Assembly (NCBI GenBank): GCA_002720865.1
Contig: PBIO01000003.1
Span: 1-64,000 of the forward strand
Reading direction: 5' to 3'
Length of the DNA: 64,000 nucleotides
Source: Halobacteriovorax sp.
GTDB lineage: Bacteria > Bdellovibrionota > Bacteriovoracia > Bacteriovoracales > Bacteriovoracaceae
Part shown: one piece after another, positions 1 to 64,000 of the stretch
Numbering within the stretch: the stretch's first letter is position 1
Layout of the letters: every line of letters starts with the position of its first letter
The notes under the pieces: generated by a model
Told to the model about the DNA's origin: nothing
Databases searched by the model: none
Seen by the model: the letters and a program-made list of their open reading frames with translations, nothing else
Made by a program: the position numbers and the translations under genes

Positions 1-225
1 ACTTTCTTTTTAGCTACTTTCTTTTTAGCTACTTTCTTTTTAGCTACTTTCTTTTTAGCTACTTTCTTTTTAGCTACTTTCTTTTTAGCAGCTTTCTTTT
101 TAGCTACTTTCTTTTTAGCTACTTTCTTTTTTGCTACTTTCTTTTTTGCTACTTTCTTTTTTGCTACTTTCTTTTTAGCTACTTTCTTCTTAGTTGCTTT
201 TTTCTTAGCTGCCTTTTTCTTAGCC
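1..225. repeat. Tandem array of fifteen 15-bp units
   Basis: Positions 1-225 are fifteen consecutive 15-bp units, mostly actttctttttagct, with a variant block at 121-165 (actttcttttttgct, three copies) and more diverged units at 181-225, the end encoding the protein N-terminus. The period equals five codons, so changes in copy number keep the reading frame. The array may continue left of the window. Confidence 0.9.
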
Positions 226-227
226 AT
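1..227 (-). CDS. Lysine/alanine-rich histone H1-like protein (partial, C-terminus beyond window edge)
   Basis: The minus strand reads ATG at 227 and stays open to the window edge, giving 75 codons without a stop. After the Met the protein is fifteen 5-residue units of the form A-K-K-K-V or A-K-K-K-A (one unit starts with T), so it is about 60% lysine. Each unit is a 15-base DNA repeat. The AGAG-type Shine-Dalgarno just upstream supports this start. Such proteins resemble the basic tail of bacterial histone H1-like proteins, which bind and compact DNA by charge. A DNA-binding role is inferred from composition; no folded domain is visible. The unseen 3' part may hold more repeats or a different domain. 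Confidence 0.72.
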
Positions 228-363
228 CTCTTTGTAACCTCTTTTTACGATATCAACTATATTGCTTACTCTTATCATTGTTTTAAATATATTTCGTGAT
301 TCACTGCTATATAATGTTCAATAGTATAGTAGAGAGAATAGAGTCATTTCAAGCGGGTAAAAC

Positions 364-3120
364 CTAGAAAAAGAGCTTCTCCCAAAGATCTAGGTCAGTA
401 GGATCAATTTGGTTCTTAATACCGCCAACTACCTTATCTCCTGGAGGAGAGCTTAGGCTTTTTTCAATAAACATCCATCTGGCATCATCAGCGTAAGAGT
501 CGGCTCCACCAATTAATGAGCTCATAGGGATGAATTTTGTGGAATAGAAGTTCCTACGGGCACTTAAAAACTCAGCACTTGGTGTAATTGGCCCAGCGGC
601 AGGGACTGTCCCATCCTCTTGCGCTCCTTGTCTGACGCCAGGCATATATCCTGATCTTAAGGTATCAGCGGGAGTGTTATTAGCGGTTACATATGGAGCT
701 ACATGATACTCTTGAAAACTTTCGTTTTCTGTCATTTTATCAAAATACTCGAGAATTAATTCATTGATTGGCGTTATGTCACAGGCCTTTCCATTTCCTT
801 TGAAAAAATGATGAAAATTTTGAGCCAGGGAAGCGTCATTACAAGGAGGCGTAAAAGGAGCAGCTCCGGTAGGGAGTCCTACAACTGGAGCGCTTGCTGG
901 AGGAGGAGTTCTTCTAAAAATTGAGTTAGCGGCTGATTCACTGCCGCCCGCTTCTTCTGTTACCTGTGCTCTAATGCTATCTGATACATCCTTCAAGGCA
1001 TCTAAGAATTTATCAATAGCCGGCTCAAATGAAGAGACGGTATCAGCGATAATTGCTGAAGGAGCCGCTTGATCTGAAAACATTGTTCCATCTCCAAAGA
1101 GAGGAGCATATAACTTGTAACAATCGGCTTCGACAAAAGAGCATCCCTCTGGTTCAAGCATTATTGTAGAGATATTTTCATTAACGACACCATCTGTTCC
1201 GTCGATAACTGGAACTAAATAATTTAAGGCTTCATATTTTGTTGGTCTTCTTACATTGTTAATGGCCCTTTCAATTCTCTCTTGAGGAATAATATCTCCT
1301 GCGGCCGTTGTTCCTTCATAGTTCGCTTTGAAAAGGTCGAACTGAGCAGTGCTATGAAGGCCCATGGCTTCATCAGGTAATCTTGAAGCATCGAGGCTAG
1401 CAGCAGCTTTAATTTCTAGAACTAGGTCAGTCTTTACTTGAAGGTCCATACTTGAATCATCAGTATAATCATAAAGTAAATTGGGGATAACAAATTTTAC
1501 ATCCCCAACATTAGGGGTTCCGCCAATGACATCAGTTTTATCTTGCGCCCAAAAATCTTGGGTTAGCGGGAAAGGTGTTCCTGGAGGGTAGCGATCTGCA
1601 ATAGGAACAGAGGGATCACTAAGAGAGGTAGGAACTTGAATCGCGCTAATATAAGCGCCACTTCTTTTAGCTTCGTTTTCAACTCTTGGCTTAACTGTGT
1701 TGAAGTTATCGACCATAAAAAGCTTAGGACCTACTCGACCTCCAAATGGTTTAGCTGCTGCGTAAGCACTAATCTTGATTCCATTTTGTTCTTGGAAGGG
1801 AAAGAAAAGCCCTACAAAGTTTGCCTCACCTTTAACTGCATAATAAGTCATGACTTCTGGATTTTTTAGAAAACCAAACATAAATCCAGGAACTGGCATG
1901 CCTGTTTTTGATCCACCACAGTTGGCTTCCTGGGCAATGGTTTCGCCGCCATCATCAAACTTACCTGTTAGTGAAACAAAGGTTGTAAAAAAGCTAACGA
2001 AATTTACGGGGAGAGCTTGAAGGTCTAAGTAAAACTTTGTTTTAGGGTTATAACCAACACCTTGAACAACGGCATCGTTAGGGATTAAGTAGTCGCTTAG
2101 GCCGCCAGGGTTTCTATCTTGTGGAGCCAGCTCAAAAAGTTTAAATGATCCAGGCACTTCATCAATAGCTCGTTCATCAACATTTGCACTGGCATCCGTC
2201 ATCTTAAAATCACCGCCTCCTAGATTTCTAAGGGCCGACCAAAATGCCTTAATAGGTCTTTCATTTGCGGCATAGATTGGATTTAAATTTGAGATGGCCA
2301 TGCCGTCTCCGCAGCTAAAACAAATTCCTTCTGAGACGGGAGGTCTATTAACATGGGCTTCTAAGTTTCTCATTCTTAGCCCAAGCTCCATGGCCTTTAT
2401 CCAAGCACCAACTCTGCTTGAAGCAATTAAAGGCATATCTTCAAAACTTAAGCCTCCAGCTTCTCCTGTTCCATAGGCCCAAAGAAGTGCGGCTCCAAAA
2501 TTAACTTCTGTTCTTCGTGAGCAGTCATCTCTTTTTGTTTTAGCAAGAGCACTTAGAACTTCTTCATGATGCTCGGTAATCGAAGGCAGTCCAACAGTAT
2601 TAAATCTAGGTAGACCAGGAAGTCTTACGAGGTCACAAATATTATGACCGGAACCAAAGTGAATACAGATACTAGGTAAGTTGAATTTATCAAATTCGTC
2701 CGGGTACCCAGCTGGATCAAAGGGCTGACCTCTAAACTGCATGCGATCCCCGGCTAAACCATTTAATAAGTTTCCGTTCTTTGGGTTATTACTTAAGGAA
2801 GTATCGGCAACGGTGCTAAGAGCAATTTGTCCTAAGACATATTGTTTAAACATCCACTCCTTATAGTTGTTTCTCATTTCCCAATTTAAGTAACCAATAT
2901 TTGTTAACTGTCTCGCCTGTACAGAAGCCCCGGCCCAAGCAGCGGAGTCCACTGCGTTTTGGAGGTTGATTTTTGCTTTTACGAATAAGCCTACATTAAT
3001 GATGAACGCAAGTAGGCTCACAATAATAGTCATGGACACACCTAGGAAAACTGAGAGCTGTCCCTTTTCCTTAATCGACGAATTTTTAGGTGTTTTGGAA
3101 TGCTCCACGGGTGGATTCAT
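364..3120 (-). CDS. TadG-like Flp pilus-assembly family protein, membrane-anchored, 918 aa
   Basis: One N-terminal hydrophobic helix (about residues 25-45 from this start) is followed by the motif AKINLQNAVDSAAWAGA. A helix followed by 'LQ-AVDSAALAGA' is the signature of the TadE/TadG family, pseudopilin-like proteins of the Tad/Flp pilus system. The remaining ~850 residues would be periplasmic or exported; no catalytic motif was seen. A frame-extending TTG at 3183 exists, but the ATG at 3120 has an AAGGGG Shine-Dalgarno four bases upstream, so I chose it. No other tad genes are in the window, so its pilus partners must be elsewhere. Family assignment is moderate; the large extracellular part is unrecognised. 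Confidence 0.72.
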   Translation of the reverse strand: MNPPVEHSKTPKNSSIKEKGQLSVFLGVSMTIIVSLLAFIINVGLFVKAKINLQNAVDSAAWAGASVQARQLTNIGYLNWEMRNNYKEWMFKQYVLGQIALSTVADTSLSNNPKNGNLLNGLAGDRMQFRGQPFDPAGYPDEFDKFNLPSICIHFGSGHNICDLVRLPGLPRFNTVGLPSITEHHEEVLSALAKTKRDDCSRRTEVNFGAALLWAYGTGEAGGLSFEDMPLIASSRVGAWIKAMELGLRMRNLEAHVNRPPVSEGICFSCGDGMAISNLNPIYAANERPIKAFWSALRNLGGGDFKMTDASANVDERAIDEVPGSFKLFELAPQDRNPGGLSDYLIPNDAVVQGVGYNPKTKFYLDLQALPVNFVSFFTTFVSLTGKFDDGGETIAQEANCGGSKTGMPVPGFMFGFLKNPEVMTYYAVKGEANFVGLFFPFQEQNGIKISAYAAAKPFGGRVGPKLFMVDNFNTVKPRVENEAKRSGAYISAIQVPTSLSDPSVPIADRYPPGTPFPLTQDFWAQDKTDVIGGTPNVGDVKFVIPNLLYDYTDDSSMDLQVKTDLVLEIKAAASLDASRLPDEAMGLHSTAQFDLFKANYEGTTAAGDIIPQERIERAINNVRRPTKYEALNYLVPVIDGTDGVVNENISTIMLEPEGCSFVEADCYKLYAPLFGDGTMFSDQAAPSAIIADTVSSFEPAIDKFLDALKDVSDSIRAQVTEEAGGSESAANSIFRRTPPPASAPVVGLPTGAAPFTPPCNDASLAQNFHHFFKGNGKACDITPINELILEYFDKMTENESFQEYHVAPYVTANNTPADTLRSGYMPGVRQGAQEDGTVPAAGPITPSAEFLSARRNFYSTKFIPMSSLIGGADSYADDARWMFIEKSLSSPPGDKVVGGIKNQIDPTDLDLWEKLFF

Positions 3121-3229
3121 TTGACCCCTTAAATAGCTTAAATCAGTGCCTAAATGGTACTGGTGTCCCCTTGAGATAGTCAAAGAATCAGTCCAAATAA
3201 CCGAATTTAGGACTCAATTATATGATGCA

Positions 3230-3400
3230 TGTTGGCAAGGAACTTGAACTAATAATTGTATCCATGAGCCGCCGAAGCATGGAAGCAGTGGAACGTTGGT
3301 TGATCGGCAGTCCTATCGCAAAAAACTATCAATGCACGTAAGTGCTTCAAAGATTTTTTGCCTTCCTCTGGGCCATGGAGATGGCCCGGAGGCCTTTTCC
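3230..3400 (+). ncRNA. Candidate structured RNA ending in a strong hairpin
   Basis: This divergent intergenic gap is richer in GC than its surroundings and holds several inverted repeats: tccatg/catgga (3261-3283), a GTAA-capped gcac/gtgc hairpin (3334-3345) and a 12-bp stem with one wobble (3365-3376 with 3381-3392, loop ggag) followed by ccttttccc. The last could act as a weak intrinsic terminator. Strand and ends are guesses, and no known family (6S, SRP, RNase P, riboswitch) could be matched with confidence. Confidence 0.25.
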
Positions 3401-3450
3401 CACTCTATTTCGGCCCCTAGAAATTTGCTAAAATACTAGAAGAGGTGATT

Positions 3451-3903
3451 GTGAATTTAAGACCATTAGAGCGAAGAACATTTAAAGTGAAGAACCCTAC
3501 AGTTAGCTTCTATTGCGCTCTTTGTAGAACACCTCGAGCACTTACTACTTCCTTTAGATTATCGATTAAAAATTATTTGCAGATATCCCTTCTTACGATT
3601 GCAACGACCGCCATGCTTTATCCCGTTATGAGTTTTAGAGGCATTTTTAGCTTCTTTGTTTTTCTAGGGGTATTCGAGTGGGTACGTAGGGCCAATTATA
3701 GAAAGGAACTTCCGTGTCCTCATTGCGGCTTTGACGCGAGCTGGTACAAGAAAGATGTTAAGGTCGCCAGAAAACTTGTGGCCGATCACTGGGCCGCTAA
3801 AGATCAGAAAAAGGCTCAGGAAGAGACTCCTGAGGTACTTGAAGAATTGGTCGCTGCGGAGCAGAATCCTTATGAAAGCTCTTCTTTTGATCAGGGATAC
3901 TGA
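3451..3903 (+). CDS. Small membrane protein with two CxxC motifs (zinc-ribbon-like), 150 aa
   Basis: Family not recognised. Two Cys pairs, FYCALCR near residue 20 and LPCPHCG near residue 92, flank two adjacent hydrophobic segments (about residues 45-80). The pairs could bind one zinc on the cytoplasmic face of a helical hairpin. The C-terminus is charged and rich in Glu. I chose the GTG at 3451 because AGAGG ends five bases upstream; a GTG at 3445 lies inside that Shine-Dalgarno. The upstream sequence TGCTAAAAT (3426-3434) resembles an extended -10 element. The gene stands alone between the divergent TadG-like gene and ssb. Confidence 0.65.
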   Translation: MNLRPLERRTFKVKNPTVSFYCALCRTPRALTTSFRLSIKNYLQISLLTIATTAMLYPVMSFRGIFSFFVFLGVFEWVRRANYRKELPCPHCGFDASWYKKDVKVARKLVADHWAAKDQKKAQEETPEVLEELVAAEQNPYESSSFDQGY

Positions 3904-3995
3904 TTTTAAAATCAATTGATTTTTTTCACTCTAAATTTTAGGTACTTATGGGACCAGTCTCTCAAGCCCTTATGAATAGGGAGTTTCAGCAATTT

Positions 3996-4004
3996 TGCTA
4001 AAAT
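3996..4004 (+). promoter_or_regulatory. Possible extended -10 promoter element for ssb
   Basis: TGCTAAAAT matches TG-N plus a TAnAAT-type -10 hexamer, and the same 9-mer lies before the preceding gene at 3426-3434. No good -35 is visible at the usual spacing. It sits about 80 bases before ssb. Confidence 0.3.
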
Positions 4005-4086
4005 TCTACTTCTAAAAGAGTAAGGAAGAGAATAAAGTTGTCCTTTATTATTATTCGACTCTTTTAATCAATCATCGGAGGCATTA

Positions 4087-4545
4087 ATGAGCGTCAACAA
4101 GGTTATTTTGATCGGTCGCCTAGGACAAGATCCCGAACTAAAGTACACACCATCAGGGACGGCCGTAGCTAATTTTTCACTCGCAACTTCAGAATCGTGG
4201 AACGACAAATCAGGTCAGAAGCAAGAAAGAACAGAGTGGCATCGTATTGTAGTTTGGGGAAAGCTTGCTGAGCTTTGTAATCAGTACCTTGCAAAAGGAA
4301 GACAAGCATTTGTAGAAGGAGCACTTCAGACTCGCTCTTGGGAAGGTAAGGACGGACAAAAACGTTATACCACCGAGATCAACGCTAGATCAGTTCAGTT
4401 CCTAGGTGGAAACGCCACAACTACAGATCGTTCTGACAGAGATGCTGGATCTCAAGAAAGACCAGACAACAACGCTGGAATGATGAACCAAGAGTACAAC
4501 GTAAGCGCTGATGCAAATTTCACTGCTGACGATATACCGTTCTAG
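4087..4545 (+). CDS. ssb: Single-stranded DNA-binding protein Ssb
   Basis: Coats single-stranded DNA in replication, repair and recombination and recruits partner enzymes through its C-terminal tip. The N-terminal ~110 residues are a typical bacterial Ssb OB fold, beginning [17 protein letters not shown] and including the [13 protein letters not shown] segment. A short variable linker rich in Asp, Asn and Gln follows. The last residues DDIPF are the conserved acidic tip. At 152 aa it is slightly shorter than E. coli Ssb (178), all of the difference being in the linker. CGGAGG lies a few bases before the ATG. A strong terminator follows, so it is probably monocistronic. Confidence 0.97.
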
Positions 4546-4590
4546 ACAACTGTTTATTGAATAATTTTTTAATACTAGATTAAATTACTC

Positions 4591-4617
4591 AAAAAGGGAC
4601 CGTAAGGTCCCTTTTTT
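4591..4617 (+). terminator. Intrinsic terminator downstream of ssb
   Basis: An 11-bp perfect stem (aaaaagggacc 4591-4601 with ggtcccttttt from 4606), a gtaa tetraloop and a run of T's. It ends ssb before the HD-GYP gene. The A-rich left arm could let it work in both directions. Confidence 0.93.
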
Positions 4618-4708
4618 TATAGAAATAAAAACTCTTCTAAAGTTCCTAAATATTTTAAATTATTAAATTAGTGCAGTAGATTCTCCGATAAGTTCAATGA
4701 GGACTTGA

Positions 4709-5893
4709 ATGGAAAAAGAACGTTTATCAAAAGATAGTTTTTTCTCAGTAGGATTTGATTTAATCCTACTTGAAGAAAACCTACCTTATGATCTCTATAT
4801 TAACTCATCTACTAGAGAAAACCGTGAGCGTTTTGTTCGTATTTTTCCGATGAATGGGAGATTAAGTTCTGAAGATATTGCAACCTTTAAGGCAAAGTAT
4901 CATCAGCTCTACGTTTTAGAAAAACAAAGACAGAGTTATTTAACTAGCTTAGTTAAAAATGATAATTTTTCTGATATTCAAAAAACTGAGATCATAAAAG
5001 ATTCTGCCATTTTATATTTGAATAAAGTCTTTGACCCAGAGAAAGAATTTACAACCGCAATTTTAGAAGAAGCAATTGAAGGCTGTAAGGATTCTGTGGA
5101 GCATATGATTGACGTTTTAGAAGACTATGAGATTAATGAAGTTCAAGATCTTATTGGTGATCTAAGCTTTCATGACTTTTATACCTACGATCATTCAATC
5201 AATGTTTCGATGTATTGTATTTCGCTTTTCAAGGCGATGAAGCCAGGGGCAAAGAAAGAGGAATTAGTTTTAGCTGGTCTTGGAGGTCTACTACACGACT
5301 TAGGTAAGATAAAAATTCCCACGACAATTATAAATAATCCAGGGAAACTTTCAGATGAAGATTTTGAAACGATTAAACAGCATCCCGACTTTGGAGGAGA
5401 GCTCTTAGACGAAGGAGAGCATTGCTGTGATGGAGTTGATTTCGAAGTTATTCGTAGAGTAATCATGGAGCACCATGAAAATTATAATGGAACGGGGTAT
5501 CCGAACAAAATTGAAGCAAAGGATATTCATGTCTTAGCTAGGGTATGCGCGATTTGTGACTTTTTTGATGCTATAACAACGAAAAGGTCTTATCACGAAG
5601 TCTTATCAACAGAGGATGCTCTCGCAGTAATGTCTAAATCTGTTGGAAGGAAAATTGACCCTAAAATTTTTGAGATCTTCTGCGAAAATGTAAATAAGTT
5701 AGGGCTTCAAGGTAAAATTAAAGAAGAGCTACCAGACGATTTTGACCCTTGCCAGCCTAAGAATGTACTACCTCTTCAAGCACCACAGATTAAAAAACAG
5801 GCCGAAGATATCTTTGCTAAAGAAGGTAAAGAAGAGTTTGGAAAAATCAAAGGGGATAGTAATCTCTTTGGGAAAGACAAAAAAGCCGGCTAA
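4709..5893 (+). CDS. HD-GYP domain protein, putative cyclic-di-GMP phosphodiesterase, 394 aa
   Basis: The C-terminal half is an HD-GYP domain: an upstream His in HDFYTYDH (H155), the HD pair in LLHDLGK (H196-D197), EHHENYNGTGYP with GYP at 263-265, and a later ARVCAICDFFDAIT segment typical of the family. Such enzymes hydrolyse cyclic di-GMP and so affect motility or developmental switches. The first ~130 residues are an unrecognised domain; there is no receiver domain or membrane helix. TGAGGA precedes the ATG. The gene lies between a terminator and a convergent neighbour that it overlaps by 4 bp. Substrate is inferred from the family; the metal-binding residues appear intact. Confidence 0.9.
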   Translation: MEKERLSKDSFFSVGFDLILLEENLPYDLYINSSTRENRERFVRIFPMNGRLSSEDIATFKAKYHQLYVLEKQRQSYLTSLVKNDNFSDIQKTEIIKDSAILYLNKVFDPEKEFTTAILEEAIEGCKDSVEHMIDVLEDYEINEVQDLIGDLSFHDFYTYDHSINVSMYCISLFKAMKPGAKKEELVLAGLGGLLHDLGKIKIPTTIINNPGKLSDEDFETIKQHPDFGGELLDEGEHCCDGVDFEVIRRVIMEHHENYNGTGYPNKIEAKDIHVLARVCAICDFFDAITTKRSYHEVLSTEDALAVMSKSVGRKIDPKIFEIFCENVNKLGLQGKIKEELPDDFDPCQPKNVLPLQAPQIKKQAEDIFAKEGKEEFGKIKGDSNLFGKDKKAG

Positions 5894-7035
5894 ATATCTA
5901 GAGCTTCAATAAGCTTATCAACTTGCTCTTCTGTATTAAAAATATGAAATGCCAATCTCACATTCCCTTGTCTAATACTTACATCGACATTATTAAATTT
6001 TAATTCTCTTTCAAGTTCGAGAGGATCAATGCCTTTAGTTTTTAGACAAATGATATTACCCATATACTCCTTAGGAGTAATTAATTGATATTTATCTTTT
6101 GGGTAGTTGGCTAGAAAATAATCCCTTATAAGGGCATTATGTTTTTGAACGACTGGAAGAGTGATTTCATTTAGAAAATTTAAACTAGCTTCAAGACAAG
6201 ACATGACAAGTGGATTAGCGGTTTGTCCGCGGTCATACTTTCGCGCCCCAGGAAGAGTTTCAGTAGTATAATCTAAGAGGGAGTAAACTACTTTTGAATT
6301 TGGGCTTACTAGCCATTGTCCAGTTGAAGCGTCGATTAAATCGATGGCCTTATTTGAAAAGTATCCAAAGGCATGACCATAGGGACCAAGCATCCACTTG
6401 TAGGAAGAGCAAGCAAGAACGTCTATAACTTCAAACTCCTCTTCTGTGATCTGCATTCCTCCTAAGGCCTGAGTCGCATCAACAACAAATAGGATATCTT
6501 TCTTCTTTAACATTTTCCCAATGGAGAGAATGTCCATCTTCTTTCCTGTATCAAAGGTGATATAGGACATATCAAAAATCTTAGTTCCTTCAGGAAGGTT
6601 TTTCTCTAACCACTCTGGAGTGGGGACCTCCTGGTCACCGAGATCTAAAAGCCTAAAATCGATATCGTATTTTTCCTGACAACGCATCCAAGGAATGATG
6701 TTTGAAGGGTAATCTTTATCAATGGCACAAACAATATCACCTTTTTTAAAGCGATAGCCATTGGCCACGGTATTGATAATGTCGCTTGTTGAAGTAGAGT
6801 GCATGATATGATCAGCTTCAACATCTAGGAGCTTTGCAATTTCTTTTCTGATTCTTTCGGCAATCCCCATCCAGCTATCATAAGCCCAAAAGCTAGGGTC
6901 TAATTCTTTTTGCGTTGCTTGCATGATTCGCTGCTTAGCCGAGTAAGGACTCGGCCCAAAATATGCTGAATTAAAATAGATTGTACCTAAGTGTAGGTAC
7001 TCTTTTTTGATGAGCTCGACGAGTTCGGACTTCAT
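5890..7035 (-). CDS. Class V (NifS/isopenicillin-epimerase-like) PLP-dependent aminotransferase, 381 aa
   Basis: Fold type I PLP enzyme. VVDATQALGG (Asp186, contact to the pyridine nitrogen) and SSYKWMLGPYG (Lys213, the Schiff-base lysine) fit the class V family, which includes cysteine desulfurases, kynureninase and isopenicillin N epimerase. The N-terminus has FNSAYFGPSP, a common start of the epimerase-like subgroup. The frame extends upstream to 7140, but those 35 codons fall inside secG; the ATG at 7035 is the sensible start. It begins 16 bases after secG and may be cotranscribed with it. The precise substrate cannot be read from sequence. Confidence 0.82.
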   Translation of the reverse strand: MKSELVELIKKEYLHLGTIYFNSAYFGPSPYSAKQRIMQATQKELDPSFWAYDSWMGIAERIRKEIAKLLDVEADHIMHSTSTSDIINTVANGYRFKKGDIVCAIDKDYPSNIIPWMRCQEKYDIDFRLLDLGDQEVPTPEWLEKNLPEGTKIFDMSYITFDTGKKMDILSIGKMLKKKDILFVVDATQALGGMQITEEEFEVIDVLACSSYKWMLGPYGHAFGYFSNKAIDLIDASTGQWLVSPNSKVVYSLLDYTTETLPGARKYDRGQTANPLVMSCLEASLNFLNEITLPVVQKHNALIRDYFLANYPKDKYQLITPKEYMGNIICLKTKGIDPLELERELKFNNVDVSIRQGNVRLAFHIFNTEEQVDKLIEALDI

Positions 7036-7051
7036 AAACCCGCCGCCTAGA

Positions 7052-7417
7052 TTACTTAGTTTCTGCTGGAGCTTCAGTTGGCTTTGCTTCGGCCTTCGGT
7101 GCTTCAGTTGCCGGAACTGCTGGTGCAGCTGCCGCATCATTATTAAGTGGTCTTGCTATTGGAGCTTCAGAATCTAGAAGTGAAGAACTGGATTTTGTAC
7201 TTTGAATCTTTGCTAGAAAAACAGAATTACCTAAGAAAAGAACTGCTAGAACAACAGTGATCTTTGAAAGAATATTTCCTTGCTGCGAGGCCGTGAATAC
7301 TTCACCTGAACTTCCTCCCATTAATCCTGCTTCAGCGCCTTTACCAAACTGGAGAAGAACGAGAAGAATTAAAAGAACAGAAATTACTACGTGAAATACC
7401 ATTAATGTTGTGACCAT
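7052..7417 (-). CDS. secG: Preprotein translocase subunit SecG
   Basis: Small inner-membrane subunit of the SecYEG channel that helps protein export. Two transmembrane helices (about residues 3-22 and 50-70) enclose the diagnostic cytoplasmic loop LLQFGKGAEAGLMGGSS. The tail after residue 85 is rich in Ala, Pro and Glu and varies among SecG proteins. It follows tpiA by 81 bp, an order (tpiA-secG) common in many bacteria. AGAGGA lies eight bases before the ATG. Confidence 0.93.
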   Translation of the reverse strand: MVTTLMVFHVVISVLLILLVLLQFGKGAEAGLMGGSSGEVFTASQQGNILSKITVVLAVLFLGNSVFLAKIQSTKSSSSLLDSEAPIARPLNNDAAAAPAVPATEAPKAEAKPTEAPAETK

Positions 7418-7498
7418 TACACAATCCTCTTATAAGTTAAGCTGTAGGAATATAAAAATCACCACTTTTTGGCAAGCAGCAATTTTAAAATCAGCTAG

Positions 7499-8287
7499 TT
7501 AGCCCTGTAATTGACCAGGTAATTTACTTCTTTTATCCGCTGCGTCGCAAAGCGCTCTAAAATCAGCCCCTTTTAGGCTGGCTCCACCTACTAGAGCCCC
7601 ATCAATATTTGGTTTAATAAGTAGGCCTTCTACATTGGCCGGCTTTACTGAGCCTCCGTAAAGAAGAGGAACTTTGTGAGAAAGAGTTCCATCCCATAGC
7701 TCAGTTAGCTTAGATCTAATAAAGAGGTGAACTTCCTCGGCCTGCTCAGGTGAAGCGGTTTTTCCAGTACCGATGGCCCAAACAGGTTCATAAGCTACAA
7801 TTACTTTTTCTCTTAGGTTCGAGGGGATGTCTTTTAGCCCTTCTTCAATCTGATAGGCGACAACTGACTCGGTCATCCCTTTTTCTCTTTCTTCTAGGGT
7901 TTCTCCGCAACAAAAAATCACAGTTAAACCTTTTTCTAAGGAGAGAAGAGTTTTTCTATTTATAAAATCATTTGATTCTTTATAAATGGACCTTCTTTCA
8001 GAATGCCCGATTAACGTGAAGCTACCTCCCGCATCTATTAAACTTGAAGGGGAAATTTCACCTGTATGAGCGCCCGAATCATTGTCAGAAATATTTTGTG
8101 AGCCAATTTGAATATTTAAAGCATTGGCTTTTTCTAATAAGGTCGTTAGATGAATGGCCTGAGGAGCAAGCCATGCTTCATATTGTCTTTCATTTCCGAG
8201 GTCACCAAGATCTTTGAAGAAGTTATTTATATCTTCAAGCTTTTGATTCATTTTCCAGTTTCCGACAATATAAAATCTTGCAGTCAT
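7499..8287 (-). CDS. tpiA: Triosephosphate isomerase
   Basis: Interconverts dihydroxyacetone phosphate and glyceraldehyde 3-phosphate in glycolysis. All active-site motifs are visible: GNWKMN near the N-terminus (Lys12), GHSERR (His95) and AYEPVWAIGTG (catalytic Glu167, with the start of the mobile loop). YGGSVKPAN, the phosphate-binding region, comes later. 262 aa is normal. It is third in the gap-pgk-tpiA operon, nine bases after pgk, with AGGA before its ATG. Confidence 0.97.
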   Translation of the reverse strand: MTARFYIVGNWKMNQKLEDINNFFKDLGDLGNERQYEAWLAPQAIHLTTLLEKANALNIQIGSQNISDNDSGAHTGEISPSSLIDAGGSFTLIGHSERRSIYKESNDFINRKTLLSLEKGLTVIFCCGETLEEREKGMTESVVAYQIEEGLKDIPSNLREKVIVAYEPVWAIGTGKTASPEQAEEVHLFIRSKLTELWDGTLSHKVPLLYGGSVKPANVEGLLIKPNIDGALVGGASLKGADFRALCDAADKRSKLPGQLQG

Positions 8288-8296
8288 AAAAAGTCC

Positions 8297-9481
8297 TTAG
8301 TTTATTCCAAATTTGAGGGCCTGAATTCCTGGCAAACTTCCGCTTTCAATATATTCTAATGAAGCTCCGCCTCCAGTAGAAACATGATCCATCTTTGAAG
8401 CGAGACCAGATTTCTTTACGGCAGCAACAGAATCCCCACCGCCTACTAATGTATAGCCAGTATCAGTTGAAAGGGCCTGAGCAATTCCTAGGGTGCCTTT
8501 AGAAAAATGAGCATTTTCAAAAAGACCCATTGGACCATTCCAAAGAAGGGTTTTAGCCCCATCAATTTTATTACAATAAACGGCCAGTGTTTCAGGTCCA
8601 ATATCAAGACCCATTTTATCATCAGGAATATTTACTTCCTTAATCGTTTCGGGATTTCCCTCTAGGTCGTCGCTGACGATATGATCAACCGGTAACATTA
8701 TTTTTGATGCGGACTTATGCATTAGGAGTTTTTTGGCAAGCTCCACATCCTCATCCGAACATAAGGATTTTCCAACCTTGTATCCTTTTGCTTTTAAAAA
8801 AGGGTAGGCCATGGCTCCACCAACGATTAATGAATCAACGCTAGTGAGAAGGCTTTCAATGATCTTAATCTTATCTGAAACTTTAGCTCCCCCAGTGATG
8901 GCAATAAAAGGCTTCTCTGGGTTATTCACAATTTTAGATAGGGCGTCGATTTCCTTTTTAAGGAGAAAACCACCGGCAGCATTGCCTTTAAAGAAAGCAT
9001 TGATTTCATAAGTTGAAGCATGCTTTCTATGTGCTGTTCCAAAAGCATCGTTAATATAAACGTCACCATAGCTCGCAAGATGTTTAGCGAACTCATGGTC
9101 ATTTTCAGTTTCTTCTTTATGGAAGCGAAGATTCTCTAGAAGAATAATTTTTGTCTCGTTAAGTTCAAGAAGCGTTTTTATTCCTCTGTCCGTAGCACTC
9201 TCTGTGAGAACCACATCTTCCCCAAGCTGGTCAGCGAGGTAAGTGGCAACTGGCTCAAGAGAAAACTCTTTTTTAACTTCTCCTTTGGGTCTTCCTAGGT
9301 GACTCATGAGAATGAGTTTGTCACAGCCAGCTTCTAGAATATACTTGATCGTCGGCAATGCAAGATCAACACGAGTCGTGTCTGTGATCTTTCCATCAGA
9401 AGAAAGAGGTACGTTAAAGTCAAAACGAGCTAGAACCTTTTTATTCTCAAGGTCTAGTTCATCAACAAATTTTAGAGCCAT
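8297..9481 (-). CDS. pgk: Phosphoglycerate kinase
   Basis: Transfers phosphate between 1,3-bisphosphoglycerate and ADP to give ATP. The N-terminal signature is ARFDFNVPL, followed by the substrate-binding SHLGRPKG segment; GGAKVSDKI and NGPMGLFE mark the nucleotide side, and the C-terminus has the glycine-rich STGGGASLEY. 394 aa matches the family. The gene starts one base after the stop of gap, so the two are translationally coupled. Confidence 0.97.
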   Translation of the reverse strand: MALKFVDELDLENKKVLARFDFNVPLSSDGKITDTTRVDLALPTIKYILEAGCDKLILMSHLGRPKGEVKKEFSLEPVATYLADQLGEDVVLTESATDRGIKTLLELNETKIILLENLRFHKEETENDHEFAKHLASYGDVYINDAFGTAHRKHASTYEINAFFKGNAAGGFLLKKEIDALSKIVNNPEKPFIAITGGAKVSDKIKIIESLLTSVDSLIVGGAMAYPFLKAKGYKVGKSLCSDEDVELAKKLLMHKSASKIMLPVDHIVSDDLEGNPETIKEVNIPDDKMGLDIGPETLAVYCNKIDGAKTLLWNGPMGLFENAHFSKGTLGIAQALSTDTGYTLVGGGDSVAAVKKSGLASKMDHVSTGGGASLEYIESGSLPGIQALKFGIN

Positions 9482-9482
9482 T

Positions 9483-10502
9483 TTAGAGCCTTTCTCCGAT
9501 ATAGCTTGCTAGGTCGATTACACGGTTTGAAAAACCAGCTTCGTTATCGTACCAAGCAACAACTTTTACGGAGTCATCGATTTGGTTGGTAAGGGCAGCG
9601 TCTACACAGCTTGAAGGACGCATTCCCATATAATCTATACTAACCAAAGGAAGCTCTTCGAAGCGAAGAATGCCTTTTAGATTAGTTTCACTTGCTTCTT
9701 TAAGAGCAGCATTAACTTCTTCAACTGTCGCCTTTTTCTCAAGTCTAACTGTTAAGTCTACGAGGGAGACGTTTGGAGTAGGAACTCTAACGGCATAACC
9801 ATCTAACTTTCCTTTTAGAGCTGGAATTACTAAACCAACGGCCTTTGCAGCACCTGTTGTGGTGGGTATCATTGATAAGGCAGCAGCTCTTGCTCTTCTT
9901 GGGTCCTTGTGTGAACCATCAAGAAGTTGCTGATCAGAAGTATAGGCATGAATAGTCGTCATAAACCCATTCACAATTCCAAATTTATCATTGAGAACTT
10001 TCGCAACTGGAGCTAAACAGTTTGTGGTACAGCTAGCATTACTTACAATATGATGTTCTTCAGGTTTGTAATCTTCGTTATTGATTCCCATCACGAAAGT
10101 TCCGTCTAGATCTTTCCCAGGGGCGCACATAATAACTTTTTTAACGGTCCCGCTTTTATGTTTTCCAAGACCTTCCATATCTTTAAAGATCCCAGTGGCG
10201 TCTATGACAATATCTACCTTTTTAGAGCTCCAATCAATTTCAGAAGGATCTCTTTGCTTAAAAAAGTGAATGCTCTTTCCACCAAAGTTTAGAGTGTCAC
10301 TTTTTTCGTCAAAAGAAACATCACCTTCAAATCGACCGTGAACAGAATCGAATTTCATGAGATGAATATAATCCATGGGATTACCTGGATTGTTTACCGC
10401 TACTACTTCAAGCTGATCTTGAAGGTTGCGATTAAATATTTCTCTTAAGATTGTGCGCCCAATGCGCCCCATACCGTTGATGCCAATTTTGACCTGAGCC
10501 AT
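9483..10502 (-). CDS. gap: Type I glyceraldehyde-3-phosphate dehydrogenase
   Basis: Oxidises and phosphorylates glyceraldehyde 3-phosphate with NAD. The N-terminal GINGMGRIGR is the Rossmann dinucleotide-binding motif, SNASCTTNC contains the catalytic Cys158, and WYDNEAGFSNR is the conserved C-terminal motif. 339 aa is standard. AGGGAG lies before the ATG. It is first in the operon gap-pgk-tpiA, so the promoter should lie in the 70-bp gap shared with the divergent gene. Confidence 0.97.
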   Translation of the reverse strand: MAQVKIGINGMGRIGRTILREIFNRNLQDQLEVVAVNNPGNPMDYIHLMKFDSVHGRFEGDVSFDEKSDTLNFGGKSIHFFKQRDPSEIDWSSKKVDIVIDATGIFKDMEGLGKHKSGTVKKVIMCAPGKDLDGTFVMGINNEDYKPEEHHIVSNASCTTNCLAPVAKVLNDKFGIVNGFMTTIHAYTSDQQLLDGSHKDPRRARAAALSMIPTTTGAAKAVGLVIPALKGKLDGYAVRVPTPNVSLVDLTVRLEKKATVEEVNAALKEASETNLKGILRFEELPLVSIDYMGMRPSSCVDAALTNQIDDSVKVVAWYDNEAGFSNRVIDLASYIGERL

Positions 10503-10573
10503 GAAAACTCCCTAATAGTTTGAAATTGCCGGCAATATGCCACAAATAAGGCACCTTTTGAACGCCTTTTTTG

Positions 10574-11617
10574 ATGCTTTATATAGGTTTATTGACTCTC
10601 TTGGTCGGTTATAGAGCCTTTTTTGCTCTCTTATGGCTAAGGGCAATAAATTATACAATTAAACTTGGTATGAAGACTAACGATGGAATCATTCAATATA
10701 AGTCTAAGGCGGACTATCTAGCTAAGAAGCCCACCTTGGTCAAAGCTGCTAAAACCTCTAATGGGGTGAAGAGCTTGGCGGAAAAGCCCAGTAAGGTGGA
10801 TCTATCTGATACGGCCAAGGAAGTGGCTCAAAAGGCAAAAGAGCTGCCAAAAAAAGTGGAGGCTAAGGCAAAAGAAACCGTCTCTGCCGGAAAGCATCTG
10901 CTTGATGGAGCAGCGGGAGCCTTTAAAAAAGCTTTAAAAACTCCAGGAATTTCTAACCTGATGCCAAACTTAGGGGGCGGTGCCGACGAGGCAGGAGGCC
11001 TAAGTAAGTCTAGGACTGTGCAAAAGAATAGCTTACCTAAGATTTTAAATCAGCCGGCCGTGGTTTTTATCAATGGTTTTGATTTAGATATTTTTGATTC
11101 TGATACTGGGCTCGACTTAATGTCCTCAAATATTCCAAGGTCTAGAGTTTTTAATTGGGATCAAGAAGAAGAGATTCTAGATGTACTTCATCGTACGGCC
11201 ACAGATCAGCCAGTCATTCTAGTTGGACAAGGGATGGGCGGTGATACTGCTGTAGAGATTAGTAATCGACTTAACCATCTTGAGTACGGATTTAGAAAAG
11301 TAGATCTTCTCGTGACTCTAGATTCAGTAGGATTTGAAAACGATATCATCCCTCAAAATGTTGCAAAAAACTTTAATGTCATTAGTGATAGCGATATCTT
11401 TTTCAATGATGGTCCTAATATCGCAAGAAATACGAAGATGACTGAAGTTATTAATGAGCTGCGCTCGGAAAGTGGATCAGAGTTAGATGATTCAAGTGAA
11501 GTTCAATTTATGGTTTTTGATAAATTAAATGGCGTCTTAGGAGACGCCGTTAAAAATAGAAATGCTCATCAGGCAAAGATTAAGAGCCTAGTTGACAAGA
11601 TTCTTCCTTCTCGCTGA
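10574..11617 (+). CDS. Alpha/beta-hydrolase-like protein with lysine-rich linker, nucleophile apparently missing
   Basis: The C-terminal ~200 residues look like an alpha/beta hydrolase: VVFINGF (oxyanion-type strand) and a VILVGQGMGGDTA elbow. The elbow reads G-Q-G-M-G where active lipases have G-x-S-x-G, so the catalytic Ser is replaced by Gly. Before it is a ~100-residue segment rich in Lys, Ala and Glu, probably helical. The N-terminus starts with a hydrophobic stretch (residues 2-25) that could anchor the protein. No clear Shine-Dalgarno is seen at 10574; a later ATG at 10670 would remove the hydrophobic stretch, so the start is uncertain. It is divergent from gap and overlaps the next gene by 38 bp at the 3' end. 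Confidence 0.6.
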   Translation: MLYIGLLTLLVGYRAFFALLWLRAINYTIKLGMKTNDGIIQYKSKADYLAKKPTLVKAAKTSNGVKSLAEKPSKVDLSDTAKEVAQKAKELPKKVEAKAKETVSAGKHLLDGAAGAFKKALKTPGISNLMPNLGGGADEAGGLSKSRTVQKNSLPKILNQPAVVFINGFDLDIFDSDTGLDLMSSNIPRSRVFNWDQEEEILDVLHRTATDQPVILVGQGMGGDTAVEISNRLNHLEYGFRKVDLLVTLDSVGFENDIIPQNVAKNFNVISDSDIFFNDGPNIARNTKMTEVINELRSESGSELDDSSEVQFMVFDKLNGVLGDAVKNRNAHQAKIKSLVDKILPSR

Positions 11618-11966
11618 GTTCATAAATCCCATCAATAATATTAAGTTCAACGCAAGCAGGCTTCTTAGCCTCTAGGTTATCCTTTAAAAACTTATACACA
11701 TCGTTACACTGAGCTTCTGAGAGGGGAAAGCTATAGGAAAGTTCCCAATCTCCATCACGGCTCTTATCATAAAAATTCATACCGTGAATAAAGCTTAAGC
11801 AGTCGAGCTTAACTTTTGCAAATTGCTCGTTACTTATAACCTCAAAAACTCCTTCTAAGTCTGTACTCTTCATTTCTTTAACAGGGACACGTACCCATCC
11901 TTCACTTGAGAATACGTTCGTATAAAAAAGGATTCCAATAAGCCCTATAAGGCATAGATTTTTCAT
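11580..11966 (-). CDS. Small exported protein of unknown function, 128 aa
   Basis: Family not recognised. The first ~20 residues are a typical Sec signal peptide (MKNLCLIGLIGILFYTNVFS), probably cut before EGWVRV. The mature part has four cysteines (in LDCLSF, EAQCND, KPACVE and EESCQL), which could form two disulfides in the periplasm. GAGAG precedes the ATG. The 3' end overlaps the convergent hydrolase-like gene by 38 bp. It lies 56 bp after tatD. Confidence 0.65.
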   Translation of the reverse strand: MKNLCLIGLIGILFYTNVFSSEGWVRVPVKEMKSTDLEGVFEVISNEQFAKVKLDCLSFIHGMNFYDKSRDGDWELSYSFPLSEAQCNDVYKFLKDNLEAKKPACVELNIIDGIYELSEKEESCQLGS

Positions 11967-12022
11967 AACTCTCTCCGGTTAATTACTAATCGGAGTAAGG
12001 AAAAAAGGGAGTTAATTAGCTC

Positions 12023-12838
12023 TTAAGAAAAATTAAATAGGGCAAAACTGTTGCTATATACTTGAGGAAGAAGTTCCTCTACTGATAGCTTCTTAATTTC
12101 GGCCATTTTTTCTGCTACAAAAGGCAGGTAATAGGGACCATTCTCTCTTCCTCTAAAAGGAATGGGGGTGAGAAATGGGGAGTCTGTCTCTAGGAGTAGT
12201 CTATTTAGGGGAGTAATTTCCACGGCCTCTCTGACATTATCGGCACTTTTAAAAGTGATTATGCCATTAAATCCAAGGTAAAAATCATTCTCAATGGCAA
12301 ACTCAGCCAGATCTATTGAAGAAGTAAAGCTATGAATCACTCCGCGTTTATTTAAATGAGTCAGGTGATTTTTTAAAATGGCTTTTGTGTCTTCTTCGGC
12401 ATCACGGGAATGAATAACAACTGGTAAGTCCAGCTCTGAGGCCATGGCAAGCTGTCGATCAAAAACTTCTCTTTGTTTTTCCCTTGGGGAATTATCGTAA
12501 TGGTAATCCAGTCCGATTTCACCGATGGCCACATTTTTTTTCTCTTTTGCTTGCACTAAGATTTTTTTATCAACTTCCTCGCTCCAGAGTCTAGCGTCGT
12601 GAGGATGAATGCCTTGAGTGCAGTATACGTTTTCGAATTGGTTAGCTATTTCTAAGGCGCGATCTAAATTATCTGGCTCAACAGAAATCGTAACTATTTT
12701 CTCGATCCCTACCTCAGCGGCTTTCTCGATAATTTCTTCAATCTCAAAAGCCTTTAGGTAATCGAGATGGCAATGGGTTTCAATAAGAGGAGAATTGAAG
12801 CGAGGGGTCTCTCGCTTCTTTCTATTATCTGCGCTCAT
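12023..12838 (-). CDS. tatD: TatD family metal-dependent deoxyribonuclease
   Basis: TatD-type TIM-barrel metallohydrolase. ETHCHLDYL carries the HxH metal motif, GEIGLDYHY the metal-bridging Glu, VIHSRDAEED and the later GVIHSFT supply His ligands, and LLETDSPFLTP the conserved Asp. Family members are 3'-5' exonucleases involved in DNA repair or turnover. 271 aa is typical. Its ATG overlaps the stop of the VKOR-DsbA gene as TAATG, which implies translational coupling. Confidence 0.9.
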   Translation of the reverse strand: MSADNRKKRETPRFNSPLIETHCHLDYLKAFEIEEIIEKAAEVGIEKIVTISVEPDNLDRALEIANQFENVYCTQGIHPHDARLWSEEVDKKILVQAKEKKNVAIGEIGLDYHYDNSPREKQREVFDRQLAMASELDLPVVIHSRDAEEDTKAILKNHLTHLNKRGVIHSFTSSIDLAEFAIENDFYLGFNGIITFKSADNVREAVEITPLNRLLLETDSPFLTPIPFRGRENGPYYLPFVAEKMAEIKKLSVEELLPQVYSNSFALFNFS

Positions 12839-13989
12839 TATTTAGCACGACGTAAAATCTCATCTAAAATAATATAGATTTGTTTCAGAGGCAGCACTCC
12901 CTCAATTTTAACTCCATTGATTAGCATAGAAGGAGTTGAGGCTATATTAAATGGTTTTGCTTCATTGATAATTTCCACCACCGCTTCTTTTGTTTCTTTT
13001 GCCTTATAACATTCTGTAACGCCTAGAGCCTTTGCTTTGTCATCTAGCCACTTGTTAGAAAGACCCTCTGAGGCAGAAACTTGTTTAAAAATTTCATGAT
13101 GAAGGCTTTCAAATTTTTCAGGAGCACAAAAAGCTAGGTAGCTGGCCATACATGCATAAGGATGGATTTGTCTTTTTAAAGCACCGTTACAAGCGGTATC
13201 TAAGGGATAGAACTTATATTGAATTGAAACCTTACCTTTATATTTTTTTGCAACTTGGAGCAGGTGTTCTGAAAGCATTCCACAGGCCGGACATTCAAAA
13301 TCACTAAATTTAGTAATCCTAATAGGTGCATCAGAAAAGTTCTCAGTAGCTTTTGCCACAAGGAACGGAGAGTCTGTCTTAGGTTTTCCAAGATTTGGTA
13401 ATTTATAGAATTGATCAATAAGACTTTTGGCCAATTGATTCTTTTTAGAATTCTTCTCGTTAATATTATTCCAAGTGATTCCCCCAACAATTAAGGAAAC
13501 AACTAAGTAACCACTAATAATTTTAACTGAAGGAGTTTTAAGAGAGGAGTGTTTATAAAAAACGAATAGTGCAATTCCTGAAAAGATATAATAAAGAGTA
13601 CAAAAAGGGCAGAGCGTGCCTAGGCCAATTAATGAGTAGGCAAAGAGAACTAGGCAGCCAATCATATTTATAAGTAAAACAAAATGATTCGTTCCTTCTG
13701 TTTCGTCATTTTTAAATAAATAACCAAACGCAAGAAAGACACCGACGAGAAGTCCAAATAATGAAATCGGAACACCTGCAATATTTGATAGGGGAGAGTT
13801 TGTCGCGGTACTGCAAGTAAAGAAAGAGTTTAAGTCACATAGTGACCCACCAACTAGACCAGTGGGAAAGTGAACATCGAAATAATGACTTGTTAAATAA
13901 ATCGAAGTTGAAATCATCCCAATAATGGCGACCCAGTTTAAGATATGCCAATTTATAGATGCATTATTAAGTGTTTTATTTTCAGACAT
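12838..13989 (-). CDS. VKOR - DsbA-like fusion, membrane disulfide-forming enzyme, 383 aa
   Basis: The N-terminal ~175 residues are a polytopic vitamin K epoxide reductase domain: a Cys pair in LCDLNSFFTCS and the quinone-reducing pair in LCPFCTLYYIFS. A helix and linker lead to a thioredoxin-fold DsbA-like domain with active site FECPACGM, then a cis-Pro region near IASTPSMLING. VKOR reoxidises DsbA, passing electrons to quinone, so the fusion would put both steps of periplasmic disulfide formation in one chain. TTGGAG before the ATG supports the start. It heads a tight pair with tatD. Cysteine-rich exported proteins elsewhere in the window are plausible clients. Confidence 0.9.
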   Translation of the reverse strand: MSENKTLNNASINWHILNWVAIIGMISTSIYLTSHYFDVHFPTGLVGGSLCDLNSFFTCSTATNSPLSNIAGVPISLFGLLVGVFLAFGYLFKNDETEGTNHFVLLINMIGCLVLFAYSLIGLGTLCPFCTLYYIFSGIALFVFYKHSSLKTPSVKIISGYLVVSLIVGGITWNNINEKNSKKNQLAKSLIDQFYKLPNLGKPKTDSPFLVAKATENFSDAPIRITKFSDFECPACGMLSEHLLQVAKKYKGKVSIQYKFYPLDTACNGALKRQIHPYACMASYLAFCAPEKFESLHHEIFKQVSASEGLSNKWLDDKAKALGVTECYKAKETKEAVVEIINEAKPFNIASTPSMLINGVKIEGVLPLKQIYIILDEILRRAK

Positions 13990-14025
13990 TATTGCTCCAA
14001 GTAAGTTTCACTAAATTATAACGAA

Positions 14026-14616
14026 TTAGTCTTCAATTGATAAGACGTTCCAGTTCCTTTGTTTAGTTCCATTTTCTCTAAAAGAGTTGAATTTTGGGTT
14101 TCCAAAGGTTGAAAGGGAAGAAATTTGAATTTGTGCTTCAGGCCAGCTTTGCTTTATCTGATCGGATACTTCCGCGGCCAAATTAAAAGTCAGCTTTCCG
14201 TCGATCTCTTCAAAGTGAGAGGACGCTGGAAAGTTTTCTCTAAAATCACTTTGAACTTCAAAATCTGAGGCTTGTATATGAGGACCAATATAAAAGAATT
14301 TAGGTTCTATTTTTTCAAGCTCAGAGCTCTGAGAAATTTTTTGATGAACACCTCGCCAGCCGGCATGTAAATTGGCGACCCCATTATAACCGATAACAAC
14401 AATGGGTAAGCAGTCTGCCGTTTTAATGGCAATGGGAGTGCTTAAGTTTAGGGATAAAATTCCATCAGCTTCAGTTTTATCTTCTTCTATTTTATTGTCT
14501 TCAAGGATTAGTGAACCATGCACTTGTACAGCATGAACGAGATCAATAGCTGGTCGATCATTAAAGATCTCGAACTTGTAGCCTAAGAAACTTTCAGTAA
14601 GAACTAGCTCACTCAC
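14026..14616 (-). CDS. PgeF/YfiH-family polyphenol oxidase or purine nucleoside phosphorylase-like protein
   Basis: The three metal ligands of the family are present: His33 in VQVHG, Cys69 in KTADCLPI and His84 in NLHAGWRG. The family was first called multicopper polyphenol oxidase; members have since been shown to act on purine nucleosides and to edit peptidoglycan precursors. At 196 aa it is shorter than usual (about 240), mainly at the N-terminus. GTG start with GGAG eight bases upstream. Its first bases overlap the end of the RluD-like gene, an arrangement also common for rluD-yfiH in other bacteria. Confidence 0.85.
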   Translation of the reverse strand: MSELVLTESFLGYKFEIFNDRPAIDLVHAVQVHGSLILEDNKIEEDKTEADGILSLNLSTPIAIKTADCLPIVVIGYNGVANLHAGWRGVHQKISQSSELEKIEPKFFYIGPHIQASDFEVQSDFRENFPASSHFEEIDGKLTFNLAAEVSDQIKQSWPEAQIQISSLSTFGNPKFNSFRENGTKQRNWNVLSIED

Positions 14617-15598
14617 AATCTTTCTCCAGGATTTTAATGGCCTTTAAAAAGACTTCAGGTGGCTCCTCTTCGAACTCTATAAACTCTTTTGTAATCGGAT
14701 GAACAAAGGCTAATCTTCTGGCATGAAGAAGAGGAAAGGGGTAGTCAGAGAGATATTCGGCTAATGCTTTTGGCAATCGGTCCTTTTGTTGACCTGGGTT
14801 ACCGTAAGTTCCATCACATAAAAGAAAAGCATTAAGAAGGCTCGCCATATGAACTCTTATTTGGTGAGTTCGTCCAGTTTCGAGTTTGCACTGCATATGA
14901 GTACAACCGATGTACTCTTTTAATACTTTATAGTGAGTAACGGCCGCCCTTCCATTTTTAACATTGACGGCCATTTTAAGGCGATTGTTTGGGTGTCGAC
15001 CAATTGAGCCTTCAAGTTTTCCTGCGACCGTATAACCAGTGCCTATACAAAGAGCTTGATAAACGCGATCAATATCGTGCTTAGAAAAAAGCTGGACCAG
15101 ACCTTCGTGGCATTTTTGAGACTTAGCCACCACCATGACTCCGCTCGTTCCTTTGTCGAGTCTGTGAACGATACCAGGTCTTTTGGCATCGCCAACTCCT
15201 CTTAGGTCGGGACAGTGGTAGAGAATGGCATTAACTAATGTACCAGTATAATTTCCTGGGGCAGGGTGAGTGACCATACCTGCCGGTTTATTTACGATAA
15301 CAAGATGGTCGTCTTCAAATAATATCGGAAGTTCTAAGTTTTCCGGTTCCGCATTCATTGGTGGAGGAGGGGGAACTTGAATATCTATTTTAGTTCCTGC
15401 CGGTGGCATTTTATTTAATTTTAATTTTGTTTTAGATTCAGTAGTGATTTGACCGTCTTCAAATAAGTACTTTATAAAGTTTCTGCTCAGGTCCTCGAGA
15501 GACTTTGTTAAGTATTGATCGAATCTTTTAAACTCGGCTACATCTTCATCAGTGACGATTAAGCTTCTTAGATCCTCAATGATTTCATTTTGGCTCAT
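14609..15598 (-). CDS. RluA/RluD-family rRNA pseudouridine synthase
   Basis: Converts specific uridines in 23S rRNA to pseudouridine. A short S4-like RNA-binding region occupies the first ~80 residues, followed by a proline run (residues ~76-81), then the catalytic domain with NKPAGMVTHPAPG and HRLDKGTSG, where Asp148 is the nucleophile. RTHQIRVHMA is also typical. 329 aa matches RluD. The exact target sites cannot be told from sequence. The ATG overlaps the previous stop as ATGA. Confidence 0.92.
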   Translation of the reverse strand: MSQNEIIEDLRSLIVTDEDVAEFKRFDQYLTKSLEDLSRNFIKYLFEDGQITTESKTKLKLNKMPPAGTKIDIQVPPPPPMNAEPENLELPILFEDDHLVIVNKPAGMVTHPAPGNYTGTLVNAILYHCPDLRGVGDAKRPGIVHRLDKGTSGVMVVAKSQKCHEGLVQLFSKHDIDRVYQALCIGTGYTVAGKLEGSIGRHPNNRLKMAVNVKNGRAAVTHYKVLKEYIGCTHMQCKLETGRTHQIRVHMASLLNAFLLCDGTYGNPGQQKDRLPKALAEYLSDYPFPLLHARRLAFVHPITKEFIEFEEEPPEVFLKAIKILEKDCE

Positions 15599-16281
15599 TC
15601 TTCTTCTTTTTTGTTCTTAATTCGATAGGTGTAGCTTGTGGCCACGAGGTCTGGATTGAGCTTTAAGCACTTTGCATACTGGTAAACAAAGCCTCTTACG
15701 TAGACAGGGGCTGGGAGTCTTGAGGTGTCTTCATCTTCAATATTTTTGATATAGGTCTTGGAGACTTTAGTCATCTCACTCATACGATTAATATCTACAC
15801 CTTTGTATTCGCGGATTCTTCTTAAAAATTCACCGGTAAAGTCAGTGGCCTGTTCGATTTCTTTTTCGAACTCTTCATTAACTTGGTAGTCCAGCTGAAA
15901 CTTTTTCTTCGCCACGATCTTAGTCATTGAACCTGGCTTTGCCGTTTCAGAAACTTGCCCGATCTTATGTTCAGAATCTTCTTTGGTAAAACCAACTGAG
16001 GCTAGACGGCTCTGTTGTCTAAAGGAATCAGAGAGCCCTTGGTTAATTCCTCTGGCTTCATCGTACTGTCTTCTTTTATGGGGATCAGAAATAATGGTGT
16101 AAGCTTCATCAATTAAATTTAAAATATTTTCACATTCTTCCTGACTCATAAGACTATAAAGAGCTAACGAATCTTGTGAGTAGGCATTCTTCGCTCGTAG
16201 ATACCCTTGGTGAACATCTTCCGGCGAAGCGCTCGAAGAGATTTCTAGGATTTCATAATAGTTTTTATCTTTAAATTCCAT
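15595..16281 (-). CDS. Degenerate J-domain fused to RodZ-like helix-turn-helix, 228 aa
   Basis: Residues ~6-76 follow the J-domain plan (YYEILEISSSASPEDV ... AYTIISDPHKRRQYDEAR), but the HPD tripeptide that stimulates Hsp70 is missing: the second helix leads to NAYSQDS instead. Residues ~145-220 match the N-terminal HTH of RodZ-like proteins (FLRRIREYKGVDINRMSEMTKV, then LPAPVYVRGFVYQYAK). There is no transmembrane segment. It sits between a MinD-like ATPase and an RluD-like enzyme in one minus-strand run. RodZ HTH domains bind MreB, so a link to cell shape or polar organisation is possible, but this is inference. Confidence 0.78.
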   Translation of the reverse strand: MEFKDKNYYEILEISSSASPEDVHQGYLRAKNAYSQDSLALYSLMSQEECENILNLIDEAYTIISDPHKRRQYDEARGINQGLSDSFRQQSRLASVGFTKEDSEHKIGQVSETAKPGSMTKIVAKKKFQLDYQVNEEFEKEIEQATDFTGEFLRRIREYKGVDINRMSEMTKVSKTYIKNIEDEDTSRLPAPVYVRGFVYQYAKCLKLNPDLVATSYTYRIKNKKEEE

Positions 16282-16286
16282 TGTGC

Positions 16287-17234
16287 CTAATTGTTAAGAA
16301 GCCGATGAACAATTCTATCAAAATTTGCAACAAGCCCCGAGTTCGGAAATTCCATAAGAAGTGGTCTTCTCTTCTTAACACTCTGCCAGACAGTCGCATC
16401 GTACTCTAAGTAACCAATATAATCTAAGTTGATCCCAAAATACTTTCTACAGATAATCTTCATAGAAAAACCGATATCAATATCAGCCTGTGTTCTCACC
16501 TGATTGATAATAAGTTTTGGCTGAAACCTAGAGATTTCATTTTTTAATTTGTGACCCATCTGTGGATTGATCTCGATAACTCTATTTATTAAATCAGCAG
16601 GTGTTGCACTCTGATTCATTTTTGCATTCATGGCCTGGTCAATAAGAGGACCAATTTCAAGGAGGTCCTCAGCCATTTTTAATTTTCTATGGTAAACCGA
16701 CTTTATAAATCGATATGTATTCTCAATTGATGTTGGCTCTGGAAGTGCCGTTAAGATTCCTTGATCAGCGCTGATGAAAAAATCCAAGGTGTTGAAGGTC
16801 GTACCGGCCCCTAAATCTAGCAACACAAAGTCGGCATCAAGCTCTGAAAGCTTTCCTAAGATTTTTGTTTTTTGCATATGTTTAAGGTTAGCAATTCCAA
16901 CGTCATCTTGAGCACCACTAATAATGGAAAGATTATTAATCGGGGTTGGTGTTAAGAGTTCTTTTAAGCTTTTTGCCTTTTTAGAAAGATAGTCACTTAA
17001 AGTTTTTTCTGGAATGGGAACACCTAGGCAGGTATGTAAATTGGCTCCACCTAAATCAAGGTCGATAGTAACAACTTTGTATCCCATAAGTGCAAGGCAA
17101 ATTGAAACGTTCGCAGTAACGAGACTTTTTCCAACTCCACCTTTTCCACCACCGATGGCCCAAACTTTTACATTAGCTTGTGGTCCAACTTGTGCAGAAA
17201 GATCGGAGGCTTGCTGGCCGCTATTTATATCCAA
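16287..17234 (-). CDS. MinD/FlhG-like P-loop ATPase
   Basis: Deviant Walker A motif GGGKGGVGKS with the signature Lys31 plus Lys36, then DLDLGGANLHTCLG and the Walker B-like VLLDLGAGT. This places it in the MinD/FlhG (FleN) branch of the ParA superfamily, ATPases that position division or flagellar machinery. 315 aa. There is no obvious C-terminal amphipathic membrane-targeting helix, although the last residues NFDRIVHRLLNN could be one. TTG start with AGGA seven bases upstream. It is first in the run leading to the J-HTH fusion; cofactors FlhF or MinC/MinE are not in the window. Confidence 0.88.
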   Translation of the reverse strand: MDINSGQQASDLSAQVGPQANVKVWAIGGGKGGVGKSLVTANVSICLALMGYKVVTIDLDLGGANLHTCLGVPIPEKTLSDYLSKKAKSLKELLTPTPINNLSIISGAQDDVGIANLKHMQKTKILGKLSELDADFVLLDLGAGTTFNTLDFFISADQGILTALPEPTSIENTYRFIKSVYHRKLKMAEDLLEIGPLIDQAMNAKMNQSATPADLINRVIEINPQMGHKLKNEISRFQPKLIINQVRTQADIDIGFSMKIICRKYFGINLDYIGYLEYDATVWQSVKKRRPLLMEFPNSGLVANFDRIVHRLLNN

Positions 17235-17416
17235 ACTTCATCCTTGAAGGTTTTAAATTTATTTATGGTACATGCCCACGTCTCTTTATTATAGGGGCAA
17301 ATCCTAAGAAAAAAAGGGGGTTAAGGGTCTATAATTGTTACGCGATGCGCTAGAAAACCCTGAGAATTTGGGATATAGTAACCAACGATCAGACTCAAGA
17401 ATAGGAACCGCCATAT

Positions 17417-18085
17417 ATGCAATCGACGTTAAGCACCACTGAAGTTAAAGGGAAAAGCCTTAGGGCCAGAAACGACCTCCATCTTTTGAGAAAGTTTTGG
17501 CATATGGGAACTGGTCTAACGGGACTGCTTATTTACTCTATTTCTGGGTTAGAGGCCCAAACTATGGCCCTATACCTCTTTTTGATCGCTGCTGTTGGTT
17601 TTGGATTCGAAGCTTTGAGGCTTAACAATCAAGCAGTTAATAGGATCGCCATAAAGCTTATGGGCCCATTTATGCGAGATAGTGAGAAGGACTCCATGTC
17701 CGGGCTACCTTTTTATGCTCTCGGTGTGTCCACCAGTCTTTATTTTTTTGATGAGAGGTTGGCGATTTTAGGGATCTTATTTTTAATTTTTTCTGACCCA
17801 ATTTCCTCGGCCGTTGGAATTCTTTATGGAAAAGATAAGATTCTCGGGGGAAAAAAATCTCTTCAAGGTGCTGCAGCAGGATTTGTTACCTGTTATATGC
17901 TGGCGCTTTTCTATACTCTAAATTATGTCCCGGTCACTTACTCACTGCTAGGTTTTGCCGTTCTTGCCGGCTTAATTGGTTCAATAAGTGAACTGCTTTC
18001 GGTTTTTGTCGATGATAATCTTACAGTTCCAATTATCTCAACGATTGGTTTAACTTTAATCAATCTTGCTTTCGGACTCTATTAG
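17417..18085 (+). CDS. Polyprenol/dolichol kinase or CDP-diglyceride synthase-like membrane protein
   Basis: 222 residues with about six hydrophobic segments. RKFWHMGTGL near residue 26 and the pair SDPISSAVGILYGK ... GGKKSLQGAAAGF (about residues 131-155) are the conserved CTP-binding-type motifs of the dolichol kinase / SEC59 / phosphatidate cytidylyltransferase group. Such enzymes phosphorylate or activate isoprenoid or glyceride lipids in the inner membrane. The substrate is not determinable. AGGAA lies about ten bases before the ATG. The GT-C transferase gene follows by ~30 bp and may be cotranscribed; both would act on lipid carriers. Confidence 0.78.
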   Translation: MQSTLSTTEVKGKSLRARNDLHLLRKFWHMGTGLTGLLIYSISGLEAQTMALYLFLIAAVGFGFEALRLNNQAVNRIAIKLMGPFMRDSEKDSMSGLPFYALGVSTSLYFFDERLAILGILFLIFSDPISSAVGILYGKDKILGGKKSLQGAAAGFVTCYMLALFYTLNYVPVTYSLLGFAVLAGLIGSISELLSVFVDDNLTVPIISTIGLTLINLAFGLY

Positions 18086-18117
18086 CTTTAGTTCAAATTT
18101 TTCGCTAAATTATTAGC

Positions 18118-19458
18118 ATGACTCAAAAGTATCGTTTCGAAGCTTTTTTAGCCTTAGTTTGCCTAGGGTTCTTCTTTATTCAAAGAGATGTTCTGCTTAT
18201 TGCGAGTTTAGATCCCGATGAAATCTTTTCTTGGAATCTTGCGACAAATAGTTTTAGTGAGCTTTTTTCTAATGGCCTAAAACATAGTCAGCAATTTTTG
18301 TATTATCTCTTACTAAAGTGTTGGAATGCCATTTTTCCGAGCAATGATTATTGGATCCGAATTCCTTCGCTTTTATTTGGAACTGGTACAATTGCAGCTC
18401 TTTTTTGTTTAAGTAGAAAAATTTTTAAGGAGGAGCACCTTTTCTTTCAGGCAGCGCTTCTTTTACTATATCCTCAGCTCGTATTCTATAGCACCTACGC
18501 GAGACCTTATGCTCTTCTGGTATTCTTAGCCTCTCTTAATTACTTCTTCATGTATAAAACTTACTTCTTAAATAGTGGTGATAAAAAAGATCTACATTTC
18601 TTTCTCATCACTTTAGTAGGCGTTTTATTTACACATCATATAGGAGCTATTTACGTCGTTGCGATTTTGTTGAGCCTCTTGCTACAAAAGAAAAAGCTGG
18701 GCACTAAGTTTGAGCTGATGCCTTATCAGGTATTCCTAATTATTTATTTAGTTCAGTTCATAAAACAAAAGAAATATCTATCCCAATCTGTATCGTGGAT
18801 TGAGCCAATGACCTTTGGGAAATTGCCCGAGTTTATTTTTAATAATCGTCTTTATTTGATATTTTTTCTCTTCCCCTTAGTGGCCTTTGGTTTTGATCTA
18901 AAAAGAAAAATTGAAAGAAAGAAACTGGATACGAACTCATTTTTTAATTTAAATGTCCTCATGATTACCCTCTTTTTTACGGGAATTGCTCTAGGTTCAA
19001 TACTCGTAACGCCATTGTTTACTCATCGACATTTTTATATCTTACTTCCGACTATTTTTTGCTTATCCTTATTTGGTCTCGAAGAGCTTAAAAACTATAA
19101 GTCCTTTTTGCTTGTTCTCGTTCTTTTCTTTGTTTTAGGTGGAGGACACCAGCTATACAAAAGAAAAGTTTTTCACGGTGGAGTAGCAGATACAAAAACA
19201 TTTCTTAGAACTCTAAATCAGTATGTTGATTTAAAAGCTGGATTCACCTGTGTTTATAAAGAAGGATTTTTTAAAAACTTCTTTAGGAACTATTCGATGC
19301 AGTACTATAATGTTGATATCTGTAAAAAATATTCGACTTTTGTGACAGGGGAGCAGGTCATCCTGATAAATCTAGAGAGTAAAAACCAAATTGAAAGACC
19401 AGCGGGATACTCATCAATCTATCAGTATTCTACATTTGAAGTTTTAAAAAGAAATTAG
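18118..19458 (+). CDS. GT-C (family 39 / ArnT-like) membrane glycosyltransferase, 446 aa
   Basis: About ten hydrophobic segments. The first periplasmic loop contains LDPDEIFSWNLA (acidic pair near residues 32-34), the catalytic acidic motif of GT39-type, lipid-sugar-using transferases; a YARPYALL motif follows near residue 125. A smaller C-terminal periplasmic region begins after residue ~340. It would move a sugar from a polyprenyl-phosphate donor to a lipid or protein in the inner membrane. No Shine-Dalgarno is visible. It overlaps the convergent LON gene by 4 bp. Confidence 0.8.
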   Translation: MTQKYRFEAFLALVCLGFFFIQRDVLLIASLDPDEIFSWNLATNSFSELFSNGLKHSQQFLYYLLLKCWNAIFPSNDYWIRIPSLLFGTGTIAALFCLSRKIFKEEHLFFQAALLLLYPQLVFYSTYARPYALLVFLASLNYFFMYKTYFLNSGDKKDLHFFLITLVGVLFTHHIGAIYVVAILLSLLLQKKKLGTKFELMPYQVFLIIYLVQFIKQKKYLSQSVSWIEPMTFGKLPEFIFNNRLYLIFFLFPLVAFGFDLKRKIERKKLDTNSFFNLNVLMITLFFTGIALGSILVTPLFTHRHFYILLPTIFCLSLFGLEELKNYKSFLLVLVLFFVLGGGHQLYKRKVFHGGVADTKTFLRTLNQYVDLKAGFTCVYKEGFFKNFFRNYSMQYYNVDICKKYSTFVTGEQVILINLESKNQIERPAGYSSIYQYSTFEVLKRN

Positions 19459-20138
19459 TGACCAACTTTTGCGGTCTTCTCTAGAATTTCAAAGCTCTTT
19501 ATTGCCTGGACTGCTGTGGTATCCTCAAGAAAAGGAACCGGCCCCTTTAGGAGAGTATCCAGCATCTGAATTCTTTCGTTTAAAGAAGTATTCTCAAGGA
19601 GTAGCTGTCTCATTTCATGATCTTGAATGAGAAACATCGATATATAATCTACAACTTGTTTCATAGAAGAAATATTTTCTTGAAAGTGCTCTCGTTCAAC
19701 GGAGTCCGTAATAGTTTCTAGAATCCAAGAATCAAGAAGACCCTTTAATCTTTCAATTTTATCATCGGCGATAAACCCATTTAACTCAGGCTGGTCGTTG
19801 TACTCCTCGCATTCATAAATTAAATAGGGAAGGTTTTGTTGAACCTGTTCTAATTTAACTCGCCCAAAGCCCTTTATTAAAACTTTCAAAGTTCCATCAT
19901 AGAGCTCCTCTAGGATAATTGGTTTACCAATACCGCATATATTTTTAGGAGAGGGTCTTCTGTGTCCATAGATATAAACAAGTGGTTCTGCCATTGAGAT
20001 TCCAACAAGCATATTTTGATCCACGCATTCCCGGATCATTCGGATAAACACCGGTTCTACTACATAAAGGGGTAGAGAGGTTCCAGGAAAGAAAACCAAA
20101 TCGGGAATGGGTAGCACGGCCACCTTTTTCAGTTTCAT
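19455..20138 (-). CDS. LON N-terminal (substrate-binding) domain protein, no protease part
   Basis: Residues 5-115 match the LON/PUA-like substrate domain: VAVLPIPDLVFFPGTSLPLYV, then GTLKVLIKGFGRVKL. The AAA and protease domains of Lon are absent, so this is a stand-alone LON-domain protein of the YcaP/PF02190 type, 227 aa. These are widespread but poorly characterised and may bind unfolded peptides. A TATAAT hexamer lies only six bases before the ATG, so the transcript may be leaderless. Confidence 0.85.
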   Translation of the reverse strand: MKLKKVAVLPIPDLVFFPGTSLPLYVVEPVFIRMIRECVDQNMLVGISMAEPLVYIYGHRRPSPKNICGIGKPIILEELYDGTLKVLIKGFGRVKLEQVQQNLPYLIYECEEYNDQPELNGFIADDKIERLKGLLDSWILETITDSVEREHFQENISSMKQVVDYISMFLIQDHEMRQLLLENTSLNERIQMLDTLLKGPVPFLEDTTAVQAIKSFEILEKTAKVGH

Positions 20139-20144
20139 AGACCT

Positions 20145-20150
20145 ATTATA
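20145..20150 (-). promoter_or_regulatory. Possible -10 element of the LON gene (leaderless?)
   Basis: Read on the minus strand, a perfect TATAAT ends six bases before the ATG at 20138. Transcription would then begin close to the start codon itself. No convincing -35 is seen. Confidence 0.35.
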
Positions 20151-20231
20151 CCAGAGTAAAGGGCTCCACCTTTAAATATAGGTATATTCATATATATTCA
20201 GGTATTTAGCTTATATTTAGGGCTTATGGGT

Positions 20232-20237
20232 TATAAT
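20232..20237 (+). promoter_or_regulatory. Probable -10 element of manA
   Basis: A perfect TATAAT, 51 bases before the manA start, in an AT-rich stretch with near-repeats of 'aggtat' and 'tatatt' at 20178-20220. The -35 is not clear. Confidence 0.45.
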
Positions 20238-20288
20238 AAACTTATTACTTAACTGACCGATTGTGTGGCCATATGAGGAGGCATCCCT

Positions 20289-21224
20289 TTGGATTTAGGT
20301 GATCATTTTAAAAAATTAAAACCTGCCATGGTTCACAAGGTTTGGGGTGGTACGAAGATGGCTGCTCTAAAAGGACTAGCTGCCCTGGAAAAGGGAGAAG
20401 AACCTCTTGGGGAAACCTGGGAGATAAGTGTTCATCCTGATGGTCAAAGCCAACTTGCCGAAAAAAATCTGGGTGAGTTTATCACTCAAGAAGAGATGCC
20501 TTATTTAGTTAAGCTTATTGATACAAGCGATAATTTATCCGTACAGGTTCATCCAGGAGATGAGTTTGCAAAGAAGCATGAGAACTCTCTTGGTAAAACA
20601 GAATGCTGGATTATCTTAGGCGCTAAGGAAGGAGCAGGAATCTATCTTGGGATGAAACCGGGAGTCACTTCAGAAGAATTCGAAAAAGCGATTAGAAATG
20701 GAGAGGAGATGAATAAGTTTCTCACTTTCTACCCTGTTAAAAGAGGAGACTTTTTCTTTGTTCCAGCGGGCTCTATTCACGCCATAGCTTCCGATGTATT
20801 TTTGGCCGAAGTTCAACAGTCTAGCGGGATCACTTACCGAGTTTGGGATTGGAATCGGCTTGATGATGCCGGAAATTCAAGAGAGCTTCATATTGATAAG
20901 GCCATGCAGGTGATTAAATTTGGGGATAATTGGAATAACGCTGAAACCTTCAAAATTCAAAATAATATTTTTAAACCAGGATGCACTCAAGTCATCGAGC
21001 ATCCTCAGTTTAACTTAAGACAAGTAAGTTTAGGTGCCGGGGAGGAGATCGAAATTGAAACTCTTGGCCTAAACAGGGCCGTAGGTATCTTGAATCTCGA
21101 GGGTAAGATTTCAATTGGCGAAGAGAGTTTAGCTCCTTATCAGGCGGCGGTACAAAACTTAAAAGAAAAGAAGAAAATATTTGTCCAAGGGCAGGAAGCC
21201 GGTAGCTTCCTTTTGGTGGAATAA
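20289..21224 (+). CDS. manA: Mannose-6-phosphate isomerase, class I
   Basis: Zinc enzyme interconverting fructose 6-phosphate and mannose 6-phosphate, feeding GDP-mannose and surface polysaccharide synthesis. KVWGGTKM at the N-terminus, SVQVHPGD (zinc His near 88), KTECWIIL (zinc Glu near 105) and GSIHAI (His near 163) are all in place, followed by YRVWDW. 311 aa is close to the short Firmicutes-type enzyme. TTG start with GAGGAGG seven bases upstream. Its stop overlaps the next ATG (TAATG). Confidence 0.93.
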   Translation: MDLGDHFKKLKPAMVHKVWGGTKMAALKGLAALEKGEEPLGETWEISVHPDGQSQLAEKNLGEFITQEEMPYLVKLIDTSDNLSVQVHPGDEFAKKHENSLGKTECWIILGAKEGAGIYLGMKPGVTSEEFEKAIRNGEEMNKFLTFYPVKRGDFFFVPAGSIHAIASDVFLAEVQQSSGITYRVWDWNRLDDAGNSRELHIDKAMQVIKFGDNWNNAETFKIQNNIFKPGCTQVIEHPQFNLRQVSLGAGEEIEIETLGLNRAVGILNLEGKISIGEESLAPYQAAVQNLKEKKKIFVQGQEAGSFLLVE

Positions 21225-22018
21225 TGAAAAAAATATTATTCATTCTGCTTTTCACAGTATCGAGCTGCAAAGAGTACGCTCAGTACCAAAGAAAAGATTA
21301 TAAAGTCACGATTGTACCGACCCAGGCAGGGATTAGCTCTGTTGACGTGGCGAAATGGAAAGTTGGACCTCTTCGTAGGCAGGAAGTCTCAAAGGGAGTT
21401 AGGGTAAAGGTGAACTTTCCTCTTCTTGAAAAAGAACAGCTTAAGGATCTAGTGAACTCAATGGAAATTGATAGCTGGCTAATTCGGATTAAAAGAAGAA
21501 CCTTAATTACTAATGAAGTTTTAGATAGTTTTTATGTTCCCCTAATTTTGCCGGGGAGAGGAAAGACCGATCTTCGAATAAAGCAAATTCCTGCGGGATT
21601 TGTGAATCTTTACTATTCTGCAGCTGCCGTTTCTACTAGGTTTGAAAAGTTCAATTGTCCGGCCTTTGATCACCGAAGAATAGTAGAAGAATTTGAGATT
21701 AAAAAAGTAGAGTCTCGAACAAAATCGATTAGAGGAAATAGAAGAACTCCGTCTTACTATAATAGAAAATTGACTCCTTATACTTATTCTCCCTTTCCTG
21801 TGAATGGAGGAAAAGAGTTAAACGGAGAGTATCATTTTGAAATAGCTCTTTTTAATTCTAAGGAAAAAACTAAAAAAAGTAATTGGTTCGCCATAGGTGA
21901 GGCGGTAAAAATCACCAAGGAAAGTACGCTTCCATCAATTAAGGGCTGTAAGAATTTTAAAATACCAGAGCGTGATTCGAAAATTGATGAGGTTCAAGAT
22001 TTTAAGTTTGGACGGTAG
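21224..22018 (+). CDS. Predicted lipoprotein of unknown function, 264 aa
   Basis: Family not recognised. A short signal peptide ends in a lipobox, FTVSSC (Cys15), so the protein should be lipid-anchored. The rest is basic and shows beta-rich stretches, for example an LPGRGKTDLRIKQIPAGFVNLYY segment (split here: LPGRGKTDLR then IKQIPAGF). The Arg/Lys-rich region around residues 160-185 is unusual for a periplasmic protein. Translationally coupled to manA; a terminator hairpin follows. Confidence 0.65.
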   Translation: MKKILFILLFTVSSCKEYAQYQRKDYKVTIVPTQAGISSVDVAKWKVGPLRRQEVSKGVRVKVNFPLLEKEQLKDLVNSMEIDSWLIRIKRRTLITNEVLDSFYVPLILPGRGKTDLRIKQIPAGFVNLYYSAAAVSTRFEKFNCPAFDHRRIVEEFEIKKVESRTKSIRGNRRTPSYYNRKLTPYTYSPFPVNGGKELNGEYHFEIALFNSKEKTKKSNWFAIGEAVKITKESTLPSIKGCKNFKIPERDSKIDEVQDFKFGR

Positions 22019-22036
22019 CCTTGAAAATAGCTACTC

Positions 22037-22069
22037 AGACGGGCCCCCTCTCCGAAACCCGTCTTTTCT
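22037..22069 (+). terminator. Intrinsic terminator after the lipoprotein gene
   Basis: Seven-bp perfect stem agacggg (22037-22043) with cccgtct (22058-22064), 14-base loop, then tttctc. It separates the lipoprotein gene from the convergent gene at 22095. Confidence 0.7.
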
Positions 22070-22094
22070 CTAATATCGTTTTATAACCTACAAT

Positions 22095-22430
22095 CTACTT
22101 GCAAGTTAGGGGATAAGTCATTTCGTGACCACGGTTATTTCTAACAACCATATAGTCATTAACATCTGAGAACGATTTCGCATTATCAATATGGATCGTA
22201 TGCTTACGTCCTTCGAAACTTAGAACTTTAGTAAAACCGGTTGCAGTTTTTCTTGTTCTCGTTCCTACAGAAGCAACCTCACGACCACCTTCTACAGGTT
22301 GATCATTAAAAAATGTCACTCTGTTATCTTCAATCTTAAAAGTTTTGTTCATTCTTGGAGTATGGCACTCAATACTGGCAAAACTAGAAGCTGAAAAAAG
22401 TAATCCTAAAATCAGAGCTGTCTTTTTCAT
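22095..22430 (-). CDS. Small exported protein, unknown, 111 aa
   Basis: Family not recognised. MKKTALILGLLFSASSFAS is a clear Sec signal peptide. The mature ~92 residues are basic, with one Cys near each end (IECHTP and PLTCK) that may form a disulfide linking the termini. The frame extends to 22520, but the ATG at 22430 has AGGAC just upstream and begins the signal peptide. It is divergent from another small exported protein gene. Confidence 0.68.
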   Translation of the reverse strand: MKKTALILGLLFSASSFASIECHTPRMNKTFKIEDNRVTFFNDQPVEGGREVASVGTRTRKTATGFTKVLSFEGRKHTIHIDNAKSFSDVNDYMVVRNNRGHEMTYPLTCK

Positions 22431-22624
22431 AATAAGTCCTATTCTTAAGTTTAAGGCCCCATAAAAAACGGGGAGCTTTCCCCTATATAAAAGCAAGGGG
22501 CGTGCCAAAGAAGCACTCACGAAAACGGCTAGTTAGAGGGGTTTTACTGACAAGGAACATTGTAAAAATGTATGACTGTTTAAAGTTTATACGATATTTT
22601 GAGCCCCTAAATCGGAGATTTACT

Positions 22625-23179
22625 ATGAAAGCACTAATACTCGCCCTATCCCTATTTCTTAGCTCACAGGCCTTCTCAGAGCCCTCAGCCACGCAAATCC
22701 TGGAATCTAAGAAAGTCCCCGGAAGGCGTAAACTCCTAGGGAAATTCCTCTATATAAAGAAGGACGATAAAAGAAATCCAGTGGGAGAGTTTGAGTACTT
22801 CTTCACGCTGACTTCAGATAAAGGAAAGGGTTATGCCTTTCCAGTGGTCATTACGGATAAAAAAATTGAAGCAAAAGTTAAGTCGAATAACGGTCAGCAG
22901 TTTCTTATTTATGCCACCCCAGATCAGAAAAATATCTGGGTAGGGGAGAATCCAAAAACTGTTCAAATTTTAAAAGTTTCTCATGCCAATACAATCTCTC
23001 TTGGTTCGCTCTCACCAAGCGACATAAATATTAGTAGCTCCAACAACTACCAATCAGAGATGAGAGAAAAAGGACAAACCGAAAAGGCTACGATAAGTGG
23101 TGTGAATGATAATGTGACAAATGCGGTGATCTTTGGTGCTGGAGCTGCTTTATTGGGATCGATTTTATTAGGTAAGTAG
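22625..23179 (+). CDS. Exported protein of unknown function, 184 aa
   Basis: Family not recognised. Starting at the ATG at 22625 (CGGAGA upstream) it has the signal peptide MKALILALSLFLSSQAFS. The mature part is Lys/Ser-rich and ends with a hydrophobic, Gly-rich segment AVIFGAGAALLGSILLGK that could insert into a membrane or pack as a C-terminal anchor. The frame extends upstream to 22502 but those codons overlap the divergent promoter region. Confidence 0.65.
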   Translation: MKALILALSLFLSSQAFSEPSATQILESKKVPGRRKLLGKFLYIKKDDKRNPVGEFEYFFTLTSDKGKGYAFPVVITDKKIEAKVKSNNGQQFLIYATPDQKNIWVGENPKTVQILKVSHANTISLGSLSPSDINISSSNNYQSEMREKGQTEKATISGVNDNVTNAVIFGAGAALLGSILLGK

Positions 23180-23584
23180 ATTTGCCTCTATCCCAGAAAC
23201 AAGAGTACCGCGTTTGGCGGTCCTCTTATCTCCCGATACTCTGATTTAAATGTTAAACCTGTGTGCATAGTCACCTCCATGAGTTTTCTACAAGTGGTGT
23301 GGGATAAGGCTGATTCGATTTCGAAATCAGCTTATTTGTTAATTCTATTATTTGCGTAAGTCGTGCGTAAGTCAATCAGTTTAAGTTTGAGCAAATTTGT
23401 TTTCTGATAAATTAATTTTAGACGCAGGCCATGGCCCCTTCTATAAAGGGCGTTTGCTCCTTAGGGGGAGATTCTTTTTTTTTCTATCAGGAGCAAGTCC
23501 GTCGGAGGTGGGGGCAGGTCTAGATTCTGAGATACTCAAATTCTGTCAAAAATCCGCCATGGTCATCATGTTATAATTCACCTT
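23180..23584. other. 405-bp intergenic region with several hairpins
   Basis: No ORF with a start and Shine-Dalgarno was found. Inverted repeats seen: aagag-t-accgc / gcggt-c-ctctt (23201-23226); ataag-gctgatt / aatcagc-ttat (23304-23335, one bulge); a perfect ggccatggcc palindrome (23428-23437); and ttgctcct / aggagcaa (23454-23461 with 23489-23496) enclosing a run of nine T's. gcgtaagtc occurs twice around 23354-23373. It may hold a structured RNA or a long leader of the protease gene. Confidence 0.4.
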
Positions 23585-24994
23585 ATGCGTAGTTTTTTAA
23601 TACTTTTTCTCATTTCAAAAATGGCCATGGCGCAAACTCGGTTTGATTTAAGAGAGGAGAGTAGTGTTACTAAAACGAAGAAACAAAACTGGGGAACTTG
23701 CTGGGCCTTTGCTTCTCTTGCGGCAATTGAAAGTAATCTTTTAAGAGAGAGAAATTGGAATTTTAAATTCGAACCTGACTTTTCTGAATATCATATGGAT
23801 AAGTACAGCGGCTTTAATAGAAATGGTCATGCGGATCATCTTCGTCATGAGTCTTATTCGGGACAAGGGGAAGGTTATCTTGGTTCCAACACAGACACTC
23901 CCAAAAAAGGTTTAATCGTTCATTCCGGTGGAGACTTCAAAGTGGCTGCGGCCTACCTCTCAAATATTGGAGGAGCCGTTGAAGAATTTAAAACGCCAGG
24001 CTTTGGTTACTCCCATAATGATCACTCTCGTTTTGGAAACACTCCCACTGATGGAGTGCTCAAAGAAAATAACTATAATTACTATTTGCCCTCCTCAATA
24101 GAGTGGCTTACCTATGGAAGTTTTGAAGAAAATATCCAAAGAATAAAAGAAAGCATTATGAAACACGGAAGTGTTGGCTCTTCTCAGCTTATGCAAAACG
24201 AACCCCATGAGTACACTCTTTCAGGGGAAGAGATTCATTTTTACCACGGTCCAAAAGAGCCCACCCATGCCATCAATCTTATCGGTTGGGATGATGAAAG
24301 AGCCGTCATTCCTTTTAAGCCCGGAGTTTGGATTGCCCAGGATAGTGATCATATAAACGAAGTTACCGGACATATCGGCTACTTCCTAACTCCCTACGCC
24401 GACACTCACACAGGACAAAACCTAGAATCAGGAGGAGTTAGTTTTCGTGGTACCTATAAAAGAAATTTTAAAAAAATTCATAGCCATGCCCTTCATGGTT
24501 GGCAGTACGAATATAGGGCCAAAAAAGTTTCCAACCTTTATAAACTTGAAAATGAAATACCCACTCATGTGGGAATTTACACAACTGTTCCAAACGATCA
24601 ACCCATCGCCTTTGTTACCGACTTAAAAGGTAATATGCTCTGTCATACAAAAAAAGAAATCAAAGAAAATCCTGGCTTCTACCTCTTAGAACTTCGCTGC
24701 GAAGAAGAGTCCTTTAAAAACCAAACTTACCGAGTGGAGCTTGAAACAAAGTCCGGCCTTTATGCCTACGACGCAGAAAAGGCCTACAAACCTCTTCTTG
24801 GAAATTCTGCCCTACCAGAATTTGGCTCCCCCCTTATCGTGGGCTCAAGGGCCAACCCCGGCGAAAGCTTCTACTACAAAGACGGCACCTGGAAAGATTT
24901 CTATTTCAAATCCTTCCCCACGGAAACCCAATATGGCCTCACGGTCCAAAAAACCGAAACCGCCAACTTCGCCATCAATCTCTTCACCAAATAG
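23585..24994 (+). CDS. Secreted papain-family (C1) cysteine protease, 469 aa
   Basis: Signal peptide (residues ~1-17, ending MAMAQ) leads straight into a C1 peptidase without a long propeptide: FDLREESSVTKTKKQNWGTCWAFA carries Cys39, and EPTHAINLIGWDD carries His228. The family's third residue, Asn in NSWG, is replaced: the equivalent segment reads GVWIAQDSD, with Asp253. A C-terminal beta-rich region (~residues 310-469) resembles the lectin-like tails of bacterial C1 proteases. Likely exported to degrade prey or environmental protein. The 3' end is richer in C than neighbouring genes, and its last ~47 bases are repeated at 25502-25549. Confidence 0.85.
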   Translation: MRSFLILFLISKMAMAQTRFDLREESSVTKTKKQNWGTCWAFASLAAIESNLLRERNWNFKFEPDFSEYHMDKYSGFNRNGHADHLRHESYSGQGEGYLGSNTDTPKKGLIVHSGGDFKVAAAYLSNIGGAVEEFKTPGFGYSHNDHSRFGNTPTDGVLKENNYNYYLPSSIEWLTYGSFEENIQRIKESIMKHGSVGSSQLMQNEPHEYTLSGEEIHFYHGPKEPTHAINLIGWDDERAVIPFKPGVWIAQDSDHINEVTGHIGYFLTPYADTHTGQNLESGGVSFRGTYKRNFKKIHSHALHGWQYEYRAKKVSNLYKLENEIPTHVGIYTTVPNDQPIAFVTDLKGNMLCHTKKEIKENPGFYLLELRCEEESFKNQTYRVELETKSGLYAYDAEKAYKPLLGNSALPEFGSPLIVGSRANPGESFYYKDGTWKDFYFKSFPTETQYGLTVQKTETANFAINLFTK

Positions 24995-24995
24995 G
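24948..24995 (+). repeat. 48-bp direct repeat, copy 1 (3' end of protease gene)
   Basis: This segment, from a run of six A's through the protease stop codon, is identical to 25502-25549. Copy 1 encodes the last residues of the protease. Confidence 0.95.
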
Positions 24996-25000
24996 CCAAA

Positions 25001-25018
25001 TAGGTACCTGGTTACTTG
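25001..25018 (+). repeat. 18-bp inverted repeat, left copy
   Basis: taggtacctggttacttg, exactly the reverse complement of 26673-26690. A near copy (aggtacgtggttactt, one mismatch over 16) is at 63964-63979. Confidence 0.93.
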
Positions 25019-25092
25019 TATATCTGAAAAACGAAAAGTCTATGCGTAAAAGTATGTTAGAATATTTTTAATAGTCACTAGTTGAGGACACT

Positions 25093-25311
25093 TTGAATTT
25101 AACTGTCGGGATTTTTCTTTTATTTGTTGGAGTCTTCATGAGCTATATATCAGCTATAGACTTTAAAAAATTTTCTAAAGAAGAGAGAAAACCTTTGAAT
25201 AATTTAATCCTTTCTCACTTTTCTTTGGTTCTTTTTATGTTTGTTGGCTGGATTGTTACTCTTGCGGGACTCTTTCTTTTATCAATTGCAGCAGGATTGA
25301 GCTTACGATGA
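25093..25311 (+). CDS. Small membrane protein, 72 aa
   Basis: Family not recognised. Two hydrophobic helices (about residues 3-22 and 40-70) joined by a charged loop, KKFSKEERK. TTG start with GAGGA five bases upstream. The stop overlaps the next start (ATGA), so the two small genes form one unit. They lie between the two copies of a 48-bp repeat and look inserted after the protease gene. A two-gene unit of tiny membrane proteins could be an immunity, toxin or envelope factor, but nothing in the sequence decides this. Confidence 0.6.
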   Translation: MNLTVGIFLLFVGVFMSYISAIDFKKFSKEERKPLNNLILSHFSLVLFMFVGWIVTLAGLFLLSIAAGLSLR

Positions 25312-25502
25312 AAAGTGAAACTTACTTCATGCTGATATTAGGTTTGTTATGTGTATTCTTTTCTATTAAAGACATGATTAAAATGAGAAGAAATGATCGA
25401 AGAAGTGAATTTGATTATTATTGGGTTTATCCAAGGATAATAGGTGTTTTTACCCTAGGTTGCTTCTCCTTAGTTTTTGCTTTCGATAGTATGTTTAATT
25501 AA
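25308..25502 (+). CDS. Small membrane protein, 64 aa
   Basis: Family not recognised. Helices at about residues 5-20 and 43-62, separated by a basic loop (KMRRNDRRSE). Same plan as the 72-aa protein upstream, with which it overlaps by 4 bp, so the pair may assemble together. The stop codon directly abuts the second copy of the 48-bp repeat. Confidence 0.58.
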   Translation: MKSETYFMLILGLLCVFFSIKDMIKMRRNDRRSEFDYYWVYPRIIGVFTLGCFSLVFAFDSMFN

Positions 25503-25549
25503 AAAAACCGAAACCGCCAACTTCGCCATCAATCTCTTCACCAAATAGG
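25502..25549 (+). repeat. 48-bp direct repeat, copy 2
   Basis: Identical to 24948-24995. This copy is not coding: it follows the stop of the 64-aa protein gene and precedes the end of the convergent cupin gene. Confidence 0.95.
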
Positions 25550-25555
25550 TACCAA

Positions 25556-25924
25556 CTAGTAGATCACATCGTTTTTAGAGATTGCTCTTCTGAAGATCAA
25601 AAACTCAGCGTCATTGCTAGATCTGTTTTCGAGAAAATGTTTTTGAGCTGAGCCAGCTTCAAAGCAAATGGAATCCCCTTCATTAAGTAACACTTCTTCG
25701 CTTCCTTCCTTGGCACAGAGTTCACCTTTTGTAACAACGATAATTTCGTCGATAGATGAGTGAAGGTGAGGGGCAGAGGCCTTTTTTCCTGGTGCTACTT
25801 TTTCGCTATATAGAAATAATTGCTTTGTATGAAAAATTTTGTCTGATTCGGCATAGGGGTAAGTTTTCGGATCCTTGCCCGAGGGGATCGAATGTTTGAT
25901 TTCGCTGTTTCGTTTAACTTGCAT
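25556..25924 (-). CDS. Cupin domain protein, 122 aa
   Basis: Single small beta-barrel cupin. APHLHSSIDEIIVVTKGEL gives the first cupin motif with two His and a Glu, and GDSICFEAGSAQKHFLENR the second with its His; all four likely metal ligands are present. Such proteins act as dioxygenases, isomerases or sensors; the substrate is unknown. It starts one base after the methyltransferase stop, so the two are coupled. Confidence 0.8.
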   Translation of the reverse strand: MQVKRNSEIKHSIPSGKDPKTYPYAESDKIFHTKQLFLYSEKVAPGKKASAPHLHSSIDEIIVVTKGELCAKEGSEEVLLNEGDSICFEAGSAQKHFLENRSSNDAEFLIFRRAISKNDVIY

Positions 25925-25925
25925 C

Positions 25926-26642
25926 TTATTTTTTTAAAAGAAGAGTCATTCCTGGAAGCCCAAGATTACATTCGATCTTTGTGTATTGATTTGGATATTT
26001 TTCTAGAAATTCTGCCACGGCCTGATGAGGTCCGATATTGTAGTTTGATTCACTGGACTGGAAGAATGTGTCGTGAATTATGAAGTTTGGTTTTTCTATA
26101 TTTTTATTTATGTAATCTAGCTCGCGGGTAACCGTTTCGTAGCTATGATCCCCGTCTAAAAGAAAGAGTGGGTTTTTAACTTTGCTGGTCTTTGCTATTT
26201 CTACGGAGGTTTCGGCCCCGTCACCTTCGTGGAGAGTAACGTTTGAAAGTCCTCTTACTAATTTACCGCGATGATCTTTTGGATGTTCTTCGTGTTCGAT
26301 TTCCATAGGAAGATCGATGCTATGAATTTTAGAGTCGATGCCAAAGTGTTTTGCCGTCTCGTAAAAAAGCCTTGCAGAGACACCGATATTTGTTCCCCAA
26401 TCAAAAATATGTGACGGTTTTAAATAACATACGGCCGAGGCCATAAGCATTTGCTCTGTTACCGGAAAAGGATGGTGACCAGTTATAGGAAGAAGAGTGC
26501 TTACAACAAACTCAGAGGTGTTCCATTTATTGACCTCAAATTCGCTTCCCTTATGGGCCGCCAGATTTGGGTTATGGATAAATCTCGTTCTTAAAGATCT
26601 CAACTTATTTTTGAATTTATGAGTCATTAAGGCCGTGTTCAT
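25926..26642 (-). CDS. Class I SAM-dependent methyltransferase (CmcI / cephalosporin hydroxylase-like)
   Basis: Rossmann-type fold: IFDWGTNIGVSARLFYE is the SAM-binding glycine loop, KIHSIDLP the second strand, then FLLDGDHSYETVTREL and FIIHDTFF, which match the CmcI-like group. The Asp/His cluster could bind a metal, as in catechol-type O-methyltransferases. 238 aa. It is the first gene of a pair with the cupin and lies between the protease/cassette region and tRNA-Pro. A tailoring step on a small molecule or sugar is likely, but the substrate is unknown. Confidence 0.75.
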   Translation of the reverse strand: MNTALMTHKFKNKLRSLRTRFIHNPNLAAHKGSEFEVNKWNTSEFVVSTLLPITGHHPFPVTEQMLMASAVCYLKPSHIFDWGTNIGVSARLFYETAKHFGIDSKIHSIDLPMEIEHEEHPKDHRGKLVRGLSNVTLHEGDGAETSVEIAKTSKVKNPLFLLDGDHSYETVTRELDYINKNIEKPNFIIHDTFFQSSESNYNIGPHQAVAEFLEKYPNQYTKIECNLGLPGMTLLLKK

Positions 26643-26672
26643 TTTAACTTCCGAGTGGGGATTTCAGTTTTG

Positions 26673-26690
26673 CAAGTAACCAGGTACCTA
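26673..26690 (-). repeat. 18-bp inverted repeat, right copy, beside tRNA-Pro
   Basis: caagtaaccaggtaccta, the reverse complement of 25001-25018. It lies seven bases beyond the 3' end (CCA) of the tRNA gene. Confidence 0.93.
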
Positions 26691-26697
26691 AAAGAAA

Positions 26698-26774
<77 letters not shown>

Positions 26775-26862
26775 ACATTTCAAGAGCTTGCATCCTACAT
26801 TGTGCTTTAAAATCTGACAATAATTAGGTAGCGTAGCGCATTAGCCAAATACTGGAGAATTC

Positions 26863-27729
26863 ATGCGTTACTTACTGATTGTATCCCTTTTTATAACTTG
26901 TTTTACGGCCTTTGCTGAAGATCGTGTCTTCGACACAAAGAAGCAACGGTTCTTAACGGTGAAGGAATTTGCTGATTTGATTCCTCCTCGCGGACAAGTC
27001 GTCATGGGTGAGTATCACTACCAAGGGAATATTCAAAAAGCGCAGGGAAAAATTATTAAGGCCATCGTTGATCGTCATTTTAAGTACGATCAGTTTTCTG
27101 TGGCCTGGGAATTTTTAAATTATACGGATCAAAGTTCAGTTCGAGAAAATTTTGTGGCCTATAGAAATGGTGAGCTAACACCTCTTGAGCTATTTTCAAA
27201 ATGGTTTCCAAACTCGAGTAAGCCTGAACAAAATCTTCCTTATCTTTCATTTGTGGACGCGGCCGCCAAGCTTGGTGGTGAAGTTGTAGCGGTAAACGCT
27301 CCTAGAAAACATAAGCGAGTGATTACCGCTGATGGTATTGGGGCCCTAGACCCGGATTTACTTCCTCCTACTTATGAGATTGGCTCAGATAATTATTTAA
27401 AGAGATTTAGAGAGGCCATGGGCGGACATGTTCCAGAAGAAAAGCTGATGAATTATTTTGAGGCCCAGTCTTATACGGATACGATTATTGCCCATCAGTT
27501 AATGGCCTATTCTGCCTATGAGCTTCAGTTCTTAATTATTGGCGCTTTTCATTCAGACTACTTGGATGGAGTGGTAAGAGAGATCAGCAAAACTCATGTG
27601 AATGAAACAACGACGGTTAAGATTGTTGATAGAGCGGACCTCGATATTACGACTTATAGGGAAATCCTATTTGGAAGCAGAAACTACGGAAGGTTTGCAG
27701 ACTATATTTATTTTTCAAACTTTAAATGA
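26863..27729 (+). CDS. ChaN/PhuW-like exported protein (heme-associated, Tiki superfamily), 288 aa
   Basis: A signal peptide (first ~18 residues) precedes a domain with VVMGEYHYQGNIQKAQGKII near residue 46, matching the 'GExH' motif of the ChaN family, and FLIIGAFHSDY near residue 227, which corresponds to the family's second conserved His region. ChaN proteins bind heme or are linked to iron uptake; related Tiki proteins are metalloproteases. No lipobox is seen. GGAG precedes the ATG. It overlaps the GIY-YIG gene as ATGA. Confidence 0.75.
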   Translation: MRYLLIVSLFITCFTAFAEDRVFDTKKQRFLTVKEFADLIPPRGQVVMGEYHYQGNIQKAQGKIIKAIVDRHFKYDQFSVAWEFLNYTDQSSVRENFVAYRNGELTPLELFSKWFPNSSKPEQNLPYLSFVDAAAKLGGEVVAVNAPRKHKRVITADGIGALDPDLLPPTYEIGSDNYLKRFREAMGGHVPEEKLMNYFEAQSYTDTIIAHQLMAYSAYELQFLIIGAFHSDYLDGVVREISKTHVNETTTVKIVDRADLDITTYREILFGSRNYGRFADYIYFSNFK

Positions 27730-27980
27730 GCTGGTTTTTATACATAATCCAAACGAAAAAGAAGAGGCTCTACACTGGAATTACGACGGATGTAGAGCGA
27801 CGGTTTGAGGAGCATAAGTCTGGCTCTGCCAAGGCCGCTAAGTTTTTTAGATCTGATAAACCCCATAAAATTGTACGAATAGAGAACTTTGAAAATCGAT
27901 CAGAAGCTTCTAAAAGAGAAGCAGAGATTAAATCTTTTACTCGACCTCAAAAATTAAAACTTTGTAAGATTAAGGGGTAG
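27726..27980 (+). CDS. GIY-YIG domain protein (UPF0213/YhbQ-like), 84 aa
   Basis: Stand-alone GIY-YIG nuclease domain: FLYIIQ and LYTGITTD form the GIY...YIG strands, RRFEEHKSG provides the conserved Arg, and SKREAEIKS the metal-binding Glu. Length matches the YhbQ group, thought to act on damaged or single-stranded nucleic acids. Coupled to the ChaN-like gene by a 4-bp overlap. Confidence 0.88.
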   Translation: MSWFLYIIQTKKKRLYTGITTDVERRFEEHKSGSAKAAKFFRSDKPHKIVRIENFENRSEASKREAEIKSFTRPQKLKLCKIKG

Positions 27981-28000
27981 AATTAAACCACGAAGTTTAA

Positions 28001-28237
28001 TCATTCTAAATCCTCAGGGATATCACCGTCATAAACTTCCGGGTCATCTTTCCATTCTGGCTGTAGGGCGGAGGGGATATTTGGATCGGCTTTTTGAGTG
28101 TACCCATAAGGGCAATGCATGCATCCACTTTGGCAGCAATGTCCTTTTTTAAGAAGGTAAGCCTCGGTCATAACCATGAGGCCGTCTTCATTAAAGTAAT
28201 AGTCTTCTCCTTCTTTAAGGAGTGGTACATCAGTCAT
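28001..28237 (-). CDS. DUF5522-family small Cys-rich protein, 78 aa
   Basis: The motif GHCCQSGCMHCPYGY (residues ~32-46) is the hallmark of a small conserved family (DUF5522-type), preceded by YYFNEDGLMVMTEAYLL. The four cysteines and the histidine probably bind a metal. Function unknown. Its ATG overlaps the stop of the metzincin gene (TAATG). Confidence 0.8.
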   Translation of the reverse strand: MTDVPLLKEGEDYYFNEDGLMVMTEAYLLKKGHCCQSGCMHCPYGYTQKADPNIPSALQPEWKDDPEVYDGDIPEDLE

Positions 28238-29484
28238 TATTTTTTATAGTAAACTCTTTTTAACTCTTTGTAGATTCTTTCGTTCATTTTTCCTGAGCGT
28301 GAACACATAAGATCGGTTACATCGAGTTGGTAATTAACAGCAAGACCTTCTTCTTCATCATAAAATTCAAAATAGCAGTCAGGCATTCTAAGGATATGAC
28401 CGTATTCATGGCGAATGGTCCATTTAACTGACTCTCTATCAATAGGAGCATTGGCATCCATGACAATGATATTGCCCATGCTTACATGTGGGGTCACTCC
28501 CGGCTTGAATTTTATATAGGCCAATCCACTTCCGTCTTCTTTAAAATTAAATTCCATTTGCCAAGTATCGGTTTTGAATTCGTCTTCGATATTTTCTTTT
28601 AGCCAGTTGGCAATCTTACTATCCTTAGGGTCTTTAAAGACAACTTTCATTGAATTAGGGGCACTTGAATTCCAAACAACATCTTTTCTTGGACGTTTTA
28701 TAATCCAAAAACTATTCCAGTTCTTTATGGCTCCATTCCAGTATTTATTTTTAAAATCTAAGACTTTGTTTTTCTTTATCGCCTTTTTTAATTTTTTAGA
28801 ACAATTGGCTTTTATTAGGGAGTCATTGAGACAGATTGTATGAAGGTGTCCCTTAATCCTTTCTTGATCTTTTGCAGATAAGGATGAGAAAGCCTTTAGC
28901 TTTTGATCTAAATTTTCTTCTTTACTTAAATAATAAAAACCACGGACGTCTCGCTTTTTTCTGGCCTTGTAATGGGAGAGTCTTCTGTTGATGACAGTTT
29001 CCCAGCGCACAGCAATTTGATAGGCATTTGAGATCTGAGCGCCAAAATGAGAAAAGTCTTCGTCTTTGACTGGATTCGTTTGCGTCATTGGTTTGCCGTT
29101 ATAGACGACTTCGATAATTTCTTTTGGAGCTTCTGCAATAATTTTCTCTAGCTTGGCCTTTATAGTACTTGGACCGTACTTCATGGGTTTATCAATTGGG
29201 ATCCCAACGGTACCTCCAGTTGAGCGAGATCTTAAACGCAGCTGGTTATCACTTCTTCTATTTGAATTTATTTTTTTTAACCAAATATTTAATAACTCAC
29301 CGCCAGCGATGGCCTTGGCCACTGAAGGGTCAGTTTTACTTTTAAGGTTCTTTAAGTTTGATCGCTCTAAATGTCTTTGCCAGAGCTCTTGGGACTCTTG
29401 GAAGCTAAGCTCGAGGGGCAAGTGGTCTTCGTGGGTGTGGGCCAGAGTGGGTAAAAGCAGGCTTAAGATGAGAAAAAACTTCAA
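28237..29484 (-). CDS. Exported metzincin-type zinc protease, snapalysin-like (HExxHxxxxxD), 415 aa
   Basis: RHEYGHILRMPD contains two zinc His (359, 363), catalytic Glu360 and Asp369 in place of the usual third His; this HExxHxxGxxD pattern is known from snapalysin (M7), though the Gly here is Arg. TDLMCSRSGKM, ~30 residues later, would be the Met-turn. The frame extends to 29550, but a TTG at 29484 with CGGAG six bases upstream starts a clean signal peptide (LKFFLILSLLLPTLAHTHE), so I chose it. The first ~300 residues are an unrecognised pro- or binding region. Likely secreted and active against prey or host proteins. Confidence 0.72.
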   Translation of the reverse strand: MKFFLILSLLLPTLAHTHEDHLPLELSFQESQELWQRHLERSNLKNLKSKTDPSVAKAIAGGELLNIWLKKINSNRRSDNQLRLRSRSTGGTVGIPIDKPMKYGPSTIKAKLEKIIAEAPKEIIEVVYNGKPMTQTNPVKDEDFSHFGAQISNAYQIAVRWETVINRRLSHYKARKKRDVRGFYYLSKEENLDQKLKAFSSLSAKDQERIKGHLHTICLNDSLIKANCSKKLKKAIKKNKVLDFKNKYWNGAIKNWNSFWIIKRPRKDVVWNSSAPNSMKVVFKDPKDSKIANWLKENIEDEFKTDTWQMEFNFKEDGSGLAYIKFKPGVTPHVSMGNIIVMDANAPIDRESVKWTIRHEYGHILRMPDCYFEFYDEEEGLAVNYQLDVTDLMCSRSGKMNERIYKELKRVYYKK

Positions 29485-29915
29485 GTGACGCTCCGAGTAT
29501 AATTCGATTGGGAAGACGCCAACAATAGGCTCCAACCGGGTTTTTTTCAAGGAATTTGAAATGTTTTCGGGGAGGGAGAAAGTCTGACCCTCGATTCCGA
29601 GGGTCTGCAGAGAACTCTATCCCGTGTGTGTGTACGAATGCCCTCCATATACCAAAAGGTCTATGAATTCGGCATGTTATCCTATCCTTAAAGAACTTGC
29701 TGTTCTCTTGAATTGAAAGTGTGGGCATTTTTAACAGAGCTCCCTCACTAGTTAAAGTAAAAAAATTGAATAATAACCGAGCAAAGCATACGATTTTTTT
29801 CCTTTGGAGTGTTGCACTGAGTCCTGCTAGCTTTTCCTAGGCTCAGCATTCCTTGTTTAGAATGAGTAACTCTTCTAAAATTGCCACATAACATTTTAAT
29901 GAAAAGGAAATAATT
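29485..29915. other. 431-bp divergent intergenic region
   Basis: Lies between the metzincin and fadD genes and should contain both promoters. No supported ORF. Hairpins seen: tttcaa/ttgaaa (29545-29561), the perfect gaccctcg-attc-cgagggtc (29586-29605), a nested structure at 29638-29675, and agaac/gttct (29692-29706). AAAGGAA lies before fadD. Confidence 0.5.
29586..29733 (+). ncRNA. Candidate structured small RNA
   Basis: A perfect 8-bp hairpin (29586-29605), a nested stem (atgcc/ggcat, cata/tatg, acc/ggt, loop aaaa at 29638-29675), a further hairpin (29692-29706), and a possible long-range helix aatgccc (29637-29643) with gggcatt (29723-29729) that runs into TTTTT. The two uses of 29638-29642 are alternatives. 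No known family matched. Confidence 0.22.
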
Positions 29916-31574
29916 ATGGAGCATGTTTGGCATTCCAGTTATCAAAGCGGTGTACCTAAAGAGATCAACCCGGATGAATTTAAAAATATTCCGGAAGTTC
30001 TAAATATGAGTTTTAAAAACTATGCACAGAAACCAGCGTTTCATTGCATGGGTAAAACTTTTACTTATGAGGAACTAGAAATTCTTTCTAGAAAATTTGC
30101 TTCTTATCTCCAAAATAATTTAGGGCTTCAAAAAGGTGATCGTGTCGCCTTGATGATGCCTAATATTTTACAATATCCTATTGCGCTTTTTGGAACCCTA
30201 CGAGCTGGAATGGTTGCGGTGAATGTGAATCCACTTTATACGGCAAGGGAACTTGAGCATCAGTTAAATGATTCAGATGCTAAGGCTATTGTGATTTTTG
30301 ATGGTTCTTGTGCAACTCTTCAAGAGGTGCTTCACAATACGAAAGTAAAGCATGTCCTTACAACACGTATTGGTGACTTCTTAGGTTTTCCAAAGTCTGC
30401 TATCGTAAACTTTGTTATTAAGAATGTTAAAAAGATCGTACCAGCTTGGAGTATTCCAAATTCAAAATGCTTTAAAGCAGAACTATTTAATGCCAATGAA
30501 GCCAACTTTAAGGAACCTGAAATTCTAGGAAGTGATACGGCCTTTTTACAATATACTGGTGGTACAACTGGTGTTTCAAAGGGAGCTGAGCTTACCAATA
30601 GAAATATCTGTGCCAACTTATTGCAGGCCAGAGCTTGGGTTCAAGATAAACTCGTTCCTGGCGAAGAGATCATCATGACTCCTCTTCCGCTTTATCATAT
30701 CTTCTCACTTACAGCGAACTGCTTTATGTTTTCTACTCTTGGAGCTTGTAATGTTTTAATTACTAACCCAAGAGACTTAGATGGATTTGTTAAGGAGATG
30801 AAAAAATGGAAGTTCACTGCCTTCACTGGTGTGAACACTCTTTTTAATGGGCTTCTTAATCATCCTGAATTTAAGAATGTAGACTTTTCAGGTTTAAGAT
30901 TAACTCTTGGTGGTGGTATGGCCGTGCAAAAATCGGTGGCTGATCATTGGAAAAAAGTAACAGGGGTAACTCTTATTGAAGCTTACGGGCTAACTGAAAC
31001 TTCACCCGCAGCTTCCATTAACCCACTCGATATGAAAGAGCATAATGGAATGATTGGACTTCCTATCTCATCAACCGAGCTTGCGATTAAGGATGACGAC
31101 GGAAATAACCTTTCTCAAGGTGAAGAAGGTGAGATTTGTATTAAAGGACCGCAGGTAATGCGCGGATATTGGAACCGTCCTGAGGAAACCGCCAAGGTTA
31201 TGACTGATGATGGTTACTTTAGAACTGGTGATATCGGGATCATGGATGAAAAAGGATATTTTAAGATTGTTGATCGTAAGAAGGATATGATTCTTGTTTC
31301 TGGATTCAATGTTTATCCCAATGAAATCGAAGAAGTTGTCTGTACTCACCCTAAGGTTTTTGAGTCTGCCGCTGTTGGTGTTAAGGATGAAAGCTCTGGG
31401 GAATTAGTTAAAATCTTTGTTGTTAAAAAAGATGATTCTTTAACGGAAGATGAACTTAAGGCCTACTGTAAAGAAAATCTTACGGCCTATAAAGTTCCTA
31501 AGTTTTATGAGTTTAGATCTGACCTTCCAAAATCAAATGTTGGTAAGATTTTAAGAAAAGAATTAAGAGAATAA
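29916..31574 (+). CDS. fadD: Long-chain fatty-acid-CoA ligase
   Basis: Activates fatty acids as acyl-CoA through an acyl-AMP intermediate. YTGGTTGVSKGAELTN (P-loop, near residue 213), EAYGLTETSP and YFRTGDIGIMDEKGYFKIVDRKKDMI are the three adenylation motifs; KSNVGKILRKELRE holds the C-terminal catalytic Lys. 552 aa matches FadD. It would process lipid from the environment or prey. AAAAGGAAA precedes the ATG. The next gene starts three bases after the stop, where a terminator-like hairpin lies. Confidence 0.93.
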   Translation: MEHVWHSSYQSGVPKEINPDEFKNIPEVLNMSFKNYAQKPAFHCMGKTFTYEELEILSRKFASYLQNNLGLQKGDRVALMMPNILQYPIALFGTLRAGMVAVNVNPLYTARELEHQLNDSDAKAIVIFDGSCATLQEVLHNTKVKHVLTTRIGDFLGFPKSAIVNFVIKNVKKIVPAWSIPNSKCFKAELFNANEANFKEPEILGSDTAFLQYTGGTTGVSKGAELTNRNICANLLQARAWVQDKLVPGEEIIMTPLPLYHIFSLTANCFMFSTLGACNVLITNPRDLDGFVKEMKKWKFTAFTGVNTLFNGLLNHPEFKNVDFSGLRLTLGGGMAVQKSVADHWKKVTGVTLIEAYGLTETSPAASINPLDMKEHNGMIGLPISSTELAIKDDDGNNLSQGEEGEICIKGPQVMRGYWNRPEETAKVMTDDGYFRTGDIGIMDEKGYFKIVDRKKDMILVSGFNVYPNEIEEVVCTHPKVFESAAVGVKDESSGELVKIFVVKKDDSLTEDELKAYCKENLTAYKVPKFYEFRSDLPKSNVGKILRKELRE

Positions 31575-31577
31575 ATA

Positions 31578-33020
31578 ATGAAAAAGTTTAAAGGGGCCTT
31601 TTGGCCCCTTTTTCTTGTCCTTTCGACGCTCGTATCCTGTGGAACAATCAAATCCAAAAAAAATATAATTTTTGCCGACTCAAGTCCAAGAGGCCTTGAA
31701 GTTGAGAATGAAAAAGGCGAAAAGCTTGGTGTAACTCCTTTCTTCTTCCAAGTTAGACCTGGAGATAAGAGGCAGTTTAAATTCTTAAAAGACGGAAAAG
31801 AATTATCGAACCAGGACTATCGTTGCCGATGGGACTGGGGGGGAAGTATTGTTCCAAATATTTTATGGTCACCATTTTTCCCCATCGGTACGGCTCTTAC
31901 AACAGCTTTTCTGTTTGCAGATTCAACGACTAAAGGACTTTATGTTTGTAAGGGGTCAGTCTTTTTAAGCTCAAAAGTGGTTGAAGGTAGAGGTGAAAGA
32001 AAAAAAGTAATTATTGGTATGCCTATCGCCATTGGGCGAAGTGACTTAGCTGAAAAAGCAATTGATTTTTGGAGAAAGAATATCTTCGAAAAAAATAGGA
32101 GCGCGGAAGTTTTTCTTTGGGATGAAGCTGTTGAAAATGAGTTTATTTATAGGGGAGTTGATCTCTACGCGAATACCAAACCTGATAAAATAAAAAAAAG
32201 ATTTATGAATCAGATTGCTCATAAATTTCGAGGAACCCATTTCATCCACTTCGATTTAAAAGAAGATAAAGAACATTTTATCATTACGCCAATGCTTTAT
32301 GATGCCTTTACCTTAAGAGGGGTCAAGGCTGATTTTTTAAAAACATTTAGAATGAAAAAAGAGAAAGTTACGGCCAAGAATTATTGGAAAAGGATTCTTC
32401 GGAATATCGATTTTTTTCCAAACGCTCTAACACTTTCCTATCACGGAAAACCTAAGGAATCGAGATTAGTTCCCTTAGATGCAACTCGAAATGGTGAGTT
32501 TCCTACAGACACTCACCCCGATGCATTTCCAAAGTTTTTAACTCTTTTTGGAGTAGAAACTGTAAGACACCCTCAACTTTTTTCTACCTGGGACTGGGGA
32601 GGATTTTTATCTCCTAGTTTTGGAGCCAGTTCCTGGCGTTCGAGCTATTTACTAAGTGGAAGACAATATAATTTTGATTTTGAATCATATAATTTTGGTT
32701 ACAATGCTTCTCTCACTGGCTTCTCTCCCCTAGGTCAGCTAAGTGCAGGTATTGGCTTTGTAGGGTCTCTTTTTCAAATGTCAGATAGCCAAGGTTTTAA
32801 AACTTCCAAGCTTGGAATTATGACAAGAATTTTTGTGAGTTATTCAAAATTCTTTAACGACCGTATTTATTTTACGGGTGGTTTTAAAACCTATAAACCT
32901 TCAAAAAGCATAACGGGACAGGCCCAGTACACACTTGATAGCTGGAGCGAGACCTATGTAGGACTTGGTTACTATTTTCCAGAGGTTAAGTCTTTGGCCC
33001 GAAAACTCATAGGTCTATAA
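31578..33020 (+). CDS. Predicted lipoprotein with PEGA-like N-terminal motif, 480 aa
   Basis: Signal peptide ends in a lipobox, LSTLVSC (Cys22). Residues ~33-60 (FADSSPRGLEVENEKGEKLGVTPFFF) resemble the PEGA motif, a small beta domain found in surface proteins. The rest is unrecognised; the last ~130 residues contain alternating aromatic patterns (YNFDFESYNFGYNASL) that could be membrane beta-strands. A strong terminator hairpin lies within codons 5-12, so expression may depend on read-through. AAGAGA is about eight bases before the ATG. Confidence 0.7.
   Translation: MKKFKGAFWPLFLVLSTLVSCGTIKSKKNIIFADSSPRGLEVENEKGEKLGVTPFFFQVRPGDKRQFKFLKDGKELSNQDYRCRWDWGGSIVPNILWSPFFPIGTALTTAFLFADSTTKGLYVCKGSVFLSSKVVEGRGERKKVIIGMPIAIGRSDLAEKAIDFWRKNIFEKNRSAEVFLWDEAVENEFIYRGVDLYANTKPDKIKKRFMNQIAHKFRGTHFIHFDLKEDKEHFIITPMLYDAFTLRGVKADFLKTFRMKKEKVTAKNYWKRILRNIDFFPNALTLSYHGKPKESRLVPLDATRNGEFPTDTHPDAFPKFLTLFGVETVRHPQLFSTWDWGGFLSPSFGASSWRSSYLLSGRQYNFDFESYNFGYNASLTGFSPLGQLSAGIGFVGSLFQMSDSQGFKTSKLGIMTRIFVSYSKFFNDRIYFTGGFKTYKPSKSITGQAQYTLDSWSETYVGLGYYFPEVKSLARKLIGL
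31590..31614 (+). terminator. Terminator-like hairpin inside the start of the lipoprotein gene
   Basis: aaaggggcc (31590-31598), loop tttt, ggcccctttt (from 31603), then tttct: a classic intrinsic terminator for fadD, yet it encodes part of the next signal peptide (GAFWPLF). Confidence 0.72.
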
Positions 33021-33142
33021 CACTGACTAATTTTTAGACAATTTCTTATAAAAAAGCCTTGTGATTTTGGGCTCTTAGACGCCTTTTTCTGGCAACCAAT
33101 TTGCACTTCTATAAAGAATATAAACTTTAAGGAGAGTGAGCC

Positions 33143-36100
33143 GTGAAAAAGGCCCTAGCGATTTTTATCATCTATTTTTCCTGCTTTCAGATGGCGTTTG
33201 GAGAGACGTTATCAAAAGTTTCAAGCAGAGTTCCTGCAAATGACTTTGGTCATGAGATTGAACTTGAAGACTTGAATAAGAAAATGCAGGAGTTCTCTGA
33301 CCAGATCAACGGAAAGGACTTAAAGTCTGACTGCGATACTGAAGCTGCTGATGCTCTAGAGCAGGCCGTTCAGGAAGAAAAAGCTCAGGCCTCTCTTGAA
33401 AGACAGAGTCAGATTGAAGAAGTAGAAGCTGCTGTAGCTGAAGGCGGTCTTAGCGAGGAAGTGGCTGAAGCTGTTGTAGAGGAGCTAGATGATAGTGGCG
33501 CTTTAAAAACTGAAATAGATGAAGAAGCTCTTCAAGATGAGTGGCAAAAATACTTAACGACTTTAAAAACAAATGCCTGTGGACAATATATCTATACTTG
33601 GGATCCTGAGAAACCAGCAGAAGAAGTAAAGGAATGTGAGCCAAAACGTCAAAAAGGCATGATCGAACTTATCGCTGAAAAGACTATTCAAGATGAAGTA
33701 GACGAAAAACCACTTTCTCTTATGAAGAGAAATGATCCAAAAATTAGAAAGCTTCACAAAGATGCTGAGTACATGCAGGAAGAAGTTCGTAAGTACTTAG
33801 TTGATTCAAAAGTAAAATTAGAAGAAAGACAAAAATTACTTCTTAACTATATTGATCAAGTGGCCCTTAGTTTTAGAGACCTCATTGTTATCCGTAGAGC
33901 CTATGTAAAAGAGGAGTATGACGGGATTCATTTTTATGAATCGCTACTTCCTGATTTTCCTCAAGAAATCTATGCTGGAAGCCAGGAAATGATGGATAAG
34001 CTTAATATGGGGATCGATCCATCGAACAGACCTTTTCACTTAAAAGTTGAGGAAAGAAAATGGGGTAGAGCAAGACTTCGCTTTAGAAGGAACGAGGTTA
34101 TTAGTCGTGACATCATGACTTTAATGAAGGCCCCAACCACGAAAAACTATGTTCGCTCATTGAAGTGGATGACTCTACATATGATGTTTTCCCAAATTTT
34201 TATTTACGACACGATGATTGGATCACAAAAACCAATCTCTGTTCCTAAAAGTTGTCAAAACCACCTTAATGGAGATTTTCCAGAGCAATTCAATTTTGAA
34301 TTTGTAGAAGGACAGGGCGATCAATTTGTCGACAATCTACTCGCAAGTCACGGACTTATTTTTAGTAACGATAATTATCAATTTCTTGAATACTATATGG
34401 ATAGTGTTGATAAAGACCCTACTAAAGATGGCTACTCTGGACTAATGCCTTTTGAGCAATATAAGTACGCTAAGATGGCCCTAGATGAAGATAATAAGAT
34501 TAGACCAGATTTAGATGATGTTACTCATTTTGATACGGCCTTTGGTATTGGAATGTCTAAGGCCATGTCGGTTTTTAAGAAAGGGACTTTTACTTGGTTA
34601 GGATTAAAAGATGAGAAAAAGTATACTTATAAAGGTGTAGAGCTTTTCGAGAAGATCGCGGCTAAACCAACTCAAATGGATGTATACGAAGTTAAAGATG
34701 AAGATGGTGAACTGGTCGAAATCAATTTTGAAAGACAAAATTTATCTGTATTTTTAGCAGAGTTAATGGAAAGAAGAAATGTAACTCATTATGAGGATCT
34801 TATTTCTGACGCCATGAAAAATAAGCTTGAAAATACTCAAGTTAAAATCGATATGCCTTCCCTTTATGGCTCTTCCGTTTGGAGAGCATGGGCCTTAAGA
34901 AGTTTAGGAGACTGGGCCATCGAAGCTAATGCAAGAAATATCAAAGCTAACTCTGTAGAAGGAAAAGCCGTTTGTTCTATCGTTGATTACTCTGGAGGAA
35001 GTTATTCAGGAAGCTTCAAAGAGAATGCTTGTGATGAAAAAACTTTTAAGTCTAAATTAGATCGTCTTGTAAAAACACTTGGGCCTTATTCTGTAATAGA
35101 TACTCATATTCCCCTAAGAAGACTTCAAGAAGATAAGATTGTTGAAATCTACCCAGAGCTTCAAAAAATTTGGAGAAAATTAAGAGATAATACTTCAAAG
35201 CTTACTGTGGCTAAACCAAATGAGTACAACTTTTTAATGAATCAAATGGCGGCCTTGAATCCTTGGGCAAGAGTGCGATTAAGTTACTTATTGGCCATGG
35301 AAGAATTAAAGAATTTTAAAAGTGGTTATGAGCCAAAGTACACGACTACCTCAAGAGGAAGAAAAGTATACGATTACTCACAAAACCAGTGTTTCTTTAG
35401 AAATATAAACTCTATCTCATCAAAAATGGCTGAAGCCGCAAAAGAGATGGGAATTCATCGTCCACTAACTCCAAATTATGCCAATAAAATCTTAGATGAA
35501 GATGAGAAGAAATATGTTTGGCAAGATTACCTAGACTCGGCTAATGATGCGAACTCACAGCTTTTTAAAGTAGAGTCTAATAAAGATAAGTCCTACTATG
35601 ACGTATTAGAGAAGATTAGTTACCAAACTTTCTTAACGAAAGACGAAGTTGAAAGCTTTACCCAAAGTGAACTACCTTTTGGGGCAAGTAGACAACTTAA
35701 GTTAGAGCTTAGTCGTGTTTACGAATCTGAAGAAGCGAAAGTAGGAGATTTCTTTAAAGGCCTTTATGATATGAAAGGAAATCCTGAAGAGCAAGCGGAG
35801 ATCTTCCAGGCTTTTTCTGAAGATAATGGAATCGATAATGAATTTATCGCCAAGCTAAACTTTCTTGCCCTAGATAATAGCTACAAGAGACCTATCTATA
35901 AAGAGATGATCAAGGAAGCCGCCGTTAAAAGAAAGAATGCTGTTCAAGCGAACTTAGATGAATTCTGTACTCTTGAAGATGATGACCATGCTAGAAGAAA
36001 AACGCTTTTTTATATGACTTCAAAGCATCAAAATCAGCTGAATCAAATGGCCGGACTGCCAGCCGTACCAGAAAATGTTCTAGATGAAATTAACTCAATG

Positions 36101-37972
36101 TCACCGGCAGAATGGGTTGACCTAAAGCTTGGACTTGGTGCTGGTTTACTTGGTGTTGCAGCTATTCTAATTGGCGGTCTTTGTACTGGATTAACTGGAG
36201 GACTATGTGCCCCACTTGGTGTTGGGATCATGGCCATGGGAGCAACTGCTCTTGGAATGCAAGTGAATCTTGTAAGCAGAGAATTTGATAGAAAGAAAGA
36301 AGCTGATGTTTATGAGGCAAAGGTTAAAAACTTTGAAAGGTTAGGTTATTCCACTACAGGCTCCAGCGACAATGTAAGTCGAGGATGGTTTTGGACCATA
36401 TTTGAGACGATTTGTATTATTCCTCTGATTGGAGTTGTGGCACGTACGACTAAGGTCGGAAGTAAAATGGCCTATGTGACTTCTAAAACCTTTTTAAGAA
36501 ATATTGGAAGAACTGGTTTTAAGAATGCTTGGAAGACAGCGGGTAAGGGCGGTCAATTAGCTAGGCAGGCCGTAGATGTAAGCTACGCAAGATTTGTTCT
36601 AGGGTTTGACGATATTTCAAAAGAGCTATCAAGACTTGGAAGCAGTTCAACTGAAGCAATGCGAGTTATTGATGAGTTTGGAGCTAAGCTTTTAAATAGC
36701 GGAGTCTCAAAAGCAAAAGTTGCTGATGCCATTGCTGATTTAAGAAAGCTTCACTACTTAAGAAACTCTGGAAAGATTACTTCAGCTGCTTTTAGTAAAG
36801 GATTTGGAAAGATTGTTTATGGATTAAGAGCAGTAATTAAAGGAACGGGAAAAGAGGCTATCGAGTATACTTCTAAAGTTGTTGTCAAAGAGAGTACTAA
36901 GAAGATTAACCGCCAAACAGCTGAAGTTGTGGCCAGATACTGGGGTAATAACCCTAAGGCTTTAAAGTATCTAATGAGTACTTACTCAAAGAAACTTGAT
37001 AAAGCAGCAAAATTTATGAAGCTTTTAGATGATACAAAACCTTTTAAAATTAAAGATATTCCACTTCTAGGAAAGATTCCTCTCTTGAATAAGATCTCAC
37101 TTATTCACTTGGGTCCAACTAAGTTTGGAAAAGTACCACTACTTGGTCCAGCATGGAACGCTATTAAAAAGATGCGATATGAGCACTTAGCTAAATATGC
37201 CACTAAGATAAAGAACCTTGAAAAAGGTTTAGCAGGAATTGCTAAAAATGGTGGACGCTTAGATAATTTTATCTACGCCAATATTGAAGACTTAACTGAT
37301 GTCTTTATGAAGATACCTATGAGAAGAAGGGAAATTCCTTATATCTTTCTTCTTCAAGGTGGACCACATGTTGGTGGAATTATGAAAGGTGCTAGAATTC
37401 CTATCATCTATGGCTTTTCAGATGGAATTATGATGAGAAAGTTCTTTAATGCTAGGGGACGTCTGGTTTATGAATCTATGAAGGCTCAGGCAAGGACAAC
37501 TCTTGGTATTAGTAAGAACGTGGCAGCTGAAACAACTTTTGGGGCTTTTGCTCACTTTCAGCAGGCCGTAGCAAATGCTGCAGAGGATATTGGACAAGAA
37601 AAAGGTACTCAGCTTATTAAGAGATATGGTGATCTTGAAGAAAAAATTGCAGAGAAGTTTGCCAAAAGGCTTGCGAGCTCAGGAAAAGAAGCAAAATTTA
37701 AAATGCAGGGAGAAACAATTATTTTAACTCCTGAAAATTTTAAAAAGGTTCTATTCCATCCTGAGACCCTTGGAGAAAAAGCAGTAGCTGAGTCGATTTG
37801 GTCATCTCTTGATGTAGACGACGTATTTGACATGAAAGAGATGGGCGACCTTGCTCATAGAGTTATGAAAGAGCTTTCAGACTATAAAGGAATGGATGAT
37901 TTTGATGACTTCCTTAAGGCCTTGAAGATTCTCGTGATCCATAGAGACCCAGGTGTTGTCGAAATAATGTAA
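33143..37972 (+). CDS. Giant exported protein of unknown family, 1609 aa
   Basis: GTG start with GGAGAG six bases upstream; Sec signal peptide (residues ~1-20, ending MAFGE). Residues ~40-180 are acidic and probably coiled coil (many Glu/Ala). A long mixed helical part follows. Near residues 995-1035 is a Gly-rich double hydrophobic stretch (LGLGAGLLGVAAILIGG ... APLGVGIMAMGATALG), and near 1083-1101 another (FWTIFETICIIPLIGVV), which together could insert in a membrane. The C-terminal ~500 residues are Lys-rich and helical, with HVGGIMKG and a final acidic end. No catalytic motif recognised. A bidirectional terminator follows. Neighbours are other large exported proteins; a toxin, adhesin or envelope-attached role is possible but unsupported. 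Confidence 0.7.
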   Translation: MKKALAIFIIYFSCFQMAFGETLSKVSSRVPANDFGHEIELEDLNKKMQEFSDQINGKDLKSDCDTEAADALEQAVQEEKAQASLERQSQIEEVEAAVAEGGLSEEVAEAVVEELDDSGALKTEIDEEALQDEWQKYLTTLKTNACGQYIYTWDPEKPAEEVKECEPKRQKGMIELIAEKTIQDEVDEKPLSLMKRNDPKIRKLHKDAEYMQEEVRKYLVDSKVKLEERQKLLLNYIDQVALSFRDLIVIRRAYVKEEYDGIHFYESLLPDFPQEIYAGSQEMMDKLNMGIDPSNRPFHLKVEERKWGRARLRFRRNEVISRDIMTLMKAPTTKNYVRSLKWMTLHMMFSQIFIYDTMIGSQKPISVPKSCQNHLNGDFPEQFNFEFVEGQGDQFVDNLLASHGLIFSNDNYQFLEYYMDSVDKDPTKDGYSGLMPFEQYKYAKMALDEDNKIRPDLDDVTHFDTAFGIGMSKAMSVFKKGTFTWLGLKDEKKYTYKGVELFEKIAAKPTQMDVYEVKDEDGELVEINFERQNLSVFLAELMERRNVTHYEDLISDAMKNKLENTQVKIDMPSLYGSSVWRAWALRSLGDWAIEANARNIKANSVEGKAVCSIVDYSGGSYSGSFKENACDEKTFKSKLDRLVKTLGPYSVIDTHIPLRRLQEDKIVEIYPELQKIWRKLRDNTSKLTVAKPNEYNFLMNQMAALNPWARVRLSYLLAMEELKNFKSGYEPKYTTTSRGRKVYDYSQNQCFFRNINSISSKMAEAAKEMGIHRPLTPNYANKILDEDEKKYVWQDYLDSANDANSQLFKVESNKDKSYYDVLEKISYQTFLTKDEVESFTQSELPFGASRQLKLELSRVYESEEAKVGDFFKGLYDMKGNPEEQAEIFQAFSEDNGIDNEFIAKLNFLALDNSYKRPIYKEMIKEAAVKRKNAVQANLDEFCTLEDDDHARRKTLFYMTSKHQNQLNQMAGLPAVPENVLDEINSMSPAEWVDLKLGLGAGLLGVAAILIGGLCTGLTGGLCAPLGVGIMAMGATALGMQVNLVSREFDRKKEADVYEAKVKNFERLGYSTTGSSDNVSRGWFWTIFETICIIPLIGVVARTTKVGSKMAYVTSKTFLRNIGRTGFKNAWKTAGKGGQLARQAVDVSYARFVLGFDDISKELSRLGSSSTEAMRVIDEFGAKLLNSGVSKAKVADAIADLRKLHYLRNSGKITSAAFSKGFGKIVYGLRAVIKGTGKEAIEYTSKVVVKESTKKINRQTAEVVARYWGNNPKALKYLMSTYSKKLDKAAKFMKLLDDTKPFKIKDIPLLGKIPLLNKISLIHLGPTKFGKVPLLGPAWNAIKKMRYEHLAKYATKIKNLEKGLAGIAKNGGRLDNFIYANIEDLTDVFMKIPMRRREIPYIFLLQGGPHVGGIMKGARIPIIYGFSDGIMMRKFFNARGRLVYESMKAQARTTLGISKNVAAETTFGAFAHFQQAVANAAEDIGQEKGTQLIKRYGDLEEKIAEKFAKRLASSGKEAKFKMQGETIILTPENFKKVLFHPETLGEKAVAESIWSSLDVDDVFDMKEMGDLAHRVMKELSDYKGMDDFDDFLKALKILVIHRDPGVVEIM

Positions 37973-37974
37973 AA

Positions 37975-37999
37975 AAAAGCCGCTTTAAAAGCGGCTTTT
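37975..37999. terminator. Bidirectional intrinsic terminator
   Basis: 11-bp stem aaaagccgctt / aagcggctttt with a three-base loop, T-run on the plus side and eight A's on the left, giving a T-run for the minus strand too. It serves both convergent genes. Confidence 0.93.
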
Positions 38000-38022
38000 C
38001 TTATTTATGTTTAGACTTTGTT

Positions 38023-38997
38023 TTATTTAAAGAAACAGTTTTTTCTCTTCAATGCTGAAAGCTGCTCTCTAAGTACTGGATCATCTCCAGCAACTCTTTC
38101 AAGGTACTCGTAGAACGCTTTCTTCGCTGAGCCATCACTTCCGTCAGACTTTTCTCCAACTTCTTTTAACATCTTTGTCCAGCTATCCATGACTTCGTCA
38201 CTCATGTCTTCAGAAAATAACTTCCAAAGTTTATGAGGATTCTCTCTTGATAGAAGAGTTGTATCTCCTGAGCTATCCTTTGATACTTTTACAATGGCGT
38301 CTGCCAGCTCTTTTTGCTTTTTACTTCCGTACTTTCTAAGCCCTAAGAAAAGCCCAAGAGCTCTTTCTTCTTCAGGACTAACTAAATTTGTTCTAGCAGC
38401 TGTTCTTGAATAATCTCCAAGTCCACCTTTAGACATTTCTTTACTAATAAAAGTTGTAAGCTGTCTTGGCTCTCTTGGTAGAACTTGAGTAAGAACTCTT
38501 TTAGAGGACTTATCGTTAAGTACTTCTAGAGTAAACTTAAACCCATGCTTTGAAAGGGCCTCACTTACACACTCAGCGCAGGCTAAGACCGTTGAACCTC
38601 TTTTTCCAAATCTATTTGAAAGGTAGATAAGATTATTAACTGCAGTTACAAGATCGTCCTTAGTTACTTTTTCAGCGGGTGTATCTAGAAGTTCCATTAG
38701 CTGCTTCTTGTATACATTATCAACATCTGAACCTACGATACTTGTAATGATTTTTCTAAGTTCACTGGCCGCTGGTTTTTTATTGCTATAGCTAATACTT
38801 AGAATTGATTGGCTGACGTATTCAGAAACTTTTTTGGCCGGGGCACCTTTGATTCCTCTTTTTCCAAGAAGCTCAAGTACTCCAGTATCATTAACCAACA
38901 TTTCAATAAGTTTTCCACCGGCTGCATTAGCACTTAGGCTAAGGCAAAATGCCGTTGCTAAAATAACAAATCCTTTTAAAAGACGTGTATTTTTCAT
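38023..38997 (-). CDS. Exported protein of unknown family, 324 aa
   Basis: Family not recognised. The signal peptide GFVILATAFCLSLSANA follows the ATG at 38997, which has AGGA upstream; the frame extends to 39030 but without a better signal. The mature protein is helical and highly charged. A compact Cys cluster, VLACAECVSEALSKHGF (near residue 140), and a Cys near the C-terminus (KRKNCFFK) stand out. It faces the 1609-aa gene across a shared terminator, and the 1366-aa gene diverges from its promoter, so the three may form a functional group. Confidence 0.65.
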   Translation of the reverse strand: MKNTRLLKGFVILATAFCLSLSANAAGGKLIEMLVNDTGVLELLGKRGIKGAPAKKVSEYVSQSILSISYSNKKPAASELRKIITSIVGSDVDNVYKKQLMELLDTPAEKVTKDDLVTAVNNLIYLSNRFGKRGSTVLACAECVSEALSKHGFKFTLEVLNDKSSKRVLTQVLPREPRQLTTFISKEMSKGGLGDYSRTAARTNLVSPEEERALGLFLGLRKYGSKKQKELADAIVKVSKDSSGDTTLLSRENPHKLWKLFSEDMSDEVMDSWTKMLKEVGEKSDGSDGSAKKAFYEYLERVAGDDPVLREQLSALKRKNCFFK

Positions 38998-39182
38998 CCT
39001 AGATTCCTCTCTATCTTGGCCGAATTGCATAGGCCTTTATTTTTTCTCTCCTTCTTTTCGGTAAAAGGACCGACGAGCTTTAAGGGATATTTCACCTTTA
39101 TATGGAGAAGTTTTGCTCAAGGTTTTAGGGGTATTTTCCGATAAAAAGCTACAGTTTTTATGTGGTATTGAGAGGCAACATA

Positions 39183-42100
39183 TTGAAATTTAAAGAACTA
39201 TCTAAAATATTAGCGGTTTTTCTGCTATTTGTAGGTGAGATTGCCCTCGCTTCAGGTGGTTCTGTTTTATCTGAGCTCAAAGAGGGTCGGAATAACTTTA
39301 CTCTCGAATACAATGTGACCTCTAGAGAGGTTAGGCTTACTCATAAAAGCGGCTGGGAAAAATCTCCAAGATATAAAAGAAGTTTTAGCGTGAATACGGA
39401 TGCGGAAGTGGCCGTTGCTATTGAGTCCATTGAAACCTACTTAAACTCTGTTGAAGTTCCTGCCCATGTAATACCTGAGTTTGTTCAAAAACTTGAGGAA
39501 TTACAATATCTCAATATGTCTCAATGCCAAGTTATACATTTTCATTCATTAACTCCTGGTGGGAAATCCAACTTTGGTCAACTCTTAAGTGAAGTGGAAA
39601 GAATTAATGCTTTAGAAAGAATGGGACCCGAGTCTTTTAGATCAGTTCCTTTATTTGATATCTCCATGGAAGCAGAAGGGGAATTCCAAGTTAGAGGTGT
39701 TCTTAATAAAGACAGCGATATTATAAAGCTAAGTATTGTTCGAAAGGATGGTCCGGTTAAAGATTATAAAATCGAAAAAGAAGGGGATGAGTACCGTTTC
39801 TTTACTCCAAAGGGTGAAGTTCTATTTATTTTAAGACCTGACCTCAACGGTTCCGAACCTGGAAAGGTTTTATTGTTAACCCCTAGGTCGACCGGAGTTC
39901 AAAATGTGAGTCTTTCTTTTTTCTCGCTTAAAAAAGAGAAACAAAAATGGAAGGTGAACATTTTTAGCACAAAGCCTCAAATGGATTCGGGTCTAGACTC
40001 AGTGCCACTTTTACGATTTGATGTTGCTCATGAAGCTGTATTGAAAGTTAACGGAACGGATAAGTACTTTAAGGCCTTGGATGAAGAGGAGCTTGAAGGA
40101 CTTCTTGAACAAGAAGATTTTCAAGAAAAGAATAGAGATCATCTTTCTGAGCTGGCGAAAAAAGAATTTGCGAGATGTATGTTAAATCGAATCCAAGAGG
40201 GGTTAAGAGGTGACGTAGAAGCGGAAAGAGAACTTTGTCTCTTAGTGGCAGAGATCGAATTAAGTCATGAAAATATTAAAAAGATAGCAGCGATCAAATT
40301 AGAAGAGGTCATAGATGATAAGGTTATACTAAATCAGGGAATAAAGAATATTTCCGATGAATTTAGGCATTGCCTTGGCACTGAAAAAGGATTTGAGCAA
40401 AGAAGAGATTATCTCTCGTTTAATTATGCTTATCTAAAAGAAAATTTAAAATCGTCAAAGGATGTTCTTGGTCGTTGTGAGAAAACACTATCCTCATCTA
40501 TTGTTAAGATGATCTTGTCAGAGGAAATAAGAACTGATGGAGATATCGCAGATATTATTCCTGAAGGAGAAGTCTTTGAGCGTTTTCTAAAAGAAGTTCT
40601 CGAAGAAGGCTATGAATCTTGCTTAGAGGTAAGAGAAGAAAAATATGATGAATGTGGAAAATTTGCCTCGCTCTATAAAGACACACTTGTTTTCTCTGCT
40701 GATATAAGTCACAGGTACTGGCAAAAGAATGAGAGATCAAAAGAAAACTTGGCTAAACATGGAAAACTAATCTCTAGCTATAAAAGCTGCGTTAATAAAA
40801 TTCATAATGACTTAGTAAAAAATCAAGACTTTCAATTAGTTGAAGCAAACGAGAATCAAAAGAATTGCGCGGCTGAAGTTCTTTTAGGACTCGGTGTTAA
40901 GAGTAATGATTTTAGCTTTAGGAAAATCATTAAAGAGATTGAGTATTTTAAAGGGAAAGAATTTGAGATAAACGCAGAATTAGAAAAGAAAGCTAACGAA
41001 ACTTATGAAGAATGTTTTTCAGAAGTGGTTAAAGAAATCGGAAGTTCTTTAGAGCAATATGATTCGTCTAAGTACGCTTGCGCTCTAAGCGCTGCTAAGG
41101 AAATTATCCCGGAACTCTATAGTAAGATTCTCTTAGAGGATTTTGAAGATTATGTATGGAGTGAAGAGCAAAAAGAAAGTTTAAAGAAATATACGGAAAG
41201 ATTAATCAAAAGAAGAATATCAGATTTAGAGAGTCCTAAAAATATAAGTGAAGCATTGGAAAAAGAAGTACCCACTGTCTTATCTAAAGCATTAAATGGC
41301 GTTGTTGATCTTATAATGATTGGAAACTTTTCAGACGAAGATAATTACCTCTTTAATAGCGAAGCGCAAAAAGCACTTGAGAAAAAGCTTTTTTACTTGA
41401 TTGGTGGAAATTCCAATAAACCTCTCTCTTATGAAATGAAGTTATTTGTTAAAAAAGAATTTGATAAGAATGGATTACGTGGTGCCAAGCTAGGATCAAA
41501 TGCATTCCTTCAAAACTTTGTAAAAGAGGCTATGCCCTTTATCGCCATTAAAGACATTGGAGATGATGTCTTTATTAAGCAAGACAGAGAAACAATGGCA
41601 GGGATTGTAGATAAAGATATGCAAGCCTGTCTTGACCAGTTTAAGCCCGATAGCGAAGTCTCCTTTGAGTCAGTCTATAAATACTGTGAAAAGAAACGTT
41701 ATGGTTTAACAAAATTTCTCTTGGCCAAAAGAGAGTTTGAAACTCAAGTGTCACATCACTTTACTCTCTCTTCAGATGCAGGGAATAGAGCGTTAACCCC
41801 TGTACATTATATGAAAGAATGTATCGACGACTTAGATAAAAAGAAAATGGAAGTTGGGGACTATGAAAAATATGTTCAGACATGTGTTGATTTAACTAAA
41901 ATCAAAATCAGCTCACGCATTGATCGTGAAAGAGTAAAAAAGTTTAAACCTTATATGAGATCCCACGACGGTGGTTCTGAACGATACTCTGGGATGACCT
42001 CAGCCTATTGTCACTCGATTTTATTTGTTCAAATGACAAGTGAGCTAGGTGATAAAGAACTTGGACGCAAAATTCATGACTCAAAAAATAAAGTAGTGGC

Positions 42101-43283
42101 TTCAATGTTATCAGAAGGGGACGCTATTTATGATGAAGAGCTAATGTCCGCTATGGTTAAGTCTGGCAAGCTTGATTCTGAGTGGTTTGATACAAAGCTT
42201 AAAAAATGCCGAGATGGAACACATACTTTTTTAATGTCAGGACTTAAGAATTATCTAGTTAAAATGATTCCTGCCTCTTCTTACTCGAGTACTAATCGAG
42301 TTGGACAATCAAATAAAGAAGTTCTCGAATCATTTCTAGATGCAGAGCTGTTAGAGCTTGTTTTACAGCTAAAAGTTCAAGTTGGAGATAAGGGCGGTGA
42401 GCTTAATTCTGCGGAAGATGATCCGGCTCAAAAAGTTGTGACTTCAACTTTAACTTTAGAAGCTCTTTCAAACTTTATGAAAATCCTAGGAGGTTATATT
42501 TCCGATGGATTTATTTACGATAAAGATAAGATGAAAACCGAACTTGTTATCTTTAGGGAAGAGCTAAAAACAGCTCTTAAATGGGTTAATAACCAGCAAA
42601 GACCAATTCGTATCGCGGAGCTTGGAGACTTTTTTACAGAAAGTACTTTTGCTGACCATCTTGCCCAGGCCACGATCAGTGAAATGGTGAGAGATAACTT
42701 CAATGATTTCTTAAGAGATATGGAGCAAAATGAACTTAGAGCCTCAAGACAAGGATCGGGTCATTCACAAAAAGATATCAAAGCAAAATTTGTTAAGCTT
42801 AGGGCCCATACTAGGAAGATGACTGAGTATTATGACTTTAGGCATATTATAAGGCCAAAGTCCCAAAAGGGTGGAAAGCTACTGACTCTTATCAAGGAGA
42901 ACAACTTACTTCCAAGGCTTCTTGGAGATGAGGTTAGTACTTATACAAAAGAGAAGATTAATTCAGATGTGGCCAATATGATTCTTGGAGATAATACGGA
43001 AGGTGGCTTCGCCGAACTCTTTGTTAGAGAAGTGGCCCAACTGGAACTTTCTAAGAAGAAGGCCTCTCATTGGGGTATCACTAGATTCCTATTTTATGAT
43101 ACTGGGGATTTTGATTGGGGCACCCTAAGAAAGACAAAAGCTGGTAAGAAGGCCATTGATTATTATGGTAGGAATATCCTACTTCCAAAAATGCTCGGGA
43201 AGGATCTTAGTGCTTATGAAGAGAAGCTGAAGATGAATCGCTTCCGCGAGATTCTAGATGACGCAATTAGCGAAAACGACTAG
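39183..43283 (+). CDS. Giant exported protein of unknown family, 1366 aa
   Basis: I chose the TTG at 39183 (AGAGG seven bases upstream), giving signal peptide LKFKELSKILAVFLLFVGEI; an alternative start at 39162 lacks a Shine-Dalgarno. After the signal, residues ~25-270 look beta-rich (repeated 'E/K-x-hydrophobic' strands), the remainder is helical, with many Glu, Lys and regularly spaced Cys-containing motifs (FARCMLNR, FRHCLGTE, YESCLEVREEKYDEC, KSCVNKI, NCAAEV, EECFSEV). No catalytic motif seen. It diverges from the 324-aa exported protein gene. Role unknown. Confidence 0.68.
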   Translation: MKFKELSKILAVFLLFVGEIALASGGSVLSELKEGRNNFTLEYNVTSREVRLTHKSGWEKSPRYKRSFSVNTDAEVAVAIESIETYLNSVEVPAHVIPEFVQKLEELQYLNMSQCQVIHFHSLTPGGKSNFGQLLSEVERINALERMGPESFRSVPLFDISMEAEGEFQVRGVLNKDSDIIKLSIVRKDGPVKDYKIEKEGDEYRFFTPKGEVLFILRPDLNGSEPGKVLLLTPRSTGVQNVSLSFFSLKKEKQKWKVNIFSTKPQMDSGLDSVPLLRFDVAHEAVLKVNGTDKYFKALDEEELEGLLEQEDFQEKNRDHLSELAKKEFARCMLNRIQEGLRGDVEAERELCLLVAEIELSHENIKKIAAIKLEEVIDDKVILNQGIKNISDEFRHCLGTEKGFEQRRDYLSFNYAYLKENLKSSKDVLGRCEKTLSSSIVKMILSEEIRTDGDIADIIPEGEVFERFLKEVLEEGYESCLEVREEKYDECGKFASLYKDTLVFSADISHRYWQKNERSKENLAKHGKLISSYKSCVNKIHNDLVKNQDFQLVEANENQKNCAAEVLLGLGVKSNDFSFRKIIKEIEYFKGKEFEINAELEKKANETYEECFSEVVKEIGSSLEQYDSSKYACALSAAKEIIPELYSKILLEDFEDYVWSEEQKESLKKYTERLIKRRISDLESPKNISEALEKEVPTVLSKALNGVVDLIMIGNFSDEDNYLFNSEAQKALEKKLFYLIGGNSNKPLSYEMKLFVKKEFDKNGLRGAKLGSNAFLQNFVKEAMPFIAIKDIGDDVFIKQDRETMAGIVDKDMQACLDQFKPDSEVSFESVYKYCEKKRYGLTKFLLAKREFETQVSHHFTLSSDAGNRALTPVHYMKECIDDLDKKKMEVGDYEKYVQTCVDLTKIKISSRIDRERVKKFKPYMRSHDGGSERYSGMTSAYCHSILFVQMTSELGDKELGRKIHDSKNKVVASMLSEGDAIYDEELMSAMVKSGKLDSEWFDTKLKKCRDGTHTFLMSGLKNYLVKMIPASSYSSTNRVGQSNKEVLESFLDAELLELVLQLKVQVGDKGGELNSAEDDPAQKVVTSTLTLEALSNFMKILGGYISDGFIYDKDKMKTELVIFREELKTALKWVNNQQRPIRIAELGDFFTESTFADHLAQATISEMVRDNFNDFLRDMEQNELRASRQGSGHSQKDIKAKFVKLRAHTRKMTEYYDFRHIIRPKSQKGGKLLTLIKENNLLPRLLGDEVSTYTKEKINSDVANMILGDNTEGGFAELFVREVAQLELSKKKASHWGITRFLFYDTGDFDWGTLRKTKAGKKAIDYYGRNILLPKMLGKDLSAYEEKLKMNRFREILDDAISEND

Positions 43284-43382
43284 ATTTCAAACATTATATT
43301 TCTCTGTTTTCCTTTATATTCAGCCGGTTGACGCGGCACGTAGGTTTTGAAAATACCTTAGTGATTAGGTAGGCTTTAGGTC

Positions 43383-44903
43383 TTGAATGGGGGAAACTTG
43401 AGATATCTATCGGCTTATATATTGCTTAGCGTAGCTATGGTAAATCTAGCGTTTGCCAGTAAGTCTCCCTCCGCCGATCGGGCCGGAATAGCTAAATACA
43501 AAAGACAATGCCAAGAAGTTAAGAAGTATGTGATCAAAAGTCGCTTCAAGCTCGATTGTTATAATAACTATCATCACTATAATGCCAATGCCTGGAAGTC
43601 CTATAGCAAAGCATCGGCCAAGAAGTCTGGGACTGTAAAGATTGCTAGCTATAATATGCTTCATCCCGGTTCTCAGCGCTCAATTTTTAAAGACCTAAAG
43701 CTTTTAGCAAAAGTTATTAATAAATGGGATGTATTGGTTGGACTAGAATTGCTGCCAATTGTGGGAAGAGACTTAGAGAATAATAAAAGGGTTCTTAAAT
43801 ACCTTGGAAGCAGCAAGGGGAAATCTGCAGCCTCACTTTACCGTGCTCCTGGATATGTGAATATTTTAAATGAGTTAAGAAAGCTTGATAAGTCTTGGGC
43901 CTTAATTTTGTCACCAAGAGGTGATGCTGCTAAATCGGGACAAGTAGATGAGCATGTAGGATTCTTTTATCGGGCCAAAAAAGTTAAACCGATTATTAAT
44001 GAGCATTGTAATGAATATAAAACAAGTGGTTCTGGTACGGCCTTTGCCTGTTTTCCTAACTTTAGAAAAGCTTTTATGGGAAGAGAGACGACTCATGTTT
44101 TTTCTAGAAGACCCTTCTTAGCTTCTTTTGAATCCGGAAATTTTACTTTCTCACTTCTAGGTAGTCATACAATTTTTGGTTCACCAAAAGATAAAGCTAC
44201 GATGAGAAAAATCTTAAAATCGGCTTTTAATGTTTCGACTTATACAAACCTTGGAACAGGGGTTACTAAAGAAACTTATGCTCGTTTTGCTGAAGCAGCT
44301 GTAACTTTAGAGTTTATGGAGAACTTAAGATATTACTATAAAGAGCAGGACATTATTTTTGCAGCGGATTTTAATTTGACTCCGAAAGTTAAGTTTTGGA
44401 ATGAAATCTTAGAGAATTTCCCTGGTGGAAAACTTTATCAAAATGAAGCCTCAACCGTGACCCTCCTAAGAAGTGATAAGGGGCGTTTAACAAAAGGACT
44501 TAGCTCTTCTTACGACCATTTTGTCTTAGATCCATCTGAAACTAAGGAATGTATCGGTAAAAGTGGAAAGGCAAGAGTTGGAAGATTTAATACCTACACT
44601 GGGAATACTTGGAAGTATATTGAATCAAATTATATCATTCGAAAAAAGAATACTATGTCTCAAAGCTCTACAGCTAAGACTAAGAAAACCAAAAGAATTT
44701 CAGAGTTTAAAAGATATTTAAAAAGTCTTAAAACGATTAAGAATGGAAAGATTCAGTGGGATGATTATCAGTATGAAGCGAGGGTTAAGGCCTACGAAAG
44801 CCGCCTATTCTCTTCTCAGCTTAAAAATGCTACCTACTACAAGGTACAGCAAGAACTCTTAAGTGATCATATGCCTATAACGATTTACTGCTCAACTAAA
44901 TAA
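43383..44903 (+). CDS. Exported endonuclease/exonuclease/phosphatase (DNase I-like) family protein, 506 aa
   Basis: Signal peptide (residues ~6-27, LRYLSAYILLSVAMVNLAFA), then VKIASYNMLHPG, LVGLELLP (metal-binding Glu), SLLGSHTIFG, IIFAADFNLTPK (Asp/Asn pair) and LLSDHMPITIY (catalytic His) in the order expected of the EEP fold. The ~70 residues before the fold and a ~60-residue insertion late in the domain (KNTMSQSSTAKTKKTKR region) are unusual. Likely an exported nuclease that degrades DNA outside the cell or in prey, though EEP proteins also include phosphatases. TTG starts at 43383 or 43398 are both possible. Confidence 0.8.
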   Translation: MNGGNLRYLSAYILLSVAMVNLAFASKSPSADRAGIAKYKRQCQEVKKYVIKSRFKLDCYNNYHHYNANAWKSYSKASAKKSGTVKIASYNMLHPGSQRSIFKDLKLLAKVINKWDVLVGLELLPIVGRDLENNKRVLKYLGSSKGKSAASLYRAPGYVNILNELRKLDKSWALILSPRGDAAKSGQVDEHVGFFYRAKKVKPIINEHCNEYKTSGSGTAFACFPNFRKAFMGRETTHVFSRRPFLASFESGNFTFSLLGSHTIFGSPKDKATMRKILKSAFNVSTYTNLGTGVTKETYARFAEAAVTLEFMENLRYYYKEQDIIFAADFNLTPKVKFWNEILENFPGGKLYQNEASTVTLLRSDKGRLTKGLSSSYDHFVLDPSETKECIGKSGKARVGRFNTYTGNTWKYIESNYIIRKKNTMSQSSTAKTKKTKRISEFKRYLKSLKTIKNGKIQWDDYQYEARVKAYESRLFSSQLKNATYYKVQQELLSDHMPITIYCSTK

Positions 44904-44909
44904 AAGAGC

Positions 44910-45602
44910 TTAATAAACTTCAATCTCGCCTATTCGCTCTCCCTTAACATTATATCTAACAAGAGCAGTTATTTTATCTGTTGTATCACGGTACTGAAGT
45001 CTACTTTTTTCTAAGAAACCAATAAGCTTTGATTCGGCTACAATTAAATAATAAGTTGTTTTAAGATAGTCGTAGTAACCATCGCCAAGCTCCGAAGAAA
45101 GGTCGGTGGCTTTGATATTTTCTCTAACTTCTTTAGGAAGCTTGTTGAATCTGGCCTTAGAGATATATTTTACATTTCTATGTCCAGGTCTTGCTTCAAG
45201 AATTCTATAATCGACTTTAGATTTGCAGTCTGTGACAGAAACAACTTTCCAGCTGGCCTCTTTTACAGTGATTTCTCCAGTGAAGTCGACCACCATTGTT
45301 TTGAATTGTTTTCTTAATTTAGAGCGACACTGAAGAGCGCCGACGACAACTCTTAGGCGCATCAGCGTGATAATTTCTTTGCCTTCAAAATCGGTAATGT
45401 ATTTTTCAACAACTCTAAACTTTCCTCGGTTTATACATTGTTGGGTATCAATAATAATTGGAGTTTGATTCGCCAGAACAAGTTCCGAGCAAACCTCTGC
45501 AATTGGATCAGAAGTTTTTAATCTAGAATTGGCATTAACCCATTCACCGGCAAAGGCCGAAGAAAGCCAGATAAGGCCTAGAAGTCCTAAGGACAACTTC
45601 AT
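44910..45602 (-). CDS. Exported protein of unknown function, 230 aa
   Basis: Family not recognised. MKLSLGLLGLIWLSSAFAGE is a Sec signal peptide. The mature part contains four Cys (AEVCSE, TQQCINR, ALQCRSK, VTDCKSK) and looks beta-rich. GGGAG precedes the ATG. Its stop lies six bases from the convergent nuclease stop; no terminator is visible between them. Confidence 0.65.
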   Translation of the reverse strand: MKLSLGLLGLIWLSSAFAGEWVNANSRLKTSDPIAEVCSELVLANQTPIIIDTQQCINRGKFRVVEKYITDFEGKEIITLMRLRVVVGALQCRSKLRKQFKTMVVDFTGEITVKEASWKVVSVTDCKSKVDYRILEARPGHRNVKYISKARFNKLPKEVRENIKATDLSSELGDGYYDYLKTTYYLIVAESKLIGFLEKSRLQYRDTTDKITALVRYNVKGERIGEIEVY

Positions 45603-45718
45603 TTCAATCTCCCTGATTGTGTGATGCGCATTTCTACCAAATGGGTGATTCCACTACAAGAGGATTGCGTCAATCAGTGGTTTAGAAGCTGATTTTTATC
45701 AAAAAAGGCTAAATCTCC

Positions 45719-45746
45719 TTGAGAAAAAGCCGATAGTATGTATTAT
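45719..45746 (+). promoter_or_regulatory. Probable sigma-70-type promoter of the 44-aa ORF
   Basis: TTGAGA (45719-45724), 16-base spacer, TATTAT (45741-45746). Just downstream the inverted repeat tttga-cata-tcaaa (45757-45770) could be an operator or leader hairpin. Confidence 0.5.
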
Positions 45747-45781
45747 ATAACTAAAGTTTGACATATCAAACAGGGGGCAAT

Positions 45782-45916
45782 ATGGTAGTACGCAATTGTA
45801 AATCTCTCTTAAAAGAGATTCACGACCTAGAAGAAAAGATGGAAGTTTTGACTCGGCTGCACCCCGATCTAGACCCTGAAGTTCTTTTAAAGCTTATTTT
45901 AAAAAAGATGGGATAG
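45782..45916 (+). CDS. Small protein, 44 aa
   Basis: ATG at 45782 follows a CAGGGGG Shine-Dalgarno, with a promoter-like sequence about 36 bases further up. The product, MVVRNCKSLLKEIHDLEEKM then EVLTRLHPDLDPEVLLKLILKKMG, is a likely amphipathic helix pair. The strong ribosome binding site and promoter argue that it is real, though it is short and unrecognised. It ends 12 bases before the convergent glycosyltransferase stop. It could be a regulator or chaperone-like helical protein. Confidence 0.5.
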   Translation: MVVRNCKSLLKEIHDLEEKMEVLTRLHPDLDPEVLLKLILKKMG

Positions 45917-45927
45917 GGGTCTATTTC

Positions 45928-46968
45928 TTATTTAAAGGAAACTCCTTTTTCAGACAATTTCAGCAATAGAAATGTGTCCTTATCCCATTTTCTCGCCAAT
46001 TTTGATTCCATAGAGTCAGGAACCTTAGACCTTGATAAAAGTTTATCCAAAAGCCCTGGCTCCAAAATAATCGCATCTTTCTTAAACTCTTTAGGAACCA
46101 AGCTGAGCTTATCTACCCAATTAACTTCGAGGGCATTGATTTTTTTTAAGGTCTCTTCTTTAAAGTTATCTTTGTTTCCTACGATATAGACCTTTGGAGA
46201 GGGGCTTTTAGAAAAGCTTTCGCCCATTCTTTCAATTCTGTCTTTCATAACGGCAGGATGGTTCAAAAGTAACGGAAGTGTTTTAGTTTCCGCAAACGCA
46301 CGCTGTTCTCTTTTAAAATATTTTTGAAACTTCTCAGAGGCCCTTATGGATTTGATTAAAAATTTTTGTTTCTCTTGCCGTTTCTCTTCATCCCTAACAT
46401 GACCATAGTGATGAATATACACGTCGCTTTCATAGACCTTGCTAAAGCCAGAGAAGCCCTGTGCATCGCCATGGTTAAGAACTTTGGAATTTAATTTAAC
46501 CGCTCTTATTTCTACTGGGTACCAGCGCTTATTTATGGCGATGGAATAATGGCTTTGCCAAAAATGAAAATAGCGAAAGCTAATGGCGTCGCATCCCTGT
46601 GCATCGGCCTTTTTGATATCCTCTCTTAACTTTTCGTAGGAGTTTTCATGAATAACTTCGTCTGACTGAAGATAGATTCCCCATGCGGATTCTTCATGGC
46701 CGTGGTCTTCCCTAAGTTTTTCAAGAGCGATATTAGTTTGCTCAGAAAAAATAAGTCCACCTTGCCCCATTCTAGACATATCCCAGACTGTATCAATAAT
46801 TTTAATAGTTGGAAGCTTTTCTAAAATAGCTTTGGTCCCATCGTCATTTTGTCCTAGGGCGATATAAATTTCTTCAGCTACTCCCGCCAAAGAGGTGAAA
46901 GCCTCAACAAAAGGATAGTCGAATCGCACCCCATCTTTAAGAAATGAAAAACCGTATATTTTAGTCAT
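45928..46968 (-). CDS. Family 2-like glycosyltransferase (GT-A), 346 aa
   Basis: Opens with IYGFSFLKDGVRFDYPFVEAF and has YLQSDEVIHENSYE near residue 100, an acidic motif comparable to the DxD region of GT2 enzymes that handle nucleotide sugars. NKRWYPVEIRAVKL and YIHHYGHVRDEEKR follow, also typical of this subgroup. The C-terminal ~80 residues form a separate small domain that reads like a Rossmann segment (PKVYIVGNKDNF). Acceptor unknown; probably surface or cell-wall polysaccharide. No Shine-Dalgarno is visible. Confidence 0.72.
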   Translation of the reverse strand: MTKIYGFSFLKDGVRFDYPFVEAFTSLAGVAEEIYIALGQNDDGTKAILEKLPTIKIIDTVWDMSRMGQGGLIFSEQTNIALEKLREDHGHEESAWGIYLQSDEVIHENSYEKLREDIKKADAQGCDAISFRYFHFWQSHYSIAINKRWYPVEIRAVKLNSKVLNHGDAQGFSGFSKVYESDVYIHHYGHVRDEEKRQEKQKFLIKSIRASEKFQKYFKREQRAFAETKTLPLLLNHPAVMKDRIERMGESFSKSPSPKVYIVGNKDNFKEETLKKINALEVNWVDKLSLVPKEFKKDAIILEPGLLDKLLSRSKVPDSMESKLARKWDKDTFLLLKLSEKGVSFK

Positions 46969-47028
46969 GCGCTATCATTTTAAATGATTTCTTTCCCTTC
47001 TACTACCGAGAGATGTTAAAATAATCTT

Positions 47029-48000
47029 ATGTCTGAAGAATACCAAGAAGTTCCTTTAAAGATGATTGATCCGGAGAGTGATCTGCCGGCGGATCTCTTT
47101 CTATACATCAATGATAAATATATCCAGTATTTACATGCAGGGGATTCAATTCATATTGATAAGTATGATCTGTTTTTAAATAAAAATGTGAAGAGTGTTT
47201 ATGTAAAAGATGAAGACTATGACCGAGTCATGGATTGGTGTTTAACTGTTAGGCAGACTTTTAGAGAAGAACTAATTGAAGAGGCCGGTGAGGATGCCAA
47301 AGAGATTATTGAAGAGGCCTTTGAATTAGAGGAAGAGCTTTATGATGTTTTCTCGGATCAAGTTCTTACACAGGAAAGAGTAGAAAAACTAAGAAGTTTT
47401 GCTGATGACTTTGTCCAAAAAGCAAGTGAGCAAGAAAACTTTAAAAAAGCTCTTTCAGCTTTATTAAAACGAAACGAAACATTAGCAGCCCATTCTTCAA
47501 ATGTTGCTAATTTAGCGGTCTTTATTGGAATGATAAGCGGAATTGGAAGCAAGTACGCATTAGATAATCTTTATATGGCCTCTCTTTTACACGATTATGG
47601 GAAAGTTAAAATTCCTCCGCATATTGTTGAGAACCCAAGTGATGCCAATTATGAAAGACTAATGAATGCTCACCCAGAGGCTTCAATTAAAATCATTGAA
47701 AAATCGGATGGGGTCCCTGAACAAGTCTATAAAATGATTTTAGAGCATCATGAGTACTGGAATGGAAGCGGATATCCGCGAGGAATTCGAGAGCACGATA
47801 TTTACGAATATACTCCCATCTTAAGTATTGCCAATGAAATCGATAATTTTCTTATAAAAAACAGGGCCCAACCAGATGTAAAAAGATGGGAAAAGGCTAT
47901 TAAGATGGTCGAAAACGGAAAGGGCTCAAAGTGGAATCCAGAGCTCTTTCCAAGGATAACTGACGCTCTAAAAAAAGCATTCCTACCCGGATTTGATTAA
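47029..48000 (+). CDS. HD-GYP domain protein, 323 aa
   Basis: HAGDSIHI near the N-terminus begins a small unrecognised domain, then an HD-GYP domain: LLHDYGKVKIPPH (H188-D189) and LEHHEYWNGSGYPRG (GYP 248-250). It is the second HD-GYP protein in the window and shares the two-part architecture of the first, suggesting paralogy. Cyclic di-GMP hydrolysis is expected but some residues after GYP deviate from the first (SIANEIDNFL in place of the AICDFFDAIT type), so activity is less certain. It overlaps metG by 4 bp at the 3' ends. Confidence 0.85.
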   Translation: MSEEYQEVPLKMIDPESDLPADLFLYINDKYIQYLHAGDSIHIDKYDLFLNKNVKSVYVKDEDYDRVMDWCLTVRQTFREELIEEAGEDAKEIIEEAFELEEELYDVFSDQVLTQERVEKLRSFADDFVQKASEQENFKKALSALLKRNETLAAHSSNVANLAVFIGMISGIGSKYALDNLYMASLLHDYGKVKIPPHIVENPSDANYERLMNAHPEASIKIIEKSDGVPEQVYKMILEHHEYWNGSGYPRGIREHDIYEYTPILSIANEIDNFLIKNRAQPDVKRWEKAIKMVENGKGSKWNPELFPRITDALKKAFLPGFD

Positions 48001-49709
48001 GACTTTTCTAAACCTAAACTTTCGTACATCTTTTTAATTAAATCATCTTCAATTTTAGGAACTAAGGCCTCTACTTTTTCCGTTAAAACAAGTCCTTTAG
48101 AAAAGGCATTTTCTAATCCAGATAAATCACCAGAATAAATTCCTTTTTTAAGCTCATCACTAGAAATCGATTTGAAGTGATTTAAAATTTTTGATGAAAG
48201 CTCAGGTAAAAAAGGCTCTAAAATTGATCCAAGGACCAGAGCGTAGATAGAAGAGTGGGCCAAGGTTTTTCCTGCAGCATCTTTATCTTCTTTTATTTGC
48301 GCCCAAGGAGCATTGTCTGAAAAGAAGTTATTCGCCTTTTGACCTATATTCATTACCTTCTCAATTCCTTTTTTTATGGCATAGGAATCAAGAAGCTGAT
48401 TAAGCTCTTTTACATCTTCCGAAAGTTCTTTTCCATGTTCAGAGTTTGAGAAGCCATTAAAGTATTCAGCAGGCATTCCTTCTTCCCAGTTCTTTTGGGT
48501 AAACTTCAAACATCGGTTTAAAAAGTTTCCAATATTATTGGCGAGCTCATTATTAACCTTCGCTTGCATTTGATCCCAGCTAAAACTTGAGTCAGTGGTT
48601 TCTGGTAAAATCGAAAGAAGATAATATCTTAGGGCCGTTTGACCAAAGTCTTTCATGGCCTCATGAGCATCAACATAATGCCCCGTCGATTTTGAAAATT
48701 GTTTACCTTCAAGGTTTAAAAACTGATTTGCAGGAACTTGATCCGCTGGCTTCGCCTGTCCTGAAGCCATACTCATGGTTGGGAAGATAACTGCATGAAA
48801 AATAATATTATCTTTTCCAATAAAGTGAGTTAATTCAACATCTTCATTTTGCCACCAATCTTTAAGGTAGTGCTCATCTGAACCAGTTTCTTCTAGGTAC
48901 TTCTTGGTGTTCGAAACATATCCAATTGGAGCGTCAAACCAAACATATAATTTTTTACCTTCCGTATTTGGTAGAGGAACATCAATTCCCCAATCAATAT
49001 CTCTGGTGATTGCTCTGTCGTGAAGATTTTCTTCTGTAAGACTATTTACATAAGGATAAACGGTTTTTCTCCAAATATCTTTTTTGGTTTCGAACCACTT
49101 TCGGTACTCGTTATGATACTTAGATAAGAGGATATAATATTGAGTGACGGTAACTTCCTCAATATTTTGGCTAGAGCAAATTTTGCAAACAGTATTTGTA
49201 AGTTTAACCGGATCAATAAATTCACCGCAATTAGGACATTCGTCCCCGCGGGCATTTTCGTAATCACATTTATAACAAGTACCTTCTACAAAACGATCGG
49301 GTAGGTGATTATGACAGTCATTACAGTAAAGTTGTTGACCATCTCTTGGTTCAATAAAACCTTTTTCATGTAAATCTTTAAACCATTTTATAGTTTCTTC
49401 CGCGTGGTACTCTGCAGAAGTCTGTCCGAAGAAATCAAACTCGACTCCGTATTCTTTAAATACCTGGGCGTGATCAGCATGCCACTTATTTACATAAGAT
49501 TGATAATCCTCACCTGCCTTTTTCGCATTAAGCATAATGGCCACACCGTGCTCATCACTTCCGCAGATAAAGAGAGTTTTCTCTCCTTGCAATCTTCTAT
49601 GACGGTTGTAAACGTCCGAGGGAAGGTAGGCACCAACGAGATGTCCAAAATGAATAGGCCCGTTAGCATAGGGCAAGGCCGCTGTAATAAGATGACGTTT
49701 ATGCTGCAT
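47997..49709 (-). CDS. metG: Methionyl-tRNA synthetase
   Basis: Charges tRNA-Met. YANGPIHFGHL is the HIGH motif (residues 14-24); KQFSKS (near 340) is the KMSKS-equivalent loop. The inserted zinc knuckle contains CNDCHNHL, CYKC, CPNCGEF and CKICSS, so the two-zinc MetG type is present. 570 aa without the C-terminal EMAPII-like dimerisation domain. GGAG precedes the ATG. Confidence 0.96.
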   Translation of the reverse strand: MQHKRHLITAALPYANGPIHFGHLVGAYLPSDVYNRHRRLQGEKTLFICGSDEHGVAIMLNAKKAGEDYQSYVNKWHADHAQVFKEYGVEFDFFGQTSAEYHAEETIKWFKDLHEKGFIEPRDGQQLYCNDCHNHLPDRFVEGTCYKCDYENARGDECPNCGEFIDPVKLTNTVCKICSSQNIEEVTVTQYYILLSKYHNEYRKWFETKKDIWRKTVYPYVNSLTEENLHDRAITRDIDWGIDVPLPNTEGKKLYVWFDAPIGYVSNTKKYLEETGSDEHYLKDWWQNEDVELTHFIGKDNIIFHAVIFPTMSMASGQAKPADQVPANQFLNLEGKQFSKSTGHYVDAHEAMKDFGQTALRYYLLSILPETTDSSFSWDQMQAKVNNELANNIGNFLNRCLKFTQKNWEEGMPAEYFNGFSNSEHGKELSEDVKELNQLLDSYAIKKGIEKVMNIGQKANNFFSDNAPWAQIKEDKDAAGKTLAHSSIYALVLGSILEPFLPELSSKILNHFKSISSDELKKGIYSGDLSGLENAFSKGLVLTEKVEALVPKIEDDLIKKMYESLGLEKS

Positions 49710-49781
49710 ATGGTTACTCCACTGAATATGCGAGTGTTTTTTTTAGCAAAGTTGCCCGAATATTGCTACAAGAAGTCCCAT

Positions 49782-50573
49782 ATGGCTTTTAACATTCCCT
49801 CAGCAACATTTCTTTCTTTTGGTCGTAAGCAATGTCTCGACACCCTTTGGAGAATAGGTCGTCAGCTTGAACAGCATTTTTCCAATGAGTCCGAGAAAAC
49901 CGCGGCACTAAAATCAATTTCAACTTATTTAACAACTCTATTAGGTCACGAAGATAAGTATATTGTAGAGCAAGCAAAGGCCCTTTTAGAGATAGAGCTT
50001 TTAAGTGCAAGTGACTTACAAAGATGGTTAATGCATCTTGAGAGGGAATTAAAAATAGATTTAAAAGATTCAGACTTCCTCGTCTCAACAAAAGATACAG
50101 AGACTTCAGGGGAAAAGCTTCCAATTCACCTCGTCTTAGATAATCTTCGTAGTGCTTTTAATGTGGGGAGTTTGTTTAGAACCGCAGAGGCCCTTGGGGT
50201 GGAGCATATTCATCTTTGTGGTTATACACCAACTCCTGAAAACTCGAAGGTCGCTAAGTCGGCCCTTGGAACTGAGAACTGGACCAATTGGACTTATTGG
50301 GAAAATAGTTTGGAATGCCTTATGAGTTTAAAAGAAAAAGGGGTTTTTTCTTACGCTCTTGAAACTGAAAAAAATGCCACCGCTCTACTAGATGTAGAGC
50401 CTAAGTTTCCATGTGCCCTCGTTCTTGGAAATGAGCGCTATGGGCTTGGAGAGCCAGTCCTTCGTAAAACCGATGAGCTCGTCATAATCCCATTATCTGG
50501 AAAAAAGAATTCTCTAAATGTGGGAAGCTGCGGGGCCATTGTTTTGAATCACTTTAGTTCTAAGTATTCGTAA
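49782..50573 (+). CDS. SpoU/TrmH-family RNA 2'-O-methyltransferase, 263 aa
   Basis: SPOUT knot enzyme using SAM: VLDNLRSAFNVGSLFRTAEALGV (motif 1), CALVLGNERYGLG (motif 2) and IPLSGKKNSLNVGSCGAIVL (motif 3). A ~110-residue N-terminal part is mostly helical and unusual for TrmH, which usually has a shorter one. The frame opens far upstream at 49404 within the divergent metG, so the start is not obvious; ATG 49782 or 49728 are the sensible ones. Target nucleotide unknown. Confidence 0.85.
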   Translation: MAFNIPSATFLSFGRKQCLDTLWRIGRQLEQHFSNESEKTAALKSISTYLTTLLGHEDKYIVEQAKALLEIELLSASDLQRWLMHLERELKIDLKDSDFLVSTKDTETSGEKLPIHLVLDNLRSAFNVGSLFRTAEALGVEHIHLCGYTPTPENSKVAKSALGTENWTNWTYWENSLECLMSLKEKGVFSYALETEKNATALLDVEPKFPCALVLGNERYGLGEPVLRKTDELVIIPLSGKKNSLNVGSCGAIVLNHFSSKYS

Positions 50574-50630
50574 TGCGCTCAGCGTCTTTGACGGATACGG
50601 GGTTGGTGCTATGGTTTCTTCGGGGGTTTT

Positions 50631-51470
50631 ATGCAAAATTACATAGCTATCGATTTACCTAAAGAGAGCCTAAAGACGGCCTATCTTGAAGTGGGTGATA
50701 AAAGCTTACCTACAATACTTTTTATTCACGGCAACTCATCTTCAAAGGAAACTTTTAAAAAACAAGCTTCAAGTTTGAAGAACTCATATCATTTGATTGC
50801 TGTAGATCTACCAGGTCACGGTGGGACAGAGGCTCTAAAAAACTCAAAGTATTCTCTAAGTTTATTTAAGGAATTTCTTTTAAGTTTTATCAGGGCTTTG
50901 GATTTAGAAGTTCATACTTTAATGGGCCATTCTCTTGGTGGGCATATTTGTCTTCAGACGATGAACTCTATTTCAGCTCAAAGATTGATTTTATGGGGAA
51001 CTCCCCCAATGACTAATCCTCCCGTAATGGAGAAGATGTTCGCTCCTAATCCAAGTTCTGCACTTCTCTTTAAGAATGAACTTAATGAAGAAGAACTTCA
51101 AAAACTATATGAAAGTTGCTTCTCCCAAAGGTCAAGCCAAGGTTTCTTAGAGTATTCAGAAGCCTTTAGAAAAACCGATCATGAGTTTAGAGAAGGCTTT
51201 TTTCAAGAATTTACAAAACTTCTTTATCAAGATGAATTTTTAGAGCTCGATAAATTTCCAGGTCAGGTACTCTTTATTCATGGAAAAGAGGAGAAACTAA
51301 TTAATAAAGGTTACCTTGTTGAAAACTGTATTGATTTTCAAGTTGAGCTTGTAGAAGGCGCTGGTCATTTTACTCATCTTGATGCTCCTGATCTATTCAA
51401 TATGGCCTGTTTAAAATTCCTATCAACAAATTCTAAAAATATTAACCTCACTATGGAGACGAGTTACTAG
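50631..51470 (+). CDS. Alpha/beta hydrolase, 279 aa
   Basis: Canonical fold: FIHGNSSSKET (oxyanion), AVDLPGHGGTE, LMGHSLGGHIC with nucleophile Ser101, LFIHGKEEKL with the Asp/Glu position, and GAGHFTHLDAP with catalytic His246. Similar proteins include C-C bond hydrolases, lactonases and esterases. GGGGG precedes the ATG. The stop abuts the next ATG without a gap, coupling it to two HTH regulators; it may process a signal or metabolite that they control. Confidence 0.85.
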   Translation: MQNYIAIDLPKESLKTAYLEVGDKSLPTILFIHGNSSSKETFKKQASSLKNSYHLIAVDLPGHGGTEALKNSKYSLSLFKEFLLSFIRALDLEVHTLMGHSLGGHICLQTMNSISAQRLILWGTPPMTNPPVMEKMFAPNPSSALLFKNELNEEELQKLYESCFSQRSSQGFLEYSEAFRKTDHEFREGFFQEFTKLLYQDEFLELDKFPGQVLFIHGKEEKLINKGYLVENCIDFQVELVEGAGHFTHLDAPDLFNMACLKFLSTNSKNINLTMETSY

Positions 51471-52322
51471 ATGAACACTGAAAACTTAGGACTCATTTTT
51501 AAGAAACTTAGAAAGACCGCTGGTCTTTCTCAAATCGAAATGGCCAAGATCCTACAAAGAGATCAGGCCACCATTTCTAGATTAGAAAAAGGTACTCAGA
51601 GTTTAAGCCTAGAGTCTATTTTTGTCTTATCTAAATTCTTTGAAATAAAGTATGAGGATTTATTAAGTGGGCATGTGAACTATTGGGCCATTGCTAAAAA
51701 ATTTGATGTTCCACTAAAGATTGAAGAAAAATACTTAGATAATAATCATTCTGTGGTTAGAGAAGTCATTCCTCTTATGAGAATGATTGTCAAAAAACAA
51801 AGTGCCGACGGATTAAAAACTTTTTTGAAAAGATTTAACTTAGAAGATTTAATCTATATGTGCCCTAGTGAGAGCATTAGCTTTCATATTTATTTTGATC
51901 TCTTGCAAAGAGCTCTTCAATCTGAGCTGATCTCAAAAGATGATATCCCAAGTCTTGTGGCAGAGACTAAATCAATGGAGTATCACGGCTCTTTTTATAA
52001 AGTTTATCAAAAACAGCCGACCCCCATAAAGATCATTAAGGCCTATTCCTATAATTCTCCTCAATATGAAGGAGCTTTTGAGCATAATATTATCGATTTC
52101 TCTGAAAGAGCAGTGACTATTGGGTTTAAGGTTCGTGACTTTGCTAAAGAAATTGATTTTGCAAAAGGAGACATGGGCTCTTTCTTAATAGATTATAAGA
52201 AAGCATACTTCTCTGAACTTCCAAGTGTTTTTGGTTTTGACCCGTTGATTGCAAAACCTGCAATCAATAAGAGTAAGTCCTTAAGTGATGAAGTCTCTAT
52301 TAAGTTGATACAGTCGGCCTGA
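51471..52322 (+). CDS. XRE-type HTH regulator with a C-terminal sensor-like domain, 283 aa
   Basis: Residues ~7-62 are a classic Cro/CI helix-turn-helix (KLRKTAGLSQIEMAKILQRD, then QATISRLEKGTQSLSLESI). The remaining ~200 residues are an unrecognised domain with no obvious ligand motif. The ATG directly follows the hydrolase stop. The next gene overlaps it (TGATG) and encodes a protein of similar length that also starts with an XRE-like segment, so the two are probably paralogous partners. Likely controls this locus; the perfect palindrome at 54751-54770 is a candidate site. Confidence 0.78.
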   Translation: MNTENLGLIFKKLRKTAGLSQIEMAKILQRDQATISRLEKGTQSLSLESIFVLSKFFEIKYEDLLSGHVNYWAIAKKFDVPLKIEEKYLDNNHSVVREVIPLMRMIVKKQSADGLKTFLKRFNLEDLIYMCPSESISFHIYFDLLQRALQSELISKDDIPSLVAETKSMEYHGSFYKVYQKQPTPIKIIKAYSYNSPQYEGAFEHNIIDFSERAVTIGFKVRDFAKEIDFAKGDMGSFLIDYKKAYFSELPSVFGFDPLIAKPAINKSKSLSDEVSIKLIQSA

Positions 52323-53164
52323 TGTTTGCGGATATCGATTTAACATTACTGAATAATAATTTTGATAATCTTCTTATTAAAATGGGAGTATCCCGAAAAG
52401 ATATTTATGAGCTTTGCCGGGTCAAAGGTGATTCTAAAATCACATCCTTATCAGTCCTGGATATACAAAAAATTGTTGAAACTTTGAATATCGACCTTAG
52501 AGAACTTGGTAAGAATAATGTCTGCTCTAAAATTGTGAGAAAGCAATTGCTTGGGGAAAGAGAAGAAATTAGGGAAAATCTAATTGGCAATCAAGGAACT
52601 CGGATTAAGACTATCGAGTCGGCCTTAAGTTTACTTGATCAGCAAAGCCGTAAAGAAATTCTAAGAAAGTATCAGTTAAATGAAGATGTTTTTAAAGATG
52701 GGGCAAAACTTGTTTCAGCAGAGTTTATTAAATCGGTCTTTAAAGACTTAACGAAGTTTAGTTTTGCAAAAAGCTCTGAAATTGTGGGACATGTTAATTG
52801 TAAAAACTTTTTAGGTTCAAAATTTGATAAAGAGTTAAAGCAATTCAAATCTCCCGCTGAAGCTTATTCCTATTTTATTGAATATTGCACAACCGTTGTT
52901 GAAAAAAATATGGATTATAAAATACTTTCAGCAACTCCGAATAAAATCATTTTTAAGTATGAAACTAAAGAAGAAGTTAAAGATTTCTTTAAAGTTAAAC
53001 ATTTTGGCAATATTAACTTTTGTCAAAATATTCAAGGCTTCTTTGAGGAGCTTGTTAAGTATCGATACACTTATCCGGCCACAGTAAGAAAACTTTCATG
53101 CGCTCATCTTGGAAGTAGCTCCTGCACTTATGAGATAATTTTCGACGGTATCGTGACCCACTGA
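52322..53164 (+). CDS. XRE-like protein with C-terminal V4R-like domain, 280 aa
   Basis: Residues ~10-60 (LLIKMGVSRKDIYELCRVKG and DIQKIVETLNIDLREL) read like a degenerate XRE HTH. The C-terminal ~150 residues end with KLSCAHLGSSSCTYEIIFDG; the paired Cys near the end recall V4R (4-vinyl reductase-type) sensor domains that bind small molecules or metals. That match is weak. It is coupled to the previous regulator and overlaps the GNAT-like gene by 69 bp at the 3' end. Confidence 0.65.
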   Translation: MFADIDLTLLNNNFDNLLIKMGVSRKDIYELCRVKGDSKITSLSVLDIQKIVETLNIDLRELGKNNVCSKIVRKQLLGEREEIRENLIGNQGTRIKTIESALSLLDQQSRKEILRKYQLNEDVFKDGAKLVSAEFIKSVFKDLTKFSFAKSSEIVGHVNCKNFLGSKFDKELKQFKSPAEAYSYFIEYCTTVVEKNMDYKILSATPNKIIFKYETKEEVKDFFKVKHFGNINFCQNIQGFFEELVKYRYTYPATVRKLSCAHLGSSSCTYEIIFDGIVTH

Positions 53165-53863
53165 GGCGTCACTAATTTGAATTCGTCCCTTCCAAAGAAA
53201 AAGATATTTTTTGGCCAGTTCTAGACAATAGGGAGTTAGCTCTTCACAGGCCTGAACCTCAAATCTCTCGTTAGCGTAACAAGGAAAATTAATAGGCTCA
53301 AGGGGACGCCCTTCGTGCTTTATGGGTAAAAGACCCATTTGGTGATACATGGTATCCGTATGAGTTCGGCAAGACCCAAGAGCAAGTGATTTATCAATTT
53401 TCCAATGAATATGAGAGTAGGCAAATAAAGGTATGAGAAAGTCGATGGCCTCCTTCCTCTCTTCTCTAGGAATATTTGGATCTATTGTAAATGAGCTTGA
53501 ATAAGCAATATTAAGATCACTATATTTAGAAACAAAATTTTTTAAGGCCTGAATATGATTTTGGCTTCCCGTGGAGTCACATAAAACTTCACCACTAAAG
53601 GGCATCCCATACTTCTCGCATCTGCTTCTTTCGATTACTCTATAAGCGGTAATTGGAAAAAGCTCTCCATTTCTTTCCTGACAAAAGGCTAAATGGGTTC
53701 CATGAAAGTCACTTTTATCTACAGGGGCATAATTAAGTGGAAATCTAGATTGATAACCTAACTTCTTTAATAAAATTATTTTATTAAACATCTCTCTTAC
53801 AAAAGGAGAGTCCCAGCTGGCAAAAGGATTATCTAAAACAAGGATTCTTAAGTTTTTTATCAT
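53096..53863 (-). CDS. GNAT-like N-acyltransferase, resembling acyl-homoserine-lactone-synthase-type enzymes, 255 aa
   Basis: The pattern THLAFCQERNGELFPITAYRVIE (residues ~55-77) followed by SSSFTIDPNIPREERKEAI and MYHQMGLLPI fits the GNAT fold as used by autoinducer synthases and related N-acyltransferases; this is shape recognition, not a firm match. AGAGG lies before the ATG. It overlaps the methyltransferase gene as ATGA. The last ~23 codons lie opposite the end of the V4R-like gene. Product unknown; an acylated signal or lipid is the leading guess. Confidence 0.5.
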   Translation of the reverse strand: MIKNLRILVLDNPFASWDSPFVREMFNKIILLKKLGYQSRFPLNYAPVDKSDFHGTHLAFCQERNGELFPITAYRVIERSRCEKYGMPFSGEVLCDSTGSQNHIQALKNFVSKYSDLNIAYSSSFTIDPNIPREERKEAIDFLIPLFAYSHIHWKIDKSLALGSCRTHTDTMYHQMGLLPIKHEGRPLEPINFPCYANERFEVQACEELTPYCLELAKKYLFLWKGRIQISDASVGHDTVENYLISAGATSKMSA

Positions 53864-54621
53864 ACTCTACCTCTTACAATGAATTTGTTAAAAAACATGA
53901 CGGATGCTTTATGTTCTAATAAGAGCAGGTAATTCCTGCTAAATTCTTTAGATTTCTTTTCACCAAAAGCTTTTAAAAGCTCTGGCTCAATTGCGTTAAG
54001 TCTCATCTCACTATTTTCTTTTTCTAGTTCGAGCTCTTCCCCTTTAAAGTGAAAGGAGCTCATAGAGCAGTCAAACTGTGAGATACCGGCAAGATGAAAA
54101 AATGAAGAGATCTTTCTTCCGGCCTCTAGGTCAACTTTTAGTTGGGTGACAAGATAGCTTAAATCTTTATTAAACTCTAAGTTAGAGGTGTGAAAGTTTT
54201 TAAAAACGCCATCTATATCTATTACGATAATCTCCCCCCCAGGCTTACAAACTCTTTTAAATTCTTTTAAAACTTTTGTCGGATCTGGAAGATATTCAAA
54301 AACATAACGACAGACGATAAGATCAAAACTATTATCTTTGGCTTCAATTTTTTCTAGTGATGACTTGAAGAAATTTCCGCTAGGGTTTTTCTTTTTAGCG
54401 TGGGCAACCCTAATATCAGAAAAGTCACATCCTGATATTTTTGAGTTAATGGAGTTTGCTATTAAGTAATGACTGACATCTCCGCCCCCACAACCAGCAT
54501 CGAGAATATTTTTATTATTTAGATCAACCTCTTTAAGCTCTTCCTCAATTGAATAGGCTTGAATCTTCTTTTGAAGCTCTAAGCGTTCAGCCTCCTTTGC
54601 GTTCTCTAAAATATAGGCCAT
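53860..54621 (-). CDS. Class I SAM-dependent methyltransferase, 253 aa
   Basis: ILDAGCGGGDVSHYLI (SAM loop), GCDFSDIRVAHA (acidic end of strand 2), SFDLIVCRYVFEYLPDPTKVL and KPGGEIIVIDIDG are the standard motifs of the ubiE-like group. Substrate unknown. AGGAGAGC precedes the ATG. It is the first gene of a minus-strand pair with the GNAT-like enzyme, so the pair may make and methylate a small molecule. Confidence 0.88.
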   Translation of the reverse strand: MAYILENAKEAERLELQKKIQAYSIEEELKEVDLNNKNILDAGCGGGDVSHYLIANSINSKISGCDFSDIRVAHAKKKNPSGNFFKSSLEKIEAKDNSFDLIVCRYVFEYLPDPTKVLKEFKRVCKPGGEIIVIDIDGVFKNFHTSNLEFNKDLSYLVTQLKVDLEAGRKISSFFHLAGISQFDCSMSSFHFKGEELELEKENSEMRLNAIEPELLKAFGEKKSKEFSRNYLLLLEHKASVMFFNKFIVRGRV

Positions 54622-54750
54622 GGAAGCTCTCCTTGATTATTTATAAACCTCATTGTGAGCTACTCCTTTCGGAGCTAGGGGATAGAACTTGAGATTAAAT
54701 TTAACGTGATTTTAGGTGCTTATGATTGCGATGGACGGAAAAATCTTAAC

Positions 54751-54770
54751 TATATGTAATTTTACATATA
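54751..54770. promoter_or_regulatory. Perfect 20-bp palindrome, candidate operator
   Basis: tatatgtaa-tt-ttacatata: two 9-bp perfect arms (54751-54759 and 54762-54770). It lies between the divergent methyltransferase and kinase genes, 38 bases before the kinase start and 130 before the other. Confidence 0.6.
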
Positions 54771-54807
54771 TGCTTTACCATGTTTTTAGAGAGAAAAAGG
54801 GATGTTT

Positions 54808-55425
54808 ATGGAAACAGATATTAAGATACTGGCTCACGATATTAATAACCAAATGATGGTGATTAAAATGGTTGTGAATGAGCTTATCAAGGAACTCTTT
54901 AGCCCGAACGCTAGTAAGAAGTCAGCAGTTCAATTAAGCCGTAAACTTGAAGCAAGTATCTCTAAGGTGACAACAATTTGTAAGGAGGCCATGGAAGGGG
55001 AAGAGGTCTCTGAAGTTCATTTAGGAGAGTGCATTCAAAAGGCACTTACCTATTGTGAGAATTACCCAGTAGAAACGGAGTTTATTAAGCAAAGGGACCC
55101 AGTAAAAGAGATCTCAGCTAGCTCCTTTGAGAGATTACTTATAAACCTCTTTAAAAATTCTATTGAGGCCTCTGCAGATAAAATTATGGTGGAGCTTCGA
55201 GAAAATTTTCTTCTGGTTAAAGATAATGGCGGCGGTTTATCCCCTGAGCAATTATTGGCCTTTAAGGGGGGAGACTTCTCTAGCACAAAAGACTTAGGGC
55301 ATGGTCTTGGCCTTAAGTCTCTCTATGATTTTTGCCAAAGAGTAAATTGGACCGCTGAAATTTCAAACTTTGACTATCTCCATGAGAGAAAGAAAAAGGG
55401 TCTAAAGATTCAGATTTCCTTCTAA
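54808..55425 (+). CDS. Short histidine kinase without sensor domain, 205 aa
   Basis: ILAHDINNQMMVIKM contains the phosphorylatable His10 of an H-box; the catalytic part has N-box LLINLFKNSIEA, G1 VKDNGGGLS and G2 GHGLGLKSL. It has no transmembrane or sensor region and no response regulator nearby. I chose ATG 54808 because AAGG sits seven bases upstream; ATG 54802 leaves no room. A perfect palindrome lies upstream. It could receive its signal from a partner protein or act as an anti-sigma-like regulator. Confidence 0.82.
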   Translation: METDIKILAHDINNQMMVIKMVVNELIKELFSPNASKKSAVQLSRKLEASISKVTTICKEAMEGEEVSEVHLGECIQKALTYCENYPVETEFIKQRDPVKEISASSFERLLINLFKNSIEASADKIMVELRENFLLVKDNGGGLSPEQLLAFKGGDFSSTKDLGHGLGLKSLYDFCQRVNWTAEISNFDYLHERKKKGLKIQISF

Positions 55426-55443
55426 AGTCGCCGATAAGACTAT

Positions 55444-55791
55444 GTGAAGATACTGTTTTTACTACTATTTTCCTTTAATGCTGAGTCTTTTGATCCTGAT
55501 CAAAAGCTAAGTAAATGCGGGGAATATCAGGCCTTTGGGTCGATTTCTTGCCAGGGGGCAGGTCCTTGTGAGCTGGTTATCGCTAGCTCTAAACAGTCGA
55601 AATTATTAGTATCTTTGATTCCTCCTTTAAAGAATATCTCTTACTTTAGTGGTCAGGATATAATGGTAAATATCGGGATTCATAGTCTCGAAAAACCCTT
55701 AAAAGCTTCTGTTCTCTCTGCCCCGATTCAGCAGCTAAGGGCCATTAAAAAGGCGGGGCTAAGTCTTAAGAAGGAGAAAATTTGCAAATAG
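55444..55791 (+). CDS. Small exported protein, 115 aa
   Basis: Family not recognised. A short signal peptide (MKILFLLLFSFNAES) precedes a beta-rich mature part with four Cys clustered as KCGEY, SCQGAGPC and a final Cys near the end. GTG start; no clear Shine-Dalgarno. It overlaps the caspase-like gene by 10 bp, so both are probably made together and both exported; an inhibitor or partner of the peptidase is possible. Confidence 0.62.
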   Translation: MKILFLLLFSFNAESFDPDQKLSKCGEYQAFGSISCQGAGPCELVIASSKQSKLLVSLIPPLKNISYFSGQDIMVNIGIHSLEKPLKASVLSAPIQQLRAIKKAGLSLKKEKICK

Positions 55792-57476
55792 TTCTAGTCT
55801 CCTTATTTTTTCTTTTAGCTAGCACGAGCTTTGCTCAAGATAAGTGGGCCATAACCGTTGGCGCCGATCATGAGGGCGGAAAAGAATTTGTTAAAGCACA
55901 AAATATTCGCGCTCATAATTCTTTGAAGGAAGCAGGCTATAAAGTAAGAAGCCTTTTTGGAAATGAAGCAAAGGCAAAAGAATTTTCCAAGTCTACAAAA
56001 AGTTATACGAGACCTTTTACTGAAGAGAACTTAAAAAAGTCTATTGCTGCGGTTTATGAAAAACCCTGCCATGATAGACCCTCACAATTGATGATAAATT
56101 TTGTGGCCCATGGCTCCCGAAATGGAACTGATCCTAAAACAAAAAAATCTATTCCAAGGCACTCAATCAATGGAGTTGAGAAAACTGGAGAAGGAAGTTA
56201 TGGTGGAAAAAGAATCTATGTTGATAACCTTGCCAGCTTTTTAAAAAAGCAGCGGGCCAAAGATTCAAGTTGTGATAAACCAAAACTTGCAATTATTGAT
56301 CACTCTTGTAAAAGTGGAGCGTCGACCAATGTGTTTAAAGGTCTAGGTTGTGTTCTAACTTCGACAAGCAGTCATAACTCCGCTAGTACTGAATATATTC
56401 ATGAGACCTTTGAGAAGATGAAGCAATCTAAGGGGCAAAGCTTAGCTGACCTACATTTAGATATGCTAGTCAATCAAGAGGTAAGCCTCGTCAATATTGA
56501 TTACAAAGACGGTAAAACTCTTCTTCAGAAAATTTATAATGATACCAATCAGATCTCTGGTTGCGGCGATGAAGAGCAGGTTAACTATTCAGGCTATAGT
56601 AAACATACTAGCAAAAAGTATGCTCCCCTTTGCCAGGAGTATGTGGCCGTCCTGGCCGAGCTTAGAGGAGCCGAAATCGGTGTTCTTAATAAAATTGTTT
56701 CAAAACTTAGAATTGATGCTGGTGTAGATAAGTCAGAGCTTGCCAAGGCCGCTGGTGTTGAAGCCGCAAGTCTACCGGACTCTGAAGCCCTAAAGCAAAA
56801 CTTAGAAGAGCTTATTGAAGAAGATGCGGCAGAGTTTGATAAAATCACACCTCTTGCTATGGAAGAATCCAAATTAATGAATCATGAAGACTTAAGAAAA
56901 GGACTTCGCTGTGGTCTAAAGACTGGTCCTCGCACAAGAAGCTCAATTAGTAATTCTGATTTAGCGGAGAAAATGGGGAAAACCTTATGTCATTCTCTCT
57001 ATTCCGACGAACGAAAAATAAGAAACTGCTCAGCCAGCTCTAGAAATAAAGTTGTAGGTATTGATTTAAAAGATCTATTACAAATTAAAAGAGATCATAA
57101 AGTTTACCCAAGTAAAAGAGCAAAGGGCTATTTACAAAAAAGGCTTTCAGACTCAGGTAAACCTAGAGGCCTGGGGGCGAGGTCTAACTCAAGCTATGAA
57201 ATTCTTAATGAAACAGTCTCCAGCTGTCTTAAAAAGTATGGGGAAAGTGGAACTGACGCTCAAAAGGCGGCCATAGCTTTTTTTAATAAGAACTATAAGA
57301 AAACCGATGCCTCTTGTAGTGAAAACACCATCGCTTGCCATAAAGCCAAGGCCGATGAACGGGCCAAAAAAATAAAGAAACAACTCTCTTATGCCAGGGG
57401 CTATGCTTTCTTAAGCTGTAAGGCAAAACTTAAAAACTCCGAAGATCTAAAAGCCTGTGAAGATTTTAAAATTTAA
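55782..57476 (+). CDS. Exported clan-CD cysteine peptidase (caspase/legumain-like), 564 aa
   Basis: TTG start with AGGAGAAAAT upstream; signal peptide ends LASTSFAQ. LMINFVAHGSRNG carries His110 and LAIIDHSCKSGAS carries Cys176, the HG...DxCxSG dyad of clan CD (caspase, legumain, gingipain types). The N-terminal strand KWAITVGADHEGGKE also fits. The C-terminal ~300 residues are Lys-rich with many Cys and are unrecognised. Substrate unknown; likely exported. Its stop abuts the convergent transglutaminase-like gene with no gap. Confidence 0.78.
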   Translation: MQIVLVSLFFLLASTSFAQDKWAITVGADHEGGKEFVKAQNIRAHNSLKEAGYKVRSLFGNEAKAKEFSKSTKSYTRPFTEENLKKSIAAVYEKPCHDRPSQLMINFVAHGSRNGTDPKTKKSIPRHSINGVEKTGEGSYGGKRIYVDNLASFLKKQRAKDSSCDKPKLAIIDHSCKSGASTNVFKGLGCVLTSTSSHNSASTEYIHETFEKMKQSKGQSLADLHLDMLVNQEVSLVNIDYKDGKTLLQKIYNDTNQISGCGDEEQVNYSGYSKHTSKKYAPLCQEYVAVLAELRGAEIGVLNKIVSKLRIDAGVDKSELAKAAGVEAASLPDSEALKQNLEELIEEDAAEFDKITPLAMEESKLMNHEDLRKGLRCGLKTGPRTRSSISNSDLAEKMGKTLCHSLYSDERKIRNCSASSRNKVVGIDLKDLLQIKRDHKVYPSKRAKGYLQKRLSDSGKPRGLGARSNSSYEILNETVSSCLKKYGESGTDAQKAAIAFFNKNYKKTDASCSENTIACHKAKADERAKKIKKQLSYARGYAFLSCKAKLKNSEDLKACEDFKI

Positions 57477-58532
57477 TTATTGAACAAAGCGGCCTTTGTC
57501 GTAAATAGCTTTGTTTTGGGGAAGTCCACTCTCGTTAAAGATGATTTCAGGACCATGTTTGACGTACTCACCATTTTCTTTAACCTGGCACATCTGAACT
57601 CGTACACCCTTTGTTACCGACTTATAATCCACGAGAATCGCCCCATCAGTACAATCTGATTGGGTGAGGGCCTGAAGTGCGGTTTTAGCAGTAGGGGCAT
57701 TATTAGAACTGTCTGAACTTTCATCTAAAGAAATACTTGGGATGCCTGTAGCTACGATAGGCTCAATACTTAAAACTTTTTTATAGGGTGAGTTCTTCCT
57801 TCCAAGCGGAGTTCTCGCCAAGCCTGTAGCTTCAGCAACAATATATTTCTTTCCTCTATGGGAATAGGTTTCATCATAAGCCTGAGGCCTTAGGCTAACT
57901 CCAAGTAAGGCATGCCCAGGAACTAAGATCATCGCCAGCTTATCTCTAAAAAACTCATCATGGGCCAAAACCGTGGCCATCATAAGAGACTTTGAATCGC
58001 AATCTGCCCAGCCATTGCTAATAACAAGAGAGGGAACAAAAAGCCCAGAAATCATCCGATTATTGTAGGAGCCCGGGGGAATTCCATAAGGAAAGTCTTG
58101 AAAGAAAAGAAGGAGAACTTCTACTGACTGTCTTACGGATAAGTTCTCTCGAAGTACAAATCTTTTCCAGCTTTTATAAAGCTCCGTCACTGTTGAGTAA
58201 TAGTACGAAACAATGGCGCTGTAATCGGGCATAGCCCCTAAAAGATAATGTTCCTTAAAAAGAGCTGGGGGAAGTTCTTCAGGGAAGTACTGATAATTAT
58301 CTGGATTTTTTCCATAGAGCCCAAAGGCGGTAGATATTGACTCAAGCCTTTCGGTTTTATCGGCCCATCTCCACTCGGCGTAAGCTCCACGGTGATCTCT
58401 AAAGCCAAACTTAAAATAAGTTTTATCTCCCACTTTAGCTATAGAAGTGACCACTTCATCATTTTTTGTGTATTGCAATGGTGTTGCAAATGCAGAAAAA
58501 GAAAATAGAAAAAGAAAAACCTTTAAAATCAT
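57477..58532 (-). CDS. Exported transglutaminase-like cysteine protein, 351 aa
   Basis: Signal peptide (LKVFLFLFSFSAFATP). NGWADCDSKSLMMATVL holds the predicted Cys178, LVPGHALLGV His207, and YIVAEATG an acidic Glu234 in place of the usual Asp: a transglutaminase-type Cys-His-Glu arrangement. Such enzymes often act as proteases or peptide-linking enzymes outside the cytoplasm. ATG overlaps the stop of the membrane protein gene upstream by 4 bp, so the two are coupled. Confidence 0.72.
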   Translation of the reverse strand: MILKVFLFLFSFSAFATPLQYTKNDEVVTSIAKVGDKTYFKFGFRDHRGAYAEWRWADKTERLESISTAFGLYGKNPDNYQYFPEELPPALFKEHYLLGAMPDYSAIVSYYYSTVTELYKSWKRFVLRENLSVRQSVEVLLLFFQDFPYGIPPGSYNNRMISGLFVPSLVISNGWADCDSKSLMMATVLAHDEFFRDKLAMILVPGHALLGVSLRPQAYDETYSHRGKKYIVAEATGLARTPLGRKNSPYKKVLSIEPIVATGIPSISLDESSDSSNNAPTAKTALQALTQSDCTDGAILVDYKSVTKGVRVQMCQVKENGEYVKHGPEIIFNESGLPQNKAIYDKGRFVQ

Positions 58533-59065
58533 AGTTTATAAAGCCACTCGTGAAAGACCATGCTACTAAGCAAATGATTGACTGGTTTCTCTATAAAAAG
58601 AATGATCCCAACAAGGGTCACGGATAAAAAGGCAGATAGACCTAAATTATGATGGTTGTCGACTTCATCATCAAAATCAATTTCTTTCATCATTCGCCGA
58701 TACATAATGGAAATAACAAAGATGACAAAGAAACTTAAAAAGAAAGTGAATAAATAAAATATTAGAAAATATACGAGGGCTATGGCCAAAATCTTTAAAC
58801 TAAAACCATTATGGGCAATAACTAAACTCTGGAGAGCTAATGTCGAATGCTCAATACTTCCTTGAACTAAGTAGAGCACACTTAAAATTAGTGTTGCACT
58901 AATCAGACAACCGGCATGATGTCTTCTTCGTATAAAATCCTCAACAGGTGAAGAGAGGACAAATTTATTTAAAAATTTGATTGATAGATAAATAGTTATG
59001 ATAGAGAAGATAACTGACATCGTGACTTCATAACTCGTTAAAAAAACGACTTTCATTTCTTGCAT
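58529..59065 (-). CDS. Four-helix integral membrane protein, 178 aa
   Basis: Family not recognised. Hydrophobic helices near residues 10-30, 50-70, 85-115 and 140-160, with a basic loop (FIRRRHHAG) after the first and an acidic stretch (DFDDEVDNHHN) before the last. GGAG precedes the ATG. Coupled to the transglutaminase-like gene; it may anchor or export it. Confidence 0.65.
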   Translation of the reverse strand: MQEMKVVFLTSYEVTMSVIFSIITIYLSIKFLNKFVLSSPVEDFIRRRHHAGCLISATLILSVLYLVQGSIEHSTLALQSLVIAHNGFSLKILAIALVYFLIFYLFTFFLSFFVIFVISIMYRRMMKEIDFDDEVDNHHNLGLSAFLSVTLVGIILFIEKPVNHLLSSMVFHEWLYKL

Positions 59066-59319
59066 TTAAGCTCCAAAGCTAACTTTTAAAGATAGCTTCA
59101 TTATACGATAAATTTAATGGAGCTGTTTTAAGCTCTACTAAAGTACTCGGAATTACCTCCATAAAAACAGTAGGTTAGTACTAAATAGCATTTTTACTCC
59201 CTTCGTCACCAAGAGAGAAAATTTCCTGGTAACGAACTGGGATTTCAGTTTTTTACACGGTTTAACTAATTTTTTCACCACATGTTAATAAGTCCTAAGA
59301 CTTAACTTTGGGGTAGAAA

Positions 59320-60414
59320 GTGAAAGCTTTCATTATTTTAGGACTTATTTTTTCATCCATTCAAGTTAGCTTTGCTGAAAGACCGCAAAGTCTAATTGGC
59401 CTTTTTAAAATCGATAGCTCAAAAGTTTCAGGAGAGCTAAATAAGGCCAATATCTTTGGGTTATCTTTAAATCTCGATTTTAAACATAAGCTTAATCAAT
59501 ACATCGGAATTAATGCTCATGGAGGGATCTCTTTAGAAACAGGTCAAAGTAGCGAGTATGTTTCTGGAAGATCTTTTAGGCCTAAAAACTCTTTAAATCT
59601 AAAGCATGGGGCTATTGAATTGATTCCATTTCAATTTTTGAAGCTAGAGCTTGGCGCTTTAAATCAGGGTTATCATAATAATCCACTTTTCTTAACTAGC
59701 ACCCCCTTTTTAGGAGCAAGAGAAGTTCTCTCTTTTAGCTACAAGCAGTGGATGTTTGAGCTTGATATGATTCAAGCAATTCCCTCAAATCATTCTCTTT
59801 CTCAAAGGCTTGGGAGTATAGATGAAGGCTCAAGCAGGTTCTTTAATGAGAAGTTAAGGGCCATTGGAAATGGTGATGCTCTTTCTTTAGAGTTTAGCCT
59901 GGGGCTATTCGCTTTTGATCAGCTCAATTCCACAATTGCCTATAATAGCCGTCTTCTTGGAAACTCTGTAAGTGGAGTTGGCCCTATAAATAATAAATTT
60001 ACGCAATCTTATAAAGGCCAAAATACTGACCTGGTTTTAACTTATAAAAACTTTAAGTATCTAAATCTATCAGCTGAAGCGGCAGCTCATATAAATCAAA
60101 ACGCCTCGAAGGGAAAATCTACGGGTTATATTGTTGGACCGGTTCTTACTAGTAAGACCTTTGAAAATCAGTTTAAGTTAAAGTTAAAAACTTTTAAAAA
60201 TGAAGCGGATGCCACCGTTGCATATTATTCATCAAAATTTACCGGACAAACTAACCGTAAGGGAGTATCTGCTGGATTAAGGGTCGAGAATAAGAAACTT
60301 GAACTTGAATACGGTCTTGATACCTATTTTACAAAACCCATTATTTCAAATTCATTTCAAGAGAGTGAGACAATTTTGAACCTCTCTTTAAGGAAGAGCT
60401 ATGACTTCTTATAA
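59320..60414 (+). CDS. Predicted outer-membrane beta-barrel protein, 364 aa
   Basis: Signal peptide (ending VSFAE) followed by alternating hydrophobic/polar strands rich in Gly, Ser and aromatic residues (for example GINAHGGISLETG, LSLEFSLGLFAF, LELEYGLDTYF). A C-terminal residue Leu after KSYDF is close to the aromatic ending of barrel proteins. No specific family recognised. GTG start after a GGGG. It overlaps the lipoprotein gene by 14 bp, so the pair probably forms one envelope complex. Confidence 0.62.
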   Translation: MKAFIILGLIFSSIQVSFAERPQSLIGLFKIDSSKVSGELNKANIFGLSLNLDFKHKLNQYIGINAHGGISLETGQSSEYVSGRSFRPKNSLNLKHGAIELIPFQFLKLELGALNQGYHNNPLFLTSTPFLGAREVLSFSYKQWMFELDMIQAIPSNHSLSQRLGSIDEGSSRFFNEKLRAIGNGDALSLEFSLGLFAFDQLNSTIAYNSRLLGNSVSGVGPINNKFTQSYKGQNTDLVLTYKNFKYLNLSAEAAAHINQNASKGKSTGYIVGPVLTSKTFENQFKLKLKTFKNEADATVAYYSSKFTGQTNRKGVSAGLRVENKKLELEYGLDTYFTKPIISNSFQESETILNLSLRKSYDFL

Positions 60415-62923
60415 GCTAGTCTCAATACTTTTAACTATTCTTTTAATCTCTTCTTGCTCATTAAAAGTAGAAGAAGAGAAGGCCGACGAGACAAGCTCGC
60501 AAGCCATAATCTTAGATAATCTAAGCATCTCCTCAGTTCAAAAAATCTATGAGAATTCTCAGAGTATAAATAGACCGACTCACAAGTCATTTCTGGTTAA
60601 GGCCTGTCTTAAAGAAACAGTCCTTCTTGAACCAATTAGGCTTCAGGATTTCCTCGTAGGAACAAAGCAAATAAAATCAGACTCAAACGGATGCTTACAC
60701 TGGAGTGAAAAGGCTCCCATGAGCTCTTCAATGGAAAACCGATACATTAGATTTTCTAAAAAACTAGTTTCACTTGGAAGTGCTAGGGAAGAGATCAAAA
60801 TTGAGTACGCTTTTAATTTGTATACTGACACTTTTGTAAACCTGGCCCTAGAGAGATTACCAGAAGATGCTTTTCAAACGGCAGCTAAAGATGAGCTTAA
60901 GGTTGACTTTGATATGACTGACTTAACTATCTATTTTGGTGGTTATGATTCAGCCCACGATGACTCTAGAACAGAGAAAAAAGTCATCTCAAAATGGATA
61001 GGCTGCTTTAAGTATAAAGCAGATATGAACTCCCTATCTAATCAGATCGTTGAAATGAAAGTCGTTGATGAGGACGGAGAAGTCGTTCAAGAAGTTGTCA
61101 ATAAAACGGATCTTAAAGGCTGTCTTAGAGCAAATATTTATACGGAGTACGATCAGTTTCAGCCTATTCGCTGGATTCCAAGAAAGCTTGTGGTTAAGGT
61201 CGTTGAAGGCCCCCTCGCTTCTCAAGTCTTAGAAAGACAAATCTATATTAACCCATGGGTTAATGGACGAAATCACGGTTGGGATTCTAGAGCAGGGGAG
61301 CCACCATCAAACCCAGTTGGAGAGAAGGCCAAGCTCTTTATTGATAATGTTCGCTATACCTTTCTTGGCAATAGAGAAGACGGTTATAAAGTTAATAAGT
61401 TCTTAGATCTTTCTGTAACAAAGTCATACCTAATTGAATTGAGACCTAAGATTGATAGGGGACATAGCTTTTCTACCAATAGAATTATCGAAGATATTTA
61501 TACAGGCCGCTTTCGCCTACGTATTGGTGTTCTTGGGGCCAATAAAGAAGTCGCCGAACTGACGGCTGAGTCTGCCTCGAAATACCGGTACATCACGGGA
61601 ATTGAAAAAGAAGTTGAAGTGGTGAATAACAAAATAATCACTTCAATTGACCTTCCCTTTAGATTTGAAGATCTAGCAGAGTCTTCAGCTAGAACAGTGG
61701 CCGTTATTGAACTCTCTCCACTATCAGATGATACCAATCTTCAGTCCGTAGTGGTCTCTGGAAACTTTCTTGCTTCTTCTCACCAACTAAGTGTGGGACT
61801 AAGACCCCATAATAATAACTTAGATGTTCAATCAGAACTAAATATTAGCAATCTTCTTCTTGCGCAAAAATTAGATCATATAGCTAAGAACGATGATCCT
61901 AACCAAGAACTTGAATCTAACTGGAAGGGAAGCACTACTGAGCTTTTTAAGGCCCTACAAAAAGATAATCAGCTAAAGCAAGAACCTATCTTAACCTTGA
62001 CGACCCTTTCAAAAAAAGAATCGGAAACTCTTGTTAGCTCAAAAGCTAATCTGCAAATAAAAAGAAAACTATGTGAAAGCTTTTATCCTAAGAAAAAGAT
62101 AAGCGGCATTATTTTTGATTCTTATTCACATCCTATTGAGTACTCAGACTGCTTAAGAGATCCAGATAAGCACCTACTGATTACAAAACATAAGCATATT
62201 CAAAATATTATTGGCAAAACTCAAAAACTCTATACCAGCACCGATAAAATTAGCATCGGCACTGGCTTTCTTGTCTATGATGGAAAGAGCCGTAGAACCT
62301 CAAAGGCCAAGAGAATTTCCTTTGGTGGAAGTATTAGCGGAAGCATTGAAATTCCTTTCCTCAAAATCCTAAGCCTTGGAGTTGGGGCCAACGCGGATAT
62401 TTCCAAAATGTGGTCAAGGGATCATACCACCGGAACCACTTCCCGCGCTCAATTCTCAAGAAGTAGAAACCTCTTCGTGGATGAAATTAAACTTGGCTTT
62501 AATGCCAACCTTAAAAACTGCGTCCTTATCCAGGGAAAACCCTATGAGGAATCAAGTGGTGGCTGGTTAAATAGCTCCACGGTTCAAAAGCATAATAAAA
62601 AACGCTTCCAGCTCTGCAGCTCTTCTCCCTCTGAAGAATGGGTAGAAGAAAGCTGGTTTTATATCGGTGAGCAAAAGCCAAGTCATTCAATGCTAAGAGA
62701 CCCTTGGAGTATCTCTGAAAACTACCTTGGAAAAATCATTCGAGGGAAAAGCAACTATGAAAATTTCTACAATCTTATGACTGACGATACAAAAGTTATC
62801 TTCCTAGAAAAAGTAGAAACCATGCAAGGAAACGACAAGTACATTCAAAGCTTCTACAAACCAAAAGAGCGCGCCATCCTAAAAGACATGGCCATCCCAG
62901 GAACGATTAACCAAGATATCTAG
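60401..62923 (+). CDS. Large predicted lipoprotein, 840 aa
   Basis: Lipobox LLISSC (Cys19). Family not recognised. Residues ~60-300 look like beta-sandwich segments (repeated 'VxLxxL' patterns with acidic ends); the C-terminal ~150 residues hold a Gly-rich stretch (ISFGGSISGSIEIPFLKIL) that may form membrane strands. Cys residues occur in CLKET, CLHW, CFKY, CLRD and CVLIQ. Overlaps the upstream barrel gene by 14 bp and the convergent peptidase gene by 17 bp. Confidence 0.62.
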   Translation: MTSYKLVSILLTILLISSCSLKVEEEKADETSSQAIILDNLSISSVQKIYENSQSINRPTHKSFLVKACLKETVLLEPIRLQDFLVGTKQIKSDSNGCLHWSEKAPMSSSMENRYIRFSKKLVSLGSAREEIKIEYAFNLYTDTFVNLALERLPEDAFQTAAKDELKVDFDMTDLTIYFGGYDSAHDDSRTEKKVISKWIGCFKYKADMNSLSNQIVEMKVVDEDGEVVQEVVNKTDLKGCLRANIYTEYDQFQPIRWIPRKLVVKVVEGPLASQVLERQIYINPWVNGRNHGWDSRAGEPPSNPVGEKAKLFIDNVRYTFLGNREDGYKVNKFLDLSVTKSYLIELRPKIDRGHSFSTNRIIEDIYTGRFRLRIGVLGANKEVAELTAESASKYRYITGIEKEVEVVNNKIITSIDLPFRFEDLAESSARTVAVIELSPLSDDTNLQSVVVSGNFLASSHQLSVGLRPHNNNLDVQSELNISNLLLAQKLDHIAKNDDPNQELESNWKGSTTELFKALQKDNQLKQEPILTLTTLSKKESETLVSSKANLQIKRKLCESFYPKKKISGIIFDSYSHPIEYSDCLRDPDKHLLITKHKHIQNIIGKTQKLYTSTDKISIGTGFLVYDGKSRRTSKAKRISFGGSISGSIEIPFLKILSLGVGANADISKMWSRDHTTGTTSRAQFSRSRNLFVDEIKLGFNANLKNCVLIQGKPYEESSGGWLNSSTVQKHNKKRFQLCSSSPSEEWVEESWFYIGEQKPSHSMLRDPWSISENYLGKIIRGKSNYENFYNLMTDDTKVIFLEKVETMQGNDKYIQSFYKPKERAILKDMAIPGTINQDI

Positions 62924-63587
62924 GAATAATCTTTTCCTCAGCATCGGCCGTCACCTTATAGGCGGCCTTTCCTGTTACGGAAGTCACTGCCTCCACTAGC
63001 TTCTCATTCTCATATAAAACACCTACGGAATCATCGCAGGCAATACCAGGCTTCATCCCTTCAGATAAAAGTCTACTATACTCAGGTCTTCTTTTTTCTT
63101 CCCCATCATAATGAGGGCAGCTGCTTCCTTCTAAAAAACCAAGACAATCAAGCTTATCAAGACCGACTCCACTTGAATCTGTCACGCCTTCCTCATACCA
63201 GCAAATTGCGCCAGCACTTAGACCCGCCATAACTGTTCCGTTTTCATAAGCTTCCCGAAGAATTTTATCAACGCCCCAGTCTCGCCAAAGAGTTAGCATA
63301 TTCCGTGTATTGCCTCCTCCCACATAAATTATATCCTGCTTAAGAAGAAAACTTTTTATATTCGCTGTAAAAGGCTTAAAAAGAGAGAGATGTCCCGTCG
63401 TACAATGATGTTTCTTAAAACCTTCATGAAATTTCTCGATATAAGAAACAGCATCTCCACTAGCGGTCCCAAGAAAACAAATCTTTGGCTTCTCCTTCTC
63501 ACTTAGAGATAAAACGTACTCATCTAATAAAGGATTTTCTGGTTCCATGGAAAAGCCGCCGCCTCCCATAGCAAAGATCTTTTTCAT
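62907..63587 (-). CDS. Dipeptidase E-like (S51) serine peptidase, 226 aa
   Basis: Cytoplasmic peptidase of the S51/class-I glutamine-amidotransferase-like fold: MAGLSAGAICWYEE contains the nucleophile Ser124; IIYVGGGNTRNML and the C-terminal DDSVGVLYEN are also characteristic. Family members cleave Asp-X dipeptides. The ATG at 63587 (GGAT upstream) is preferred over a TTG at 63599. It lies next to a DOPA-dioxygenase-like gene, five bases away. Confidence 0.85.
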   Translation of the reverse strand: MKKIFAMGGGGFSMEPENPLLDEYVLSLSEKEKPKICFLGTASGDAVSYIEKFHEGFKKHHCTTGHLSLFKPFTANIKSFLLKQDIIYVGGGNTRNMLTLWRDWGVDKILREAYENGTVMAGLSAGAICWYEEGVTDSSGVGLDKLDCLGFLEGSSCPHYDGEEKRRPEYSRLLSEGMKPGIACDDSVGVLYENEKLVEAVTSVTGKAAYKVTADAEEKIIPRYLG

Positions 63588-63591
63588 AAAA

Positions 63592-63927
63592 CTATCCAAA
63601 CATTTCCGTGTTTAAAGAATATTCTTTCCCAAGCCAAATCGTATGCTTCGTATGATCCTCTAAATCATTTCCCGTGTTCGGATGTATAAACAAAGATAGG
63701 CCCTGTCTCTTTTCTAAAAACCATTCCATCATCTCAGAAAAGTCTTCTCGCAAAACGCTCACCTGACAAGAGCCCTCCGGATGAGGCCCCACTGGCTTCT
63801 CCCAGATCCGCCCAATCTCCGTACCCGGCTTATCCACGGCAAGCTCCTCAAGAACCGCCCTTGCCTTAGCAATCTCTGATTCCTCTAAAGCATAATAAAG
63901 ATGAAAGTGATAATTTTTGATTTCCAT
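63592..63927 (-). CDS. DOPA 4,5-dioxygenase-like protein, 111 aa
   Basis: YHFHLYYALEE at the start, VGPHPEGSCQVSV and LSLFIHPNTGNDLEDHTKHTIWLG match the DOPA 4,5-dioxygenase family, including the HxH and HPxTG motifs with the conserved His that would bind iron. Plant and fungal members open the catechol ring; bacterial homologues are mostly uncharacterised. 111 aa is typical for bacterial ones. Coupled closely to the peptidase gene. Confidence 0.85.
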   Translation of the reverse strand: MEIKNYHFHLYYALEESEIAKARAVLEELAVDKPGTEIGRIWEKPVGPHPEGSCQVSVLREDFSEMMEWFLEKRQGLSLFIHPNTGNDLEDHTKHTIWLGKEYSLNTEMFG

Positions 63928-63963
63928 GGGGCTAGCTTAATGAGAAAATGAAAGAAAAGCGAG

Positions 63964-63979
63964 AGGTACGTGGTTACTT
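63964..63979 (+). repeat. Third copy of the aggtacctggttactt motif (one mismatch)
   Basis: aggtacgtggttactt differs at one base from 25002-25017. It sits in the short gap after the window's last gene; the window ends 21 bases later. Confidence 0.7.
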
Positions 63980-64000
63980 TTCGCGCAAACGGCTACTTAT

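Follow-up and report, generated by a model that had tools for sequence, protein, structure and literature searches.

Does a compact cluster of six genes in the genome of Halobacteriovorax sp. encode a chemical signalling system and, if so, to which of the known kinds does it belong? The locus lies in a 64,000-nucleotide stretch of contig PBIO01000003.1, hereafter the window, and an initial annotation had read it as such a system, in which a GNAT-like acyltransferase and a methyltransferase make a compound, HTH/V4R-like proteins sense it and a hydrolase removes it. The gene calls in the window confirmed the coordinates and orientations of its six-gene layout, with a hydrolase, a HTH pair, a convergent GNAT-like gene, a methyltransferase and a divergent kinase. 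Together with two candidate operators, the features are the following:

50631..51470, plus strand: alpha/beta hydrolase (ABH; PF12697/PF00561), first gene of the receptor operon
51471..52322, plus strand: HTH-A, XRE regulator (PF01381, E=9.2e-10), paralogue of HTH-B
52322..53164, plus strand: HTH-B, paralogue of HTH-A with a V4R-like C-terminal domain, candidate signal-binding subunit
53096..53863, minus strand: GNAT-like acyltransferase, candidate signal synthase (hhalign 95.5% to PF13444 proteins)
53860..54621, minus strand: SAM-dependent methyltransferase (PF08241, E=2.1e-21), candidate tailoring enzyme
54802..55425, plus strand: small histidine kinase (PF02518, E=1.6e-9), with an H-box-like segment, LAHDINNQ, and a HATPase
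54751..54770, no strand assigned: candidate operator 1, TATATGTAATTTTACATATA, a perfect 9-2-9 palindrome
50630..50645, no strand assigned: candidate operator 2, TATGCAAAATTACATA, at the hydrolase gene, whose annotated start codon it overlaps

The HTH-B and GNAT genes are convergent and their 3' ends overlap by 69 bases, the methyltransferase gene overlaps the start of the GNAT gene by 4 bases, and operator 1 is located between the divergent methyltransferase and kinase genes. Pfam searches agreed with the proposed identities of the alpha/beta hydrolase and the methyltransferase, as well as with the HTH domain in the first regulator and the HATPase domain in the kinase, the latter protein being composed of the HATPase and the H-box-like segment without a sensor domain. 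The hydrolase is a candidate signal-degrading or processing enzyme, and the kinase a candidate output or modulator. Taken as a whole, the locus is a compact and apparently self-controlled gene module that seems both to make and to sense a fat-derived chemical signal.

The GNAT-like protein has no match in Pfam, including the LuxI family (PF00765), nor in NCBIfam, and a profile search against PDB sequences retrieved none either; PF00765 was also absent from the genome, in a search that had no working positive control. The GNAT nature of the protein, proposed earlier, rests instead on its profile-profile match to PF13444. The family profile aligned over a conserved core, with an hhalign probability of 95.5%, with eleven bacterial acyltransferases which had been chosen as weak matches to this same profile and among which all eleven match PF13444, six FeeM and one the LuxI family (Autoind_synth). 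Column-shuffled controls did not exceed 0.6% and unrelated families 0.3%. The eleven acyltransferases in turn reached 96.1% against LuxI proteins, and the direct comparison of the GNAT family with LuxI gave only 20.6%, colinear over 114 columns. The high value with PF13444 proteins and the low direct one with LuxI indicate that, as judged from sequence, the GNAT protein is related to acyl-ACP-type acyltransferases and is not a LuxI. A relationship with an unrelated family such as the ribosomal-protein acetylases, which had been considered as a possible objection, was rejected given this affiliation with PF13444/FeeM/LuxI-type acyl transferases. The ThiF fusion family NF011425 was also considered as a possible fused pair, but its N-terminal portion gave no match to the GNAT.

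With the PF13444 proteins (Acetyltransf_5, OlsB-like) and the FeeM N-acyl amino acid synthases, the GNAT family has in common the first half of the domain, including the motif K/R..GY/F, D..DF..tHl and the strands that follow. Unlike them, it constitutes a family of its own below curated thresholds (PF13444 was matched by only 1 of 35 members, at E=0.0099, without reaching the curated Pfam threshold), the catalytic region of the second half is not common to both, and it is nearly always tied to regulators. The region of the catalytic Glu of LuxI/OlsB is replaced by YSSSFTIDP, so the substrate or the chemistry of the enzyme may differ from theirs. AF2 predictions on two-sequence alignments gave pLDDT values of 36 for the GNAT protein and 45 for HTH-B, too low for a fold search. 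Relatives of PF13444 and FeeM make ornithine lipids and N-acyl amino acids, which would also suit a gene cluster producing an acylated secondary metabolite or an aminolipid (a surfactant, a membrane lipid or a predation aid), whose regulator would sense the product or a precursor locally, with no cell-to-cell signalling. We judge this explanation rather unlikely, on evidence given below.

A profile search detected the GNAT family in 95 of 369 genomes of the phylum, about a quarter, some 15 of these 95 resting only on weak partial matches that belong to PF13444 proteins. Its members are spread over several families of the phylum, including several genomes of a Bdellovibrionaceae-like family, and their identity is mostly only 20-30%; a search with one sequence as query detected the family in 36 of 143 genomes, and the congener was the sole match when contigs were searched with the single GNAT protein. 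The gene is single-copy in the genome of the window. Neighbourhoods were read around 61 GNAT genes. A regulator of the HTH-A/HTH-B family occurs within six genes of the GNAT gene in 56 of them, and in 43 it is the very next gene on the 3' side, always convergent and mostly with overlapping ends, for a chance expectation of about 1% with one to three such regulators per 3-4 Mb genome. This recurrence exceeds chance, and the adjacency of the genes in relatives across the phylum upholds the gene-order conservation on which the signalling proposal depended.

Within about 6 kb of the GNAT gene, a methyltransferase was found at 30 loci, an alpha/beta hydrolase at 33 (forming two sequence clusters), a histidine-kinase HATPase, often accompanied by an operator, at 32, a ThiF enzyme at 23 and a PLP cysteine-synthase-like enzyme at 6. 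The association with the kinase may partly be background, histidine kinases being common. When loci with enough context were counted and the congener was left out, 26 had the methyltransferase only, 22 the ThiF only, 1 both and 6 neither (Fisher p=5.5e-9, a value made optimistic by the kinship of the genomes). Since a carboxylate is a possible substrate for either enzyme, the two may well provide alternative caps for a single product. The participation of the methyltransferase in synthesis, as initially annotated, is thus retained as a candidate tailoring step, and amended in that the methyltransferase is one of two alternatives. Tailoring by ThiF, PLP and methyltransferase enzymes would also be at home in the metabolite pathway evoked above, but one acyltransferase and one tailoring enzyme would make a very small pathway.

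A GNAT gene adjoining a HTH gene is moreover the layout of toxin-antitoxin systems, and ThiF is known from defence systems, so that a cassette formed by a GNAT toxin and a HTH antitoxin, or an E1/ThiF defence system, had to be weighed. The GNAT and regulator genes are convergent instead of forming one operon, the locus carries enzymes and a kinase, and PADLOC gave only generic similarities to HTH, methyltransferase and E1 domains, with no match for GNAT or HTH-B. We rejected a type II toxin-antitoxin or defence system on the convergent genes and the PADLOC result, and consider the broader toxin-antitoxin or defence explanation very improbable.

The two regulators had been described as HTH proteins with different C-terminal domains. 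Only the second has a recognisable V4R domain, as proposed, but their C-termini are not unrelated: the HTH-B profile matches HTH-A over positions 5-263 of 287 (E=1.7e-24), making them full-length paralogues. In Pfam, the HTH-B of the window matches only V4R, and weakly (E=0.039), while V4R is found in 6 of 34 HTH-B relatives, with a best value of 4.8e-9, which supports a V4R sensor domain in the HTH-B family. No V4R was found in HTH-A members, the single match in that set being the HTH-B of the window, which was included there. A profile search of PDB sequences with HTH-B retrieved XRE domains only. In HTH-A the recognition helix is intact (DQATISRLEK) and the C-terminal domain degenerate, and the members of its family keep the canonical XRE recognition helix xQ[SGA]xx[SC][KR], whereas those of HTH-B do not; in the helix alignment, six residues are missing from HTH-B in the window protein and its congener. 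In several Bdellovibrionaceae-like loci (L123, L125, L129, L132, L133), the gene after HTH-B instead encodes a separate XRE protein about 100 residues long. The loss of the helix in HTH-B, its V4R domain and the stand-alone XRE partner of some loci fit a division of labour in which the pair would form one split receptor, HTH-B sensing and its partner reading DNA, with HTH-A as the candidate DNA-binding subunit. The sensor role initially assigned to the HTH/V4R-like proteins is kept in this form, as one receptor split between paralogues instead of two different sensors. According to PMC2253512, V4R domains probably bind hydrophobic ligands, with signalling in cis or in trans.

XRE regulators are commonly encoded alongside detoxifying enzymes, and the V4R domain of XylR-type regulators senses phenols (PMC10715001). 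The locus might accordingly be a sensor and response cassette for foreign hydrophobic compounds, for example derived from prey, which HTH-B/V4R would detect and which the GNAT, the methyltransferase and the hydrolase would modify. This explanation appears improbable to us, as both the resemblance of the GNAT protein to acyl-ACP-dependent synthases and its strict pairing and co-divergence with HTH-B fit a cognate synthase-receptor pair better.

A palindrome, TATTCY-N4-RGAATA, first noticed in six loci, is present in module promoters. The 952 kb of module neighbourhoods contain 48 matches to it with at most one mismatch, 36 of which lie no more than 350 bases upstream of module genes. Under a stricter promoter mask, which leaves out the kinase promoters and covers 6.4% of the sequence, 29 of the 48 matches fall inside; without the six discovery loci the count is 19 of 33. 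With other spacings of the palindrome it is at most 5, and among 120 permutations of the half-site the true one ranks first (near-identical variant 20, next 8, median 2). The window palindrome TATATGTAATTTTACATATA (54751-54770) differs from the TATTCY sequence and has the same geometry. The 4.9 Mb genome has a single exact copy of its core and only two further sites at one mismatch or less, one of them TATGCAAAATTACATA (50630-50645) at the start of the receptor operon, and both window sites are among the three best of the genome. The congener keeps 16 of the 20 positions of operator 1 and has an identical operator 2. Under a hand-made assignment of helix and operator classes, loci whose HTH-A helix ends in S-K have a TATTCY site in 17 of 22 cases vs 2 of 13 for the others (p=5e-4).

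As judged from sequence, the promoters of the candidate synthase and receptor share an operator, one of the marks of a quorum-sensing system in the functional sense. There was no sign of a genome-wide regulon of these operators, the site counts resembling those of a reversed-pattern control, and the operator appears to be restricted in the main to the module, an unusual situation in quorum sensing and one that favours the metabolite explanation.

The evolutionary behaviour of the synthase and the sensor argues in the opposite direction. Across 25 genomes, GNAT and HTH-B distances are correlated (r=0.54), equally so when ribosomal protein S2 is accounted for (partial r 0.54; 0 of 2000 permutations), in statistics that are not fully independent across related genomes; S2 distances show a correlation of about 0 with those of GNAT or HTH-B. 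Pairs of the same genus or family, with S2 83-91% identical, have GNAT proteins with 19-24% and HTH-B proteins with 9-18% identity, and in one within-genus pair an S2 identity of 91% is accompanied by only 19% for GNAT and 18% for HTH-B. Conversely, two genomes of different genera (G046 and G073) share 39% identity in GNAT and 46% in HTH-B. Such a pattern is that of matched partners which are either swapped or diversifying fast. The linkage and co-evolution of what appear to be cognate synthase and receptor genes are a further mark of quorum sensing. Against a locally controlled metabolite, the two partners diverge in step and are replaced by one another within genera, as private signals would be expected to do, and other genomes contain apparent receptor-only HTH-A/HTH-B pairs with no GNAT detected.

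What is least certain is whether the product serves as a signal or as a metabolite under local control. The family, synteny, operator and co-divergence analyses lend strong, though indirect, support to the signalling reading: the roles that the initial annotation gave to synthase, sensor and hydrolase are consistent with the V4R domain, the operators and the co-divergence, while we infer the diffusible nature of the signal and its removal by the hydrolase. We regard it as probable that the locus is a self-contained, autoregulated small-molecule signalling module, similar to LuxI/LuxR in its working and built from other families. In such a module, the GNAT-like enzyme, by its fold family, would attach an acyl chain to an amine, for instance an amino acid, with acyl-ACP or acyl-CoA as the probable donor. 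The free carboxylate would be masked here as a methyl ester by the methyltransferase, and in other species by the ThiF adenylating enzyme that takes its place at their loci, sometimes with the cysteine-synthase-like PLP enzyme. The hydrophobic product would bind the V4R domain of HTH-B, the protein that has lost its recognition helix, and HTH-B would act on its paralogue HTH-A, which would bind the palindromic operators found before the receptor operon, the synthase genes and the kinase. The hydrolase would trim or remove the signal and the kinase would relay the state onward. The product would be an acylated, carboxyl-capped small molecule and the response autoinductive.

Like LuxI/LuxR, this module associates a candidate synthase, tentatively of the wider GNAT acyltransferase superfamily, with an adjoining and apparently cognate transcription regulator, and it shares with that system palindromic operators in its promoters, synthase/receptor co-divergence and apparent receptor-only relatives. 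It differs in that its GNAT is not a PF00765 member, in the addition of the methyltransferase or ThiF, the hydrolase and the kinase, and in its receptor, which is not of the LuxR fold: XRE and V4R are distributed over two paralogues, with V4R on HTH-B, where LuxR unites an autoinducer-binding domain and a GerE-type HTH in one chain. The absence of a standard LuxI/LuxR pair, as initially annotated, stands, and the module would be best classed, by function, with acyl-signal quorum sensing and not with LuxI/LuxR. With the V4R phenol sensors of the XylR/DmpR/PheR type it has in common a V4R hydrophobic ligand sensor coupled to transcription; these are one-chain sigma54 activators, whereas the V4R of the module is joined to a degenerate XRE domain with its candidate DNA-binding partner in trans. 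In Ralstonia, PhcB works with the PhcS/PhcR two-component system in 3-OH-PAME signalling. The proposed capping of a fatty-acid-derived signal as a methyl ester by a SAM methyltransferase would be similar, but the module has an acyltransferase and a V4R/XRE pair. The proposed product would fall in the same compound class as the N-acyl amino acid esters (NAMEs) of Roseovarius, without a gene link between them and the module; no candidate synthase gene was found for the NAMEs, and in that study they take no part in AHL signalling (PMC11580390).

A group of Bdellovibrio-like predatory bacteria was described in a 2023 review as lacking quorum sensing, and no paper describing the module was found in the open-access literature searched. 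What we observe is a compact module that is conserved and has candidate operators of its own, in which a synthase-like and a receptor-like protein are matched and two tailoring enzymes alternate. Its occurrence in about a quarter of the Bdellovibrionota genomes searched makes predator-to-predator talk testable with a named candidate synthase, receptor and operator, and, if the reading is true, the split receptor and the interchangeable methyltransferase/ThiF steps would be new designs for signal diversity. The product would probably be one of the N-acyl amino acid esters, the class for which Roseovarius had yielded no candidate synthase gene. More tentatively, and with slightly less than even confidence, we propose that these loci form a previously undescribed, phylum-wide class of chemical communication in predatory Bdellovibrionota, with private acyl signals made by a new acyltransferase family, swapped methyl-ester/ThiF tailoring and a split receptor whose V4R sensor, with its degenerate HTH, controls a separate DNA-binding paralogue.

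In comparison with the congener, the nearest relative, all six window genes are under purifying selection, their non-synonymous divergence being far below the synonymous one, with synonymous sites near saturation.

Among the relatives, the Bdellovibrionaceae-like loci L123, L125, L129, L132 and L133 encode a stand-alone XRE protein, roughly 100 residues long, next to HTH-B, the candidate signal-binding paralogue with a V4R-like domain; this XRE protein is a candidate for the DNA-binding partner of HTH-B there. L132 (G230:C15) comprises an adjoining, divergent pair of complete GNAT/HTH-B modules within a single genome. Divergent to the GNAT-like acyltransferase gene, L037, L124, L126, L127 and L128 carry ThiF and a cysteine-synthase-like PLP enzyme, with a histidine kinase gene next in four of the five (not L037).

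At six places with pairs of HTH-B and the XRE regulator HTH-A, no GNAT gene was detected, and these could possibly be receptor-only, eavesdropping loci.

HTH-A/HTH-B pairs, GNAT not detected
G010:C8:56059-57609
G029:C75:4659-6319
G053:C103:7281-9065
G068:C9:97197-98862
G072:C58:823-2393
G038:C123:20306-21954

Two tandem, exact copies of the candidate TATTCY operator occur at G022:C19:84285-84334; roughly 2 kb away lies a second gene of HTH-A/HTH-B-like type (86556-87200). In the window, 55782-57476 (+) encodes a predicted secreted protein of 564 residues, without Pfam match, which displays the caspase-like motifs HGSRNG and DHSCKSGAS.
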